Below, piece after piece: positions 1 to 60,904 of a stretch of 60,904 nt of DNA (the first letter of the stretch is position 1; each line of letters starts with the position of its first letter). A program made the translations under genes and the position numbers. Origin of the DNA: an uncultured Burkholderiales bacterium (GTDB lineage Bacteria; Pseudomonadota; Gammaproteobacteria; Burkholderiales; Burkholderiaceae_C); NCBI GenBank assembly GCA_937873395.1, contig CALMYH010000080.1, positions 1 through 60,904 on the forward strand. Direction: 5' to 3'. The notes under the pieces are model-generated. The model had not been told where the DNA came from. It made no database searches and saw nothing but the letters and a program-made list of their open reading frames with translations.

Positions 1-1138
1 CGAACACCCAGTCCATCTCGGCCGTGGTCAGCGGAATCGGCGGCGGGTTGATCCACACATCGCGCGCGGTCGTGCCTTCGCCGTGCGCCTGCACCAGCGC
101 GCGGGCGTTGCCCGGGTTGGCCTCCACGTGCAGCACCCGGTTCGCATGGGCGTAAAGCACCGGGTCGCTCCTGACCTGCTCATAACTGGGCAGGCGGATG
201 ACGGTTCGCTCGCGGGGCAGCTTGGCCACGCCGCCGGCCCCCTGCGGGCGGTGGATGGTGATGGGTCTGACCTGCGGGTCGGCAGGCGCTGCGCCGCCCT
301 CCTCCTTGGAACAGCTCTGCCCTTGCACCTGGGCCTGTTCGCTGGTGGTCAGATAGGGGTTGATGTGGTCCTCGACGTGACCGGGCGTATCGACCTCGGT
401 CGAATCCAGCTCGATCCAGCCCTCGGCCGTGGGATCGCCCGGGCGACGGATGAAGGCGGTGCCGCGCACGTCGGTGATGCTCTCCACCGGCTCGCGCCGC
501 GCCAGCCGGTGCGCGACCTCCACCAGCGCCCGCTCCGCATTGCCGTACAGCAACAGGTCGCACTTGGCATCCACCACGATGCTGCGGCGCACCTTGTCGC
601 TCCAGTAATCGTAGTGGGCGATGCGGCGCAGGCTGCCCTCAATGCCGCCCAGAACGATGGGCACATCCTTGAAAGCCTCACGGCAGCGCTGGCTGTAGAC
701 AATCGCGGCCCGGTCCGGACGCTTGCCGCCCACGTCGCCGGGGGTGTAGGCGTCGTCGCTGCGGATCTTGCGGTCGGCCGTGTACCGGTTGATCATCGAA
801 TCCATGTTGCCCGCGGTCACGCCCCAGAACAGGTTGGGCCTGCCCAGCACCTGGAAGGGCTCGGCACTCTGCCAGTCGGGCTGGGCGATGATGCCGACAC
901 GAAAACCCTGTGCCTCCAGCACACGGCCGATCACCGCCATGCCGAAACTGGGGTGGTCCACATAGGCGTCGCCCGTCACCAGGATGATGTCGCAGGAATC
1001 CCAGCCCAGGCGCTCCATCTCCTCCCGGCTCATGGGCAGGAAGGGCGCGGTGCCGAAACGCTTGGCCCAGTACGGACGGTAGCTGGTCAGCGGCTTGGCG
1101 TTGCGCGCAAAAAAGGAGACGTCGATGGGCGCGTTCAT
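1..1138 (-). CDS. ygiQ: YgiQ family radical SAM protein, N-terminal half (runs off left edge)
   Basis: Reading leftwards from the ATG at 1138, an uninterrupted frame gives 379 codons beginning [20 protein letters not shown] and containing the family's typical N-terminal features ([40 protein letters not shown]). These match the UPF0313/YgiQ family of about 700-740 residues, so roughly half the protein is present. The CxxxCxxC cluster-binding motif of the radical SAM domain should lie just beyond position 1 and is not visible. Family members are predicted Fe-S radical SAM enzymes of unsettled substrate. A long open frame on the other strand over the same bases (83-1159) shows no recognisable protein features. 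Confidence 0.9.
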
Positions 1139-1387
1139 GGGATGGAGCCAGCTTTGTAGACGGCCGAGTTTACGGGTTCACCGAGGCAACGGTCGACCAT
1201 GGACAGGCCATCCCCGGAACGCGGGGGGTTGTTACAGCGCGATGCATATGACACACAAGACTCACCCACCAAGTGGGCTCCTGGCACACCACCGGCACAT
1301 TGAGCTCGCATCATGATGGGCAGGCCTTGCAAGATGGTATGCCGCCACTGCGAAATGCCTGCAACCCTCAACCATCAAGGAAACATC

Positions 1388-1759
1388 ATGCCCGTCATCA
1401 AACCTCATTGGGTTTTGGCCCTGGGACTCGCTGCGGCTGCAGCGGCACAAGCCCAGACAACACTTCCTGTTCAACTGCAGAATGCCGACCAGACCCAGCT
1501 CCAGACCCAGTCGCGGGAACAGATCTACCGCGGTGAGCTGCTCAGCGAACAGGAGCGCCTGGCCTATCTGGAACGCATGCGGCAAGCCAGGACCGAGCAG
1601 GAGCGCGAACAGATCCGCCAGGAGCATCGGGAAAGGATGGACGCACGCCAAAGCGGCGTTCATCAGAAAACCCCTGACCCACAGGGCAGCGGCATGGGCA
1701 GAAACCAAGGCGGTCAGGCTCCCGTCATTCTGCCCAAGCAAGGGGGAGGCCGGAACTGA
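1388..1759 (+). CDS. Small secreted protein with charged helical middle, unknown function
   Basis: This 123-aa protein starts with a clear Sec signal peptide (MPVIKPHWVLALGLAAAAAA, cleavage likely after AQA). A Glu/Arg/Gln-rich stretch follows at about residues 45-85, likely a single alpha helix or short coiled coil, and the tail is Gly/Gln-rich and probably disordered. The ATG at 1388 is preferred because an AAGGA ribosome site lies 7 nt upstream and the hydrophobic signal begins there; the frame is open further upstream. It is probably periplasmic. I do not recognise a named family, and it sits alone between ygiQ and the bactofilin gene. Confidence 0.7.
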   Translation: MPVIKPHWVLALGLAAAAAAQAQTTLPVQLQNADQTQLQTQSREQIYRGELLSEQERLAYLERMRQARTEQEREQIRQEHRERMDARQSGVHQKTPDPQGSGMGRNQGGQAPVILPKQGGGRN

Positions 1760-1876
1760 GAGACCGCTCGGCCTGAGCCAAAGCCAGGTGCATCTCGTTA
1801 CCCCTCTTACGGCCCAGCCCGGAATGTAAGCCTTGTGGGCCTTAGCATGAGCGCTTCACTTTTTGAAGGAGATGGC

Positions 1877-2425
1877 ATGGCACTGCACTTTGGCAAACGC
1901 GACAGCGAGACCCACAAATCCAACCTGGGCAGCCCCACCCCACCCCGCTTTGGCCAGGCGACGGCCGGCACGGCACCTCAGGGTGCGCCGGTCCAGGCGG
2001 CAGGGCCGGAGCAACCGGTCCCCTCCCCGGCCGTGTCCCCATCCGTGGCGGTGCCCGAGAGCGGCAGCAAGCTGACGGTGGGGCCCAACATCAAGCTCAA
2101 GGGGGTCGAGATCACCGACTGCGACACGCTGGTGGTGGAGGGCATGGTGGAGGCCACCATGGACTCCCGTGTGATCCAGATCGCTCAGCAAGGCGAGTTC
2201 AAGGGTTCGGCCGAGATCGACATCGCCGAGATCCGGGGCGTATTTGACGGCAACCTCACGGTGCGCCAGCGAATGGTCATCTACGCCACCGGCAAGGTCA
2301 CGGGCAAGATCCGCTACGGCAAGGTGGTGATCGAGGAAGGCGGCCAGCTCGCCGGGGATATCGAGTGTGTGGTGGCTGCCGGCAAGGCGTCCCCCAGTCA
2401 GTCGGCCATGGCGCTGGCGGCCTGA
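1877..2425 (+). CDS. Bactofilin (polymer-forming cytoskeletal protein, DUF583)
   Basis: The 182-aa product has a Pro-rich flexible N-terminus (about residues 1-65), then the short repeated hydrophobic strands of a bactofilin beta-helix (GPNIKLKGVEI, LVVEGMVEATM, EIRGVFDGNLTV, GKVTGKIRYGKVVIEEGG) and an Ala-rich tail. Bactofilins polymerise without nucleotide and act as membrane-associated scaffolds for cell shape, stalks or polar assemblies. The ATG at 1877 is chosen because AAGGAG lies at 1866-1871; an in-frame start upstream at 1835 has no such site. The ExeA-like gene starts 84 bp downstream on the same strand. Confidence 0.85.
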   Translation: MALHFGKRDSETHKSNLGSPTPPRFGQATAGTAPQGAPVQAAGPEQPVPSPAVSPSVAVPESGSKLTVGPNIKLKGVEITDCDTLVVEGMVEATMDSRVIQIAQQGEFKGSAEIDIAEIRGVFDGNLTVRQRMVIYATGKVTGKIRYGKVVIEEGGQLAGDIECVVAAGKASPSQSAMALAA

Positions 2426-2509
2426 GGATGGCTCCAGGGACAAACACGCGGCTTGCCCCTTGAAGGAACAGGCGTTGCCCGGCCATCCCGGCCGGGCTAT
2501 GCTTGAGTG

Positions 2510-4210
2510 ATGTACGTCGAATTCTTCGGTCTCAAGCAGGATCCCTTCTCGATCGCGCCGGACCCGCATTATCTTTTCATGAGCGAGCGCCACCGGGAGG
2601 CGCTCGCCCACCTGCTCTACGGCATCCGCGGTGGCGGCGGCTTCGTGGTCCTCAGCGGTGAAATCGGTGCCGGCAAGACCACCATCTGCCGCTGCTTTCT
2701 GCAGCAAATCCCGGACAACTGCCGCGTCGCCTACATCTTCAATCCAAAGCTGACGGTCGGGGATCTGCTCAAGACCATCTGCCACGAGTTCCATGTCGAA
2801 GTCCGCCACGAAGGCCCCCTGCCGGCCACGATCAAGGACTACCTCGACCCGCTCAACGAATACCTGCTCAGGAGCCACGCGGCCGGCGAACACAACCTGC
2901 TGATCGTCGATGAGGCACAGAACCTCACGCCCCACGTGCTGGAACAGCTGCGTCTGCTGACCAACCTGGAGACCAGCGAGCGAAAGCTGCTCCAGATCGT
3001 CCTGATCGGCCAACCCGAACTGCGGCAGATGCTGGCTCGCCCGGACCTGGAGCAGCTGGCACAGCGGGTGATCGCGCGCTTCCACCTCGGCGCCCTGTCC
3101 GAGGAGGAAACCGGACAGTACATCCAGCACCGGCTGGAAGTGTCCGGATTGCGGGGTCCCAGCCCCTTCGGCGCCGATGTGGTGCGCAGGATACACAGCC
3201 TGTCCCGGGGCGTGCCCAGGCGCATCAACCTCCTGTGTGACCGCGCCTTGCTGGGCGCCTATGCCGGCGGCCGCCATCAGGTCGACCGCGCCATCGTCGA
3301 CAAGGCGGCCCGGGAGGTGTTCGCGGAAGCGGCCGAGGATGCGCCCGCCGACCGGTCAGGTTCCAGGCGCAGCCGTTGGTGGCCGCTGTTCACCCTTGGT
3401 CTGGGTGCCGTGGCCGGCGCGCTGCTGGCCAGCCTGCTGTACCTGTGGTGGCCGCGTTCGGCCGCCGAGGGCGGCTCCACCCCTGCGGCCGCACCCCCCC
3501 CCGCGGCGCCCGAAGCATCCCCCGCAACCAGCGACGGCCCGGCATCGGTCCGCCAGGAGCCCGCCACCGACACAGCCGCCCCGGTGCAGGCCAGCCTCCC
3601 GCCGCCGGAGCCAGGCCTCCCCGCGGCCAGCGCCCTATGGACCGACGAAGAGACAGCATGGCGCAGTCTGGCAACCTTGTGGGATAGCGAGCTGGGCCCG
3701 GGCAATGCCTGCGATCGGGGACTCGCCGAAGGCCTGCAGTGCTTCACCATCTCCCGGATGACCATCCACGGACTGCGCCAGATGAACCGGCCGGCCTTGC
3801 TGCGCCTGCATCTGCCGGGCCAGCCGGTGGGCTGGGCCCTGCTCAGTGCCATGGACAACGAAACCGCCACGCTGCGCGCCGGCCAACGCGCCTGGGTGGT
3901 GCCGCTGACCGCCTTGCCCGACCTCTGGCGGGGAGACTATGCCACCCTGTGGCGTCAGCCACCGGGTCAGCGCGGCCGCATTGTCAACGCCCAGGGCACG
4001 CCGGCCCGCGACTGGCTCGATGAACGGCTGAGGCAACTCCATGCGCAGGGCAGACTGCACGCCAGCCAGCCGACTGCCGAAGGCTTGCTGCTGGCCTTCC
4101 AGGCTGCACACGGCATCGAAACTCACGGGCGAGCGTCGCCCATGACCTACATGATGCTGAACCTGGTCACCGGTGTTGACGAACCCCGACTGAGCGCCCC
4201 CCAGTCCTGA
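2510..4210 (+). CDS. ExeA/GspA-type AAA ATPase with single membrane span
   Basis: This 566-aa protein begins MYVEFFGLKQDPFSIAPDPH, the typical start of ExeA/GspA ATPases. The Walker A motif GEIGAGKT is at residues 50-57 and Walker B LLIVDEAQ at about 130-137. A transmembrane segment (WWPLFTLGLGAVAGALLASL) at about 290-312 separates the cytoplasmic ATPase from a Pro/Ala-rich linker and a C-terminal periplasmic part resembling the peptidoglycan-binding region of the family. Known members work with GspB/ExeB to place the type II secretin or related complexes through the cell wall. A GTG codon directly precedes the ATG chosen here. The GspB gene starts 6 bp later, which supports the assignment. 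No other type II secretion genes are in the window. Confidence 0.88.
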   Translation: MYVEFFGLKQDPFSIAPDPHYLFMSERHREALAHLLYGIRGGGGFVVLSGEIGAGKTTICRCFLQQIPDNCRVAYIFNPKLTVGDLLKTICHEFHVEVRHEGPLPATIKDYLDPLNEYLLRSHAAGEHNLLIVDEAQNLTPHVLEQLRLLTNLETSERKLLQIVLIGQPELRQMLARPDLEQLAQRVIARFHLGALSEEETGQYIQHRLEVSGLRGPSPFGADVVRRIHSLSRGVPRRINLLCDRALLGAYAGGRHQVDRAIVDKAAREVFAEAAEDAPADRSGSRRSRWWPLFTLGLGAVAGALLASLLYLWWPRSAAEGGSTPAAAPPPAAPEASPATSDGPASVRQEPATDTAAPVQASLPPPEPGLPAASALWTDEETAWRSLATLWDSELGPGNACDRGLAEGLQCFTISRMTIHGLRQMNRPALLRLHLPGQPVGWALLSAMDNETATLRAGQRAWVVPLTALPDLWRGDYATLWRQPPGQRGRIVNAQGTPARDWLDERLRQLHAQGRLHASQPTAEGLLLAFQAAHGIETHGRASPMTYMMLNLVTGVDEPRLSAPQS

Positions 4211-4216
4211 TCCGCC

Positions 4217-4921
4217 ATGTCCTATATTCTTGATGCACTGCAGCGGGCCGATGCCGAGCGCGAACGGGGCCAGGTGCCCGGGCTGCACTCCCGGGCCCAA
4301 CCGCTGAACGTGACCCCGCCGGAGCGAAACGGTATCCGTCGCTGGTTTCCCGCGCTGGTGGTGGCCCTGGCCGGACTGGGGCTGTTGCTGCTTTGGTCGT
4401 TCTGGTCCCGGTCGGTGGGCGTTCCACCGGCCGATTCGACCGTGGCGGCACCCGCTCCGAGGCCCGAAATGGCTTCATCCCCGGAGCCCCCGGAAGTGGC
4501 GGCCGTGCCCCCGGATCCGGCCTTGCCCATCCTGGCGCCCCGCATTCCGCCCGCGCCGCCCAACGCATCGGCCAGAGCCACGGGTGAGCCGGGCCCTGCC
4601 GGCGCCACCGGCACGGCTGGAAGCGCACCCGCCAGCGAAGCCGCACGCGCCGTGCCTCCCGCTGCCAACGGGACACCGGCGCCCGCAACGGCCCGCGTCC
4701 CCAGTTTCGGAGAACTCGCGCCCGATGTCAGGAGCCGCCTGCCCCAGCTGAGCGTCAGCGGCGCCACCTACTCCGCCAACCCCGAACACCGCATGCTGAT
4801 CATCAACGGACAGGTGCTGCAGGAGGGTCAGGAGGTCCAGCCCGGCCTCCGCCTGGAGAGCATCGGACCCCGAAGCGCGGTCCTTGACCACCAGGGCCTG
4901 CGCTACAGCATCGGTTACTGA
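4217..4921 (+). CDS. GspB/ExeB-like inner-membrane partner of the ExeA ATPase
   Basis: The 234-aa protein opens with MSYILDALQRADAERERG, the hallmark N-terminus of GspB-family proteins. One membrane span follows (WFPALVVALAGLGLLLLWSF, about residues 36-56), then a long Pro/Ala-rich periplasmic linker. A compact C-terminal domain of about 60 residues (LPQLSVSGATYSANPEHRML ... SIGPRSAVLDHQGLRYSIGY) matches the GspB C-terminal domain. It lies 6 bp after the ATPase gene and is surely co-transcribed with it. By family knowledge the pair forms a heteromeric complex that binds peptidoglycan and helps assemble a secretin or pilus-like machine. Confidence 0.87.
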   Translation: MSYILDALQRADAERERGQVPGLHSRAQPLNVTPPERNGIRRWFPALVVALAGLGLLLLWSFWSRSVGVPPADSTVAAPAPRPEMASSPEPPEVAAVPPDPALPILAPRIPPAPPNASARATGEPGPAGATGTAGSAPASEAARAVPPAANGTPAPATARVPSFGELAPDVRSRLPQLSVSGATYSANPEHRMLIINGQVLQEGQEVQPGLRLESIGPRSAVLDHQGLRYSIGY

Positions 4922-4929
4922 GGGGGCCC

Positions 4930-5595
4930 ATGACGATCAAGCTGGTCCGCCGCATGGCATCGGTCCCCGCCTTGACGGTGCAAGGCCTTCGCTCACCCGG
5001 CCCCGCGGCTCGCTGGCTTTCGGTGCCGCAAGCTGGGCTGCCGCCAGGTCTGACCGTGCTCACCGGCGACGAGGGCTGCGGAAAAAGCACCCTGCTTCGC
5101 CTGCTGGCAGCAGAACTGCAGCCGCGCCAGGGCACGGTGCGTCTCGATGGTCTGTGCCCGGTCCATGATCGCGAAGCCTACCGCCAGAAGGTATTCTGGA
5201 TCGACCCGCACACGGATGCGTACGATGGCACGAGCCCGGGCGACCTCTATGCCCGCCTGACCGACCTCAGGCCCGGTTTCGACCCCAATCTGGCCCGGAC
5301 AATGGCCAACGCCTTCGGGCTCGGCGAACACATGGACAAGCCCCTGTACATGCTGTCAACCGGCAGCCGCCGCAAGACCTGGCTGGCGGCAGCGTTCGCC
5401 AGTGGGGCCCGCCTGACCTTGCTGGATCAACCCATGGCGGCACTGGATCCCCCATCCATCCGGTATCTGGTGTCTCTGCTGCAGGCGCAGGCGGGCCAAA
5501 CCGAGCGGCTCTGGATCGTGGCCGATCACGAGACACCGGCAGGCCTGTCGCCGGACGCCACATGGGCCCTGCCGCCCGCACCGCCCATTGCGTGA
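4930..5595 (+). CDS. ABC-type ATPase domain protein with altered catalytic residues
   Basis: This 221-aa protein keeps the ABC fold order: Walker A GDEGCGKS (residues 46-53), signature LSTGS (142-146), Walker B LTLLDQP (162-168), D-loop ALD and H-loop His200. Two key positions depart from the family. The catalytic Glu after the Walker B Asp is Gln167, and no Gln is seen at the expected Q-loop (VFWIDPHT around residue 88). No permease gene is adjacent. It follows the GspB gene by 8 bp, suggesting an operon with the ExeA/GspB pair. It may bind ATP without fast hydrolysis, or act as a regulatory subunit; the substrate is unknown. Confidence 0.7.
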   Translation: MTIKLVRRMASVPALTVQGLRSPGPAARWLSVPQAGLPPGLTVLTGDEGCGKSTLLRLLAAELQPRQGTVRLDGLCPVHDREAYRQKVFWIDPHTDAYDGTSPGDLYARLTDLRPGFDPNLARTMANAFGLGEHMDKPLYMLSTGSRRKTWLAAAFASGARLTLLDQPMAALDPPSIRYLVSLLQAQAGQTERLWIVADHETPAGLSPDATWALPPAPPIA

Positions 5596-5667
5596 GCGGC
5601 GCAGGGTCGCTGCGAAGACACTCCACCCCGTCGAGCGCAGCAAAGGGTTCGAATCTCCCGCATGCGG

Positions 5668-6552
5668 TCAAGCGGTGTTCGCCAGCCGCCGGGCGCGATC
5701 GAGCAGGCGCAGCGCGTGCCGGTAGGTGGGCACCTCCACCCAGTGATCTGCCACACGCGCGCGGTCTTCTCCCCGGGCTCGAGCGGCTTCGAATGCCAGA
5801 ACAACCGCCTTCGCACGCGCAATCTGATCCTGGGCGGGTGACAGCACGTCACGAATGACCGACCCGTGTTCGGGCCGGACCGCCGACTTCGACCGGTAAC
5901 CCAGCCGCCGGGATCGGGTCGTCTCCTGGCGCACGCCCTCTCCGTCACCGAAGGTGTAGGGGGCATCGACCGGCTCGATACCGGCCGCACGGCACAGCAA
6001 CAGAAACTGTCGCCGGGCCTGTTCGAGTTCCAATCCGTCGGGCTGACGCTCGGCGCACAGGTCGGTCGCCAGATCTTCGGCCCCCAGCAGGGCTGCCCTC
6101 ACACGTGCACTGGCCCTGGCCAGCTCCCTCACGTCCAGCACGCCACGCGCGGTCTCGCACACGGGCAGGATCTCCACGCTGCCCATCGGTCTGCCAGTGG
6201 CCTGTTCCCGGTGGCCGATGGCCTGGTCGAGCGCAGCCATCTGCGACGCCTGCTCGGCCTTCGGGTAGGCAATGATGTCGGCACCGGCCTGCATGGCGGC
6301 GGCCAGGTCCTGCGGGCCGTCGGACCCGAGGTCATTGATGCGCACAGCCGCCAGCTTTCCTGCACTCTTCGTGCGTGCCAGCAGCGCCGGCATAAGCTCT
6401 CGCGCCTGGGCACGAAGGTGCTCCGGCGTGAAATCCTCCAGATCGAAGATCAGCACGTCGGCCCCACTGGCCAGCATGGCTTCGTGAGCGCCCGCATCGG
6501 CGCCCGGACCGAACAGCCAGCAGCGCCGCAGGTCGGGATCGATGGCGGGCAT
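5668..6552 (-). CDS. HpcH/HpaI aldolase / CitE-like lyase
   Basis: The 294-aa protein shows the CitE/HpcH TIM-barrel pattern: LFGPGADAGAHEAMLASGAD near the N-terminus, LIFDLEDFT (acidic metal-site region), AAVRIND with the substrate-binding Arg, DIIAYPKAE, ILPVCETARGVL and LLGAEDLATDL. Such enzymes cleave or form C-C bonds in acyl-CoA thioesters such as citramalyl-CoA or malyl-CoA. The start codon abuts the stop of the acyl-CoA dehydrogenase (TGA then ATG, no gap), so the two are translationally coupled in one operon. The exact substrate cannot be read from sequence. Confidence 0.82.
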   Translation of the reverse strand: MPAIDPDLRRCWLFGPGADAGAHEAMLASGADVLIFDLEDFTPEHLRAQARELMPALLARTKSAGKLAAVRINDLGSDGPQDLAAAMQAGADIIAYPKAEQASQMAALDQAIGHREQATGRPMGSVEILPVCETARGVLDVRELARASARVRAALLGAEDLATDLCAERQPDGLELEQARRQFLLLCRAAGIEPVDAPYTFGDGEGVRQETTRSRRLGYRSKSAVRPEHGSVIRDVLSPAQDQIARAKAVVLAFEAARARGEDRARVADHWVEVPTYRHALRLLDRARRLANTA

Positions 6553-7716
6553 TCAGCGCCCCCCCAGACCCATGCCGCGCGAGATGACTTCTTTCATGAT
6601 CTCGTTGGTGCCGCCGTAGATGCGCTGCACCCGTGCGTCGGCATAGGCGCGGGTGATGGGGTACTCCCACATGTAGCCGTAGCCGCCGTGCAGCTGCACA
6701 CATTCGTCCATCACCTTGCACTGCAGGTCGGAACACCAGTACTTGGCCATGCTGGCGGTGGCCGTGTCCAGCTTGTCCTGGCAGACCAGCTCGCAGCACT
6801 TGTCGACAAACACGCGCGCCACCTGCACCTCGGTCTGCAGCTCGGCCAGCGTGTAACGGGTGTTCTGGTAGCTGGCCACCGGCTGACCAAAGACCTTGCG
6901 GTCCTTCACGTACTGCACCGTCCAGTCGATGGCCGCCTGCGCCGCGGCCACGGCGCCGATGGCGATCTGCAGGCGCTCCCAGGGCAGCTGCTCCATCAGA
7001 CAGATGAAGCCGCGGCCTTCGAAAGCCTGACCACCCAGCAGGTTCTCTGCCGGCACCTTCACGTTGTCGAAGAACAGCTCCGAGGTGTCCTGCGCCTTCA
7101 TGCCCAGCTTTTTCAGGCGCTTGCCCTTGGAGAAGCCCGCCATGCCCTGTTCCACCAGCATCAGGCTGGTGCCCTTGGCGCCGGCCGCCGGATCGGTCTT
7201 GGCCACCACGATCACCAGGTCGGCGTGCCAGCCATTGGTGATGAAGGTCTTGCTGCCATTGAGCAGGTAGCTGCCATCGGCCTGACGGATGGCCGTGGTC
7301 TTGACCCCTTGAAGATCGCTGCCGGCCGCCGGCTCGCTCATCGCGATGGCGCCGACCATGTCGCCACTGGCCAGCCTGGGCAGGTATTTCTGCTTCTGCT
7401 CCTCGGTTCCGTAATGCAGGATGTACGGAGCCACGATCTCGCTGTGAAGACCGTATCCGATGCCGCTGACGCCCGCACGGGCCAGTTCCTCCATCTGGGC
7501 CACCGAATACAGCCGGTCAGCCCCCGCACCGCCATAGCCCTCGGGCATGGTCATGCACAGGAAGCCGTTTTCGCCCGCCTTGCGCCACACCTCACGGTCC
7601 ACATAGCCCTGATCCTCCCAGGCGTCGTGGAAAGGGGTGATTTCCTTTTCGACAAAGCGGCGAAAACTGTCCCGGAAGGCCTCGTGGTCGGCGTTGAACA
7701 GGCTGCGTTCGATCAT
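6553..7716 (-). CDS. Acyl-CoA dehydrogenase
   Basis: The 387-aa flavoprotein has the family signature AMSEPAAGSDL, the middle beta-domain with FITNGWHADLVIVVAKTD, and the C-terminal helical bundle ending RIYGGTNEIMKEVISRGMG. It catalyses FAD-dependent alpha,beta-dehydrogenation of an acyl-CoA, with electrons passing to ETF. The ATG at 7716 is favoured because AAAGGTGA lies just upstream; a GTG three codons earlier (7725) would place the start on top of that site. Its upstream region is shared with the divergent thiolase gene and holds a perfect palindrome at 7755-7766. Chain-length preference is not determined. Confidence 0.9.
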   Translation of the reverse strand: MIERSLFNADHEAFRDSFRRFVEKEITPFHDAWEDQGYVDREVWRKAGENGFLCMTMPEGYGGAGADRLYSVAQMEELARAGVSGIGYGLHSEIVAPYILHYGTEEQKQKYLPRLASGDMVGAIAMSEPAAGSDLQGVKTTAIRQADGSYLLNGSKTFITNGWHADLVIVVAKTDPAAGAKGTSLMLVEQGMAGFSKGKRLKKLGMKAQDTSELFFDNVKVPAENLLGGQAFEGRGFICLMEQLPWERLQIAIGAVAAAQAAIDWTVQYVKDRKVFGQPVASYQNTRYTLAELQTEVQVARVFVDKCCELVCQDKLDTATASMAKYWCSDLQCKVMDECVQLHGGYGYMWEYPITRAYADARVQRIYGGTNEIMKEVISRGMGLGGR

Positions 7717-7754
7717 GGTTGTCACCTTTTGGACTGGTTGGTCTGATTTTTACA

Positions 7755-7766
7755 AAGCAATTGCTT
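7755..7766. promoter_or_regulatory. Perfect 12-bp palindrome, candidate TetR-type operator
   Basis: AAGCAATTGCTT lies midway in the 111-bp divergent spacer between the acyl-CoA dehydrogenase and thiolase genes. It sits just upstream of a -10-like TATACT at 7777-7782 that would serve the thiolase operon. Its length, symmetry and position fit an operator for a TetR-family repressor controlling both directions, as is common for acyl-CoA genes in Burkholderiales. No regulator gene is in the window, so the binding protein is unknown. Confidence 0.4.
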
Positions 7767-7827
7767 GGCAAAAGTCTATACTGATCCGGTTGACATGGCC
7801 AATCGGGCCCATCCCCAAGGAGACAGC

Positions 7828-9033
7828 ATGAGCGAAGCTTTCATCTACGACGCCATCCGCACCCCGCGGGGCAAGGGCAAGAAGGACGGCAGCCTGCACG
7901 AGGTCAAGCCGATCAACCTGCTGTCGGGTTTGCTGGCGGAACTGCAACGCCGCAACGACCTGGACACCGCCGCCGTCGACGACGTGGTCATGGGCGTGGT
8001 CGCGCCCATCGGCGAGCAGGGGTCGGTGATCGCCAAGGTGGCGGCGCTCAAGGCCGGCTGGGACTGGCGGTGTGCGGGAGTGCAGCTCAACCGCTTCTGC
8101 GCTTCGGGCCTGGAGGCGGTGAACATGGCGGCCATGAAGGTGCGCAGCGGCTGGGAGGACCTGGTGGTGGCGGGCGGCGTGGAGAGCATGAGCCGCGTGC
8201 CCATCGGTTCCGACGGCGGCGCCTGGGCCCAGGACCCGGAGACCAACAGCGCCACCCTGTTCGTTCCGCAAGGCATTGGCGCTGACCTGATTGCCACGCT
8301 CAACGGCTTTTCCCGGCAGGACGTGGACGCCTTCGCGCTCGAGTCGCAGAAACGCGCGGCCGCGGCCCGCGCCGCCGGCCGTTTCGACCGGTCGGTGGTC
8401 GCCGTCCGGGACGCCATGGGTCTGCCCATCCTGGAGCAGGACGAGTTCATCAAACCCGGCACCACCATGGAGGGCCTGGCGGGGCTCAAGCCGGCTTTCG
8501 AGCAGCTGGGCGCCATGGGTTTCGATGCGGTCGCCCTGCAGCGCTACCCGCAGGTCGAGCGCATCCACCACGTGCACCACGCCGGCAACTCCTCGGGCAT
8601 CGTGGACGGCGCCGCCGCCATCCTGATCGGCAGCGAGGCCGCGGGCAAGACCCACGGCTTCACCCCGCGCGCGCGCATCGTGGCCGCAGCCCTGTCCGGC
8701 GCCGACCCGACCATCATGCTCACCGGCCCCATGCCGGCGGCGCGCAAGGCGCTGGCCAAGGCGGGCATGAGCATCGACCAGATCGATCTGTTCGAGGTCA
8801 ACGAGGCCTTTGCCGTGGTGCCCATGAAATTCATGCAGGAAATGGGGGTACCGCATGAAAAGGTCAACGTGAACGGCGGCGCCATCGCCCTGGGCCACCC
8901 GCTGGGCGCCACCGGCGCCATGATCCTGAACACCCTGGTCGACGAGTTGCACCGCACGGGCCAGCGCTACGGCCTCGCCACCCTGTGCGTGGGCGGCGGT
9001 ATGGGCATTGCGACGATTGTTGAACGCATCTGA
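7828..9033 (+). CDS. Acetyl-CoA C-acyltransferase (thiolase)
   Basis: The 401-aa enzyme carries all thiolase landmarks: the nucleophilic Cys in [26 protein letters not shown], the NEAFAVVP block, the catalytic His in [15 protein letters not shown] and the second Cys in LCVGGGMG. It performs the thiolytic last step of beta-oxidation (or reverse condensation). AAGGAGA at 7817-7823 fixes the ATG at 7828. The next gene, 17 bp downstream, encodes the hydratase/dehydrogenase, so the two together form a FadA/FadB-like pair. Confidence 0.92.
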
Positions 9034-9050
9034 AAGCGGAGACCACGAAC

Positions 9051-11210
9051 ATGATCACGAAAACCATCCGCTACGAACTGACCAACGGCATCGCCACCAT
9101 CACCTTCGACGAGCAAGGCTCGCCGGTCAACACCATGTGCCTGCAGTGGCAGGAGGATCTGGACGCCATCGCGGCACAGGTCGTCAAGGACAAGGCACAG
9201 ATCAAGGGCATTGTGCTGGCCTCGGCCAAGAGCACCTTCTTTGCGGGCGCCGACCTCAAGGGCGTGATGCGCTCGACCGAGGCCGACGGCCCGCGCGTGT
9301 TCAAGGAAATCGAGCGCATCAAGAGGAACTTCCGCACCCTCGAGACGCAGGGCGTGCCCGTCGTGTCCTGCCTGAATGGCGCGGCGCTGGGCGGTGGCTG
9401 GGAGGTCGCACTGGTCGGTCACCACCGCATTGCCGTCAACAACCCGAAGATCCAGTTCGGCCTGCCCGAGATCACGCTGGGGCTGATTCCCGGTGGCGGT
9501 GGCATCACCAAGATGACGCGCGTGCTGGGCCTGATGGCCGCGCAGCCCTACATCCTGGAGAGCAAGCTGTTCGGTCCCGAGGAGGCTCTCAAGATTGGCG
9601 TGGTGCACGAACTGGTCGCCACGGCCGAAGAACTGATGCCGCGCGCCCTCGCCTTCATCGAAGCCGCGCAAGGCAAGCCCGAAGCCGCCCAGCACGTCTG
9701 GGACCGCAAGGATTACAAGATGCCCGGCGGCACGCCGAGCAACCCCAAGATCGCCGGCATGCTCAGCGTGGCGCCGGCCGTGCTCAAGCAGAAGACACGT
9801 GGTCTCTACCCCGCGCCCGAAGCGGCGCTGGCTGCCATGGTCGAAGGCGCGATGGTCGACTTCGACACTGCCATGCGCGTCGAAAGCCGCTACCTAGCCG
9901 GGCTGATGACCGGTGGCGTGGCGCGCAACATGATCAACACCTTCTTCTTCAACATGAACGCCATCAAGGGCGGTCAGTCGCGTCCCAAGGACGTGCCGCG
10001 CTACCAGCCGAAGAAGGTGGGCATCCTGGGCGCCGGCATGATGGGCTCGGGCATCGCCTACGCGCAGGCCTCGAAAGGCATCGCCACGGTGCTCAAGGAC
10101 GTGAGCGTCGAAGCGGCCGAGAAGGGCAAGGGCTACACCACGAAGCTCACGCAGAAGCGGGTGGACAAGGGCCAGATGAGCGCCGAGAAGCAGCAAGGCA
10201 TCCTCGGTCTTATCACCCCGACCGCCAGTGCACAGGACCTCAAGGGCTGCGACCTGATCATCGAGGCCGTGTTCGAGCAGCGCGAACTCAAGGCCATGGT
10301 CACGAAGGAGGCCGAGCCCATGCTCGCCGAGGGCGGCTTCTTCGCGAGCAACACCTCCACCCTGCCCATCAGCGGCCTGGCCCAGGCCAGCGCCAAGCCC
10401 CAGAAGTTCGTCGGCATCCACTTCTTCAGCCCCGTGGACAAGATGAAGCTGGTGGAAATCATCCGCGGCAAGGACACCGACGACGAGACCATCGCCCGCG
10501 CCTACGACTATGTGCAGGCGCTGGGCAAGCTGCCCATCGTGGTGAACGACTCGCGCGGCTTCTACACCAGCCGCACCTTCGGCACCTTCGTGATGGAGGG
10601 CGCGGCCATGCTGGGCGAAGGCATACCGGCGCCGGTGATCGAAAACGCCGCCATGCAGGCGGGCATGCCGGTCGGGCCACTGGCGGTGCTGGACGAAACC
10701 GCGCTGTCGCTGTCGGTGCACGTGCTGGAGCAGACCCGCGTCGACTTCCAGAAGGAGGGCCGGCAGTATGTGGCGACGCCAGGCGAGACGCTGGTCGAGC
10801 GCATGGTCAAGCAGCACCACCGGGCCGGACGTGCCGCCGGCGGCGGCTTCTACGACTACCCCGCGGGAGGCAAGAAACACCTCTGGCCGGAACTGAAGGC
10901 CTTGTTCGAGAAGCCCGGTGTCGAGTGGAACCTTCAGGACGTGAAGGACCGGCTGCTGTACCGCCAGGCGGTCGAGACCGCGCGTTGCCTGGCCGAAGGT
11001 GTGCTCACCAGTGTGCACGACGGCAACATCGGCTCTATCTTCGGCATCGGCTTCCCTGCCTGGACCGGCGGTGCGCTGCAGTTCATCTACGGCCAGGGCA
11101 TCGAAAGCTTCGAAGCGCGCTGCGCCGAACTGGCGGCCCGCCACGGCAGCGGCTTTGCACTCGGCGAAGCGGTCAAGTCATCGCTCCGTCAGCATCAACC
11201 GGCATACTGA
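9051..11210 (+). CDS. Bifunctional enoyl-CoA hydratase / 3-hydroxyacyl-CoA dehydrogenase (FadB/FadJ type)
   Basis: In this 719-aa protein, residues about 1-200 form the crotonase domain, with the oxyanion and catalytic region [18 protein letters not shown] and the second Glu in [16 protein letters not shown]. The NAD-binding Rossmann motif [20 protein letters not shown] begins near residue 323. The dehydrogenase signature [20 protein letters not shown] follows, and then the two C-terminal helical repeats. It performs hydration and oxidation in the beta-oxidation spiral and probably forms the alpha subunit of a complex with the thiolase just upstream. An overlapping frame at 9008-11218 also stays open but has no family features and is a shadow. 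Confidence 0.93.
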
Positions 11211-11214
11211 AGCC

Positions 11215-11958
11215 ATGAAACGTCTCGAAGGCAAAGTCAGCATCATCACCGGCGCGGCCCAGGGCATTGGCCTGGCCACCGCCCTGAAGTTCGCGCGCGA
11301 AGGCGCCACCGTTGTGGTCTGCGATGTCAGGCAGGCATCGGTGGACGAGGCAGTGGCCCAGTGCCAGGCCGAAGGCGCCACCGCGGTCGGGTTTGTCATG
11401 GACGTCACCCAGCGCGAGATGGTCGACGCCGTGGTCGCCCAGGTCAAGGAACGCTTCGGCCGCATCGACGTGCTGGTCAACAACGCGGGTATCACCCAGG
11501 ACGCGCGCCTGCAGAAGATGACGCTGGAGCAGTTCGACAAGGTGATCGATGTCAACCTGCGCGGGGTTTTCCATTGCGCCCAGGCCGTGGCCGACACCAT
11601 GGTGGCCCAGGGCGGTGGTGTGATCCTCAATGCCTCCAGCGTGGTCGGCATCTACGGCAACTTCGGCCAGACCAACTACGCCGCCACCAAGTTCGGCGTG
11701 ATCGGCTTCACCAAGACCTGGAGCCGCGAACTTGGTCCCAAGGGCGTGCGGGTCAACGCGGTGGCGCCGGGTTTCATCCAGACCCCCATTCTGAGCACCA
11801 TCCCCGAGAAGGTGATCCAGGAAATGGAGCACCGTGTGCCCCTGCGACGCCTGGGCCGGCCGGAAGAAATTGCCAACGCCTACGCCTTCCTGGCCAGCGA
11901 CGAAGCCAGCTATGTCAACGGCGCGGTGCTGGAGGTGTCGGGCGGCATGTCGGTCTGA
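11215..11958 (+). CDS. Short-chain dehydrogenase/reductase (FabG-like)
   Basis: The 247-aa SDR has the cofactor motif [12 protein letters not shown] after [14 protein letters not shown]-type context, the Ser in NASSVVG and the YAATK active-site Tyr-Lys pair, ending with the usual [14 protein letters not shown]. An acidic Asp after beta-2 (VVCDVRQ) suggests NAD rather than NADP. It starts 4 bp after the hydratase/dehydrogenase stop and so belongs to the same operon. The likely role is 3-oxoacyl or 3-hydroxyacyl-CoA reduction or oxidation; the precise substrate is unknown. Confidence 0.88.
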
Positions 11959-11985
11959 ACGGCCTTCAGAGGTTCGCACCGTCCT

Positions 11986-14100
11986 TCAGTGATTGCGCAG
12001 ATTCGGGTAGCGCACGAACTCCACCATCTCCTGCACCCGCCTGCTCGGAGGTGGGGTGACCAGGCTGACCAGGACAATGACGGCAAAACCCAGCGGTACG
12101 CCGAAAACGCCGGCCGAGATGGGCTGTATGCCCCACCAGAGGCTGACCGGAGCGGTGATGCCGAAGACTTCCCGCAGCCAGGGCTGGTTCATCAGCATGT
12201 AGTAGAAGGTGATGCCCAGGCCCGACAGCATCCCCAACGCCGCGGCGGGCCCGGTGGCCCGCTTCCAGAATATGCCGAGCACCAGGGCCGGGAAGAATGC
12301 GGCAGCCGCAAACGAAAACGCGGCCGAGACCAGAAACAGGATGTCCGCCGGCTTCTGCGCGGCCACGTAGGCAGCCATCAGGGCCACCACCAGCAGGATC
12401 ACCTTGGAGATGGTGACGCGCCGCGCCGTCGAGGCGTTCGGGTCCAGCATCTTGTAGTACATGTCGTGCGACAGCGCGTTGGCAATGGTCAGCAACAGTC
12501 CGTCGGCCGTGGACAGGGCGGCGGCCAGCCCCCCGGCCGCCACCAGACCGGAGATCACATAAGGCAGACCCGCGATCTCCGCCGTGGCGAGCACGATGAT
12601 GTCGCCACCGATGCTCATTTCGTTGAGTTGCAGGATACCGTCGCCGTTGATGTCGGTGATGGACATGAGCGAGGCATCGACCCGGTTCCACGACGCGACC
12701 CATTGAGGCAGCTGGTCGATGGGGGTGCCGATCAGCACGTGAAACACCTCGTACTTCACCAGCACCGCCAGCGCCGGCGCGGTGAAGTAGAGCAGGAAAA
12801 TGAAGAACAGTGACCAAGTCACCGACTCCCGCGCTTCGCGCACGCTGGGCACGGTGTAGTAACGCATCAGGATGTGTGGCAGCGCCGCAGTCCCGATCAT
12901 CAGGCAGAACATCAGCGCAATGAAATTCAGGCGCGAGGTGTGGAAGTCGGCCTGCTCTTTGGCGCTGCCATGCGGGTCACCGGCAAACTGCTGGGCATGG
13001 GGTGGCATGCCGTTGAGTGGCCGCGACTTGACCTCGGCCTCTGCCTTGGCCGCCGTCCATGCCTTGCGGGCCGAGGCCTCGTCGCGCGGCAGGGCGGAAA
13101 TCGCCTTTTCGGCGGCTGCTATGGCCGCAGGCGCCCCCCCGCTTGCCCGCAGCTCGGCCAGCCGCTCCTCGGCTGCCTGCTTGTCGGCAACCAGCGCCGA
13201 CGCCGGATCGGCCAGCTTGGCCGCCAGGGCATCGGCCCGGTCCCGGTAAATGGCCCTGACCTCCAGCTCTCTGGGGTCGTGGGTCAGCAAGCGCTCCTTG
13301 GCCGACACTTTCTCGAGCTGGTAGCCATAGACCGCCTGCGGCACTGGCACGCCCGTCTGTTTGACCGAGAGCCAGACGACCGGAATCAGGTAGGCAATGA
13401 TGAGCACGATGTACTGGGCCACCTGTGTCCAGGTCACGGCTCGCATGCCGCCCAGGAAGGAACAGACCAGAATGCCCCCCAGCCCCAGGAACACACCCAG
13501 CTCGAACGCCACGCCGGTCAGGCGCGAGGTGATCAGGCCCACACCGTAAATCTGCGCCACCACGTAGGTGAAGGAGCACAGGATGGCGGCAAAGATGCCG
13601 ATCAACCGGGGCAGATTGCCCCCGTAGCGCTCACCCAGGAAATCCGGGATGGTGAACTGGCCGAACTTGCGCAGATAAGGCGCCAGCAACAGGGCCACCA
13701 GGCAGTAGCCACCGGTCCAGCCCATGATGAAGGCCAGGCCGTTGTAGCCCTGCAGGTACAGCGTGCCGGCCATGCCGATGAAGGAAGCCGCCGACATCCA
13801 GTCGGCCCCGGTGGCCATGCCGTTGTACACCGCGGGCACGCGCCGGCCCGCCACGTAGTACTCGGTGGCATCTGTGGTGCGGCTCATGATGCCGATGCCG
13901 GCGTAGAGCGCGATGGTGGCCAGCAGAAAGATGAAGCCGATCCAGTCGCGCGGCAGGCCTGCCTGTTCGAGCAGCGCCAGGGCCACCACGAACAGGAAGA
14001 AACCCCCGGTGTACCAGAGGTAGACCTTGTTGAGCTGGCGCTTGAAGGCGCGCCGGGCTTCGCCCTGCCCGCTTGCCGCCGGGTGATTGGGTGCGGTCAT
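11986..14100 (-). CDS. VC_2705/ActP-like sodium:solute symporter with EF-hand-like loop and long charged insertion
   Basis: The 704-aa protein has the SLC5/SSS fold with about 13 hydrophobic spans, including VYNGMATGADWMSAASFIGMAG and the YLRKFGQFTIPDFLGERYGG loop typical of acetate-type symporters. Two oddities stand out. Residues 258-390 form a charged, Ala/Glu/Lys-rich, mostly helical insertion between membrane spans. Residues 483-494 (DINGDGILQLNE) match a canonical EF-hand Ca2+ loop just before the DIIVLATAEIAGLP span. It is 3 bp downstream of its DUF4212 partner and convergent with the SDR gene. It probably imports a short carboxylate with Na+, inferred from family and neighbours. Confidence 0.88.
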   Translation of the reverse strand: MTAPNHPAASGQGEARRAFKRQLNKVYLWYTGGFFLFVVALALLEQAGLPRDWIGFIFLLATIALYAGIGIMSRTTDATEYYVAGRRVPAVYNGMATGADWMSAASFIGMAGTLYLQGYNGLAFIMGWTGGYCLVALLLAPYLRKFGQFTIPDFLGERYGGNLPRLIGIFAAILCSFTYVVAQIYGVGLITSRLTGVAFELGVFLGLGGILVCSFLGGMRAVTWTQVAQYIVLIIAYLIPVVWLSVKQTGVPVPQAVYGYQLEKVSAKERLLTHDPRELEVRAIYRDRADALAAKLADPASALVADKQAAEERLAELRASGGAPAAIAAAEKAISALPRDEASARKAWTAAKAEAEVKSRPLNGMPPHAQQFAGDPHGSAKEQADFHTSRLNFIALMFCLMIGTAALPHILMRYYTVPSVREARESVTWSLFFIFLLYFTAPALAVLVKYEVFHVLIGTPIDQLPQWVASWNRVDASLMSITDINGDGILQLNEMSIGGDIIVLATAEIAGLPYVISGLVAAGGLAAALSTADGLLLTIANALSHDMYYKMLDPNASTARRVTISKVILLVVALMAAYVAAQKPADILFLVSAAFSFAAAAFFPALVLGIFWKRATGPAAALGMLSGLGITFYYMLMNQPWLREVFGITAPVSLWWGIQPISAGVFGVPLGFAVIVLVSLVTPPPSRRVQEMVEFVRYPNLRNH

Positions 14101-14103
14101 GAA

Positions 14104-14364
14104 TCAGTCCCTGGGCTCATCGACCCCGTGCTCGATGTCCAGCCGGTTCATGTACCAGGCGTAGTACCCGATCAGCAGACAGTAGACCACCAGCGCACCC
14201 TGGGCCCCGACCCAGAAGCTGAAGGGCCAGCCGAAAAAGCTGAAACTCAATTCACGTGCGAAGAAAGTGACCACAAAGCTGACCAGGAACCAGATGGTGG
14301 CCAGACCGGCCGTCAGGCGCAGGGTTCGGCGCCAGTAGCGGTGGTGTCTGTCTTCAAGCTTCAT
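14104..14364 (-). CDS. DUF4212 small membrane subunit of the symporter
   Basis: This 86-aa protein has two membrane spans (about residues 18-36 and 52-69) and the family phrase RYWRRTLRLTAGLATIWFLV ... FGWPFSFWVGAQGALVVYCL. DUF4212 proteins are encoded directly before VC_2705-type sodium:solute symporters and are thought to be accessory subunits. Here the symporter start follows after 3 bp. A second copy of the same gene pair lies at 27124-29258. Confidence 0.88.
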   Translation of the reverse strand: MKLEDRHHRYWRRTLRLTAGLATIWFLVSFVVTFFARELSFSFFGWPFSFWVGAQGALVVYCLLIGYYAWYMNRLDIEHGVDEPRD

Positions 14365-14402
14365 CGAAAGTCTCCTGGCATGGTCGATTCCGCGGCTTTG
14401 GA

Positions 14403-14984
14403 TCAGCCCTGACCGGCCACCGCTGCGAGCTCCTGTTCGAGCTGACGCGCCACGCGCGGCTCAAAACCCCAAAGGTGCTCGACGATGCGCCGCGCTTCCT
14501 GGGTCTGGTGCAGGCGCGCTTGCACATGGGCCAGGTGGTACCAGCCCAAGGGACTCATGGGCTGCAGTTCGGTGGTCCGCTGCAGGGCATGGCGGGCCTG
14601 TTCATCGCGGCCGCAGCGCATCTGGGTCAGGGCGAGCCCGTACCAAGCGCGGTCCAGGCGCTCGTCAAGCTCGATCGCGCGGGCAAAGGCTTGTTCTGCG
14701 CGCTCCAGTTCGCCCGATGCCTCGGCCAGATAACCCAGATTGAACCAGGCAGCGGCATCTCGGGGAGCGAGCGAGACCACCCTTGCCTGCCGCTGCAGCG
14801 CTTCGGGCAGGCATTGCAGCGCGGCCAGCACATGGGCCTGCGTGGCCAGCGCATGCACGTCGTCAGGGAAATCTCGGGTGATGCACTCGGCACAGGCCAG
14901 GGCCTTGCGTTGGGCGCCTGCCAACAGCCAGAACCGCAGCCGCAGGCGCCGCAGGCCAAGAACGAGCCGATCCCTCAACGACAC
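14403..14984 (-). CDS. TPR-repeat protein
   Basis: The 193-aa protein contains about three to four tetratricopeptide units, most clearly AAAWFNLGYLAEASGELERA, DRAWYGLALTQMRCGRDEQA and PLGWYHLAHVQARLHQTQEA. It has no signal peptide, though a short hydrophobic patch occurs at residues 15-25. The start is a GTG at 14984 whose codon overlaps the end of the upstream membrane-protein gene by 10 bp, which suggests coupling. TPR proteins act as protein-protein scaffolds; the partner is unknown. Confidence 0.72.
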   Translation of the reverse strand: MSLRDRLVLGLRRLRLRFWLLAGAQRKALACAECITRDFPDDVHALATQAHVLAALQCLPEALQRQARVVSLAPRDAAAWFNLGYLAEASGELERAEQAFARAIELDERLDRAWYGLALTQMRCGRDEQARHALQRTTELQPMSPLGWYHLAHVQARLHQTQEARRIVEHLWGFEPRVARQLEQELAAVAGQG

Positions 14985-15271
14985 AGATCAACCCCGACCC
15001 GCAGACAGGCGTCGACTTTGGCCGCCAGCGCAAAAACCCAGGCAAAACCGAGCAACAGAAAAGCCACCAGCGGGACGTGACGGTCGAGCACCACACGGGG
15101 ACTGAGCAGCCGGGCCAGCCCGAGAACGGGTCGCACGAGCACGGACAAGACCTGGTAGATCAGGTTGCTCTCTCGCCGCTCGCCGGCCAGCCAGCCCAGG
15201 ATGAAACGGCCCAGCAGCGCCATCAAGGCAATTTCGACAACGGCCTTGACGATGGTGATGATCAGAAGCAT
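14975..15271 (-). CDS. Small two-span membrane protein, YggT-like appearance
   Basis: The 98-aa product has a hydrophobic N-terminal span (LLIITIVKAVVEIALMALLG) and a second span near the C-terminus (PLVAFLLLGFAWVFALAAKV), joined by a basic loop with LIYQVLSVLVRPVLGLARLL. That loop is reminiscent of YggT proteins, but I do not consider the family certain. The ATG at 15271 begins right at the hydrophobic segment; a GTG at 15295 with a weak upstream GGGG is an alternative start adding 8 residues. It overlaps the TPR gene by 10 bp. Confidence 0.6.
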   Translation of the reverse strand: MLLIITIVKAVVEIALMALLGRFILGWLAGERRESNLIYQVLSVLVRPVLGLARLLSPRVVLDRHVPLVAFLLLGFAWVFALAAKVDACLRVGVDLCR

Positions 15272-15430
15272 GGATGGATGGGCAGTCGTCGGCACTGGCC
15301 CCGTAGCTTACCGTCTTATGTGCGCCCATCGATGCAGGAACTGACGCAGATCAAGCAGGACAAGGGTTTACCCGGGCCGTCATGGCTGCCGGGGTGTAGC
15401 ATCCATGCTGTGTGATACCGGATCTGGAAC

Positions 15431-17287
15431 ATGAACGCAACTTCCCTCCTGCCCGACAACCTGCCCCTCAGGGATCTCATCCGCCAGCACCACTGGCTAG
15501 GCCGGCTGTCCCCAGCCCTGCAGGAGCGCCTGCTGCAGACCCTGTCGCTGCACCATGCCCCGGCAGGCGCCTCCATCGATGCAGGTGAGCTGGTCCAGAG
15601 TCTTTGCTGGCTCGTCCAGGGCCAGATCGAGTTGCTGGACTCCCAGTCCGAGGTTCTGCTGACACTGAACGCGGGTGACTGGCTCGGCCAGTCGCATGCG
15701 CGGGCCCTGGGAGCAACGGCAGCGCGGGCATCGCACGACAGCACCTGGACCGACATCGGTGACCCTGAGTTCACCGATATCCGCAGCGAACTGCCCATGC
15801 TCAGGCACCTGTTCCCCACAGAGGCCACGGCCGAAGCTCCGGCCGCGCGCCCCGGCAGCCCTTCCGACCCGGCGCTCAACCTGATGACCACCCAGGTTCG
15901 CACGCTCATCAAGCGCCCGCCCATCACGCTGCCCCCGCAGACCTCCATTCGCGAGGCGGCCGAGGTGATGCGGGAAAAGCGCGTGTCTTCCGTCCTGATC
16001 GTCGAGCAGGACCACCTGTTCGGCCTGATCACCGACCGCGATCTGCGCAACCGCGTGATCGCCGCCGGACTGGACACCAGCCGGTCCATCACGGACATTG
16101 CCACCCTGGCGCCGATGACGGTCGATGTCCAGAACCCGGCCTTCGACGCATTGATGCTGATGGCGCGCCACAACATCCACCACGTGCCAGTGCTCGACGG
16201 ACAGCGCATTGCCGGCATGATCACGGCCACCGACCTGACCGAGCAGCACAGCACCTCGGCGGTCTACCTGGCCGGAGAGATCTACAAGCAGACCGACGTC
16301 GCGGGACTGCAGACATCGGCAGGCAAGATCAAGCGCCTGCAGCAGAGCCTGGCCGGCGCCCAGGCTTCCGCCTACAGCACCGGTCACATCATCACGGCCA
16401 TCACCGACGCCATCACCTGCCGACTGCTGCAACTCGCCGAGCTGCGCCTGGGCCCCCCACCGGTTGACTACGTCTGGGTGGCCGCCGGCTCACAGGCGCG
16501 CAGCGAACAGACCGCCAAGTCCGACCAGGACAACTGCATCGTGCTGGACGACAGCTACGACGAGAAGGCCCACGGCACCTACTTCCGTGAACTGGCCCAG
16601 TTCGTCTGCGACGGACTCGACGCCTGCGGCTACATCTATTGTCCGGGTGAGATGATGGCCATGACCGACACCTGGCGGCAGCCGCGCCAGCGCTGGGCCG
16701 AATATTTCGCGCGCTGGACCGGCCAGCCCGACCCCAAATCGCTCATGCTCACCTGCGTCTTCTTCGACCTGCGAGCTGTCTACGGCCGGAGCGAGTTGCT
16801 GGACACCTTGCGCGCCGAAGTGCTGCAGCGGACCCGGGGCAACAGCATCTTTCTTGCCTACATGGTGGGCAATGCCCTCACGCACACACCGCCGCTGGGC
16901 ATGTTCAAGGGCATCAGCACCATCCGCAGCGGTGAAAACAAGGGCAAGATCGACCTCAAGCACACGGGCATCGTCCCCATCGTCGATCTCGCCCGGGTGT
17001 ATGCCCTGGCCGGCGGCGACACGGCCGTCAACACCTACGACCGCCTCGACAGCGCGGCCGCCGGCGGCGCGATCAGCGAGCAAAGCTCACGCGACCTGCG
17101 CGACGCCATGGAGTTTCTGGCCTACACCCGCATCCAGCACCAGGCCCGGCAGATCCGGGCGGGACAGGCGCCGGACAACTTCATGAACCCGGACGACATC
17201 TCCAATTTCGAACGCACCCAGCTCAAGGACGCCTTCCAGGTGGTCCAGTCCCTGCAGTCCGTTCTGGGCCAGCGCTACAAGGTGTGA
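15431..17287 (+). CDS. CBS-pair / DUF294 nucleotidyltransferase-like signalling protein
   Basis: Domain order in this 618-aa cytoplasmic protein is an N-terminal cNMP-binding-like beta domain (about 20-125), two CBS domains (about 156-215 and 225-275), a nucleotidyltransferase-like DUF294 domain with GSQARSEQ (353-360) and SDQD acidic residues 365/367, and a C-terminal helical DUF294 region. CBS pairs usually bind adenine nucleotides. In Pseudomonas and many proteobacteria this gene neighbours an acetate-type symporter and a DnaQ-like exonuclease gene, exactly as here. The arrangement suggests a conserved but poorly understood signalling unit. The exonuclease-fusion gene is convergent, 51 bp away. 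Confidence 0.87.
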   Translation: MNATSLLPDNLPLRDLIRQHHWLGRLSPALQERLLQTLSLHHAPAGASIDAGELVQSLCWLVQGQIELLDSQSEVLLTLNAGDWLGQSHARALGATAARASHDSTWTDIGDPEFTDIRSELPMLRHLFPTEATAEAPAARPGSPSDPALNLMTTQVRTLIKRPPITLPPQTSIREAAEVMREKRVSSVLIVEQDHLFGLITDRDLRNRVIAAGLDTSRSITDIATLAPMTVDVQNPAFDALMLMARHNIHHVPVLDGQRIAGMITATDLTEQHSTSAVYLAGEIYKQTDVAGLQTSAGKIKRLQQSLAGAQASAYSTGHIITAITDAITCRLLQLAELRLGPPPVDYVWVAAGSQARSEQTAKSDQDNCIVLDDSYDEKAHGTYFRELAQFVCDGLDACGYIYCPGEMMAMTDTWRQPRQRWAEYFARWTGQPDPKSLMLTCVFFDLRAVYGRSELLDTLRAEVLQRTRGNSIFLAYMVGNALTHTPPLGMFKGISTIRSGENKGKIDLKHTGIVPIVDLARVYALAGGDTAVNTYDRLDSAAAGGAISEQSSRDLRDAMEFLAYTRIQHQARQIRAGQAPDNFMNPDDISNFERTQLKDAFQVVQSLQSVLGQRYKV

Positions 17288-17338
17288 ACCCGCGCCGCTG
17301 CGCGCTGTGCCCAGGGTCGAGCGCAGCGCGCGGGGGGG

Positions 17339-19540
17339 TCAATACTTCAATCGCGCGTAATAGGTCTTCTGGGCTGCCTCGCGTGCCTGGCCCAGCGTGT
17401 GGATGCCCTTTTCCGCCAGCAGCGGAATCAGCTTGATCAGAACCTCGGCCGTGACCATGGCATCCCCCATGGCCGTATGGCGCCCGATGATGGTGATGTT
17501 GAAGCGCTCCGCAATCGCTTCCAGCCGGTGCGAGTCCTGGTTCGGATGCACCACGGCCGACAGCAGCAGGGTGTCGAGCACCGGGTGGTCGAACACCAGG
17601 CCGGTCGTGCGCTCCTTCAGCTGCAGGAAGCGCATGTCGAACGCCGCGTTGTGGGCCACCAGAACCGTGTCCTGGGCAAACGCGTGGAATGCCGGCAGCA
17701 CCGCCTCGATCGTCGGCTGGCCCACCACCATCTCGGGCTGGATGCCGTGGATCGGGATGGACGCCGCCGGTATCGGCCGACGCGGGTCCACCAGCTGCTC
17801 GAAGCACTCCTGCCGCAGGTGCTTGCCGTTGACGATGCGCGTCGCACCGATCTGGATGATCTCGTCGCCCTGGGCCGGGTTCAGGCCGGTGGTTTCGGTG
17901 TCGAACACGGTGTAGACCAGATCGCTCAGCTTGCGGTCATCCAGGCTCCGGCTCTGCTCGGTGGTCTTGAACAGGTCGAAGTCGTAATACTCGGGACGGC
18001 TGTCGCTGCGCACGAAGGTCGCCGCCTCGGCCTGCTCCTGGGGCGAGGCCAGCGGCAGCAGGAACCGGAAAAAGGCCTGATGGCGGGAACGGTCGCGCTC
18101 GAACCAGAAGGCACCGCCATGCCGGTCGATCACGTCGCGCACGGTCAGGCGCAGCGTGTCGCTGCCCACCTTCATCGCGTCCATTTCCCAGCTCATCACG
18201 GTTTCCGTGCTCATGGCCTGTCCGGACCAGACCAGGTCCAGCTGGGCCTTGCCCGCACTGCCTGCGGCCGGCGACAGACGCAACTGCACGAAGCGGACCT
18301 CGAACTCGTCGGCCAGGCGGCCGGACAGGTAGACCAGGGCCTGCATCAGGGTGAAGCTCTCCACCTTCAGCCACAGCGAGCCATCCACCTCCACCGCCGA
18401 GGCTGGCAGGCTGGTGACGGTCTCGATGCGGCGCGCCGCGGCCGCCACCAGATCGGCACCCAGCATCTCCTCCAGCGGCCAGCGGGTCTTGAGGCTGTCG
18501 GCCGCTCCGCTTTCCACCTGCTGGATGCGCTCGCCCAGAACCCGGGCCTCGTCGCGCAGCACGGCCAGGAAGCGATCGCGCATGGCCGGGTCCAGGTCCG
18601 GATACTCCAGCATGTCCAGGGCCGCCTGCATGCTGGCCAGGGCGGCCCGGCTGCGCTCGGTCAGGGTGTGCAGCACCTGGTCGCGGGCCGATTCCTGCTC
18701 GAAATCGCGCGTGATGTTGTCCAGCATGAGCACAAACCCGCTGAGCTCGGCGTGATCAGCCGCAGAGTCCCCATCCTGGGCCGGCGCCAACCGCACGGGC
18801 GCCATCTGCACGCGCAGCAGCTGGCCCGCCGGCGTGCTGGTGACAAACTGCGCCGATGGCTGGGCGGCACCACGCAGCATGCGCTGCTGGATGTTGTCCA
18901 GTGCATGGGCCACCAGCTTGCGGTCGAACACGGCGTAAATGGAACGCCCCAGGCCGATCAGTTCCGCGCCTCCGGCCACGCCGGGCGCCTGCGACAGGGC
19001 ACGGAACTGCATGCGGGCCCGGTTGTTGTAGAGCAGGATGCGGCCATCGAGGTTGCACACCACCACACTCTGGGTCAGCTCCGACATCAGCGCCGCCAGC
19101 CGGCTCTTCTCCTGCTCGATGCCCTGCGCCGCTTCCCGGACCTTGTCGTCCATCTGCCGGCGCAGATCCTCACGCTGCTCCACCAGCTGGTTGAACAGGC
19201 CAGCCAGCACCCTGGTCTCGACATTGCCCTTCGGCTTGAGTTCGCGCACGACGTCGGTGCGCAGCAGCACCTGCGCCTCTTCCGCCAGTTGCACCGACGG
19301 TGTCACCCAGTGGTCGAACCAGCGTTTGAGGGCCCAGGCAATGGCCGCCATGCCACCGCCCCAGGTCAGCGAAATCAGCAGCCAGCGATCGCCGAGGTGT
19401 TCGGACACACCCGCCCGGGCTGAGGGTTCCAGGGTGGATCCCACCAGGGCAAAGGTCAGCAACAGCCAGACGATGGACAGGACGGCGGCCGCCGCCAGCA
19501 GCCACCAGAGACGGCGGTCGGTTTTCTGCTGGGCACTCAT
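17339..19540 (-). CDS. Membrane-bound degenerate histidine kinase fused to DnaQ-type 3'-5' exonuclease
   Basis: This 733-aa protein has two membrane spans (about 11-33 and 53-72), a HAMP-like/coiled linker, a PAS domain (about 145-285), a HisKA-like helix region (286-345) and a HATPase-like region (350-505). It ends with a DEDDh exonuclease domain holding D547, E549, D635, H688 and D693. The kinase part is degenerate: the phospho-His motif reads ERSRAALAS, the G1 box reads VWSGQA instead of DxGxG, and the G2 box reads TLRL where the neighbouring true kinase has GLGL. The exonuclease residues are intact. Its start overlaps the response-regulator stop by 4 bp (ATGA). It is probably a sensory-controlled nuclease; the nucleic-acid target is unknown. 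Confidence 0.85.
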   Translation of the reverse strand: MSAQQKTDRRLWWLLAAAAVLSIVWLLLTFALVGSTLEPSARAGVSEHLGDRWLLISLTWGGGMAAIAWALKRWFDHWVTPSVQLAEEAQVLLRTDVVRELKPKGNVETRVLAGLFNQLVEQREDLRRQMDDKVREAAQGIEQEKSRLAALMSELTQSVVVCNLDGRILLYNNRARMQFRALSQAPGVAGGAELIGLGRSIYAVFDRKLVAHALDNIQQRMLRGAAQPSAQFVTSTPAGQLLRVQMAPVRLAPAQDGDSAADHAELSGFVLMLDNITRDFEQESARDQVLHTLTERSRAALASMQAALDMLEYPDLDPAMRDRFLAVLRDEARVLGERIQQVESGAADSLKTRWPLEEMLGADLVAAAARRIETVTSLPASAVEVDGSLWLKVESFTLMQALVYLSGRLADEFEVRFVQLRLSPAAGSAGKAQLDLVWSGQAMSTETVMSWEMDAMKVGSDTLRLTVRDVIDRHGGAFWFERDRSRHQAFFRFLLPLASPQEQAEAATFVRSDSRPEYYDFDLFKTTEQSRSLDDRKLSDLVYTVFDTETTGLNPAQGDEIIQIGATRIVNGKHLRQECFEQLVDPRRPIPAASIPIHGIQPEMVVGQPTIEAVLPAFHAFAQDTVLVAHNAAFDMRFLQLKERTTGLVFDHPVLDTLLLSAVVHPNQDSHRLEAIAERFNITIIGRHTAMGDAMVTAEVLIKLIPLLAEKGIHTLGQAREAAQKTYYARLKY

Positions 19541-19911
19541 GCCGGCTCACCCAGCATCTCGCGCACCTTCTGCACCAGTTCCTTGGTCGAGAAGGGCTTG
19601 GTCATGTAGGCGTCCGCGCCCAGGGCCAGCCCCTTGGCCACGTCGGTGTCCCGTCCCTTGGCGGTGAGCATCAGGATTCGCGTGCCGCGCAGGGCCTCGT
19701 TCGCCCGCACCTCGTGGCAGACATCGAAGCCGGTCTTGACCGGCATCATCACATCCAGCAGCACCAGGGCCGGACGGTCCCTGCCGATGACATCCAGCGC
19801 CTCCTGCCCGTCCCGGGCAAGCAGCACCTCGTACCCCTCCCGCTTCATCAGGAACTCCAGCGAAATCAGGATGTTGGGCTCGTCATCGGCAATCAGTATC
19901 TTGTGGCTCAT
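19537..19911 (-). CDS. Single-domain response regulator (receiver only)
   Basis: The 124-aa protein is a bare CheY-like receiver: acidic pocket D9/D10, phospho-acceptor D53 in ALVLLDVMMP, the Thr in LMLTAK and the conserved Lys in MTKPFS. There is no output domain. The ATG at 19911 follows a GGAG site and begins right at the receiver; a longer upstream in-frame extension is non-homologous in character. It lies between the sensor kinase and the exonuclease fusion and overlaps the latter by 4 bp. It probably receives phosphate from the kinase at 19967-22699. Confidence 0.88.
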   Translation of the reverse strand: MSHKILIADDEPNILISLEFLMKREGYEVLLARDGQEALDVIGRDRPALVLLDVMMPVKTGFDVCHEVRANEALRGTRILMLTAKGRDTDVAKGLALGADAYMTKPFSTKELVQKVREMLGEPA

Positions 19912-19966
19912 CTTCTGGTGCTCCTCTCGGTTTGTGTGTCTGTTTCCGTGTCGGTTCGGGTCGGCA

Positions 19967-22699
19967 TCAGGCCTCGGCCGGCTGCCAGGGCAGCGAGAAG
20001 CCGAAACAGGCACCGGCACCCGGGGACGACCTCAACCACATGTCGCCGCCGAAATGGTTGATGATCTGCCGGCTGATCGGCAGACCCAGGCCGGTACCGC
20101 CCGGCCGGTAATGGTCCTCGCCCGAAACCTGGCGAAACTTCTCGAACACCATCGCGTGCTGGTCCTCGGGGATGCCCGGTCCGTTGTCCCTCACCTCCAC
20201 CGTCACGCCCCGATCGTCATGACGCAAGCCCAGGGTCACCCGTCCGCTGCCGCGAGGCGCGTACTTGGCCGCGTTCGAGAGCAGGTTCAGCACCACCTGG
20301 GTGATGCGGTCGCTGTCGGCACGCACCGGACGCCCCGGATCGGACAACTCCAGCGCCAGGCCCACGCCCCGTTCGCGAAAGGTCTCGGCCATGGTTCCGG
20401 CCGCCTGTTCCAGCAACTCCTTCATGTCGATGTCCTCGGTGTGCCACTCGGCATGTCCGGCCTCGATCTTCGCCATGTCCAGCACCTGGTTGACCAGGCG
20501 CGTCAGGCGCTCGGTTTCGGTCACGATGATGTCCAGAAACTGCTGGCGCTGCTCTGGCGCCATGTCGGCATCATCGCGCATCAGTTCCGACAAAGCCCTG
20601 ATCGACGTCAAGGGCGTGCGCAGTTCATGCGTCACGGACGACATGAAGTCGTCCTTGAGGCGGTCCAGGCTCTGCAGCTTTTCGTTGGCTTCCCGCAGCT
20701 CCGCTGTGGCCTGTTCCAGGGAATGGGACTTTTCCTCCAGCGCGTGCGAATAGGCCCGCAACTGGGAGGCTTCGTCCAGGATCCGCATCACGTCGTCCAG
20801 GTCCAGCGCCTCCTCCTCCACCACCGAGGCCACCATCACCCGCGCCGACGCACTGCCGATGGCACCGGCCAGCTGGGTCTCGACGAACTGCACCAGCCGT
20901 GCATCGGCCGGTATCTGGTCCACCGACCGCACACCGACGCGCCGGGCATAAGCGGCAAACAGGCGCTGCGCCTGCTCGACCCCCAGAAAGCGGCCCGCCA
21001 GCGGCAGCAGGGCCGACACCTGCGCCTTGCCCTGCCAGAACACCGGACGGGACGTGGCCGACCGGTTGAACACATCGACGAACAACAGGGCCTGGCTGGT
21101 TTCGCTGGCCGTGGGTGAACGCCACAGGGACACCCCGACATAGGCCCCGATGTTGCCCAGCAGGCTCCAGACCAGGGAGTGGGTCAGGTTGTCCAGCCCC
21201 GACAGGCCGAGGAAGGCCTCGGGCCTGAGCAGCGACCAGCCGAACAGGCCGTGCACAAGAAAGCCGTCGTCCAGCCAGCCCGATTTCGCCAGCGAGGGCA
21301 GCATCAGCGTGTAGACCCAGAAACCGAATCCGACCACCAGGCCCGCCAGCGCCCCCCGTTGCGTGCCGCCTTTCCAGTACATCCCCCCCAGCAGCGCCGG
21401 CGCGAACTGGGCCACCGCAGCAAAGCTGATCAGGCCGATGCTCACCAGCGCATAGGCCTCACCGGCCAGATGGAAGTACAGATACCCCAGCAGCAAAATG
21501 CCGACGATCGCGATGCGCCGGATCGCCAGCAGCAGACCGGTCAGGTCGCCACCGGCACGGGCGCCGAAGCGGCGCATGCGCAGCAGCCAGGGCATGACCA
21601 GGTCGTTGCAGACCATGGTCGAGACCGCGATCGCCTCCACGATCACCATGCCGGTGGCCGCCGACAGCCCCCCGACGAAGGCAAACAGCGCCAACATCGC
21701 GTAGCCCTCGGACAGGGGCAGGGACAGCACGAAGGTCTCGGGGTTCATGTTGCCGGGACCGAAATGGAGGAGGCCACCCAGGGCAATCGGCAACACGAAC
21801 AGATTGATCAGGAACAGGTAGAGCGGAAACACCCAGACCGCGCGGCGCAGGTGCTGTTCGTCCACGTTTTCCACCACCATGACCTGGAACTGCCGGGGCA
21901 GGAAGATCACCGAGAGCATGGCGAGCAGGATCAGGCCGAACCACTGGGCATAGGCAAACGGCAGACCCTGCCCGAACTGCATCAGGCGCCGCAACTCATC
22001 CACCTCCCAGGCCCGGTCGAAGATGTCGACCGGGCTGGCGAACAGCACGAAACTCACGAACACGCCCACCGCCAGAAATGCCACCAGCTTGACCACCGAT
22101 TCAAAGGCGATGGCAGCCACCATGCCCTCGTGGCGCTCCGTGTTGTCCAGGTGGCGTGCACCGAAAACGATGGTGAAGCCGGCCAGTGCCAGGGCGACGT
22201 AGAAAGTCCCGTCCTGCCACCAGACCTGTTCGCTGGCAACGGCCTGCCCCAGCGGCGTGGTCAGCAGCGCGTAGCCGCTGGAGATGGCCTTGAGCTGCAG
22301 GGCGATGTAGGGCACGATGCCGACCACCGTGATCAGCGTCACCAGCCCCGCCAGGGTCGGGCTCTTGCCGTAGCGGCTGGCAATGAAGTCGGCAATCGTG
22401 GTGATGCGGTAGGTCTTGGCGATGCGGATCATCTTGCGCACCACCATCCAGGCCAGAATCATGGCCAGCATAGGCCCCAGGTAGATGGGCAGGAACCACA
22501 CGCCGGAACTGGCCGCCCGGCCCACGCTGCCGAAATAGGTCCAGGCCGTGCAGTACACCGCCATGGACAGGGCATAGACCCAGGCGTTGCCGATCACCGA
22601 GCGGCCCTGCGCGGCCCGCCGGTCTGCCCAGTAGGCAACCGCAAACAGCAGCAGCAGGTAGGCGAAGGAAACAGCGAGGACCAGGCCAGGGGACAGCAT
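19967..22699 (-). CDS. SLC5-type transporter-fused sensor histidine kinase (CrbS/CbrA-like)
   Basis: In this 910-aa protein, residues about 1-500 form a sodium:solute-symporter domain with about 13 spans (VYALSMAVYCTAWTYFGSVG, ASRYGKSPTLAGLV, FLPRQFQVMVVENVDEQHLR). A linker and coiled coil follow, then HisKA with H691 in VTHELRTPLTS, and an HATPase domain with N-box LNLLSNAAKY, G1 DNGPGIP and G2 GGTGLGL. Such transporter-kinase fusions (CrbS, CbrA) sense or carry small nutrients and control acetate or carbon use. GAGGAG upstream supports the ATG at 22699. The response-regulator gene is 55 bp downstream. Confidence 0.92.
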   Translation of the reverse strand: MLSPGLVLAVSFAYLLLLFAVAYWADRRAAQGRSVIGNAWVYALSMAVYCTAWTYFGSVGRAASSGVWFLPIYLGPMLAMILAWMVVRKMIRIAKTYRITTIADFIASRYGKSPTLAGLVTLITVVGIVPYIALQLKAISSGYALLTTPLGQAVASEQVWWQDGTFYVALALAGFTIVFGARHLDNTERHEGMVAAIAFESVVKLVAFLAVGVFVSFVLFASPVDIFDRAWEVDELRRLMQFGQGLPFAYAQWFGLILLAMLSVIFLPRQFQVMVVENVDEQHLRRAVWVFPLYLFLINLFVLPIALGGLLHFGPGNMNPETFVLSLPLSEGYAMLALFAFVGGLSAATGMVIVEAIAVSTMVCNDLVMPWLLRMRRFGARAGGDLTGLLLAIRRIAIVGILLLGYLYFHLAGEAYALVSIGLISFAAVAQFAPALLGGMYWKGGTQRGALAGLVVGFGFWVYTLMLPSLAKSGWLDDGFLVHGLFGWSLLRPEAFLGLSGLDNLTHSLVWSLLGNIGAYVGVSLWRSPTASETSQALLFVDVFNRSATSRPVFWQGKAQVSALLPLAGRFLGVEQAQRLFAAYARRVGVRSVDQIPADARLVQFVETQLAGAIGSASARVMVASVVEEEALDLDDVMRILDEASQLRAYSHALEEKSHSLEQATAELREANEKLQSLDRLKDDFMSSVTHELRTPLTSIRALSELMRDDADMAPEQRQQFLDIIVTETERLTRLVNQVLDMAKIEAGHAEWHTEDIDMKELLEQAAGTMAETFRERGVGLALELSDPGRPVRADSDRITQVVLNLLSNAAKYAPRGSGRVTLGLRHDDRGVTVEVRDNGPGIPEDQHAMVFEKFRQVSGEDHYRPGGTGLGLPISRQIINHFGGDMWLRSSPGAGACFGFSLPWQPAEA

Positions 22700-22709
22700 G
22701 CGCCGCTCC

Positions 22710-22937
22710 TCAGCTCTCGGTCTCACCCGGGCGCGGCGCGCGCTCCTGGCTGCGCTCCACCACCCAGGCCAGCGCGGCAATCAGCGCGGCCCAGAGCACG
22801 AACAGCGCCAACGGAAACAGGGGCAGGCCCAGCACACGCACGTCCGCATCCCACAGGGCCAGCAAAGGAAAATTGAACAGGAACCAGCCGGCCACAAACA
22901 GGGCCACAAGCCGTTGGGCGCCCAAGCCTTGGAACAT
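22710..22937 (-). CDS. Small two-span membrane protein ahead of the sensor kinase
   Basis: The 75-aa protein has two hydrophobic spans (about residues 10-27 and 37-60: RLVALFVAGWFLFNFPLLAL and LPLFPLALFVLWAALIAALA) and a charged tail. It resembles DUF3311-like accessory proteins encoded beside SSS-family transporters, though this family assignment is tentative. It ends 10 bp before the sensor-kinase start and is very likely co-transcribed, so it could be an accessory subunit of the SLC5 sensor domain. Confidence 0.68.
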   Translation of the reverse strand: MFQGLGAQRLVALFVAGWFLFNFPLLALWDADVRVLGLPLFPLALFVLWAALIAALAWVVERSQERAPRPGETES

Positions 22938-23021
22938 GCGTGTCTCCTCAAGGGTGGTGTGTGCGCAGGCCGCCTACCCTCCCCCTATTGTGCCCCCTGC
23001 TCTGACCATGCCCTTACGCGA

Positions 23022-23063
23022 CAGGACGGGGCGGCAGGGCCCGTGCCGTGCCGCCCCGTCCTG
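23022..23063. terminator. Strong stem-loop downstream of ppsA
   Basis: A perfect 15-bp GC-rich stem (arms 23022-23036 and 23049-23063) with a 12-nt loop sits 13 bp past the ppsA stop. There is no clear U-run on the ppsA side, so it may be a transcript-stabilising 3' hairpin or an imperfect terminator. Confidence 0.5.
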
Positions 23064-23075
23064 CGCCGACACCGG

Positions 23076-25469
<2,394 letters not shown>

Positions 25470-25722
25470 GGAAGACTCCTAAGGTTGAAAAACCGGGCAC
25501 TCCGTGCATCAGCCGATGACCTGTTGTTCTGTTGTGGGTCCGGGGGTGGCGCGGGGCGATCAAATGCGGTTACGCTATGCGGGCAGACTTGGCTGCCCGG
25601 GTCGCCTGCCATTGTAGGCGCTGGGGTGTGGCCTTTGGAAATGCATTCGCCCGGCCTCCGTGAAAGCTCGTGCAGGCGGGCCTGAAAATTCCTCGACCGA
25701 ACATCCCATCCGACACCCGCCC

Positions 25723-26544
25723 ATGCCCAGCAGAACCGTATTCTTTCTTTCCGACGGCACCGGCATCACGGCAGAGACCTTCGGCAATGCCATCCTGAAC
25801 CAGTTCGAGACCGACGTGCGGCGGGTCCGCCTGCCTTTTCTGGACGACGTCGACAAGGCCCACCAGGCGGTGCGCCAGATCAACCACACCGCCGACATCG
25901 AGGGCCGCCGGCCGCTGGTGTTTGCCACCATCGTGAACCTGGATGTGCTCCATGTCGTCAAGGAGCAGTGCAAGGGCATGCTGCTGGACATGTTCGGCAC
26001 CTTCGTCGAACCGCTGGAGGTGGAACTGGGCATCAAGTCCAACCACCGGGTCGGCCGCTTCTCCGACGCTTCCAAGAGCAAGGAGTACAACGAGCGCATC
26101 GAGGCCATCAATTTCTCGCTCATGCACGACGACGGTCAGAGCCATCTGGACCTGGAGTCCTCGGACGTGATCCTGGTGGGCGTCAGCCGCAGCGGCAAGA
26201 CCCCCACCTCGCTCTACCTGGCGCTGCAGCACGGTCTCAAGGCCTCCAACTATCCCCTGATTCCGGAAGATTTCGAACGCCGCAAGCTGCCCCCGGCGCT
26301 GGTGCCGCACCGCAAGAAGCTGTTCGGCCTCACCATCGCTCCCGAGCGCCTGGCCGAAATCCGCAACGAGCGGCGCCCCCATTCGCGTTATGCCAGCCTG
26401 GAGAACTGCCGGGCCGAGGTCAGCGAAGCCGAGGCCATGATGCGGCGCGAGGGCATCCGCTGGCTGTCGACCACCACCAAGTCGATCGAAGAGATCGCCA
26501 CCACCATCCTGCAGGAGATCCGGCCGGAACGGCTGGCTTACTGA
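25723..26544 (+). CDS. ppsR: PEP synthase regulatory protein (bifunctional kinase/pyrophosphorylase, DUF299)
   Basis: The 273-aa protein shows the DUF299 N-terminus [20 protein letters not shown], the P-loop [15 protein letters not shown] and the C-terminal [18 protein letters not shown] ... [15 protein letters not shown]. By family knowledge it inactivates PpsA by ADP-dependent phosphorylation of a Thr and reactivates it by Pi-dependent removal. It is divergent from ppsA with 253 bp between the starts, and a bidirectional terminator follows at 26563-26590. Confidence 0.95.
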
Positions 26545-26562
26545 ACACCAGATCTCCCCATG

Positions 26563-26590
26563 AAAGAGGCCGCCCGTGGGCGGCCTCTTT
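26563..26590. terminator. Bidirectional rho-independent terminator
   Basis: Perfect 13-bp stem (AAAGAGGCCGCCC and its complement) around a GT centre, followed by TTTGTT on the + side and preceded by A-rich sequence. It lies between the convergent ppsR and membrane-protein genes. Confidence 0.85.
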
Positions 26591-26611
26591 GTTCTTTGGC
26601 GATCCACCGGT

Positions 26612-26989
26612 TCAGGAGCCGGGCGCCGATTCGTCCTTGGGCTTCTTCTTGTGGGCCGGCCCCAGGCCATGGGCATGGCGGCTCAGGGCAAATGACGCAA
26701 ACAGCTTCATCCACAGGGTGACACCGGCAATGGCTACCCAGTCATCACGCTCCAGTGCCTGGAAGCCCAGCACCGCCACCAGCACGCCCACCATCACGAT
26801 ACCACCGAGCAGGTTGATGATCATTTCGTAAGGGGCGTAACGCTCTGCATTGGGCGGGGGCAGCCCTTTCTTGAGTGCCACTTCCGAAAAATCCCGCTTG
26901 AAGAGAATGCGCCAGGCCCGGCGCAGCCAGAAGAAGGCCACGGGGAACAGCGCCAGCAGGAAGAGCCAGTTGAAGATGTAGATACTCAT
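26612..26989 (-). CDS. Three-span membrane protein of unknown function
   Basis: The 125-aa protein has spans at about residues 5-22, 52-72 and 80-98 (YIFNWLFLLALFPVAFFWLR, MIINLLGGIVMVGVLVAVLG, WVAIAGVTLWMKLFASFALS) and a Lys-rich C-terminal tail. The start at 26989 is chosen because the hydrophobic segment begins there; an earlier in-frame Met at 27034 lies within the terminator region. I recognise no named family. It is convergent with ppsR and lies downstream of the second symporter's terminator, so it is probably a separate transcript. Confidence 0.65.
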   Translation of the reverse strand: MSIYIFNWLFLLALFPVAFFWLRRAWRILFKRDFSEVALKKGLPPPNAERYAPYEMIINLLGGIVMVGVLVAVLGFQALERDDWVAIAGVTLWMKLFASFALSRHAHGLGPAHKKKPKDESAPGS

Positions 26990-27040
26990 GGACGTCCAGG
27001 TTGGATCGCAAGCTCGAATATTGCATTGTCGCAAGAAAAA

Positions 27041-27064
27041 ACCCCGTCGGTCACCCGACGGGGT
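27041..27064 (-). terminator. Rho-independent terminator of the second symporter operon
   Basis: 10-bp stem ACCCCGTCGG/CCGACGGGGT with a 4-nt loop; on the minus strand it is followed by six T residues (27035-27040 complement). It lies 60 bp after the symporter stop. Confidence 0.87.
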
Positions 27065-27123
27065 CGATCGAAGGGCGGTACATCGACCGCCCCGGGCCTA
27101 GGTCAGGCTCTCGACGCAGACGC

Positions 27124-28977
27124 TCAGTGACCGGTGGCGGCGCCGGCACCCTTGGGGGTACGGACCGCATCAACCATGGCGGCAATGTGCGACGGGACAG
27201 GCGAACCCATCTTGCTGACCGCGAAAGCCACAACGAAGTTCACGATCGCGCCCACGGTGCCGAAGGCCTCGGGGGTGATGGTGAAGAAGCTGTTGGCGCC
27301 GCCGATCAGGTCGAGGTACTCGGTGCCCTTCACGAAGAAGATGCCCTTGTGCGCGAACACGTAGAAGCAGGTCACAGCCAGACCCGCCAGCATGCCGGCG
27401 CTGGCGCCCTTGTCGGTGATGGTCTTGCTGAAGATACCCATCATCAGGGCCGGGAAGATCGTCGACGCAGCAATACCGAAAGCCAGGGCCACGGTACCGG
27501 CCGCGAAGCCTGGTGGGTTCAATCCCAGGTAACCGGCCACGAAGATGGCGGCAGCCATGGAGATCTTGCCTGCCAGCAGCTCACTCTTCTCGCTGATGTC
27601 GGGCTTGATGGCACCCTTGATCAGGTCGTGCGAGATGGCCGAAGAGATGGCCAGCAGCAGACCGGCAGCGGTCGAGAGGGCGGCGGCCAGGCCACCGGCA
27701 GCGACGAGCGCGATCACCCAGTTGGGCAGCTGCGCGATTTCCGGGTTGGCCAGCACGATGATGTCGGCGTTCACCGTCAGTTCGTTGCCCTTCCAGCCAG
27801 CGGCTTCAGCCCTGGCCAGCACGGCTTCGTTCTTGGTGCCGCTGTTGTAGAACTGGATGCGACCGTCGCCGTTCTTGTCTTCCCACTTGAGCAGGCCGGT
27901 CTGTTCCCAGCGCTTCATCCAGTCAGGACGCTGCTCGTAAAGCAGGCTGGCCTCAGGCGCGAACATGTCGGGCTTGGCGTTCACCACATCGGCGTTCACG
28001 ACCAGCTGGCCGGCGGCGTTCTGGGTGATGCCCACGGCGGTGTTGGTGGTGCCGAACAGGTTCAGGCGGGCCATGGCACCCACGGCGGGAGCGGTGGTGT
28101 ACAGCAGGGCAATGAAGACCAGCGCCCAGCCGGCGGACGAACGTGCATCGGCCACTTTCGGCACGGTGAAGAAGCGCACGATCACGTGGGGCAGACCGGC
28201 GGTACCGATCATCAGCGAGATCGTGTAGAAGACCATGTTGATGGTCGTTCCGGCCGTCGTCGTGGTGTACTGGCCGAAGCCCAGATCGGTCACCACCTGG
28301 TCCAGCTTGGCCAGGAGCGACACGTCGGTGCCTGCCAGGGTGGAGCCCAGGCCCAGCTGCGGCAGGAAGTTGCCGGTCAGGTTCAGCGAGATGAAGAAGG
28401 CCGGCACCAGGTAAGCCAGGATCAGCACGATGTACTGTGCCACCTGGGTGTAGGTGATGCCCTTCATGCCACCGAACACGGCGTAGGCGAACACGATGGC
28501 CATGCCGATGTAGATGCCCATCTCGCGCGAGACGCCCAGGAAGCGGGCGAAGGTCACGCCCACACCGGTCATCTGGCCGATGATGTACACGATGGAAGCC
28601 ACCAGCAGGCAGACCACGGCCACGTTGCGGGCGAACTGCGAGTAGTAGCGATCACCGATGAACTCGGGCACGGTGAACTTGCCGAACTTGCGCAGGTACG
28701 GGGCCAGCAGGCAGGCCAGCAGCACGTAGCCGCCGGTCCAGCCCATCAGGAACACGGCGCCGCCGTAGCCCATGTTGGAGATCAGGCCGGCCATCGAGAT
28801 GAAGGACGCGGCCGACATCCAGTCGGCGGCGGTCGCCATGCCGTTGGTCACGGGGTGCACACCACCGCCGGCCACGTAGAAGTCCTTGGTGCTGCCGGCA
28901 CGCGCCCAGATGGCGATGCCGATGTAGATCGCGAAGCTGAGCCCCACGACCAGATAGGTCATTGTTTGAAGTCCCAT
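27124..28977 (-). CDS. VC_2705/ActP-like sodium:solute symporter, second copy
   Basis: The 617-aa SSS-family transporter has about 13 spans and the same landmarks as the protein at 11986-14100 (MATAADWMSAASFISMAGLI, YLRKFGKFTVPEFIGDRY, DIIVLANPEIAQLPNWVIAL), but lacks that protein's long charged insertion. A loop before the DIIVLA span reads DKNGDGRIQFYN (residues 367-378), EF-hand-like except that the last ligand position is Asn instead of Glu. Its DUF4212 partner lies 20 bp upstream. It probably co-transports Na+ with a short-chain carboxylate such as acetate or pyruvate, inferred from the family. Confidence 0.88.
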   Translation of the reverse strand: MGLQTMTYLVVGLSFAIYIGIAIWARAGSTKDFYVAGGGVHPVTNGMATAADWMSAASFISMAGLISNMGYGGAVFLMGWTGGYVLLACLLAPYLRKFGKFTVPEFIGDRYYSQFARNVAVVCLLVASIVYIIGQMTGVGVTFARFLGVSREMGIYIGMAIVFAYAVFGGMKGITYTQVAQYIVLILAYLVPAFFISLNLTGNFLPQLGLGSTLAGTDVSLLAKLDQVVTDLGFGQYTTTTAGTTINMVFYTISLMIGTAGLPHVIVRFFTVPKVADARSSAGWALVFIALLYTTAPAVGAMARLNLFGTTNTAVGITQNAAGQLVVNADVVNAKPDMFAPEASLLYEQRPDWMKRWEQTGLLKWEDKNGDGRIQFYNSGTKNEAVLARAEAAGWKGNELTVNADIIVLANPEIAQLPNWVIALVAAGGLAAALSTAAGLLLAISSAISHDLIKGAIKPDISEKSELLAGKISMAAAIFVAGYLGLNPPGFAAGTVALAFGIAASTIFPALMMGIFSKTITDKGASAGMLAGLAVTCFYVFAHKGIFFVKGTEYLDLIGGANSFFTITPEAFGTVGAIVNFVVAFAVSKMGSPVPSHIAAMVDAVRTPKGAGAATGH

Positions 28978-28997
28978 TTGTCAGGTCCTTTTCTGAA

Positions 28998-29258
28998 TCA
29001 GTCTTCCTGCATGCCGAACTTGCGGTCGATGTCTTTCATCTTTTTCGCGTACCAGAAGATCAGCGCGATGAAGATGTAGATCGAACCTTGCTGGGCAAAC
29101 CAGAACCCCAGCGGGTAGCCGCCGAGCTGGATGCTGTTGAGAGCAGGGGCAAACAGGATGCCCGCGCCGTACGACACAACAGCCCAGATGACCAAAACCT
29201 TGGTCAACAGGCTGAGCGTCGCAGACCAATAGGCCTTTGCGTTGTTGTCACTCGACAT
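28998..29258 (-). CDS. DUF4212 small membrane subunit, second copy
   Basis: The 86-aa protein has two membrane spans (about 19-37 and 52-68) and family phrases LTKVLVIWAVVSYGAGILFA and GGYPLGFWFAQQGSIYIFIA. The start is decided by the ribosome site: GAGGAG sits 9 nt before the ATG at 29258, whereas the in-frame ATG at 29267 directly abuts it. It is co-transcribed with the symporter at 27124-28977. Confidence 0.86.
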   Translation of the reverse strand: MSSDNNAKAYWSATLSLLTKVLVIWAVVSYGAGILFAPALNSIQLGGYPLGFWFAQQGSIYIFIALIFWYAKKMKDIDRKFGMQED

Positions 29259-29528
29259 GAACGTCATCTCCTCGTAGTGATGCGCTGGATGTTTTGGCGG
29301 CTTTCGCCGCCACGCTTTGCATGCCATTGACCGTGCGGTTTTTGGCATTACGGTCGCGACTGTCGTGCCGCTTTCTTACAGCAAAATTGCTGCGACGAGG
29401 CTGCGACAGCAAACCTAGGGTAAGCACCTAGCAAACGTTTCGACGTCTGACGCCGGCCTTGCAAAGAACCTGCCACGAGCCCTCGGGCCAAGCCCGGTCA
29501 ACCGAGGTGCTCGGGCAACAAGCCATGA
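29259..29528. other. Non-coding upstream region of the second symporter operon
   Basis: This stretch of about 270 bp between the DUF4212 gene and the ahpF terminator has no convincing gene. It should hold the symporter promoter. I see an imperfect inverted repeat of CCTAG/CTAGG type near 29413-29430 but no certain promoter or operator. Confidence 0.5.
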
Positions 29529-29531
29529 AAA

Positions 29532-29553
29532 AGGCCCCGGATGACCGGGGCCT
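29532..29553 (-). terminator. Rho-independent terminator after ahpF
   Basis: 9-bp stem AGGCCCCGG/CCGGGGCCT with an ATGA loop; on the minus strand it is followed by a run of five T residues. It lies about 40 bp past the ahpF stop. Confidence 0.85.
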
Positions 29554-29591
29554 GGAAGGGGCGAATCAGGGGGCGGCAGCGCCCCGCGCCA

Positions 29592-31202
29592 TCAGGCGGC
29601 CACAGCGGCCACCGGGCGCTCGGCGGGGACCGGCGTGCGAATCAGGTGATCGAAGGCACTCAGGGCCGCCTTGGCGCCCTCGCCGGCGGCAATCACAATC
29701 TGCTTGTAGGGCACCGTGGTGCAGTCGCCGGCGGCGAACACGCCTTCCACACTGGTGTGCCCCTTGGCGTCCACCACGATCTCGCCGAAGCGGCTGAGCT
29801 CGACCGTGCCCTTGAGGAACTCGGTGTTGGGCACCAGGCCGATCTGAACGAACACGCCTTCCAGCGGCACCAGGTGCTCCTGACCACTCAAGCGATCCTT
29901 GTACTTCAGGCCCGTGACCTTGCCCGTGTCGTTGCCGTTCGCATCCACACCGGTGATCTCGGTGGTCTGGGCGTTGACGTGGATGCTCACGTTGGGCAGG
30001 CTCTTGAGCTTGCTCACCAGCACGGCGTCGGCCTTGAGCTGGTCGGCAAACTCGATCAGCGTCACGTGCTGGACGATGCCGGCCAGGTCAATGGCGGCCT
30101 CGACGCCCGAGTTGCCGCCACCGATGACCGCCGTGCGCTTGCCCTTGAACAGCGGGCCGTCGCAGTGCGGGCAGTAGGCCACGCCCTTGTTCTTGTACGC
30201 CTGTTCGCCCGGCACATTGACGTTGCGCCAGCGCGCGCCGGTGGACAGGATGACGCTGCGCGCCTTGAGCACACCGCCATTGGCCATCTGCACCTGCACC
30301 AGGCCGCCCGGCTCGCTGGCCGGAACCAGCTTTTCGGCGCGCTGCAGGTTCATCAGGTCCACTTCGTAGTGGCGCACCTGGGCTTCCAGCGCCGCAGCAA
30401 ACTTGGGGCCGTCGGTTTCCAGCACCGAGATGTAGTTCTCGATGGCCAGGGTGTCGTTGACCTGACCGCCGAAGCGCTCCGCCGCCACACCCACGCGGAT
30501 ACCCTTGCGGGCCGCGTAGACGGCCGCCGCCGCACCGGCCGGGCCACCACCGACGATCAGCACGTCGTAGGGGTCCTTGGCATTGAGTTTGGCCGCTTCG
30601 CGCTCGCCGGCATTCGTGTCGAGCTTGGCCACGATTTCCTCGACCGTCATGCGGCCCGAGCCGAACACCTGGCCGTTGAGGAAGACCATGGGAACCGCCA
30701 TGATCTCGCGCTCGGTCACTTCCTGCTGGAAGGTGCCGCCCTCGATCACCACGGTGCGCACCTTGGGGTTGACGATGGCCATGAGCGACAGGGCCTGCAC
30801 CACGTCCGGGCAGTTGTGGCAGGAGAGGGACATGTAGACCTCGAAGCCGAAATCACCGTCCAGCGCCTTGATGGCGTCGATCACCTCCTGCTCCACCTTG
30901 GGCGGGTGGCCGCCGGTCCACAGCAGGGCCAGCACGAGCGAGGTGAACTCATGGCCCAGCGGCAGGCCGGCAAAGCGAACGCCCGTGGTCTCACCGTCAC
31001 GGGCAATCACGAACGAGGGCTTGCGGGCATCGCTGCCGGAGACATCCAGGCCGATCTTGTCCGACACACCGGCGATGTCGTCCAGCAGGCCGCGCATCTC
31101 CTGGCTGGCGGCGCTGTCGTCCAGCGAAGCGATCAGGCGGATGGGCTGGCGCAGCATGCCCATGTACTGCTGCAACTGGGCTTTGAGGGTGGCGTCAAGC
31201 AT
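29592..31202 (-). CDS. ahpF: Alkyl hydroperoxide reductase subunit F (NADH-dependent AhpC reductase)
   Basis: In this 536-aa flavoprotein, the N-terminal tandem thioredoxin-fold domain has the redox pair in [12 protein letters not shown]. The FAD Rossmann motif [20 protein letters not shown] comes next, then the thioredoxin-reductase-type disulfide CPHCDGPLF, the NAD-binding [15 protein letters not shown] and the FAD-binding end [20 protein letters not shown]. It passes electrons from NADH to AhpC. AAGGAG precedes the ATG at 31202. It is downstream of ahpC on the same strand with a 211-bp spacer holding a strong stem-loop. Confidence 0.95.
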
Positions 31203-31256
31203 GGCGGACTCCTTGAATGCGTGAAAGATGGAAATGCGGAACCAATGCCGCTGGTG

Positions 31257-31280
31257 GCTGGGCCTGCAAACAGGCCCAGC
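31257..31280. other. Stem-loop between ahpC and ahpF
   Basis: A perfect 10-bp stem (GCTGGGCCTG/CAGGCCCAGC) with a 4-nt loop and no U-run. It may stabilise the ahpC message or attenuate read-through into ahpF, giving more AhpC than AhpF; this role is inferred. Confidence 0.5.
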
Positions 31281-31413
31281 GGGCAGCGGAACTGCCAGAA
31301 GAAACAGAAGCGCGAAGTGGCTCAGTCCAGAACGCGGCGGAACCGGCTCCGCCGGGCCGCTCGCGTTGTCCCCCTGGGGGGAAGACGCGCCGCAGGCGCG
31401 GCGCAGGGGGGTG

Positions 31414-31992
31414 TCAAATTTTCCCGACGAGGTCCAGAGAAGGAGCCAGGGTTTTGGCGCCTTCGTTCCACTTGGCCGGGCAGACCTGGCCAGGGTTGGC
31501 GGCCACAAACTGGGCGGCCTTGAGCTTGCGCACGGTTTCCTTGACATCGCGGGCGATGGCGTTGTCGTGCACTTCGGCGGTCTTGATCACGCCTTCGGGG
31601 TTGATCACGAAGGTGCCGCGCAGGGCCAGGCCTTCTTCGGGGATGTGCACGCCGAAAGCGTTGGTCAGCTGGTGGGTCGGGTCGCCGACCAGCGGGAAAC
31701 GGGCCTTGCCCACGGCCGGGCTGGTCTCGTGCCACACCTTGTGCGAGAAGTGGGTGTCGGTGGTCACGATGTAGACCTCGGCACCGGCCTTGGCGAACTC
31801 GGCGTAGTTGTCGGCGGCGTCTTCGATTTCGGTCGGGCAGTTGAAGGTGAAGGCGGCCGGCATGAAGATCAGGACCGACCACTTGCCGTGCAGGTTCTTC
31901 TCGGTGATTTCGATGAACTCGCCCTTGCCGCCATCGCGGTTGACGAAAGCGGTGGTCTTGAACGGCTGGACTTGGGTGTTGATCAGGGACAT
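31414..31992 (-). CDS. ahpC: Alkyl hydroperoxide reductase subunit C (peroxiredoxin)
   Basis: The 192-aa 2-Cys peroxiredoxin has the peroxidatic Cys in [11 protein letters not shown] and the resolving Cys in [11 protein letters not shown]. It reduces H2O2, organic peroxides and possibly peroxynitrite, and is recycled by AhpF. AAGGAA precedes the ATG at 31992. The upstream region (32047-32122) has repeated ATAG/CTAT elements like an OxyR site. Length and sequence are typical of E. coli-type AhpC. Confidence 0.96.
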
Positions 31993-32046
31993 GGTGTTTC
32001 CTTGGTTGAGGTTGCGAGAAAGGGCTTGCAGTGCTTGTTGCACCGC

Positions 32047-32122
32047 AATAGACTGAATCATAGCGGAGATCTATCGGATCATCATATTGATAGTTGCTAT
32101 TTGATCGATAGTATTTGCTGCA
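32047..32122. promoter_or_regulatory. OxyR-like ATAG/CTAT array upstream of ahpC
   Basis: The 311-bp ahpC/receptor spacer contains ATAG at 32060, CTAT at 32071, ATAG at 32090, CTAT at 32097 and ATAG at 32108, plus another ATAG at 32047. The pairs ATAG-N7-CTAT (32060-32074) and CTAT-N7-ATAG (32097-32111) follow the spacing of the OxyR consensus. Outer quarter-sites are imperfect. Position and target (ahpC) support OxyR control. Confidence 0.5.
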
Positions 32123-32198
32123 CCGCACACATCGATCGCTTGCCCGCAGTCGGGTCGCATGGGCGCAAACAAAAAACCGGCTTCAACACGTTACTTTA

Positions 32199-32213
32199 TC
32201 GGAATCATTCGCA
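32199..32213. promoter_or_regulatory. Fur-box-like site before the TonB-dependent receptor
   Basis: TCGGAATCATTCGCA (read on the minus strand TGCGAATGATTCCGA) matches 10 of 14 defined positions of the 7-1-7 Fur consensus. It lies just upstream of an AT-rich TTAAAATAC stretch at about 32220-32228 and 90 bp before the receptor ATG. Confidence 0.55.
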
Positions 32214-32303
32214 TTTGCGTTAAAATACAGACGCTTACATCCCCAGCCAGCCACAGCGTCCCGTGCGTTGCAGCCAGCCAAAAACCCTTTGTGCTCTGCA
32301 ACC

Positions 32304-34634
32304 ATGCCATCCAGAAAACCCAGCCGGCGCCTGCGCGCCACCCGTCGCCCCATCGGGGCTGCTCCTGTCGTTGCCCTGCCACTTGGCGCCATGCTCCTGG
32401 CCGGCTCGCTCGGCGCCCTGGCCCAGGACAACAGCTCCACGGGCGTGACCCTGCCCACGGTGGTGGTCAAAGAGTCGGCCTTCGCCCCGGAAGGCAAGGA
32501 CGCGCTGCGCGCCACCGAAACCACCATCGGCAAGGGCAACCAGGCCCTGCGGGACATTCCCCAGTCGGTGACCGTGGTGACCGAAAAGCTCATCGACGAC
32601 CGCAACCTGGACACCGTCAAGGAAGCGCTGAAGAACACCGCCGGCGTCACGTTTCTCGCGGCCGAAGGGGGTGAGGAGGACATTCGCCTGCGTGGGTTCT
32701 CGCTGCAGGCCACCGGCGATCTGTTCATCGACGGGATGCGCGACCCGGCCATCTACGACCGGGACACCTTCAACCTGGACCGCATGGAGGTGCTGCGCGG
32801 ATCGGCCTCCATGCTGTTCGGGCGCGGCTCGACCGGCGGAGCGGTCAACCAGGTGTCCAAAATGCCCCGCCTCATCGACGAGCACCAGGTCGACCTGACC
32901 CTGGGCAGCCGCCAGTACGTGCGGGCCGTGGGTGACTTCAACCTCAAGACCGGTGAGAACGCGGCCCTGCGCATCAACGCCATGGTGACCAAGGCCGACA
33001 ACGACGGCACCGGCGCCAGCCTCGACAAGCGCGGTCTGGCCGCGGCCTACCGCTGGGGCATCGGCGAGAAGAACGAGCTGATGGCCAGCCTCTACCACCT
33101 GGACAACAACAACGGCATCAACTACGGACTGCCCTTCATTGCGCCCTACGCCGGTGCGCCTGCGAACGAGCGGGTGCTGCTGCCGCTGGATCCGGACGCC
33201 TACTATGGCCTGGCCAGCGACTACAACGAGAGCGGCGGCACCATCGCCACGCTGGGGCACACCCACCGGTTCAGCCGGGACAGCGAGCTGACCACCAGGC
33301 TGCGTGTGGGCGAGTTCAACCGCGATCAGCGCTCCGGCGCCATTCGCCTGGCCGGGGCGGCGCAGCAGCCGGGCGGCGTCGCGGCCCATCTGGGCAACTT
33401 CGGCCCCGACACACGCTTCACGCGCGGCACGCACCTGAAGATCCAGGACATGGACATCGTGCAGGCCCAGACCGACTACACGACCAGGTTCGAGGCCCTG
33501 GGTGTCCGCCACCACCTGATGGCGGGCGCGGACTTCTCGCAGGAAAAGCGCACCGTCTTTGCCGCCCGCAACGCCGCGCAGGGAGGCGTCACCCTCACCA
33601 AGCCTCCGACCACGGTCGGCACGCCCAACGACGGCGCCTTCGTCGACGAAGCCTCGCGCGTGCTGCGCGTCGGCAACGACTACAAGGCCAGCGGCTGGGG
33701 CGCCTATGTCCAGGACGTGGTGCAGGTAACGCCCCAGATCAAGCTGGTCGGCGGCCTGCGCTACGACAACCTGGTGGGCGACTACAACCTGCGCAGCATC
33801 CCCAACAACGCCGCCGGTCCCGAAACCGTCACCGCCTACCGGATGAAGATTTCGGAGCTGAGCCAGCGTGTCGGCGCCCTGTACCAGCCGACCGACCGGC
33901 ACTCCTTCCACGTCTCGGCCGGCACCTCCTTCAACACCTCGGGCGATGCCTACTCGCTGAGCGCCGGCAACGTCGACACGCCGCCGGAGAAAAGCATCAA
34001 CCTGGAGGTGGGCGCCAGGCTCGATTCGGCCAACAAGCAGTGGACCACCCGCCTGGCCGTGTTCCGATCCACCAAGCTCAATGAGCGCAACACCGACCCG
34101 GACCGCACCGTCATCAACCCCCAGACCGGTTTGCCCACGGCGGTCATCTCGACCTCGGGCCGACGCCATGTCGCCGGCTTCGAGATCGACGTCACCGGCC
34201 GGCTCAACCCCAGGTGGGAGGTGTACGGCTCCTACATGTGGATGCCCGTGGCCCGGGTGACCAAGGCGGCTCCCTGCCCCGCTTCGGGCGGCTGCGCCCA
34301 GAACACCCCGGGCGAGCGGGTGGGCGATCGCCCGGCCCTGACCCCGGAACACAGCGGCTCGGTGTGGACCACCTACCAGCTCACCCCCAAGTTCCGGGTG
34401 GGCGGCGGCCTGAACTTCCGCAGCAAGCAGACTCCGACGCGCGTCGAGTTCAATGTGCCCGGCTACGTCACCGCAGACCTCATGGCCGAGTACCGCTTCG
34501 ACTTCGACCGGCTGGCCATCAAGGCCAACCTGAGCAACGTCACCAACAAGCTCTATGCCGACCAGCTCTACCCGGCCCACTATGTGCCGGGCGCCGGGCG
34601 CACGCTGCAGGTGACCGCCAGCCTGAAGTTCTGA
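32304..34634 (+). CDS. TonB-dependent siderophore receptor
   Basis: The 776-aa outer-membrane protein has a signal peptide with a long basic start (cleavage likely after GALA, residue 40), a TonB-box-like TLPTVVVKE at about 49-57, and a plug domain (DIPQSVTVVTEKLIDDRNLD, EEDIRLRGFSLQATGDLFID, MEVLRGSASMLFGRGSTGGA). A 22-strand barrel follows, ending NVTNKLYADQLYPAHYVPGAGRTLQVTASLKF-type with a terminal Phe. It should import a ferric siderophore, probably catecholate-like, using TonB energy; the ligand is inferred only from similarity in style. The bacterioferritin gene follows. Confidence 0.9.
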   Translation: MPSRKPSRRLRATRRPIGAAPVVALPLGAMLLAGSLGALAQDNSSTGVTLPTVVVKESAFAPEGKDALRATETTIGKGNQALRDIPQSVTVVTEKLIDDRNLDTVKEALKNTAGVTFLAAEGGEEDIRLRGFSLQATGDLFIDGMRDPAIYDRDTFNLDRMEVLRGSASMLFGRGSTGGAVNQVSKMPRLIDEHQVDLTLGSRQYVRAVGDFNLKTGENAALRINAMVTKADNDGTGASLDKRGLAAAYRWGIGEKNELMASLYHLDNNNGINYGLPFIAPYAGAPANERVLLPLDPDAYYGLASDYNESGGTIATLGHTHRFSRDSELTTRLRVGEFNRDQRSGAIRLAGAAQQPGGVAAHLGNFGPDTRFTRGTHLKIQDMDIVQAQTDYTTRFEALGVRHHLMAGADFSQEKRTVFAARNAAQGGVTLTKPPTTVGTPNDGAFVDEASRVLRVGNDYKASGWGAYVQDVVQVTPQIKLVGGLRYDNLVGDYNLRSIPNNAAGPETVTAYRMKISELSQRVGALYQPTDRHSFHVSAGTSFNTSGDAYSLSAGNVDTPPEKSINLEVGARLDSANKQWTTRLAVFRSTKLNERNTDPDRTVINPQTGLPTAVISTSGRRHVAGFEIDVTGRLNPRWEVYGSYMWMPVARVTKAAPCPASGGCAQNTPGERVGDRPALTPEHSGSVWTTYQLTPKFRVGGGLNFRSKQTPTRVEFNVPGYVTADLMAEYRFDFDRLAIKANLSNVTNKLYADQLYPAHYVPGAGRTLQVTASLKF

Positions 34635-34731
34635 CCCGGCACCCGGTCATGATGATCAGGTACGGGCCGGCCGGGTGGACATAAAGACCCATAATCGGGG
34701 ACATTTCCCAGCCATTTATCAGGAGCATTCC

Positions 34732-35208
34732 ATGAAAGGCGACGCTCAGGTCATTGCCCACCTGCAGGCCCAGCTCAAGAACGAGCTGACGGCCATCAAC
34801 CAGTACTTCCTGCACTACCGCATGCTCAAGCACTGGGGCTTCGACAAGCTGGCCAGGAAGGAATACGCCGAGTCCATCGGCGAGATGAAGCATGCCGACG
34901 TGCTGATGGACCGCATCTTCATGCTCGACGGCCTGCCCAACCTGCAGGACCTGGGCAAACTCAAGGTCGGCGAATCGGTGCCCGAGATCCTGGCGTGTGA
35001 CCTGGCCATGGAACAGGGTGCCCAGCAAACCATCAAGGACGGCATGGCCCATTGCGAGACGGTGCGTGACTACGTCTCGCGCGATCTGCTGCAGGGCATC
35101 CTGGACGACACCGAGGAACACATCGACTTCCTGGAAACCCAGCTCGATCTCATCGAGAAAGTGGGCCTTCAGAACTACCTGCAGAGCCAGATGGGCGAAC
35201 TGGAGTGA
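34732..35208 (+). CDS. bfr: Bacterioferritin
   Basis: The 158-aa protein aligns without gaps to classic bacterioferritin. It has ferroxidase ligands E18, E51, H54, E94 and H130, heme-ligand Met52 (GEMKHAD), and the phrases LEGLPN-like MLDGLPNLQDLGKL and GLQNYLQSQM. One departure is seen: the position of the bridging Glu127 is Thr (ILDDTEEH), with Glu at 128 and 129. It stores iron as ferric mineral in a 24-mer. AGGAG at 34721-34725 sets the ATG. It is followed by bfd, which releases the stored iron. Confidence 0.94.
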   Translation: MKGDAQVIAHLQAQLKNELTAINQYFLHYRMLKHWGFDKLARKEYAESIGEMKHADVLMDRIFMLDGLPNLQDLGKLKVGESVPEILACDLAMEQGAQQTIKDGMAHCETVRDYVSRDLLQGILDDTEEHIDFLETQLDLIEKVGLQNYLQSQMGELE

Positions 35209-35231
35209 GACGGGGGACAACACAGGCGCTT

Positions 35232-35268
35232 GTGTGCGCAAATGAAATCGATTATCATTTGCGCACAC
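35232..35268. promoter_or_regulatory. 14-bp inverted repeat enclosing a Fur box, upstream of bfd
   Basis: Perfect 14-bp arms (35232-35245 and 35255-35268) surround a 9-bp centre. The inner part, TGAAATCGATTATCA at 35243-35257, matches 11 of 14 defined positions of the 7-1-7 Fur consensus. It lies 24 bp after the bfr stop and 18 bp before the bfd ATG, so it could be both a Fur operator for bfd and a hairpin at the end of the bfr message. Confidence 0.65.
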
Positions 35269-35286
35269 CAACCGTGAGAGGCTCCC

Positions 35287-35517
35287 ATGATCGTCTGTGT
35301 CTGCCACCGGGTTAGCGACCAGCACATCGCCCGTGCTGCGCGCAACGGCATGGCCTTTGACGACATCCAGCTCGAACTCGGTGTGGCCACCCAGTGCGGC
35401 AAGTGCGAATCCTGCGCGCGCGCGGTCTGGTCCGAATGCAGCCCGGGTCTCAACACCGCACACATCTTTCAGGCATCTGCGGCAGCGTCCGCCCAGGGCC
35501 CGGCCAGCCGCAGCTGA
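35287..35517 (+). CDS. bfd: Bacterioferritin-associated ferredoxin
   Basis: The 76-aa [2Fe-2S] protein has cluster ligands C4 and C6 (MIVCVCHRVSD) and C37 and C40 (QCGKCESC), the Bfd spacing. Bfd docks on bacterioferritin and passes electrons to the heme to mobilise stored iron under iron limitation. Fur control is indicated by the site at 35243-35257. The C-terminal tail of about 15 residues is Ala/Ser-rich and probably disordered. Confidence 0.94.
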   Translation: MIVCVCHRVSDQHIARAARNGMAFDDIQLELGVATQCGKCESCARAVWSECSPGLNTAHIFQASAAASAQGPASRS

Positions 35518-35580
35518 GCCCGGGGCCGCCACCCTGCTTCGGTTTGCCTGGGGCGAGCCTGAAAAACCCGCTTTTAATCG

Positions 35581-35618
35581 TAATACGACTCATTATTGTT
35601 CGTCTTAGATGTTATACT
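35581..35618 (+). promoter_or_regulatory. AT-rich promoter region of the tonB operon
   Basis: In an otherwise GC-rich spacer, 35575-35620 is AT-rich and has a good -10 hexamer TATACT at 35613-35618. A -35 near 35590-35595 is weak. The upstream segment TAATACGACTCATTATT could overlap a Fur-type operator, but its match to the Fur consensus is poor (8 of 14). Confidence 0.45.
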
Positions 35619-35653
35619 GACTTCCTGTTCCGTCCTCACCGCCAAACTCGTCC

Positions 35654-35731
35654 ATGCTCACCGCCCTCGGCCTCGTCGGAGGCACGCTTGCCCTGACCCT
35701 GGTGGCCCTCTGCTGGGTGTTCGGCCGCTGA
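35654..35731 (+). CDS. Possible 25-aa transmembrane micropeptide
   Basis: ATG at 35654 opens a 25-residue frame that is almost entirely one hydrophobic span (MLTALGLVGGTLALTLVALC, then WVFGR). It lies 36 bp after the -10 of the tonB-operon promoter and 113 bp before tonB. No clear ribosome site is seen. It could be a leader peptide or a small accessory membrane protein, or chance. Confidence 0.3.
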   Translation: MLTALGLVGGTLALTLVALCWVFGR

Positions 35732-35844
35732 CTCCCGATACCGCCTCGCCCGACCTGCCACCGGCAGCCCCGTCCTACACTATGAGTGCCAGTCTGGCCC
35801 CTGTTTACCCTGGCTTTTCTCCCTGCGACGAGCCATCACCCTTC

Positions 35845-36516
35845 ATGTCTGCCCGCCTTCTCATCGTCGTGGCCGTCATCGGTGCCCACATCCTGGGGCT
35901 CTGGGCCCTTCAGAGCGGGCTGCTGCGCCGCGTGGTCGAAACCATCGTGCCGGTGCAGGTGCTGGCCGACTTCGTCCAGCTGCCCCAGCCCCAGGTGGAG
36001 CCAGCCCCACCGCCGCCCGCCGCCCGGCCGGAACCACCCCGCCCCCGACCAGCGACCCCACGCGCCCCGGCACCCGCACCCGCACCCGAACCGCTGCCGG
36101 TCGCCGAAGCGGCGCCGACGGCGGCCCTCGAAGTGGCAGCCCCGGACAAGCTGGAGCCCGCACCCACAGCGGCCACCGCCACCGCGCCCAACAGCAACGG
36201 TGTGCCTGGCGCGGCGCCTGCGGCCCCCGCTCCGGTGGTGCTGCCCTCCAGCAGCGCCGCCTACCTCAACAACCCGCCGCCCGCCTACCCGCCCCTGTCC
36301 CGCCGGCTGGGCGAGCAAGGTCGTGTGGTCGTCCGCGCCTACATCGACGTTGACGGCACCGCCACCCGCGCCGAGATCCGCAGCTCCAGCGGCTATGACC
36401 GCCTCGATCAGGCGGCTCTTCAAACCGTGCTGCGCTGGCGCTACGTGCCGGGCAAACGCGGTGGTGTGCCCGAAGCCATGTGGTTCAACATTCCGATCAG
36501 TTTTGTGCTGGAGTGA
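35845..36516 (+). CDS. tonB: TonB energy-transducing protein
   Basis: The 223-aa protein has one N-terminal span (LLIVVAVIGAHILGLWALQS, residues 4-23) and a Pro/Ala-rich periplasmic spacer with PEP-type repeats. The C-terminal TonB domain (NNPPPAYPPLSRRLGEQGRV, VDGTATRAEIRSSSGYDRLD, RWRYVPGKRGG) is complete. The start at 35845 puts the span at the usual place; ATG at 35782 in the same frame is possible. It couples the proton motive force from ExbB/ExbD to outer-membrane receptors such as that at 32304. It is first in a tonB-exbB-exbD-hemP operon. Confidence 0.92.
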   Translation: MSARLLIVVAVIGAHILGLWALQSGLLRRVVETIVPVQVLADFVQLPQPQVEPAPPPPAARPEPPRPRPATPRAPAPAPAPEPLPVAEAAPTAALEVAAPDKLEPAPTAATATAPNSNGVPGAAPAAPAPVVLPSSSAAYLNNPPPAYPPLSRRLGEQGRVVVRAYIDVDGTATRAEIRSSSGYDRLDQAALQTVLRWRYVPGKRGGVPEAMWFNIPISFVLE

Positions 36517-36570
36517 GCCTGCTGACCGACAGGTTGTCTCATTCCCTTCTCATTTCCTACCATCAACACC

Positions 36571-37305
36571 ATGGACGCTTCTTTTGCCAACAACGGCCTT
36601 GCCCTGATCTGGACCGAAGGTGACGCCGTCATCAGGACGGTCGCCGTCGTGCTCTTCCTCATGTCGCTGGCCACCTGGGTCATCTTTCTGTGGAAGTTGC
36701 TCGACCAGCGCGCCCACCGGCGCCAGGCCAAAGGCTGCGAAGGCTTCTGGCACAGCGCCGACTTCGCCGAGGGCATGGACAAACTGGGGGATGCCCAGAA
36801 CAACCCGTTTCGCAACCTGGCGATGGAGGGTCGCGAAGCCCAGAGGCACATCCTGCACAAGGACGGCCGCACCGGGCCGCAGTTGCACGACAGCCTGGAC
36901 GTGAGCGACTGGGTCGAGCGCTGCCTGCGCCGCAGCCTGGACGACCACACGGCCAGGTCACAAAGCGGCCTGACGGTGCTGGCCTCCATCGCCTCCACCG
37001 CGCCCTTCATCGGCCTGTTCGGGACCGTCTGGGGCATCTACCACGCGCTGCTGGGCATCGGCGCCGCCGGCCAGGTCAGCATCGACCAGGTGGCCGGCCC
37101 CATCGGCGAGGCGCTGGTCATGACCGCGCTGGGCCTGCTGGTGGCGATTCCGGCGGTGCTGGCCTACAACGCGCTGGTGCGCGGCAACAAGCGCATCGCC
37201 CACCAGCTCAACCGCTTTGCCCACGACCTGCACGCCTACTTCGTCACCGGTGCCCGCGTCAGTGCCGGCAGCGAGGGCAAGGTGCTGCCCATGAAAAGGG
37301 GCTGA
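36571..37305 (+). CDS. exbB: ExbB/TolQ/MotA-family proton channel protein
   Basis: The 244-aa protein has three spans: one near the N-terminus (VIRTVAVVLFLMSLATWVIF), and a pair around TVLASIASTAPFIGLFGTVWGIYHALLGIG and GEALVMTALGLLVAIPAVLA. This matches the MotA/TolQ/ExbB family. The neighbours tonB and exbD identify it as ExbB rather than TolQ. With ExbD it harvests the proton gradient for TonB. Confidence 0.93.
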   Translation: MDASFANNGLALIWTEGDAVIRTVAVVLFLMSLATWVIFLWKLLDQRAHRRQAKGCEGFWHSADFAEGMDKLGDAQNNPFRNLAMEGREAQRHILHKDGRTGPQLHDSLDVSDWVERCLRRSLDDHTARSQSGLTVLASIASTAPFIGLFGTVWGIYHALLGIGAAGQVSIDQVAGPIGEALVMTALGLLVAIPAVLAYNALVRGNKRIAHQLNRFAHDLHAYFVTGARVSAGSEGKVLPMKRG

Positions 37306-37308
37306 TCC

Positions 37309-37722
37309 ATGGCCATCGGAACCCAGGACGACAGCGACGAGATGCTCAGCGAGATCAACATGATCCCGTTCATCGACGTCATGCTGGTGCTGCTCATCAT
37401 CTTCATCATCACCGTGCCGGTCATCAAGCACGCGGTCAGTGTCGACCTGCCCAAGGCCAGCAGCGAACGCCTGCTGGACAAGCCGGAGAACATCCGCCTG
37501 GTGGTCGATGCCAACGGCCAGTACCACTGGAACGATGCCCGCATCGAAGACGAACAGTTGCCCGACCGCCTGAGCGCCGCGGCCGCGATGGAGCCCCAGC
37601 CGGAGCTGCACATCCGGGGCGATCGCGCGGTGCGCTACGAACGTGTGGCCGAACTGCTCTCCGCCGCCCAGCGCGCCGGCCTGCGCAAGATCGGCTTTGT
37701 CACCGAGCCGGCCACCCAGTGA
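37309..37722 (+). CDS. exbD: ExbD biopolymer transport protein
   Basis: The 137-aa protein has the ExbD/TolR N-terminus SEINMIPFIDVMLVLLIIFI with the essential membrane Asp (FIDVMLV), and a periplasmic domain of about 90 residues. It starts 3 bp after the exbB stop. It forms the ion-conducting complex with ExbB that energises TonB. Confidence 0.93.
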   Translation: MAIGTQDDSDEMLSEINMIPFIDVMLVLLIIFIITVPVIKHAVSVDLPKASSERLLDKPENIRLVVDANGQYHWNDARIEDEQLPDRLSAAAAMEPQPELHIRGDRAVRYERVAELLSAAQRAGLRKIGFVTEPATQ

Positions 37723-37735
37723 AGGGAGTCAGACC

Positions 37736-37942
37736 ATGAGCTCGACCCGACATGAGCAAACCGCATCCCTGGCACCCGTCGCACGGAAGACCGGTGACGA
37801 CATGCCGACGACTCTGACGGCAGCCGCCGTGCTGGACAGCCAGCAGGTCCTCCAAGGCCATCAGGCGGTCACGATTGCCCACAACGGCAACCTCTACCGG
37901 CTTCAGGCCACGCGCCAGGGCAAGCTCATCCTGACGAAGTGA
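37736..37942 (+). CDS. hemP: Hemin uptake protein HemP
   Basis: This 68-aa protein ends in the diagnostic HemP block (LQGHQAVTIAHNGNLYRLQA, then TRQGKLILTK). It is the last gene of the tonB operon, with a GGGAG site before the ATG at 37736. HemP/HmuP proteins are needed for heme-receptor expression or heme use in several proteobacteria. A stem-loop follows at 37960-37992. Confidence 0.88.
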   Translation: MSSTRHEQTASLAPVARKTGDDMPTTLTAAAVLDSQQVLQGHQAVTIAHNGNLYRLQATRQGKLILTK

Positions 37943-37959
37943 TCAAGGTTCATCGTGGG

Positions 37960-37992
37960 GCGACACAGGGGAACCCGATCCCCGTCTGTCGC
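37960..37992 (+). terminator. Probable terminator of the tonB-exbBD-hemP operon
   Basis: Interrupted stem: GCGACA/TGTCGC outer and GGGGA/TCCCC inner, followed by a short ATTT. It lies 17 bp past the hemP stop; the U-run is short, so the call is moderate. Confidence 0.45.
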
Positions 37993-38059
37993 ATTTGGGC
38001 CAGCCAGGGATGCTTTCCAAAGTCATCCGGTAGCCAGGCCGCTTTTTTCCACGAGTCTG

Positions 38060-38467
38060 TCACAGACCGATGGCCGCCAGTGCGGCGCGCGCGACCTGAG
38101 CGTCTTCATTGGACTTGACGCCACTGACGCCCACACCACCGATGCACTGCCCGTCCTTGACGATGGGCACACCGCCTTCAAGCATGCCCGAGAGCACCGG
38201 GGCGCTCAGGAAGGACACCCGCCCCTGGTTGATCATGTCCTCGTAGATCTTGCTTTCGCGCCGCCCGAGGGCGGCGGTCTGGGCCTTGGACAGCGCGATG
38301 TGGGCAGAAATGGCCGCCGCGCCGTCCAGCCTTTGCAACCACAGCGCATGGCCCCCGTCATCGACGATGGCAATGGTCACCGCCCACTGGTTCTTCTGGG
38401 CCTCGGCCTCGGCCGCAGCGGCCATGAGCTTGAGGTCGGCGAGTTCGAGCACGGATTTGGTTTTCAT
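38060..38467 (-). CDS. GlcG/HbpS family (DUF336) heme-binding-type protein
   Basis: The 135-aa single-domain protein shows the GlcG/HbpS pattern: AEAEAQKNQWAVTIAIVDDGGHALWLQRLDGA, SKAQTAALGRR, GGVPIVKDGQCIGGVGVSGV and a C-terminal EDAQVARAAL helix. No signal peptide is seen, so it is probably cytoplasmic. HbpS members bind heme and iron, and others occur beside glycolate or short-acid catabolic genes. Its location beside hemP, on the opposite strand, fits an iron or heme link. AGGAAAAG precedes the ATG at 38467. Confidence 0.82.
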   Translation of the reverse strand: MKTKSVLELADLKLMAAAAEAEAQKNQWAVTIAIVDDGGHALWLQRLDGAAAISAHIALSKAQTAALGRRESKIYEDMINQGRVSFLSAPVLSGMLEGGVPIVKDGQCIGGVGVSGVKSNEDAQVARAALAAIGL

Positions 38468-38682
38468 GAACTTTTCCTGGGGTTGAAAGTCTGAACCGGC
38501 AAGGCTGGAGCGGTCACGCCCCGACGATAACGCATCCATTGGCCCCGTGGCGGTCACAACTGCCTTGACGCCGGGGCCATCCCAACCCGTACCGGACTGC
38601 GTTGCCACAAGGGCACTAGAATCCCCAGTCAGCGTCGCCGGCTTGCCGGCTCCACCGAAACCGATCCAAGGAGCATCGAACC

Positions 38683-39378
38683 ATGACCGAACAAGTCCAA
38701 CGCAGCGGCCATCTGGGTGGCCTTGCATCGTCCGAGCTGCAGCGCAACCGCGTGCTGCGCAACACCTACTGGCTGCTGGCCCTGTCCATGCTGCCCACCG
38801 TGCTGGGCGCCTGGATCGGTGTACAGACCGGCATCACCGCCAGCCTGACCGGGGGCCTGGGTCTGATCGTGTTCCTGGGCGGTGCCTTCGGCTTCATGTT
38901 CGCCATCGAAAAGACCAAGAATTCGGCCGCCGGTGTGCCGGTGTTGCTGGCCTTCACGTTCTTCATGGGCCTGATGCTCTCGCGTCTGCTGGCCGCGGTG
39001 ATGGGTTTCAGCAACGGATCCAGCCTGGTGATGACCGCCTTCGGTGGTACGGCCGTGGTTTTCTTCGTCATGGCCAACCTGTCCACCGTCATCAAGCGCG
39101 ACCTCTCAGGCATGGGCAAATGGCTGTTCGTCGGTGCGCTGGCCATCATGATCGGTGCCATCATCAACGTGTTTGTCGGCAGCACCGCGGGCATGGCGGC
39201 CATTGCGACCATGGCCATCATCGTGTTCAGCCTGTTCATCCTCCACGACCTCAAGCGCATCGTCGATGGCGGCGAGACCAACTACATCACTGCCACCCTG
39301 GGCCTGTACCTGAGCGTCTTCAACGTGTTCCAGAGCCTGCTGGCCCTGCTGGGCCTGTTCGGCGGCGAGCGCGACTGA
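38683..39378 (+). CDS. Bax inhibitor-1 / YccA family membrane protein
   Basis: The 231-aa protein has seven hydrophobic spans. It shows family phrases near the N-terminus (ELQRNRVLRNTYWLLALSML), in the middle (AFTFFMGLMLSRLLAAV) and at the end (LFILHDLKRIVDGGETNYITA). In E. coli, YccA modulates FtsH proteolysis of membrane proteins, and other family members conduct Ca2+. AAGGAG at 38668-38673 fixes the start. A strong terminator follows. Confidence 0.9.
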   Translation: MTEQVQRSGHLGGLASSELQRNRVLRNTYWLLALSMLPTVLGAWIGVQTGITASLTGGLGLIVFLGGAFGFMFAIEKTKNSAAGVPVLLAFTFFMGLMLSRLLAAVMGFSNGSSLVMTAFGGTAVVFFVMANLSTVIKRDLSGMGKWLFVGALAIMIGAIINVFVGSTAGMAAIATMAIIVFSLFILHDLKRIVDGGETNYITATLGLYLSVFNVFQSLLALLGLFGGERD

Positions 39379-39404
39379 GAGCGCGCCCGCGCTCCAGTCG
39401 ATCG

Positions 39405-39430
39405 GGGGCCCTGCGGGGCCCCTTCGTTTT
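39405..39430 (+). terminator. Rho-independent terminator after the Bax1-I gene
   Basis: 7-bp stem GGGGCCC/GGGCCCC with a TGCG loop, followed by TTCGTTTT. Confidence 0.8.
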
Positions 39431-39520
39431 GCGGGCAGGGCTGACCGGGTGGTGCGGCACAGAGGCTCAAGTTGAGCGTCGGGTTGCCGAAAACCTGTCA
39501 ACCACCGCTTCTGTCCCGCC

Positions 39521-39877
39521 ATGAAACGCCTGTCCCTCACCCTCGCCCTGCTCCTGTCCGGCGGCCTGATGGCTGGCTGCGAGGCCTTGGGCATCGAGAC
39601 CGCGACCCAGATCAACGCCAAGAAAGAGGCCGAAGCCCGCGCCATCGGCAGCGCCTGCCGGCACGCGGTGCGCAGCATCGAGGACTGCTTCAACAGCAAC
39701 CCGCGGGCCGGCAAGGCCGCCGTGTTCGCGGGCTGGAAGGACATGGACCAGTACATGCGAGAAAATGAAATCGTCGGCATGCCCAGCGAGCGCGGCCCTT
39801 CGCGCACCGATCCGGCCCTCAGCGACGATTCCGAGCGCAGCCCCGAGCGCGCCAGCGAGCGGTCCAGCCGTTCCTGA
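39521..39877 (+). CDS. Small lipoprotein of unknown function
   Basis: The 118-aa protein has a signal sequence with a lipobox (LMAGC, Cys20), giving a predicted lipoprotein. The mature part has two further Cys (about residues 46 and 56), a Lys/Glu-rich helix and an Arg/Ser/Glu-rich disordered tail. I recognise no family. It is convergent with rlmD, 24 bp away. Confidence 0.7.
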   Translation: MKRLSLTLALLLSGGLMAGCEALGIETATQINAKKEAEARAIGSACRHAVRSIEDCFNSNPRAGKAAVFAGWKDMDQYMRENEIVGMPSERGPSRTDPALSDDSERSPERASERSSRS

Positions 39878-39901
39878 GCGGCTGGACCGAGGCCCTGGCG
39901 T

Positions 39902-41329
39902 TCAGTTCCCTGTGGCCCGCTCGAACACCGCCATGCTTTCGACGTGGGCGGTGTGGGGGAACATGTTGACCACCCCGGCCGCCACGCAGCGGTAACCGGC
40001 CTGATGCACCAGCAGCCCGGCGTCCCGGGCGAGCGTGGCCGGGTTGCAGCTGACATAGACGATGCGCTGCGGCGGCCGCCAGCCGCCCTCCCTCAACTCC
40101 GGTTGCTGGTGCAGGTCGGCCAGCGCCTTGGACAGGGCAAAGGCTCCTTCGCGGGGCGGGTCAACCAGCCATTTGTCGGCGACACCGTCGGCCACCAGCT
40201 GGGCCGGATCCATCTCGAACAGGTTGCGCGCCACAAAGCGGGTCTGAGCCAGCGGGCGGGCACGTCCGGCCTGGTTGTGCGCCAGGTTCTGGCGTGAGCG
40301 GGCCACCAGCGCCTCACTGCCCTCGATGCCCAACACCTCGCCGGCCTGGGTGGCCAGCGGCAGGGTGAAGTTGCCCAGGCCACAGAACCAGTCGATCACC
40401 CGCTCGTGCGGCTGGGCGTCCAGCAGGCGCAGGGCGCGCGAGACCAGCACCCGGTTGATGTGGGGATTGACCTGGGTGAAGTCGGTCGGCCGGAACGGCA
40501 TGTCGATGCCGAACTCCGGCAGCGCGTAGGACAGCGCCGCTCCCCCTTCATCGAGCCGCTTGACCGTGTCCGGTCCCTTGGGCTGCAGCCACCACTGCAC
40601 GCCATGCCGGTGACCGAAGTCCCGCAGGTGGGCCAGATCATGGTCGGACAGGGGCTCCAGGTGACGCAGCACCAGGGCCGTCACCGTGTCGCCACAGGCC
40701 AGCTCGATCTGGGGACAGGTCTCGCGCGCGTCCATGCGGTGAATCAGCTCGCGCAGCGGCAGCAGCAGGGCGCTGACATGGGGCGGCAGCACATGGCACA
40801 CCTGCATGTCGGCCACGTAGCGGCTCTTTCGCTCGTGAAAGCCGATCAGCACCACGCCCTTCTTGTGCACGTGGCGCACCGACAGGCGGGCCCGGTAGCG
40901 GTAGCCCCAGGCCGGGCCCTGGATGGGCCGCAGCACGGTCCCGGCACGGACCTTGCCCAGATGCCAGAGGTTGTCCTCCAGCACCCGCTGCTTGATGGCC
41001 ACCTGGGCCGACTCGTGCAGGTGCTGCATCTTGCAGCCACCACAGGCGCCGGCGTGCAACCCGAAATGCGGACAACCCGGCCGCACCCGCTGCGACGATT
41101 CGCGGTGGATTTCGGTCGCGGTGGCGGCTTCCCAGTTGTTCTTGCGCCGGTGCACGCTGACGCTGACCTGCTCGAACGGCAGCGCGCCTTCGACGAAGAC
41201 CACCTTGCCATCGGGCCGGTGGGCGATGCCCTGGGCCTCGATGTCCAGCGACTCGATGGCCAGCCAGCCTTCAGGCAGCGTCTGGGCGGGGGACGGGTTT
41301 TCGGGTGACGGGGAACTGGATGAACTCAT
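39902..41329 (-). CDS. rlmD: 23S rRNA (uracil-C5)-methyltransferase RlmD
   Basis: The 475-aa protein has an N-terminal TRAM domain and the four-Cys Fe-S site [19 protein letters not shown] with its upstream RPGC. The C-terminal SAM methyltransferase domain has [23 protein letters not shown] and the catalytic Cys in [16 protein letters not shown]. The family (RlmD/RumA) methylates U1939 of 23S rRNA. Spacing of the Fe-S Cys and the loop sequence favour RlmD over TrmA or RlmC. Confidence 0.9.
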
Positions 41330-41382
41330 GCCCCGATTGTCTCAGGAGCAGCGCAGCCGCCGCAGGGCTGCCACGCCGGCCA

Positions 41383-42168
41383 TCAGACCCACGCGTCCAG
41401 GTACTCGCGCCAGTGGGTCTCGGTGGGCGCCAGCTGCTCCAGGCTGCCTTTGACCAGTTCGATCTCCTGCGTGTACTCGGCTTCCGTCAGACCGCCGCGC
41501 ATTTTCTGGAAGCGGCAGTACATCAGGTAGGTGTTCATGACGTCGGTCTCGCAGTAGCGGCGCACGTCTTCCGTCTGCCCGGCCAGGTACTGGGCATACA
41601 CCTGCGAGCCGTCCATGCCGAGCTTGCCGGGGAACCCGCACAGCTTGGCCAGCGCGTCCAGCGGCGCATTGTTCTTGGGCGTGTACATGGCCAGCAGGTC
41701 CATCAGGTCCAGGTGGCGCATGTGGTAGCGACCGATGTAGTTGTTCCACTTGTACTCGCGGTCGTCCTCGCCCATGTCCCAGTACTTGCTGGCCTCGACG
41801 CCGTGGCGCAACCCGCGGTAGTGCAGCACCGGCAGATCGAAGCCGCCCCCGTTCCAGCTCACGAGCTGGGGCTGGTGCTTTTCGATGCTGTGGAAGAAGG
41901 TCTGGACCACCTTGGCCTCGCTGTGGCCGTCGCGGTCGACGAACGAATGCACGCGCATCCCCTCGGCGTTGCGGAACACCACGCTGATGCACAGCACGCG
42001 CTGCAGGTACAGCGGGGCAAAGTCGCTCTGCCCCTTTTCCTTGCGCTCGTCCAGCCAGGCCTGGTAGACCTCGGCCTCGGACCAGGAGGACGGGTGACCG
42101 CGCAGCGCCCGCAGCCCGTCGACATCGGGAATGGTCTCGATGTCGAAGACGAGCACCGGCCAGGCCAT
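41383..42168 (-). CDS. Predicted PolB-like 3'-5' exonuclease
   Basis: The 261-aa protein has motif I VFDIETIPD, motif II VSWNGGGFDLPVL and motif III YCETDVMNTY (YxxxD), the DEDDy set of the PolB-exonuclease-related family. It has no polymerase domain. It sits between nlpD and rlmD, the place where rpoS is often found in related gene orders. The element gene at 52861-53589 belongs to the same broad group. The role is probably in DNA repair or nucleotide turnover; this is inferred. Confidence 0.85.
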   Translation of the reverse strand: MAWPVLVFDIETIPDVDGLRALRGHPSSWSEAEVYQAWLDERKEKGQSDFAPLYLQRVLCISVVFRNAEGMRVHSFVDRDGHSEAKVVQTFFHSIEKHQPQLVSWNGGGFDLPVLHYRGLRHGVEASKYWDMGEDDREYKWNNYIGRYHMRHLDLMDLLAMYTPKNNAPLDALAKLCGFPGKLGMDGSQVYAQYLAGQTEDVRRYCETDVMNTYLMYCRFQKMRGGLTEAEYTQEIELVKGSLEQLAPTETHWREYLDAWV

Positions 42169-42209
42169 GGATATCCGCAGGTCAGGGCAGAAAAGACCGT
42201 TGCACCGGC

Positions 42210-43175
42210 TCAGCGCCTGGGCAGGTGCTGCATGGGGTCCACCGGCTTGCCCAGGCGGCGCACCTCGAAGTGCAGCTTGACCCGGTCGGTGTCGCTGCTG
42301 CCCATCTCGGCAATGCGCTGCCCCTGGCGGACCGCCTGGTCCTCGCGCACCAGCAGCGCCTGGTTGTGGGCGTAGGCGGTGAGGTAGGTGTTGTTGTGCT
42401 TGAGGATCACCAGGTTGCCGTAACCGCGCAGGCCGGCACCCGCGTACACCACACGGCCGTCGGCCGCCGCCAGCACCGGGTCACCGATGCGGCCACCGAT
42501 GCTCACGCCCTTGCTGTTGCGGGCTTCGTCGAAGGTGGCAATGACCGGACCCTGGGCCGGCCAGATGAAGGCAATCTCGTCACCACCGGCGGCCGGTGCG
42601 GGAGCGGGAGCCGGCGCTGCAGCGGGCGCCGGGGCCGGTGTGGCCGCGGGTGCGGCGGCCGTGACCGGCGCAGCAGGTGCAGCGGCCGGTGGCGCCGCCG
42701 GCGCTGGCGCGTCGATTGAACCCAGCGGGCGGGCCACCACACCCGGCGTCGCCACGGCGCTCACCGAAGCGGTTCCGGAAGCGCCATTGACGGGGGGCTG
42801 CACGCGCAGCACCTGCCCCACTTCGATGACGTTCGGGTTGGCCAGGTTGTTCCAGGCCTGGACATCTCGCCAGGCCTGCCCGTTGTCCAGGGCAATCCGG
42901 AACAGCGTGTCCCCGGGCCTGACGGTGTAATAGCCCGGCTTGCCGGCGTTCTCGGCCCCCGGCAGGGCCACGGCCGACGGCGTCACCGGGGCAATGGCGC
43001 CCCGCTCGCCGACCCGGTCTTCCACCGGTGCAGGCACCGACACACGACGGGTCGAGCAGCCAGCCGACACGGCCACCACCACCGCCAGACCCAGCCAGGC
43101 GCCCGAGCGCCAGAACGTTCCGACCGGATTCCCGAAGGGCGACTCCCCCTGGAGAACTCGAGTTTTCATGAGCAT
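42210..43175 (-). CDS. nlpD: NlpD-like lipoprotein (LysM + degenerate M23 peptidase), amidase activator
   Basis: The 321-aa protein has a lipobox (AVSAGC, Cys40), a LysM domain (GYYTVRPGDTLFRIALDNGQ ... VIEVGQVLRV) and a long Ala/Pro linker. The C-terminal M23 fold lacks the zinc ligands: the HxxxD motif is absent (SKGVSIGG) and HxH reads KLH. This degeneracy is normal for NlpD, which activates the septal amidase AmiC. The ATG at 43175 has AGGTGG at good spacing; a second in-frame ATG lies 6 bp later. It is third in surE-pcm-nlpD. Confidence 0.9.
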   Translation of the reverse strand: MLMKTRVLQGESPFGNPVGTFWRSGAWLGLAVVVAVSAGCSTRRVSVPAPVEDRVGERGAIAPVTPSAVALPGAENAGKPGYYTVRPGDTLFRIALDNGQAWRDVQAWNNLANPNVIEVGQVLRVQPPVNGASGTASVSAVATPGVVARPLGSIDAPAPAAPPAAAPAAPVTAAAPAATPAPAPAAAPAPAPAPAAGGDEIAFIWPAQGPVIATFDEARNSKGVSIGGRIGDPVLAAADGRVVYAGAGLRGYGNLVILKHNNTYLTAYAHNQALLVREDQAVRQGQRIAEMGSSDTDRVKLHFEVRRLGKPVDPMQHLPRR

Positions 43176-43255
43176 TCCCACCTGTATTGAATGATCCGGT
43201 TCCGGGCCTGGCCCTCGACTGGATCGGTGCACCCTCTTCCGCAGAAGAGAAGGTT

Positions 43256-44110
43256 TCAGACCGTGCCCGATTTTAGAGGCACGAAGTTGACGACATCGAG
43301 CGTCTTGCTCACCCAGCCCTGGGCGGTCCTGTCGACCACCATCAGGTGCTGCTGCCCGGTGGCGGTGCGCGCCGGAGCGACCAGGCGCCCACCGACCGCC
43401 AGCTGGTCCAGCCACGCCTGCGGCAGCGCTTCGCCACCCGCCGCGGCAATGATGCCGGCGTAAGGGGCTCCGCGGTCGAAACCCAGCATGCCGTCACCGA
43501 ACAGCAGATGGACATTGGAGAGCCGGAACCAGCGAAGGTTCTCACGGGCTTTCTCGTGCAGGCCACGCAAACGCTCGATACTGTAGACCTCGCGTGACAG
43601 ATGACTCAACACCGCGGCCTGATAGCCACAGCCGGTTCCGATCTCCAGCACCCGGCCCATGGGCAGCTCCCTGCCCTCGCACAGCAGCTCGGCCATGCGG
43701 GCCACCACGCTGGGCTTGGAGATGGTCTGGCCCAGCCCGATGGGCAGGCTGGTGTCCTCATAGGCCTGGCTGACCAGGGCCGAATCGACAAAGCGGTGCC
43801 GCTCAACCGCCTGCATGGCCGCCACCACACCCTCATGGGCCAGGCCCTGCAACTGCAGCCGGCGCACCATGGCGGCCCGGAAGGCCGATGAATCGAGCCC
43901 GGCGCCCTGCGGCCTTGGCGCTGGACGGGCGACAGGGGACAAGGCCGGCCCGAGTGGCCCCGCCGCTGGACGGGCGACCACTCTGGGCACCGGCGCAGGC
44001 GCCATTCCGGGCAGCCGGGCCGGAAACGCCGGCCGCTCCCGCGGCGTGCCCGCCTGTGCACGGGCGTCGGGCGGCAAGGCGGCCCGGGCAGGCGGGACGG
44101 TCCGCTTCAT
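43256..44110 (-). CDS. pcm: Protein-L-isoaspartate O-methyltransferase with long N-terminal extension
   Basis: Residues about 75-284 form the methyltransferase: [20 protein letters not shown], the SAM motif [36 protein letters not shown] and the end GRLVAPAR. It repairs isoaspartyl residues in aged proteins. The first 75 residues are Pro/Arg/Ala-rich and absent from the roughly 208-aa E. coli enzyme; an internal ATG could shorten the product. Its stop side faces nlpD, and its start overlaps the surE stop by 4 bp. Confidence 0.9.
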
Positions 44111-44910
44111 GCACCCGCTCCGGGCGTGTCTGCGGTGTCCGGCGGCGCCGACATCTGGGCCGCCATCGGCGCCCAGTAGGGCAGCCGTTCGTGGTCGGTC
44201 AGGTCCACCTGCAGCGGCGTGATGGTGGCATACCCCCCCGCAGTGGCATGAAAGTCGGTGCCGTCGGCGTCGTCTCGCGCCGGGCCTGCACTGCCGATCC
44301 AGTACATGGTCTCGCCGCGCGGGCTGACCTGCGTGATCACCGCCTCGGCCGCGTGGCGCCGGCCCAGCCGCGCCACCTTGAAGCCGCGCAGCTCGTGCAG
44401 CGGGCGATTGGGAATGTTCACATTCAGCAGCCAGGGCTGTTGCCGCTGGGCGGCCTCGGGCAGGGACGGCAGCAGGCGGCTCACCAGCTGGCGGGCCTTG
44501 GCCGCGGCGGCATCCAGATGCGCCCAGCCCTTTTCGGTCTGCGAAAAGGCGATGGCCGGAATGCCGAACAGGTAACCCTCCATGGCCGCGCCCACGGTGC
44601 CGGAATAGATGGTGTCGTCGCCCATGTTGGCGCCGTTGTTGATGCCCGAAACCACCAGGTCGGGCCGGTAACCCAGCAGGCCGGTCAGCGCGATGTGCAC
44701 GCAGTCGGCCGGGGTTCCGTTCACATAGCGAAAACCGTTGGCCGCCCGGTGCACGTACAGCGGCGAGTGCAGGGTCAGGGCGTTGGACTTGGCGCTGTTG
44801 TTGTGCTCGGGCGCCACCACCTCCACATCGGCCAGATCTTTCAGCGCGTCGTACAGCGCCACGATGCCGGGCGCCTGGTACCCGTCGTCGTTGGAGATGA
44901 GGATTTTCAT
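44107..44910 (-). CDS. surE: 5'-nucleotidase SurE
   Basis: The 267-aa protein starts [20 protein letters not shown] with the metal-binding Asp pair, then [30 protein letters not shown] and [20 protein letters not shown]. SurE removes phosphate from nucleoside monophosphates and aids stationary-phase survival. It is first in surE-pcm-nlpD, overlapping pcm by 4 bp. The usual fourth gene, rpoS, is not next in line here. Confidence 0.94.
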
Positions 44911-45065
44911 TGGGCAGATTCTATGCCGGCGGCGTGTCCACCGGCCTCGGTGCCGAGCGTGTCCGACCGGTCCCATGGGCGACAAGCACGGGGGAGAACC
45001 CGCTGGGCCGGCAGCGGCCGCCTCCCTATCATCGCGACCATTGCGTTTTCTCAAGGAGACCGACC

Positions 45066-46052
45066 ATGCACGCCTGGCTGTGCGAGAACCCCGTGGGCGT
45101 CGAGGCCCTGAGCTGGAAAGAACTGCCCACCCCCACGCCCGGCCCGGGCCAGGTGCTGATCCGCATCGAGGCGGCCAGCCTGAACTTTCCGGACCTGCTG
45201 ATCGTGCAGAACAAGTACCAGATGAAGCCGCCGCTGCCCTTCGTGCCGGGCTCGGAATACGCGGGCGTGGTCGAGGCGGTGGGCGAAGGGGTGACCCACG
45301 TGCAGCTCGGCCAGTCGGTGGCCTGCCTCAGTGGCACCGGCGGTTTCGGCACCCACACCCTGGCGCCGGCGGCCTTGTGCATGCCGCTGCCGCCCGGCTT
45401 TCCGCCGGTCGATGCCGCGGCCTTCATCATGATCTACGCCACCTCGTGGCACGCGCTGATGGACCGTGCCGCCCTGCAGCCAGGCGAGACCGTGCTGGTG
45501 CTGGGCGCGGCCGGCGGCGTGGGCACCGCGGCCATCCAGCTGGCCAAGGCCGCCGGCGCCCGCGTGATTGCCGCGGCCTCCAGCGACGAGAAGTGCGAGC
45601 TGTGCCGCCAGCAGGGGGCCGACGCCACCATCAACTACAGCGTGCACACGCCCGAGCAGGGCCTGCGCGACGAGATCAAGCGCCTGACCGACGGCAAGGG
45701 CCCGGACGTCATCTACGACCCGGTTGGCGGCGCCTTTGCCGAACCGGCCTTCCGCTCCATCGGCTGGCGCGGGCGCTACCTGGTGGTGGGTTTTGCCAGC
45801 GGCCCCATTCCCAGCCTGCCGCTGAACCTGACCCTGCTCAAGGGCGCCAGCATCGTCGGCGTCTTCTGGGGCGATTTCGCCCGCCGCGAACCCAAGGCCA
45901 ACGCCCAGATGATGCAGACCCTGGCCGGCCTGTACGCCAAAGGCCAGATCAAGCCCGTCATCGACCAGACCCTGCCCATGGCCGAGCTGAAACACGCCTA
46001 CGCCATCATGGGCTCGCGCGCCGTCAAGGGCAAGCTGGTGATGGTGAACTGA
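45066..46052 (+). CDS. NADPH:quinone oxidoreductase / zinc-type alcohol dehydrogenase-like protein
   Basis: The 328-aa MDR-family protein has the QOR N-terminus ([34 protein letters not shown]), the cofactor motif [20 protein letters not shown] and the end [19 protein letters not shown]. It lacks structural zinc Cys clusters, which points to the quinone-oxidoreductase branch. It reduces quinones or enones with NADPH; the substrate is unknown. AAGGAG precedes the ATG at 45066. It ends at the terminator next to the tRNA-His attachment site. Confidence 0.88.
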
Positions 46053-46067
46053 AGCCGATCGCGCAAC

Positions 46068-46099
46068 AAAAAAGCCCGGCTTGTGCCGGGCTTTTTTTT
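46068..46099. terminator. Bidirectional terminator; ancestral tRNA-His terminator
   Basis: AAAAAAGCCCGGC, TTGT loop, GCCGGGCTTTTTTTT. The A-run and T-run allow termination both ways. Before the element inserted, it would have stood directly after tRNA-His on the minus strand. Confidence 0.9.
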
Positions 46100-46104
46100 C
46101 ATCT

Positions 46105-46153
46105 CTGGGGTGGCTGATGGGACTCGAACCCACGACAACAGGAATCACAATCC
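46105..46153. repeat. attL: 49-bp direct repeat, orphan 3' fragment of tRNA-His
   Basis: Identical over 49 bp to 54734-54782. It covers the tRNA-His sequence from the anticodon loop through the T-arm and acceptor to the CCA end, without the 5' half. The integrase gene begins 168 bp to its right. Confidence 0.95.
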
Positions 46154-46213
46154 CACAAAATAAGTATTCGCCAGAGTTGAGCCAAGTTGATAGAATCAAT
46201 GTAAATCAACAAC

Positions 46214-46302
46214 TTACAGACAACACAGGCCCTAGCAAGCCCGTCTGAGTGTTGATTGAAATGCACCAAAATTGAGCAATTCAGTCTGTAAAAAGTCTGT
46301 AA
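46214..46302. repeat. Integrase arm-type site candidates near attL
   Basis: The octamer GTCTGTAA occurs twice in direct orientation at 46284-46291 and 46295-46302 (11-bp period, about one helical turn) and once inverted at 46214-46221. The same tandem pair recurs beside attR. This fits arm-type binding sites of a tyrosine integrase. Confidence 0.6.
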
Positions 46303-46321
46303 AAGCTGAACGATTCTCAAC

Positions 46322-47797
46322 ATGGCACGACCGAGCAAGACCGCAGAGATTGACTACTCCCGAGCGCACGACCTGACGTATGGGCTTCTGGCCCGTGCTA
46401 CCTGCCCGCCTGAACGTCCGTTCGTGCTGCTCAAGGACACCGACAAGAAGGGGCTGCGCCTGCGCATCACCCAGGCCGGGGGCAAGCACTGGCAATTCGA
46501 AACCCGGCTGAAGTCGGGCAAGCTGTTTACCCGTGCGCTGGGTGAGTGGCCGACCATATCGATTGAAGAGGCCCGCCGCAAGGCGCACGACCTGCGAGGG
46601 CTGACGGAACAGGGCCTAGACCCCCGCGACCTTGAGCGCCAGCAGGCCGAAGCCGAGCAGGCCGAACGCGACCGGCTGGCCGCCGAAGCCGAAGCCAGCA
46701 AGGCCCGCGAAGCCCTGGACGCCCTGACCGTGGGGCAGGTGTGGGCCGCCTACATCGAAGAGCGCCGGCCGCACTGGGGCGAGCTGCACTGTCGTGACCA
46801 CATCATCAAGGCCGCCCCCGGTGGGCTGCCTTCCAAGCGCCGGGGAGCCGACAAGGATGCCAAGACCCGGCCCGGCCCGCTGGCCCCGTTGATGCCGCTC
46901 AAGCTGCGCGACCTGGACACCGCCACGATTGAACGGTGGGCCGCCACCGAGGGCAAGACCCGGCCATCATCGGCCCGGCTGGCGTGGCGACTGCTGACCG
47001 TGTTCCTGGGCTGGTGTGCCGAGCACCCGCAGTACCGCGCCATCCTGCCCGCTCAGAATCCAGCCAAGAGCCGCAAGGCGCGTGAAGCCCTGGGCAAGCC
47101 CGGCGTGAAGTCCGATGTGCTGACCCGCGAACAGTTGCCGGCATGGTTTGCCCAGGTGCGCCAGATTCAGAACCCCGTCATAGCCGCCGCTCTGCAAGTC
47201 ATGCTGCTGACCGGAGCAAGGCCCGGTGAAGTCATGTCCCTGCGCTGGGATGACCTGAACACCCAGTGGAAGGGCATCACCATCCGCGACAAGGTGGAGG
47301 GCAGCCGGGAAATACCCCTGACCCCCTACGTGGCCGCCCTGCTGGCCGCCCTGCCCCGCCGTAATCAGTGGGTGTTCTCAAGCGCCTACGCCCTGGACAT
47401 GAGCGCCGCGAACATCAAGCGCCGCGCCACCAAGGCCGCCAAGAAGGGCACCGACACGCCGCTGGGCGACGTGAAGAACCGCAGCGCCGAAGGCCGGTTG
47501 ACCATACCGAACGCACCGCACACACGCGCCTGCAAGGCTGCCGGCCTTGAGGGCCTGACGCTGCACGGGCTGCGCCGTTCGTTCGCCAGCCTGACCGAGT
47601 GGCTGGAAATACCGGCCGGCGTGGTGGCGCAGATTCAAGGCCACAAGCCCAGCGCGACAGCAGAGAAACACTACAAACGCCGCCCCCTGGACCTGCTGCG
47701 CCTGCACCATGAGCGCATCGAAGCCTGGGTGCTGGAACAGGCCGGGGTGAAGTTCGACGCGAAGGCAGAGCCGGCCCGGCTGTCCGTGGTGATGTAA
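46322..47797 (+). CDS. int: P4-type tyrosine integrase
   Basis: The 491-aa recombinase has an N-terminal arm-binding domain (DUF4102 type: LLKDTDKKGLRLRITQAGGK, GEWPTISIEEARRKAHDLRG), a long charged linker helix (100-135), a core-binding domain and the catalytic domain. Catalytic residues are R300 (LTGARPGEV), H415 and R418 (LHGLRRSFA), H441 (QGHK) and nucleophile Y451 (EKHYKRR). It should recombine the 49-bp att sites in tRNA-His. It lies at the usual place next to attL and reads away from it. Confidence 0.95.
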   Translation: MARPSKTAEIDYSRAHDLTYGLLARATCPPERPFVLLKDTDKKGLRLRITQAGGKHWQFETRLKSGKLFTRALGEWPTISIEEARRKAHDLRGLTEQGLDPRDLERQQAEAEQAERDRLAAEAEASKAREALDALTVGQVWAAYIEERRPHWGELHCRDHIIKAAPGGLPSKRRGADKDAKTRPGPLAPLMPLKLRDLDTATIERWAATEGKTRPSSARLAWRLLTVFLGWCAEHPQYRAILPAQNPAKSRKAREALGKPGVKSDVLTREQLPAWFAQVRQIQNPVIAAALQVMLLTGARPGEVMSLRWDDLNTQWKGITIRDKVEGSREIPLTPYVAALLAALPRRNQWVFSSAYALDMSAANIKRRATKAAKKGTDTPLGDVKNRSAEGRLTIPNAPHTRACKAAGLEGLTLHGLRRSFASLTEWLEIPAGVVAQIQGHKPSATAEKHYKRRPLDLLRLHHERIEAWVLEQAGVKFDAKAEPARLSVVM

Positions 47798-47898
47798 TCG
47801 AGTTCGCCCCAGCTAGGCCCGCTTCGAAACCGGGCCGAAGAGGCAGGCCCCCGACTGCCCTGCTGGTGGCCCTTCATCGGGGTTGCATCGGGGGATGC

Positions 47899-49077
47899 AT
47901 GGAAATGGGATTGATTGAGGCCGCCCGCTTGGCTGGCTTCAGGCCAGAGGATGGCTGGCCCACGACACTGACGCCTGAGCAGGTGTTGAGGCTGCAACAT
48001 GCCCGGCTGGGGATGCCGGTTAAGGACTTCAACGGGAGCCCGGCCGTCCGTGAGCTGCACACCCGCATGGGGCTTGCGATTCAGGCCGGGGTGCTCAAGC
48101 ACACCACCACCGAACGAGAAGAGCAGGTAGAGCCCAGCCGCCGCATCATCTCCAAGGGGATAGACGGGGGCCGCAGTTTCTTAGGTGGCACGCTGGGCAG
48201 TTTGCCCGTGGGGTACATGCAGCCGCCGAAGTTCAAGACGGTGAAAGTGCGCCACATCGCCGCCGCCGACTTCGCCGCCTGGCTGGCCGCGAACGTGATA
48301 GAGCCGAGCCCGTACACCAGCGCATGGTTCAAGGCTCTGGCCGTGAACACCGACCCGCGACGCATTGAACCGCCCGCACAGTGGAAGGCACAGACCGCGC
48401 AAGGTTTGCAGCGCTGCGACGACACCGACGCTGGCCGGCTGGTGCGCGTGGCCGACCTGGTGCAGTGGCTGATGAAGGTCCGCGTGCTGCCCTGTCGGGC
48501 CGCTGTCGAACTGGTGTGCAAGGCCCTTGAGCAGAGCCCCAGCGCTGCCGCTGGCTGGCTGTATCTGCTGACCAAAGCCGACTATGCCCAGCCCCTGCCG
48601 GCTGCACATCCGTTCTTCGTGGACACGTTCGGAGAGATGGAGGAAGACGACAAGGGGTTGCCGGGAGCCATCAAGCACATGCGCCAGCTCTGGGGTAGCA
48701 GGCAAGCGCCTGATGTTTATGTGCTTGGCCCCGCAAAGCGGAAAGACACAAGCCTAGACCCCCTGGCAATGCGCCTGGACGTGGCCCACCTGCTGTTCGA
48801 CTATGGCCGCCGCGTGGACCCAGCCGACCAGCAAGCCGCGCCGGCTGCGCCTGCCGAGAGTAAGGAACAGAGACAGGACAGACGATTGCAAGTGTGCATC
48901 GATGCCAACCTGCCAATGACGGAACGTGCCTTGCTTCGGCTGCCGGATGGTGTCGGAGCGCTTGCAGAGTTGGAGGGAGTGAAACGGCAAACCTTCACCG
49001 AGGATGTGAAGGCAGCGCTTCGACGGAAAGTCGAGAGAGAGCGCCCGAAGCCCAGGCTGGTGAAGCCGCCAAAGTGA
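47899..49077 (+). CDS. Large element protein of unknown function
   Basis: The 392-aa soluble protein has no signal peptide or membrane span. The N-terminal third (MEMGLIEAARLAGFRPEDGW) looks helical and could hold a helix-turn-helix. A central segment, VRHIAAADFAAWLAANVIEP, resembles short DNA-associated modules seen in other integrase-linked proteins, but I cannot name a family. The C-terminus is basic (RRKVERERPKPRLVKPPK). The ATG at 47899 has GGGGA upstream; a GTG at 47866 in frame is an alternative. Lying alone between integrase and operon, and closed by its own terminator at 49087, it could be cargo, an initiator or a regulator. Confidence 0.7.
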   Translation: MEMGLIEAARLAGFRPEDGWPTTLTPEQVLRLQHARLGMPVKDFNGSPAVRELHTRMGLAIQAGVLKHTTTEREEQVEPSRRIISKGIDGGRSFLGGTLGSLPVGYMQPPKFKTVKVRHIAAADFAAWLAANVIEPSPYTSAWFKALAVNTDPRRIEPPAQWKAQTAQGLQRCDDTDAGRLVRVADLVQWLMKVRVLPCRAAVELVCKALEQSPSAAAGWLYLLTKADYAQPLPAAHPFFVDTFGEMEEDDKGLPGAIKHMRQLWGSRQAPDVYVLGPAKRKDTSLDPLAMRLDVAHLLFDYGRRVDPADQQAAPAAPAESKEQRQDRRLQVCIDANLPMTERALLRLPDGVGALAELEGVKRQTFTEDVKAALRRKVERERPKPRLVKPPK

Positions 49078-49086
49078 CCCGACAAG

Positions 49087-49110
49087 CGCCTGCAACTTGC
49101 AGGCGTTTTT
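49087..49110 (+). terminator. Rho-independent terminator after the unknown element gene
   Basis: 8-bp stem CGCCTGCA/TGCAGGCG with a 3-nt loop followed by TTTTT, 10 bp past the stop at 49077. It separates the integrase/unknown unit from the replication operon. Confidence 0.85.
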
Positions 49111-49128
49111 CATAGATGGGCGACAACT

Positions 49129-49142
49129 TGCAGGCACCTGCA
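49129..49142. promoter_or_regulatory. Palindrome ahead of the replication operon, operator candidate
   Basis: TGCAGG-CA-CCTGCA lies in the 137-bp leader of the operon. Part of it repeats the terminator stem sequence (CAACTTGCAGGC at 49093 and 49124). It may bind the element's AlpA-like or HTH regulator; this is inferred from position and symmetry only. Confidence 0.35.
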
Positions 49143-49214
49143 TGGGTGACTACATCAACGTGAATCAGCGGCAATCCGTGGCAATGCACTACCGCAGAGC
49201 CTTGGAGAGCCGAC

Positions 49215-49460
49215 ATGACGTTGACCGTGATTCCTGCCCCCGCGCAGCACCGGGCACACGCCCACCACTTCCCACCCCTTGAGCTGGAAAGCCGGCCAGC
49301 CGTACCGACTGAGCAGGCCGCCCACTACCTGAACCGACGCCCGCAGACCCTGCGCTGGTGGGCCATGCGTGACGGTGCCGGCCCCATCCGGCCCTTGCGC
49401 GTGAATGGCCGCTTGGCCTGGCCGGTGTCCGAAATCCGCCGCGTGCTGGGGGTGGCCTGA
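49215..49460 (+). CDS. AlpA/excisionase-like MerR-type HTH protein
   Basis: The 81-aa protein has a winged-HTH core, PTEQAAHYLNRRPQTLRWWA, followed by the wing PIRPLRVNGRLAWPVSEIRR, the pattern of AlpA/Xis-type excisionases and MerR-like DNA-binding proteins. The N-terminal 28 residues look disordered. It is the first gene of the replication operon; its TGA overlaps the next ATG by one base (TGATG). Likely roles are excision directionality or operon control. Confidence 0.75.
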   Translation: MTLTVIPAPAQHRAHAHHFPPLELESRPAVPTEQAAHYLNRRPQTLRWWAMRDGAGPIRPLRVNGRLAWPVSEIRRVLGVA

Positions 49461-49546
49461 TGCTGGCCGCCGTGAATCGCTGGCTGCTGCGCCTCTGGTG
49501 CGCCAGCCCGAGCCGCTGGCGCTGGTTCAGGAGGGCAGCGAAATGA
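49460..49546 (+). CDS. 28-aa coupled small ORF, cationic amphipathic peptide
   Basis: The ATG at 49460 shares its A with the preceding stop, and its own TGA overlaps the following ATG (ATGA at 49543). The peptide, MLAAVNRWLLRLWCASPSRW then RWFRRAAK, has five Trp and seven Arg/Lys. Coupling on both sides argues for translation, if only to keep ribosomes moving. Function is unknown; it could also be a purely coupling device. Confidence 0.45.
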   Translation: MLAAVNRWLLRLWCASPSRWRWFRRAAK

Positions 49547-49866
49547 CCCAGCACCCCGAGCAACTGGCGCTGTTCGACCTGCCGCCCCTGACACCGACCT
49601 GGCCGCGCCGGGGTACTCTGGCCGACCGTGCGCTGGGGCTGCTGTTGGATGGCCGCAGCCTGGACCACCCAACGTTCGAAGCCCAGGCCGGAAGCTGGCG
49701 ACTGGCCGCCGTGGTGTTCGAACTGCGAGCGCTGGGCTGGCCGGTGCAGAGCACCGACCGACCTGCACCGACACCCGACTGCCCAGGCCGGTACATCGGC
49801 ATCTACCGCTTGAGCGCCCGCGACCTGGCCGCCCTGGTGGCCGTGCGTGGAGGTGCCCAGGCATGA
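49543..49866 (+). CDS. Small element protein, probable winged-helix domain
   Basis: The 107-aa protein has a short acidic N-terminus (EQLALFDLPPLTP) and one compact domain. TLADRALGLLLDGRSLDHPT, AQAGSWRLAAVVFELRALGW and CPGRYIGIYRLSARDLAALV suggest a winged helix of the type seen in phage replication or regulatory proteins (a helix pair followed by a beta-wing ending in Tyr-Arg-Leu). AGGAGG lies upstream of the ATG at 49543. Its last codons overlap the primase start by 4 bp. Confidence 0.65.
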   Translation: MTQHPEQLALFDLPPLTPTWPRRGTLADRALGLLLDGRSLDHPTFEAQAGSWRLAAVVFELRALGWPVQSTDRPAPTPDCPGRYIGIYRLSARDLAALVAVRGGAQA

Positions 49867-50723
49867 GCGCCCACCACCGCATCGAATGGGCAGCCCTGCC
49901 GCCTGGTTCGCACCGGCTGCGCTGCCCGGCCTGTGGCCGCGACCGCCGCGCCGACAAGACGCTGGGGGTGTCGGTTGACGCCACCGGGGCCGGCGTGGCG
50001 CACTGCTTCCGCTGCGCCTACGTGGAGACACACCGCCCTGGCCGTGAACCCCGAGCTGGCCGACCAGCCAGCCGGCCGCTGCCGCTGCCGACCGTTCAGG
50101 TTCAGCACCAGCACGACACCCTGAGCGCCCAGGGCCGCGCCCTGTGGCTGGCATCGCACCGCATCCTGCCGGGCACGCCGGCCGGGCACTACCTGACGAC
50201 GCGCCGCTGCGTGCTGCCGCCCGCATCTGGACACCTTCGCTGGCTGCCGGCCCATCGGCATCCGACCGGCCATGTCGGGCCGTGCATGGTGGCGCTGCTG
50301 ACCGACGCCCTGACGCGCCAGCCGCGCACCCTGCACTTCACCTGGGTGGCCGGTGGCCGCAAGGCCGACGTGCACCCGCCGCGCCTGCTGCTCAAGGGAC
50401 ACCGCAAGGCCGGGGCCGTGTGCCGCCTGTGGCCCGACGACTTCGTGTCGCATGGCCTGGGGGTGGCCGAAGGCATCGAAACCGCCTTGAGCCTGGCACA
50501 CGCATACACGCCCTGCTGGGCCTGTATCGACGCCGGCAACCTGTCCGAGCTGCCGGTGCTGGCCGGTGTCGAGGTGCTGGTGATTGCCCAAGACCGCGAT
50601 GCTGCCGGCGAGAAAGCCGCCAGCGCCTGCGCCGACCGCTGGGCTGGTGCTGGCCGTGAAGTGCTGGTGACGCGCCAGCAGGCCGGCGACCTGAACGATG
50701 TTGTTCAGGAGGTGGCCGCATGA
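49863..50723 (+). CDS. TOPRIM-domain primase with zinc ribbon
   Basis: In this 286-aa protein, C21, C24, C48 and C51 (CPACGRD ... CFRC) form a zinc ribbon. The middle carries basic residues, and the C-terminal TOPRIM domain has the catalytic Glu in VAEGIETALS (E203) and the DxD in VLVIAQDRDAAG (D244, D246). This is the domain set of small phage and plasmid primases and primase-helicase N-domains. It makes RNA primers for the element's replication. It overlaps both neighbours by 4 bp, and the helicase follows at once. Confidence 0.87.
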   Translation: MSAHHRIEWAALPPGSHRLRCPACGRDRRADKTLGVSVDATGAGVAHCFRCAYVETHRPGREPRAGRPASRPLPLPTVQVQHQHDTLSAQGRALWLASHRILPGTPAGHYLTTRRCVLPPASGHLRWLPAHRHPTGHVGPCMVALLTDALTRQPRTLHFTWVAGGRKADVHPPRLLLKGHRKAGAVCRLWPDDFVSHGLGVAEGIETALSLAHAYTPCWACIDAGNLSELPVLAGVEVLVIAQDRDAAGEKAASACADRWAGAGREVLVTRQQAGDLNDVVQEVAA

Positions 50724-51919
50724 GAGCCGAACGCGAAGCCATCGAACAGGCTCTGGCCGCTGCCGAACGCCGACGCCCACCGCCACCGGATGGCGTGCAA
50801 CTGGCCCGAGGCGACACGCTCAGTCCTGAACCTGTTCGCTGGCTCTGGCCGGGATGGCTGGCGCTGGGCAAGCTGGCAATTCTGGCCGGTGCACCTGGCA
50901 CCGGAAAGACCACCATTGCCTTGAGCATGGCCGCGACCGTGACGACCGGGGGCCTGTGGCCCGATGGCACACGCTGCCCAGCCGGCGACGTGCTCATATG
51001 GTCCGGCGAGGATGACCCAGCCGACACGCTGCTGCCGCGCCTGGTGGCTGCCGGTGCCGACCGAACCCGCGTGTTCTTCGTGGGCGACGTGGTGGAGGAA
51101 GGCCAGCGCCGGCCGTTCGACCCGGCCAGCGACACCGCCGCGCTACTGGCCGCCGCCCGCAAGCTGCCCGCGCTGCGCTACATCCTGGTTGACCCCGTGG
51201 TGTCGGCCGTGGCCGGCGACAGCCACAAGAACACCGAGGTTCGCCGGGGCTTGCAGCCGTTGGTGGACTTCGCCGCCGCCGCTGGCGCTGCCCTGGTGGG
51301 CATCACCCATTTTTCCAAGGGTGGGCAAGGGCAAGACCCAGCGCAACGTGTCACGGGCAGCATTGCCTTCACCGCCGTGGCCCGCGTGGTGCTGGTGGCC
51401 GCGAAGGTGAAAGACGACGAAGGCAACGAGCGCCGCATCCTGGCACGTTCGAAGTCCAACATCGGCCCCGATGAAGGCGGGTTCAGCTACTCGCTTGAAC
51501 AGTGCGAAGCGCTGCCGGGCATCTGGACCAGTCGCACGGTGTGGGGTGACGCCCTGGCCGGCAGCGCCCGCGAGCTGCTGGCCGAACCGGAAGAGAGCCG
51601 GGAGGCTGCCGGCCCATCCAGCGAGGCCGCCGACTTCCTGCGCGAACGCCTGGCGCTGGGCATGTGCCCGAGCAAGACGATTCAGACCGAAGCCGAAGAG
51701 GCTGGCATCGCCTGGCGAACGGTGCGCCGCGCCGCCGACAAGCTGGGGGTGGTCAAGCGCAAGGGCGGGATGAACGCCGGCTGGTATTGGAGCTTGCCCA
51801 GTGCCGAAGGTGTCCACAAACCCGCCGAAGAATCCGAAGAAGTCCACAAAAAAACCGTGGACAAGTTCGGCACCTTCGGGCCTGACGTGGACACCTTCGG
51901 GGAGGGTTCGCAGCCATGA
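50720..51919 (+). CDS. RepA-like AAA/RecA-fold helicase
   Basis: The 399-aa protein has Walker A GAPGTGKT (57-64), Walker B YILVDPVVSAV (D158) and the sensor-like ALVGITHFSKG, typical of the RSF1010 RepA / phage hexameric helicase group with RecA fold. A C-terminal winged-helix-like part (AEEAGIAWRTVRRAADKLGV) may bind DNA. Together with the TOPRIM primase just upstream it would form a replicative primase-helicase pair split over two genes. It overlaps both neighbours by 4 bp. Confidence 0.85.
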   Translation: MRAEREAIEQALAAAERRRPPPPDGVQLARGDTLSPEPVRWLWPGWLALGKLAILAGAPGTGKTTIALSMAATVTTGGLWPDGTRCPAGDVLIWSGEDDPADTLLPRLVAAGADRTRVFFVGDVVEEGQRRPFDPASDTAALLAAARKLPALRYILVDPVVSAVAGDSHKNTEVRRGLQPLVDFAAAAGAALVGITHFSKGGQGQDPAQRVTGSIAFTAVARVVLVAAKVKDDEGNERRILARSKSNIGPDEGGFSYSLEQCEALPGIWTSRTVWGDALAGSARELLAEPEESREAAGPSSEAADFLRERLALGMCPSKTIQTEAEEAGIAWRTVRRAADKLGVVKRKGGMNAGWYWSLPSAEGVHKPAEESEEVHKKTVDKFGTFGPDVDTFGEGSQP

Positions 51920-52851
51920 ACCAGCACCAGCCGGACCCGTTCGACGACCGTGTGGTGTGCACCGGCTGCTGGTTCCTGGTGGCCGACCGCCGCTGCCGCA
52001 ACTGGCAGGCCGCCCGCCTGTGCGGGCCTGAAGTCGGGGCCATCAAGACCTTGCCCCAGCGTTGCCCAGGCTTCGCCCCCCTGGCAACCGAACCCAAGAC
52101 CGAGAGCAGACCGAGCCCGACCGAGAACAGACCGAGCCCGACCGAGAACAGACCGAGCCCGACCAACCCATCCATTGAACATGAGGAACCCGACATGATT
52201 GTTTCCGAGAACGCCGGAGGTTCGACCTTCACCCCCTGCCCCGCTGGTTCGTACCTGGCCCGCTGCGTGCGCCTGGTGGACCTGGGCACCCAGCAAACCG
52301 AGTACCAAGGCGAGAGCAAGAGCGCCCACAAGGTGCTGCTGGCCTTCGAAATCCTGGACGCCGACACCCGCCGCGACGATGGCGAACCGTTCCTGCTGTC
52401 CAAGCGCTACACCCTGAGCCTTCACGAAAAGGCCGCCCTGCGCAAAGAGCTGGCTTCCTGGCGTGGCCGCGACTTCACACCCGAAGAGCTGAAGGGGTTC
52501 GACCTGCGCAACGTGCTGGGCAAAGAGTGCTTCATCTCCGTGGTGGAGAGCACCAAGGGCGACCGCACCTATTCGAACATCGCCAGCATCATGAAGCCGC
52601 CCAAGGGGATGCAGGCACCGGCCGGAGCCGAGCCGCTGGTTTACTGGGACATGAGCGCCGACGCGCCCGACTGGGCCGGGCTGAACATGCTGCACCCCAA
52701 GCTGATAGAGCAGGTGGAAGCCAGCCCCGAGTTCAAGCGCCTGAAGCCGCCCAAGCGCGTGCAGGTGCCGGCCCGAGCACCAGCGCCAGCACCCGAGCCC
52801 GATGCATCCGGGTTCGACGACCTGCCCGACTTCGAAGAGCCTGCTTTCTGA
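51916..52851 (+). CDS. Putative ssDNA-binding (DUF669-like) protein fused to a Cys-rich N-terminal domain; internal start at 52195
   Basis: The 311-aa frame has three parts. Residues 1-55 carry a small Cys-rich domain (C15, C18, C27, C36, C50). Residues about 61-90 are a tandem PSPTENR-type linker encoded by 21-bp repeats. Residues 94-311 form a domain starting MIVSENAGGSTFTPCPAGSY with the layout of phage DUF669/ssDNA-binding proteins (SYLARCVRLVDLG, HKVLLAFEIL, IASIMKPPKGMQ) and an acidic tail (FDDLPDFEEPAF) typical of SSBs. The internal ATG at 52195 has its own GAGGAA 6 nt upstream, so a separate 218-aa product is likely. Confidence 0.7.
   Translation: MNQHQPDPFDDRVVCTGCWFLVADRRCRNWQAARLCGPEVGAIKTLPQRCPGFAPLATEPKTESRPSPTENRPSPTENRPSPTNPSIEHEEPDMIVSENAGGSTFTPCPAGSYLARCVRLVDLGTQQTEYQGESKSAHKVLLAFEILDADTRRDDGEPFLLSKRYTLSLHEKAALRKELASWRGRDFTPEELKGFDLRNVLGKECFISVVESTKGDRTYSNIASIMKPPKGMQAPAGAEPLVYWDMSADAPDWAGLNMLHPKLIEQVEASPEFKRLKPPKRVQVPARAPAPAPEPDASGFDDLPDFEEPAF
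52087..52163. repeat. 21-bp tandem repeats encoding a PSPTENR linker
   Basis: About three copies of a unit of type GACCGAGAACAGACCGAGCCC in frame with the coding sequence, giving the peptide repeat PSPTENR. It joins the Cys-rich domain to the ssDNA-binding domain and could vary in copy number. Confidence 0.8.
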
Positions 52852-52860
52852 GGTGGCCCC

Positions 52861-53589
52861 ATGAACATCTACCTGGACACCGAAACCATACCGAGCCAGC
52901 ACCCCGACGCCCTGGCCGAAGTCCGTTCAACGCTGAAGCCACCGGGCACGCTCAAAAAGCCCGAGAGCATCGCCGCCTGGTGGGCCACCGAGGCAGAGGC
53001 CGCCGCCGTGGAAGCCTGGCGACGGCAGGCCCTGGACGGTGGCACCGCTGGCGAGCTGGCATCGATTGCAGTGTGTGGCGACGACACACCCGGCTGGGTG
53101 CGCTGCCGGGCACCCGGTGAGAGCGAAGCCGACCTGCTGCACGCCTTCGGCCAGCAGGTGCAGCGCATGGTGGAGGATGCCGCCGTGACCGGGCCGGACG
53201 GCAGGGCCTGGTCGGTCGGTGAACCGTTCTTCATCGCCCACAATGCGCCGTTCGACCTGGGCTTTTTGTGGCGACGGTGCCGCGTGTTGGGTGTGCGCCT
53301 GCCCTTCGCCCTGCCGGGGCCGATGGCAAGGACTGGCCGTGACTACGCCGACACGATGCTGGCATGGGCCGGCTACGGTGGCCGGGTGAGCCTGGACACG
53401 CTGTGTCGCGCCCTGGGCATCACCAGCCCCAAGACCGAGGGCATGGACGGTGCCCAGGTGTTCGACCGCTGGCTGGCCGGCGACGTGGCCGCTATCGAGC
53501 GCTACAACCTGGCCGACGCCCTGGCCGTTCGTGAGGTGTGGCACCGCCTGCAAGGCATCACCGCCCCGAGCATGGAGGGCCAGCCATGA
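52861..53589 (+). CDS. Element DEDDy 3'-5' exonuclease (PolB-exonuclease-like)
   Basis: The 242-aa protein has motif I IYLDTETIP (D6, E8), motif II FIAHNAPFDLGFL (D132) and motif III YNLAD (Y215, D219), the DEDDy set. It has no polymerase domain. It starts 9 bp after the ssDNA-binding gene and overlaps the nuclease gene by 4 bp. It probably proofreads or processes ends during element replication or recombination. It belongs to the same broad group as the chromosomal exonuclease at 41383-42168. Confidence 0.82.
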   Translation: MNIYLDTETIPSQHPDALAEVRSTLKPPGTLKKPESIAAWWATEAEAAAVEAWRRQALDGGTAGELASIAVCGDDTPGWVRCRAPGESEADLLHAFGQQVQRMVEDAAVTGPDGRAWSVGEPFFIAHNAPFDLGFLWRRCRVLGVRLPFALPGPMARTGRDYADTMLAWAGYGGRVSLDTLCRALGITSPKTEGMDGAQVFDRWLAGDVAAIERYNLADALAVREVWHRLQGITAPSMEGQP

Positions 53590-53984
53590 GCGCCATGCAA
53601 CGCAACAAAGGCAAGGCCGGTGAACGCGAGCTGGCCGCGCTGCTGTACCGCCTGACCGGGCACCAAGTGCGCCGCCGTGTGCGCCAGCATGAGGCCGACG
53701 ACGACCTGGTGGGGCTGCCGGGCTGGTCCGTGGAGTGCAAGCGCTACCGCAGCGCAGCGCCGGCCGATGTGGTGGACTGGTGGGCGCAGACCGTAAGCCA
53801 AGCCTGCCGCACTGGCTCCTGGCCGGTGCTGTTCTACCGCCTGGACCGCCAGCCCTGGCGCTGCGTGTGGCCTGCTGACCTGCACACCGGCCAGCGCCCG
53901 GTGTCGGGCAACTTCAGCGACACCTTGACCAGCGACCCCTTGACCTGGTGGCGCATGTGCAAGGGGCTGGGCGGTATTCAGTAA
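53586..53984 (+). CDS. PD-(D/E)XK nuclease, Hjc-like Holliday junction resolvase
   Basis: The 132-aa protein starts MSAMQRNKGKAGERELAALL and has the core E13, the acidic cluster D38-D40 and E50-x-K52 (WSVECKRY), the classic Hjc/PD-(D/E)XK arrangement with an N-terminal RNKGxxGE signature. It would resolve four-way junctions formed during element replication, or act as an endonuclease at the nearby dyad. It is the last gene of the coupled operon. Confidence 0.8.
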   Translation: MSAMQRNKGKAGERELAALLYRLTGHQVRRRVRQHEADDDLVGLPGWSVECKRYRSAAPADVVDWWAQTVSQACRTGSWPVLFYRLDRQPWRCVWPADLHTGQRPVSGNFSDTLTSDPLTWWRMCKGLGGIQ

Positions 53985-54019
53985 ACCCCCCTAGGGCACA
54001 CCGCTGAACAGTCCGACAC

Positions 54020-54231
54020 CGCGCCGCGAATGACCCGCGACCGGCAGGGCCGGGAAGAACCTACCTGTGGGGGGTGGTAGGTGCTCCCGACACAAAGCTG
54101 GTGCGGGTGGTTCGGCCCCCGTTCGTGCGCCAGCCGCTGGCACCGGGAATTGTCAACGCCTGGTCGGCCACCCCCACCCCCCACAGGTAGGTTCTTCCGG
54201 GCATATCCGAATGCGGGTCATTCCCGGCCCG
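54020..54231. repeat. Long nested inverted repeat; candidate replication origin or structured RNA
   Basis: A perfect 25-bp inverted repeat (54053-54077 and 54174-54198) is nested in a perfect 11-bp pair (54028-54038 and 54213-54223). Both share the centre 54125.5, with equal 14-bp gaps, and weaker pairing extends to 54020/54231. The inner loop (54078-54173) holds a further small hairpin at 54129-54141. It lies in the 291-bp gap between the nuclease gene and the HTH gene and contains no credible ORF. Confidence 0.85.
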
Positions 54232-54275
54232 TGCGCCCTGTAGTCAGTGCCCTGCAAACATAGTGAATAGAACCG

Positions 54276-54530
54276 ATGCCAAGAGCACCCAGCAAGAGCG
54301 CCCGCACAGAGAGAAACACCATGATGAAGGCAGACCGAGCCCGTGGCCTGACAGTGCGGGAGGTGGCCGCCAGATACGGTGTTTCCCTGGCCCTGGCCCA
54401 TCGCGTGGTGTCTGACGTTCACATCATGCTGCCGAACCGCTGGCACCGGGCACGCCAGCGCGAAACACCCGCGCCCTACACGTTCAGGCTTCACGGGCTG
54501 ATGCAGCCCCGAGCCAGCACCACCGCCTGA
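54276..54530 (+). CDS. Small HTH protein, resolvase/homeodomain-like
   Basis: The 84-aa protein has a Hin-type helix-turn-helix, DRARGLTVREVAARYGVSLA followed by LAHRVVSDV, with basic flanks. No catalytic domain is present. The first ATG is at 54276; an ATG at 54321 preceded by AGAGAG is an alternative. It is next to the long dyad, so it may bind it as an initiator or copy-control protein; this is inferred from position. Confidence 0.65.
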   Translation: MPRAPSKSARTERNTMMKADRARGLTVREVAARYGVSLALAHRVVSDVHIMLPNRWHRARQRETPAPYTFRLHGLMQPRASTTA

Positions 54531-54655
54531 ACCATGCCGCTGTGCTGGGTGGGGGGGTGTCAAAAGTCGGGCAGCCTTGCCACCAAGACCGCCCGCCTAC
54601 CTTCGTGCGCAGCGCCGCAATATCCGACCGGGGGAGGGTTCGAAACCCTGCACCG

Positions 54656-54677
54656 CAGTCTGTAAAAAGTCTGTAAA
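54656..54677. repeat. Integrase arm-type site candidates near attR
   Basis: A 22-bp block identical to 46282-46303 with two direct GTCTGTAA octamers 11 bp apart (54658-54665 and 54669-54676). It lies 56 bp inside attR. Confidence 0.65.
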
Positions 54678-54691
54678 CGCCAGAAACGGGA

Positions 54692-54722
54692 AAAGCCCGC
54701 TACCGAATAGATAGCGGGCTTT
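54692..54722 (-). terminator. Element-borne terminator for tRNA-His
   Basis: 11-bp stem AAAGCCCGCTA/TAGCGGGCTTT with a 9-nt loop and a T-run on the minus strand. It stands 12 bp past the tRNA-His 3' end and lies inside the element, so it replaces the ancestral terminator now stranded at 46068-46099. Confidence 0.85.
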
Positions 54723-54733
54723 CCTTGTATTTA

Positions 54734-54782
54734 CTGGGGTGGCTGATGGGACTCGAACCCACGACAACAGGAATCACAATCC
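54734..54782. repeat. attR: 49-bp direct repeat within intact tRNA-His
   Basis: Identical to attL at 46105-46153. It spans the tRNA from anticodon loop to CCA, so integration regenerates a complete tRNA gene. Confidence 0.95.
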
Positions 54783-54811
54783 TGGACTCTACCAACTGAG
54801 CTACAGCCACC
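54735..54811 (-). tRNA. tRNA-His (GTG)
   Basis: Cloverleaf on the minus strand: 7-bp acceptor GTGGCTG/CAGCCAC with the extra G-1 typical of tRNA-His, D-arm TAGCTCAGTTGGTAGAG, anticodon loop TTGTGAT with GTG, T-arm with GGTTCGAGTCC, and encoded CCA. It carries the element's integration site. Confidence 0.96.
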
Positions 54812-54905
54812 GCAAGCCCTGCATTATAGCCTGATCGGCCGGCTGGCTCGCGCGGCGCGCACCGGGCCAGGCGCGGGCCAGCGGGCCGCACAAGGGAGGG
54901 ACTGA

Positions 54906-54926
54906 CCGGCAAAAGCCGGCCTTTTT
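54906..54926 (+). terminator. Small terminator-like hairpin upstream of the chemoreceptor gene
   Basis: 5-bp stem CCGGC/GCCGG with an AAAA loop followed by CCTTTTT on the + strand. It may insulate the chemoreceptor gene from upstream transcription. Confidence 0.5.
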
Positions 54927-55012
54927 GGCCCACCGGCCCGGCAGCGACCTCTGACAATGCATGAAAACAACCACTTTCACGCATTGCCCGGAGCAAAGGA
55001 GCACACCGCATC

Positions 55013-56584
55013 ATGCTGGACCAGTTCAAACTCACCCACAGGGTCTGGGGCGTCTTGGCCACTTTCTGGCTGGTGTTCGCGCTGGCGGTCGGCGCCGGCC
55101 TGTTCGGCATGGCCAAGGCCCGGGACAGCCTGAAGTATGTGCACGACGAACGCATGGCCGTGGCGTCGGCGCTGTCGGCCATCAACCGCAATTTCTACGA
55201 GAACCGGCTGCAGATCCTGCTGGCTTTCCAGCACGACCCGTCGGGCGCGCTCAATGCGATCCACGACCACCCCGTCGGCCAGCATTTCGAAGCCATTGCC
55301 GCCGGCCGCTCGGCCAACGAACAAGCCCTGAAGACGGTGCTGGAACGCACCGTGAGCGAGGAAGAGCAGGCCCTCATTGACGAACTGCAGGCCAGGCGCA
55401 ACGCCTGGCAAGCCAAGCGCGACCAGGCCCTGCAAGCCATCCGGGCGGGGGATTTTTCACCGGCCACCATGAACTTCTTCCTGCTGGCCGGCCGCACCGA
55501 GGGCGCGGCCTTCGAGCGGGCCATTGTCGCCCTGCGGGACCACCAGAGCCGCATGGCCGATCTGGAGACGGAGCTGGCGCAGGATCGTTACCACACGAGC
55601 CAGATCGTGTTTGCAGCCATCGTGCTGCTGGGCGCGGTGCCCATGACGCTGCTCATGCTGCACACCTTGCGCCGCATGGCTTCGGGCTTTGCGCTGGCCG
55701 ACCGCACGGCCACGGCCATTGCCAGCGGAGACCTCACGCAGTCCATTCCGGTCAGCCAGGGGAAGGACGAAATCAGTCACCTGCTCAGGCAGTTGCAGGC
55801 CATGCAGGAGAACCTGCGACAGCTGCTGGCCCAGGTCATGCGCGGGGCGGACTCCATTGCCAGCGCAGCCAACCAGGTGGCCAGCGGCACACTCGACCTG
55901 TCGCAGCGCACCGAGCAGCAGGCCAGTTCGCTGGAACAGACCGCCGCCGCCACCGAACAACTCAACAGCACCGTGAGCCACAACGCCGAGAACGCCCGGC
56001 AGGCCAACGACATGGCGGCCACCGCGTCCAGCGTGGCCTCGCGCGGGGGTCAGGTGGTGTCCGAGGTGGTTCACACCATGGACAACATCAACACCTCCTC
56101 GCGCAAGATCGTCGACATCATCTCGGTCATCGACGGCATTGCGTTCCAGACCAACATCCTGGCCCTGAATGCCGCGGTCGAGGCCGCGCGCGCCGGTGAA
56201 CAGGGCCGCGGGTTTGCGGTGGTGGCCGGCGAGGTGCGCAGTCTGGCGCAACGCAGCTCGGAAGCGGCGCGCGAGATCAAGTCGCTGATCGACGACTCGG
56301 TGGCCAAGGTGACCAGCGGCACCGAACTGGTGGGGCGGGCCGGAGCGACCATGACCGACATCGTGGACAGCATCCAGCGCGTGACCCAGCTGATGAGGGA
56401 CATTTCCGCGTCCAGCGGTGAGCAGGCCGAAGGCCTGACCCAGATCAACCAGGCGGTATCGCTGATGGACGGCGTCACGCAACAGAACGCGGCCCTGGTG
56501 GAACAGGCGTCGGCGGCGGCCGCCTCGCTGCAGGAACAGGCCCAGCAGCTGACGCACCACGTCGGCCGGTTCAAGCTGAGCTGA
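55013..56584 (+). CDS. Methyl-accepting chemotaxis protein
   Basis: The 523-aa receptor has TM1 at about residues 11-33 and TM2 at about 197-220, enclosing a periplasmic four-helix-type sensor domain of about 160 residues. HAMP follows, then the long cytoplasmic coiled coil with the conserved tip ([20 protein letters not shown]-type: [20 protein letters not shown]) and [20 protein letters not shown]. There is no C-terminal NWETF-type pentapeptide for CheR/CheB. The ligand is unknown. AAGGAG lies about 10 nt before the ATG. Confidence 0.93.
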
Positions 56585-56641
56585 CGGGCCGGGTCCGGGC
56601 GCTCAGGCGCGGCCAGCGCCCAAGACCGGCCGGCCCGGTGC

Positions 56642-58555
56642 TCAGCGCGCGGCGGCCGCGGCCGGGTCGGGCACCAGAATGCGCACCTTGAAGCGCGCCA
56701 GCAGGCTGTCGTAGTAGGCCTGTGCCTCGGCCGCGGACCAGAGCTGGCTGTATTGCGCCAGCTCCTGGGCGGCCAGGGCGGTTTCGGCACGCGGCTGCCG
56801 CGGCAGCACCTTTTCCACCTTGACCACCGCATACCCGGTATCGCCGAGCGAAACGCCCTGCCAGGCCGGCAGGGCCCCGGCCGGCGCGCTCAGGGCGGCG
56901 GTCAGGACCTCGGGCGGCAGGTCCTGCGGGGCCTCGCGCGAGACGGTCAGAACCGGCCCGACCTCCTGGTTGTCGGCGCCGCTGCGCCAGGCTTGCAGGC
57001 GTTGCTCGCCCTCGGCACGGGCCAGTTCGCCGGCACGCTGGACCAGCAGGCGCTCACGCACCTGATCGCGCACCTCGTCGAGCGGCAGGGTGCGGGCAGG
57101 CCGGTGGCTCACGACGCGCGCCGAGGTCAGCTGGCCCGATGCCGTCTCGATGGCTTCGGTGTTGCGCTTGCGCTCGATGGCGTCGTTGGTGAACAAGGCC
57201 TCGAGCAGGCGGGCGTTGGCCAGGGGACCGGTGGCTCCCGGTGCCGGCTGGCGCTGCACGCCATCGACGCGCCGGATCTCGAGCTTGAACTCCTGGGCCG
57301 CCGGCTGCAGGCTGTCGGACTGCTCGTACACGGTGTTGCTGAAGGCCTCGGCCCGCTCGGCAAACAGCCGCTGGGCCTGCTGCTGGCGCAGCGTGGTTTC
57401 CAGTTCGGCGCGCAGGGACTCGAACGTGCGCTGCGGCGGTCGGCGGATGTCGGTCAGGCGGATGATGTGCACGCCGAATTCGGTCTCGACCAGGTCGGAA
57501 ATGGCGTCTTTCTCGAGCGCGAACACGGCGTCTTCGAAAGGCTTGACCATGGCTCCGCGCGAGAAATAGTCCAGGTCACCACCGGCCGGGCCGGAGCCCG
57601 GGTCCTGCGAGTGCTGACGGGCCAGGTCGGCAAAGCCGGCGGGGTTCTGGCGCGCCTGGGCCAGCAGCTCACGGGCGCGCTCGCGCACCGCGTCGCGCTC
57701 GCTGTCGCTGGCGGGCCAGGTCAGCAGGATGTGGCTGGCGCGGCGCTCTTCCGGACCGGAGAGTGCCGAGGCATTCTGCTCGTAGTAGGCACGCAGGTCG
57801 GCTTCGTTGAGCGTGATGCCTTTTGCGATCGCAGCCGCATCGAGCACCAGGTATTCGACATCGGCCTGTTCCGGCGCCTGGAACAGCACCCCGTTGGCGG
57901 CGTAGAAGGCCTGCATGTCGGCATCGGAGATGCTGACCCGGTCCCGGAAGCGGCTGGCGTCGAAGCGCTGCACGCGCACCTCGCGGCGCTCGAAAAAGGC
58001 GTTCAGCGCCACATCGGCCACGGCGGCCGCGGTGAGCCCGGTGGCCTCGATGCCCAGCAGCACCTGTTGCTGGGACAGCTCGGAGCGCACCTGGGCCTCG
58101 AACATCTCGGGCGACAGGCCCTGGCGGGCCAGGAGCTGGCGGTAGGCCTCGACGTCCAGGCTGCCGTCCGGACGGCGCAGCGTGGCAATCACCTCGTTGC
58201 CCTGGAGCTCGCGGGCCAGGCGCTGGTCGCTGGTGTAGAGGCCGCCCTTGTCGGCCGCCACGGCCAGCACGCGCTGGCGCACCAGACGCTCCAGCGTGGC
58301 GTAGCGGGCCTGGTCACTGTCGAGCAGGCGCGAGTCCAGGCCGGGCATCCTCTCGCGCAGGCGCTGCGACTCCTGCTGGTGGGCCTGGTCCCATTCGGCC
58401 TTGGTGATCTTCTGGCCGTCGACCATGGCGACCGCCTCGCTGGCCTCGTTGTAGCGCGTGTAGCCCTCGACGCCGAACAGCACGAAGGACGGAACGATGA
58501 GGATCATCAGGAAGCCCAGCAGGAACTTCTTGTGATTGCGAATGGACTCGAACAT
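56642..58555 (-). CDS. ppiD: Peptidyl-prolyl cis-trans isomerase / periplasmic chaperone PpiD
   Basis: The 637-aa protein has an N-terminal membrane anchor ([20 protein letters not shown]), a SurA-N-like chaperone domain (about 35-190), a parvulin domain around [20 protein letters not shown] to [20 protein letters not shown], and a second helical/parvulin-like C-terminal region. PpiD sits at the Sec translocon and helps fold exported proteins. It follows hupB with tRNA-Val between them, as in many betaproteobacteria. Confidence 0.93.
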
Positions 58556-58616
58556 GCCTGGTTACCCTGCTACGAACAAACGGCTGGTGCAGACTCGGGC
58601 CGCACTGGCCGGCAAT

Positions 58617-58644
58617 AAAAAAGGCGAACCCGGGTTCGCCTTTT
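58617..58644 (-). terminator. Terminator after tRNA-Val
   Basis: Stem GGCGAAC/GTTCGCC with a CCGG loop, flanked by A-run and TTTT, so it can act in both directions. It lies just past the tRNA-Val 3' end and before the ppiD start. Confidence 0.82.
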
Positions 58645-58650
58645 CGATGG

Positions 58651-58726
58651 TGGTGGGTGCTGACGGGGTCGAACCGCCGACCTACGCCTTGTAAGGGCGC
58701 CGCTCTACCGACTGAGCTAAGCACCC
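58651..58726 (-). tRNA. tRNA-Val (TAC)
   Basis: Minus-strand cloverleaf: acceptor GGGTGCT/AGCACCC, D-arm TAGCTCAGTCGGTAGAG, anticodon loop CTTACAA with TAC, T-arm GGCGGTTCGAACCCCGTC and encoded CCA. It lies between hupB and ppiD and is probably co-transcribed with hupB. Confidence 0.96.
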
Positions 58727-58747
58727 GACCGAAACCGGACGGGATGC

Positions 58748-59020
58748 TCAGTTCAGCGCATCCTTGAGGGCCTTGCCCGGACGGAACTTCGGCACCTTGG
58801 CGGACTTGATTTTAATCTCAGCGCCGGTGCGCGGGTTGCGACCCTTGCGGGCGGGGCGTTTGGTGACGGCAAAAGAGCCAAAGCCCACCAGGGAAACGGT
58901 GCCGCCCTTCTTCAGGGTGGTGCGGATGGCGGCAATGGTCGAGTCGAGTGCGCGCGTGGCGGCCGCCTTGGAAATGTCGGCGTGCTTGGCGATGTGTTCG
59001 ACGAGTTCGGTTTTGTTCAC
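58748..59020 (-). CDS. hupB: HU-type DNA-binding protein
   Basis: The 90-aa protein is a full-length [22 protein letters not shown], the conserved [20 protein letters not shown] arm with the intercalating Pro, and the C-terminal [17 protein letters not shown] dimers bend and compact DNA. The neighbours tRNA-Val and ppiD fit the classical lon-hupB-ppiD order; lon is not visible here because a DMT-family gene follows upstream instead. Confidence 0.96.
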
Positions 59021-59290
59021 GAAAAGCCCCTCTTGAAATGATCAGTGATGTATCGCGCAAAGAAACGGCCCATGGCCCGCGCCGGGCCTGTGCCCGGGGG
59101 CTCATGGAGCCGGTCATGGTGCGCCGCCGGCCCCGCACAGGGTGGCGACACACGCCATGGCATTAGACCCACGCGAGCCGCCGGCTGTCAATAAGGCCGG
59201 CCGCACGGGGCGGCCGTTTCTTCGGCGAGAGCGTGGATTCTAGACGCAACTGTGGTGGCCGGGCCTCAGGCCGGCCTGCCGGGCCGGGGT
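59021..59290. other. Non-coding spacer upstream of hupB
   Basis: This 270-bp stretch should contain the hupB promoter and the tail of the DMT-transporter transcript. A GC-rich inverted repeat of type GGCCGGCC occurs near 59191-59215. I see no gene. Confidence 0.5.
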
Positions 59291-60190
59291 TCAGCGCGGG
59301 GGACGCACCACCAGGCTGACCCCGAAGGCGGTCAGGGCAATGCCCAGCACGGTGGTCAGCGTGATGGGTTCTTCGAACAGCACCCAGGCGATGACCGCGG
59401 TGCACGGTGGCACCAGATACATCAGGCTGGTGACCGACGCGGCCGCGCCGCGCTGGATGAGCATGTAGAGCAGGGAACTGCCACCCAGCGTCAGGCCCAG
59501 CACCGACCAGGCCATGGCCCCGGCCAGCTCGGCATTCCAGCGCATGGCCTCGACTTCGAGCAGCGCCAGCGGCAGGGTCACGGCCAGGGCGGCCGTCAGC
59601 TGCACGGCGTTGGCGCTGCGCACATCGCAGGGCTGGACAAAGCGCTTCTGGTACAAGGTGCCGACGGTGATGGAGAGCAGCGCCAGCACGGCCAACGACA
59701 GGTTCAGCCAGGTGGCCGTGTCGCCCGGCCCACCACCACTGAACTTGTGCGAGACCACCAGTACCAGCCCGGCAAAACCCAGCAGCAGCCCCAGCCACTG
59801 GCGACGGCTGACCTCGCTGCCCTGCCCGCCCACGCTGCTGAGCCAGATGGCGGTGAGCACCGGCTGCAGGCCGACAATGAGCGCCGACAGGCCGGACCCC
59901 ATGCCGGCCTTGACGGCGGCCCAGACCCCCCCCAGGTAGCCGGCGTGCATCAGGATGCCGGTGACGGACAGGTGCAGCCACTGGCGGCGCGAGGCCGGCC
60001 ACTTGACCGCCGCCAGCCAGATCCAGGGCAGGAAACACAGGATGGACAGCGCGTAGCGCAGCGCCAGAAACTTCATGGGCGGCGCGTGCGGCATGCCGTA
60101 GCGTGCCACGATGAAGCCCGTGCTCCAGATGAGCACGAACACCCAAGGCATGGCGCGCAGCCAGGCGTTGTCTTGCGAAGCGGGCGACAT
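59291..60190 (-). CDS. EamA/DMT-family metabolite exporter
   Basis: The 299-aa protein has ten hydrophobic spans in two EamA repeats. The first begins PWVFVLIWSTGFIVARYGMP and the second TWLNLSLAVLALLSITVGTL, and it ends PITLTTVLGIALTAFGVSLV. RhaT/EamA members export amino acids or other metabolites; the substrate is unknown. ATG at 60190 starts right before the first span. It is 11 bp downstream of pgsA and probably co-transcribed with it. Confidence 0.88.
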   Translation of the reverse strand: MSPASQDNAWLRAMPWVFVLIWSTGFIVARYGMPHAPPMKFLALRYALSILCFLPWIWLAAVKWPASRRQWLHLSVTGILMHAGYLGGVWAAVKAGMGSGLSALIVGLQPVLTAIWLSSVGGQGSEVSRRQWLGLLLGFAGLVLVVSHKFSGGGPGDTATWLNLSLAVLALLSITVGTLYQKRFVQPCDVRSANAVQLTAALAVTLPLALLEVEAMRWNAELAGAMAWSVLGLTLGGSSLLYMLIQRGAAASVTSLMYLVPPCTAVIAWVLFEEPITLTTVLGIALTAFGVSLVVRPPR

Positions 60191-60201
60191 GGGGTGTGGC
60201 C

Positions 60202-60771
60202 TCAGCGGGCCCGGGCGCGGATTTCGGGCAGGGCCTTCTGCAGGTAGTACACCATGGACCAGACCGTCAGCACGGCGGCCAGCCAGATCAGCCAGGTGCC
60301 CCAGACGCGGGTGTCGATGAGGCCCAGCACGCGCCCGTCGTAGAGCAGGAAGGGAATGGCCACCATCTGCACGGTGGTCTTGAGCTTGCCCAGCATGTGC
60401 ACGGCGACGCTCTTGGTGGCTCCGATGATGGCCATCCACTCGCGCAGCGAAGAAATGGCGATCTCGCGGCCGATGATGATCAGGGCCACAAACACGTCGG
60501 CCCGGTCCAGGTGCACCAGCACCAGCAGGCTGGCACAGACCAGGAACTTGTCGGCCACCGGGTCCAGGAAGGCACCGAAGGCCGAGGTCTGGTTGAGCTT
60601 GCGCGCCAGGTAACCGTCGGCCCAGTCGGTCAGCGCAAAGGCCACGAACATGACGGTGGCGGCCAGGTTCTTCTGCGCCAGGCTCAGACCATCGACGTAG
60701 AACACGCCGATGATGAGCGGAATGGCCACGATGCGGGCCCAGGTCAGCAGGGTCGGCAGGTTGAAGAACAT
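60202..60771 (-). CDS. pgsA: CDP-diacylglycerol-glycerol-3-phosphate 3-phosphatidyltransferase
   Basis: The 189-aa membrane enzyme has the CDP-alcohol phosphotransferase motif in DWADGYLARKLNQTSAFGAF then LDPVADK, with all expected Asp and Gly residues, and about four to five spans. It makes phosphatidylglycerol phosphate, the committed step to PG and cardiolipin. The start at 60771 (MFFNLPTLLTWARI) matches the usual N-terminus of the family. Confidence 0.94.
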   Translation of the reverse strand: MFFNLPTLLTWARIVAIPLIIGVFYVDGLSLAQKNLAATVMFVAFALTDWADGYLARKLNQTSAFGAFLDPVADKFLVCASLLVLVHLDRADVFVALIIIGREIAISSLREWMAIIGATKSVAVHMLGKLKTTVQMVAIPFLLYDGRVLGLIDTRVWGTWLIWLAAVLTVWSMVYYLQKALPEIRARAR

Positions 60772-60904
60772 GGCGCCATTATGGGCCAGCCCTGCTCCAT
60801 ATCGGCGACACGCCACGATCCGGCGCCGGGCCGCCCCGAGCAAGGTCAGCCCCCCGGGGGGCAGCGACCCGCGCAGCGGCGGAGCGTGGGGGCAACAAGC
60901 GACC

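Follow-up and report, generated by a model that had tools for sequence, protein, structure and literature searches.

Integration site and gene content

How does an integrated element move when it carries an integrase and its own replication genes, and no gene for packaging or transfer can be recognized in it? The question is raised by 8.6 kb lying between two att copies in a tRNA-His gene of the window, the whole stretch of 60,904 nucleotides analysed here. An earlier note had proposed either an excisable replicon mobilised by a helper or a new satellite class. The features of the element are as follows.

46105..46153, no strand: attL, 49 bp repeated from the tRNA-His 3' part, identical to 54734-54782
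46282..46303, plus: tandem 11-bp repeat CAGTCTGTAAAAAGTCTGTAAA (TRF), likely an arm site for the integrase
46322..47797, plus: tyrosine integrase, 491 aa (PF00589, PF13356, Arm-DNA-bind_3 and Phage_integrase; phrog_1)
47866..49077, plus: ORF403, no family match; start may be 47905
49215..49460, plus: AlpA-like HTH regulator/excisionase (HTH_17, E 0.003; phrog_66, E 0.0026)
49498..49866, plus: ORF122, small protein before the primase
49863..50723, plus: TOPRIM primase (Toprim_3/DUF7146; PF13362, PF23639, phrog_510)
50720..51919, plus: RepA-type AAA_25 helicase (PF13481, 132 bits; Walker A GAPGTGKT)
51804..51900, no strand: putative replication origin, iterons in the 3' end of the helicase gene
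51916..52851, plus: NGO0469-family OB-fold (SSB-like) protein (NF046043, 224 bits, cut-off 75)
52098..52164, plus: 21-bp tandem repeat, 3.2 copies (TRF), in the N-terminal extension of the OB-fold ORF
52861..53589, plus: DEDDy 3'-5' exonuclease (PF10108, above cut-off)
53586..53984, plus: PDDEXK nuclease (PDDEXK_15; PF24608, phrog_244)
54020..54231, no strand: large inverted repeat, 58-nt arms, 83% complementary
54276..54530, plus: small HTH protein, last gene (weak phrog_836, E 0.002; phrog_23746, E 0.0008)
54656..54677, plus: second likely integrase arm site, same 22 bp as 46282..46303
54734..54782, no strand: attR, inside the intact tRNA-His (54735-54810, minus)

The perfect 49-bp repeats described earlier were confirmed, the right copy being the 3' part of an intact minus-strand tRNA-His; judged from the sequence, the insertion into the 3' end of this gene was site-specific. 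An arrangement corresponding to the empty site, with an oxidoreductase gene followed after 51–67 bp by tRNA-His, was present in four of the 29 relative loci examined. Just inside each end of the element lies the same 22-bp tandem, and AGTCTGTAA occurs at only four places on either strand of the 60.9 kb window, in the two arm-like sites. All ten genes are on the plus strand with unbroken reading frames. The same tRNA-His is occupied in another genome (G054, locus L145) by a different element with an integrase and AlpA. The earlier note had missed the terminal tandem repeats, as well as the iterons at the 3' end of the helicase gene and the inverted repeat at 54020-54231.

Matches in Pfam and PHROGs upheld the gene content first read from the translations (integrase, primase, RepA-type helicase, exonuclease and nuclease). 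Another element of this genome has an integrase 65% identical to this one. ORF403, which had no match in Pfam, PHROGs, NCBIfam or PADLOC, is a candidate regulator; it has its C-terminal part in common with a protein that lies upstream of AlpA in a second element (38% identity over 73 aa with an L078 protein). The AlpA-like regulator is a less certain call, matching both HTH_17 and phrog_66, the former below the curated Pfam cut-off; it is 63% and 62% identical to the integrase-adjoining AlpA-like proteins of L005/L078 and L145, respectively. ORF122 resembles (34% identity over 83 aa) a 126-aa protein that precedes the replication gene of L096. Among the ten proteins, ORF403 included, no capsid, portal, terminase, tail, lysis or relaxase family was matched in Pfam, PHROGs or NCBIfam at E≤1, in agreement with the earlier reading that packaging and transfer genes are not recognizable.

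Replication genes and a putative origin

The primase has zinc-finger-like cysteines and the CxxC, EGIE and DRDAAG motifs. P4-like satellites have a fused alpha primase-helicase plus psu, sid and delta genes; here primase and helicase are separate genes, and no psu, sid or delta family appears among the Pfam and PHROGs matches. Within the helicase gene, iterons at 51804 and 51834 (direct) and at 51857 and 51887 (inverted) flank an A-tract, AAAAAAACC (spacer read by eye), and the stretch reached a repeat score of 17, where none of 200 shuffles exceeded 5; it ranks ninth among 427 windows of the element. We consider this cluster a putative replication origin; together with the primase and the RepA helicase it could be enough for an autonomous replicon.

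In 28 of 40 loci the densest repeats of the locus coincided with the helicase stop, against 1.45 expected, and in the other 12 they lay elsewhere; the window element falls outside the 28, as its 21-bp tandem repeats score higher than the end of the helicase gene. The spacer was unusually AT-rich in only 16 of the 32 loci measured. This helicase with its built-in repeat cluster offers a simple handle for finding capsid-less satellites of the lineage.

The recombination cassette

The protein labelled 'DUF669-like' in the earlier note had no Pfam match at E≤1, but it scores above the NCBIfam threshold for the NGO0469 family, and its structure model, for which the best PDB match was PrgE, contains an OB fold. 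Its true start is probably at 52195 (core 52195-52851), because GAGGA precedes the ATG there and most homologues begin nearby. In the exonuclease, D6, E8, D132, Y215 and D219 are invariant in all seven aligned sequences. The PDDEXK nuclease is a likely Holliday-junction resolvase, and relatives at other tRNA or tmRNA sites have a RuvC-like protein in its slot. This exchange opens a direct experimental route to what junction resolution does when satellites replicate and are packaged.

This cassette is what stays unusual about the element, and it sits where cousins of the cfPICI type (a class named in PMC11389934, in the part of that text available) have their capsid genes. Its genes also occur in phages, with NGO0469-family relatives in 39 phage records. 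Cassette and this helicase were found together in three genomes among the loci examined (its own, G108 and G153), and the literature searched described no satellite with an OB-exonuclease-resolvase cassette.

Relatives and comparison with known satellites

Relatives of the helicase sit in small elements, either cfPICI-like with capsid genes after the helicase or capsid-less at other tRNAs. Helicases 48–65% identical were found in 24 of 29 IMG/VR loci. Capsid, protease and portal genes of the L048 type followed the helicase in 16 of these 24 strong relatives, against one of 17 from plain bacterial genomes; if this difference reflects how viral contigs were picked, capsid-less satellites of the lineage would be undercounted in this bacterial order. 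Searches of 50,697 phage records gave 53 helicase matches, all in the band below 60% identity, the best 15 of the 53 being 27–31% identical, and 72,556 plasmid records gave six, also all below 60% (best 47% over 189 aa). The gene order helicase-OB-exonuclease-resolvase, part of the longer order proposed earlier as a search pattern, recurs in compact elements next to tmRNA (L079) and at tRNA-Ser (L087), in two genomes of another genus than the window's, and a similar compact order with a distant helicase is found at tRNA-Lys in a Rhodocyclaceae MAG (L096). TerS-like genes are present in two relatives, L079 (as the last gene) and L084.

As far as the available text of PMC6092414 describes them, Gram-negative PICIs (EcCICFT073 and its kin) share with the element the integrase, an AlpA-type regulator (a weak match here, HTH_17 E 0.003), adjoining primase and replication initiator genes, transcription in one direction from int and the lack of structural or lytic genes (here by Pfam, PHROGs and NCBIfam at E≤1). 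Their origin lies where the initiator gene ends (3'), with one set of iterons on either side of AT-rich DNA, and has its counterpart here in a layout read from sequence. This agreement in anatomy and origin layout goes against the 'new satellite class' of the earlier note. By the same account these islands are 'typically' 12–15 kb, not an absolute limit, and at 8.6 kb the element is smaller; it also has the extra OB-fold/exonuclease/resolvase cassette and no recognized interference or packaging-redirecting gene. Gram-negative PICIs are further characterized by att sites that prophages never use, and the G054 element is the only other occupant seen at the tRNA-His of the window.

With the cfPICI-type elements (L048 and kin) the element shares the int-AlpA-primase-RepA helicase front and, with most of them, the repeat cluster in the helicase 3' end. 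They continue after the helicase with capsid, protease, portal, TerS and TerL genes, none of which is in the window element; having no capsid, portal or terminase genes of its own by profile searches and by comparison with L048, it was rejected as a cfPICI. PICMIs, in the excerpted description (PMC10803314), have a similar minimal set of int, AlpA and primase, do not remodel capsids and are packaged as concatemers, but use a DUF3987/DUF5906 primase and a site next to fis rather than a TOPRIM primase with an AAA_25 helicase and tRNA-His. Since both primase family and insertion site differ, this assignment was also rejected. The Pseudomonas AH14b helper-satellite, as summarized in PMC4936722, resembles the element in int, AlpA-like regulator, Toprim_3 primase (293 aa in AH14b), then a helicase, and in that no terminase was found; in the judgement of its authors, it is packed into capsids of the helper. 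AH14b differs in its size (16.8 kb), its 600-aa helicase and two genes homologous to genes of the helper (for tail assembly protein I and a lipoprotein). Missing packaging genes are thus not new in themselves, being optional in EcCICFT073, PICMI and AH14b on these partial accounts; terS is present in some Gram-negative PICIs and missing in others, and EcCICFT073 uses the TerS and cos of its helper (PMC6092414).

A probable helper-dependent satellite and its alternatives

The element probably belongs to the Gram-negative PICI lineage, as a phage satellite that is still intact and has its DNA packaged by a helper phage. Of the two earlier proposals, the helper-mobilised excisable replicon is the better supported, because the att and arm-like sites are intact, some relatives have the uninterrupted site, iterons are present and the homologues are satellite-like. 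An incoming helper would switch on the AlpA-like regulator, the integrase would excise a circle, and primase and helicase would initiate its replication from the iterons. The OB-fold protein, exonuclease and resolvase may then process single strands and junctions, turning the products into concatemers or resolving them, and the helper terminase would load the DNA into helper particles via a putative cos- or pac-like site. Counting against a satellite, neither a terS gene nor a cos or pac site was identified in the element, the AlpA match falls below the cut-off and the size lies under the usual PICI range. No helper was found either: the element's own genome had no match to PF04860, PF05136 or PF03237, the only families usefully probed, and the helper may be external.

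A prophage remnant, which had kept its integration, replication and recombination genes, lost the late region and become immobile or mobile only by chance, would account for L064, where the OB-exonuclease-resolvase cassette lies beside a minor tail gene (phrog_1924), TerS (phrog_57) and a TerL-sized gene, so that part of the element could be prophage-derived; the 39 phage records with NGO0469-family relatives point the same way. We nevertheless consider decay unlikely, given that all genes are open with the sought motifs present, that att copies and arm-like repeats are identical between the ends, that the compact order recurs at tmRNA, tRNA-Ser and tRNA-Lys, and that the best 15 of the 53 phage-record matches to the helicase are so distant. 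It is quite improbable that the element is an integrative plasmid-like replicon spread by conjugation in trans (with an oriT only) or by transformation, not by phage: its possible autonomy and the lack of a recognized packaging gene would suit such a life, but the ten proteins include no relaxase match, plasmid helicase matches are few and all below 60% identity, and relatives carry TerS-like genes or capsid modules. Nor do we give much chance to a genuinely new satellite class with its own recombination cassette as hallmark. The three genomes combining cassette and helicase, and the silence of the literature searched, speak for it, whereas the front half, origin layout and gene order are those of PICIs, the cassette genes also occur in phages and few members were seen.

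Within the favoured reading of a helper-packaged satellite, a more specific scenario is conceivable, though doubtful. A PICI branch may have given up its capsid and packaging genes for a swappable cassette (SSB-like OB protein, 3'-5' exonuclease, PDDEXK or RuvC resolvase) that makes concatemers itself; given a compatible site, any helper that packages by headful or from cos could then load it, the hairpin at 54020-54231 being a resolvase or packaging target. This inverted repeat has a DNA fold z of -8.0, and the only two exact copies of its core 16-mer in the genome are both within it. Beyond it, the last gene encodes the small HTH protein, which matched the last gene of L096 in a single BLASTP comparison (E 8e-5).

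Anatomy of the element

Judged from its sequence, the mobile element inserted at tRNA-His is best filed as an unusual, compact satellite, putatively of the PICI lineage; the "new satellite class" put forward in an earlier note was not supported. Its 49-bp repeats (46105-46153 and 54734-54782) are identical and enclose 8.6 kb, an intact tRNA-His has the right copy as its 3' part, and between the repeats lie ten genes on the + strand throughout, four gene joins overlapping by 4 bp. The att repeats, the tRNA-His site and the integrase and replication gene content described in that note were confirmed by the repeats, the tRNA and family scans.

Genes with a family match, all between the att copies
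+ strand, integrase (family scans)
+ strand, AlpA-like protein (weak AlpA/HTH_17 match)
+ strand, primase (Toprim_3)
50720-51919, + strand, RepA-like helicase (AAA_25)
51916-52851, + strand, NGO0469-family protein (family scans), OB fold in its model
+ strand, exonuclease (PF10108)
+ strand, nuclease (PDDEXK_15)

ORF403 (47866-49077) and the small ORF preceding the primase gave no match in family scans (Pfam, PHROGs, NCBIfam). The earlier claim that packaging and transfer genes are missing also held in a profile search at E<=1, in which none of the ten proteins matched structural, terminase, lysis or relaxase families. All motifs sought in the helicase, primase and nuclease are present, the exonuclease retains its DEDDy residues, and PADLOC returned four weak matches, on the helicase and exonuclease. 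A large inverted repeat at 54020-54231, with a DNA-fold z of -8.0 and a core that the genome has only here, separates the nuclease from the last gene. Just inside both ends there is an identical 22-bp tandem, CAGTCTGTAAAAAGTCTGTAAA (46282-46303 and 54656-54677), and the rest of the window has no copy of its 9-bp core; the pair fits putative arm-type integrase sites.

Repeats at the helicase stop

A putative replication origin lies in the final 116 bp of the helicase gene: iterons CCGAAGGTGTCCAC at 51804 and CCGAAGAAGTCCAC at 51834, with inverted copies at 51857 and 51887, a spacing of 30 bp within each set and AAAAAAACC between the direct and inverted sets. The repeat score here is 17 (maximum of 5 among 200 shuffles), ranking 9th of 427 windows scored along the element. 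From 42 loci with this helicase (24 from IMG/VR, 17 from genomes and our own) two were dropped; among the other 40, the score at the helicase stop was at least 12 in 34, and in 28 (1.45 expected) this was the densest repeat stretch of the entire locus. Our element falls outside these 28 because its own 21-bp tandem repeats (52098-52164) score 46. These lie within the OB-fold ORF's N-terminal extension, about 180 bp past the helicase stop, and could be either part of the origin or a mere linker. Published Gram-negative PICIs (PMC6092414) have their origin where the initiator gene ends, with two iteron sets on either side of an AT-rich stretch. An unusually AT-rich spacer is only half supported across relatives, being present in 16 of the 32 loci measured.

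Relatives of the helicase

Among 300 genomes of the order, its own included, the helicase had matches (E<=0.001) in 37; its own genome aside, 18 of these had stronger ones (E<=2e-25), and context of about 10-20 kb was read for 17 of these 18 loci. Of the 29 loci from IMG/VR, 24 were strong matches, at 48-65% identity. Sixteen of the 24 carry, downstream of the helicase, capsid, protease and portal genes like those of L048, a cfPICI-like reference in which a PHROGs check recognised major head, protease, portal, TerS, TerL and adaptor. Six more have a capsid-like match alone, strong in L044 and weak in L041, L045, L050, L054 and L058 (L050 adding weak HNH and TerL matches), and two, L043 and L049, have no capsid-like match. 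The genome loci, searched for the L048-type module only and partly on short contigs, showed it in one of 17 (L086). L085, with no L048-type capsid match, has a tape-measure-like gene (1162 aa, by eye); its 10.7-kb element (L085:5399-16086), bounded by 49-bp repeats in tRNA-Arg, has the same helicase type. Matches among phage records were weak: none of the 53 leaves the <60% band, and the best 15 of 53 are 27-31% identical. Plasmid records gave six matches. On this evidence the helicase is more likely at home in satellites than in phages or plasmids. In L079, L081-L084, L087, L088 and L090 the helicase is directly followed by a small protein whose docking domain resembles TubC_N (PF18563 match in L087, otherwise by eye); in L079 it is fused to the OB protein.

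Proposed life cycle

The sequence shows the anatomy, site and relations described here, and every step of the element's action is inferred. Infection by a helper would be followed by AlpA activation and excision by the integrase; the helicase-borne iterons would then start replication, the OB, exonuclease and resolvase set would process the DNA, and the helper terminase would package it. Precedents appear in three reports: EcCICFT073, a Gram-negative PICI, depends on helper TerS and cos (PMC6092414), PICMI is packaged as a concatemer without capsid remodelling (PMC10803314), and AH14b, described there as having no recognisable terminases, is yet reported inside helper capsids (PMC4936722). A search of the element's own genome with three families (PF04860, PF05136, PF03237; controls positive) found no helper phage.

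The tRNA-His site in relatives

The left-hand neighbour, an oxidoreductase gene (45066-46052), is present in 54 of 60 genus genomes (E<=1e-80). Among the 29 best relative loci, tRNA-His follows it after 51-67 bp in four, matching 47-48 of the 49 att bases, and after 523-1208 bp in five, and is absent from the examined stretch in 20 (three of them short); longer stretches for 19 loci contained it in six, up to 13.9 kb off, and not in 13. The uninterrupted arrangement thus occurs among relatives, yet not genus-wide. In genome G054 a different element (L145:1055-15935) lies at this site: an att copy matching 48 of 49 bases is followed by an integrase and an AlpA-like protein, 49% and 62% identical to ours. 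Another of its proteins is 1082 aa long, and one gene looks resolvase-like by eye. A TGGCTACACAG tandem adjoins its integrase in place of our arm repeat.

A second element in the genome of the tRNA-His element

The same tandem is present in L078, on contig C6 of our element's own genome, where a further small element (L078:6609-12573) lies near tRNA-Arg. This second element shares the integrase, AlpA and DUF3987 set of PICMI but is without a fis site. Starting at a CAT-type tRNA fragment (by eye), it encodes an integrase 65% and an AlpA-like protein 63% identical to those of the tRNA-His element, together with a HicA/HicB-like pair (by eye), an ORF403-like protein and the DUF3987 protein.
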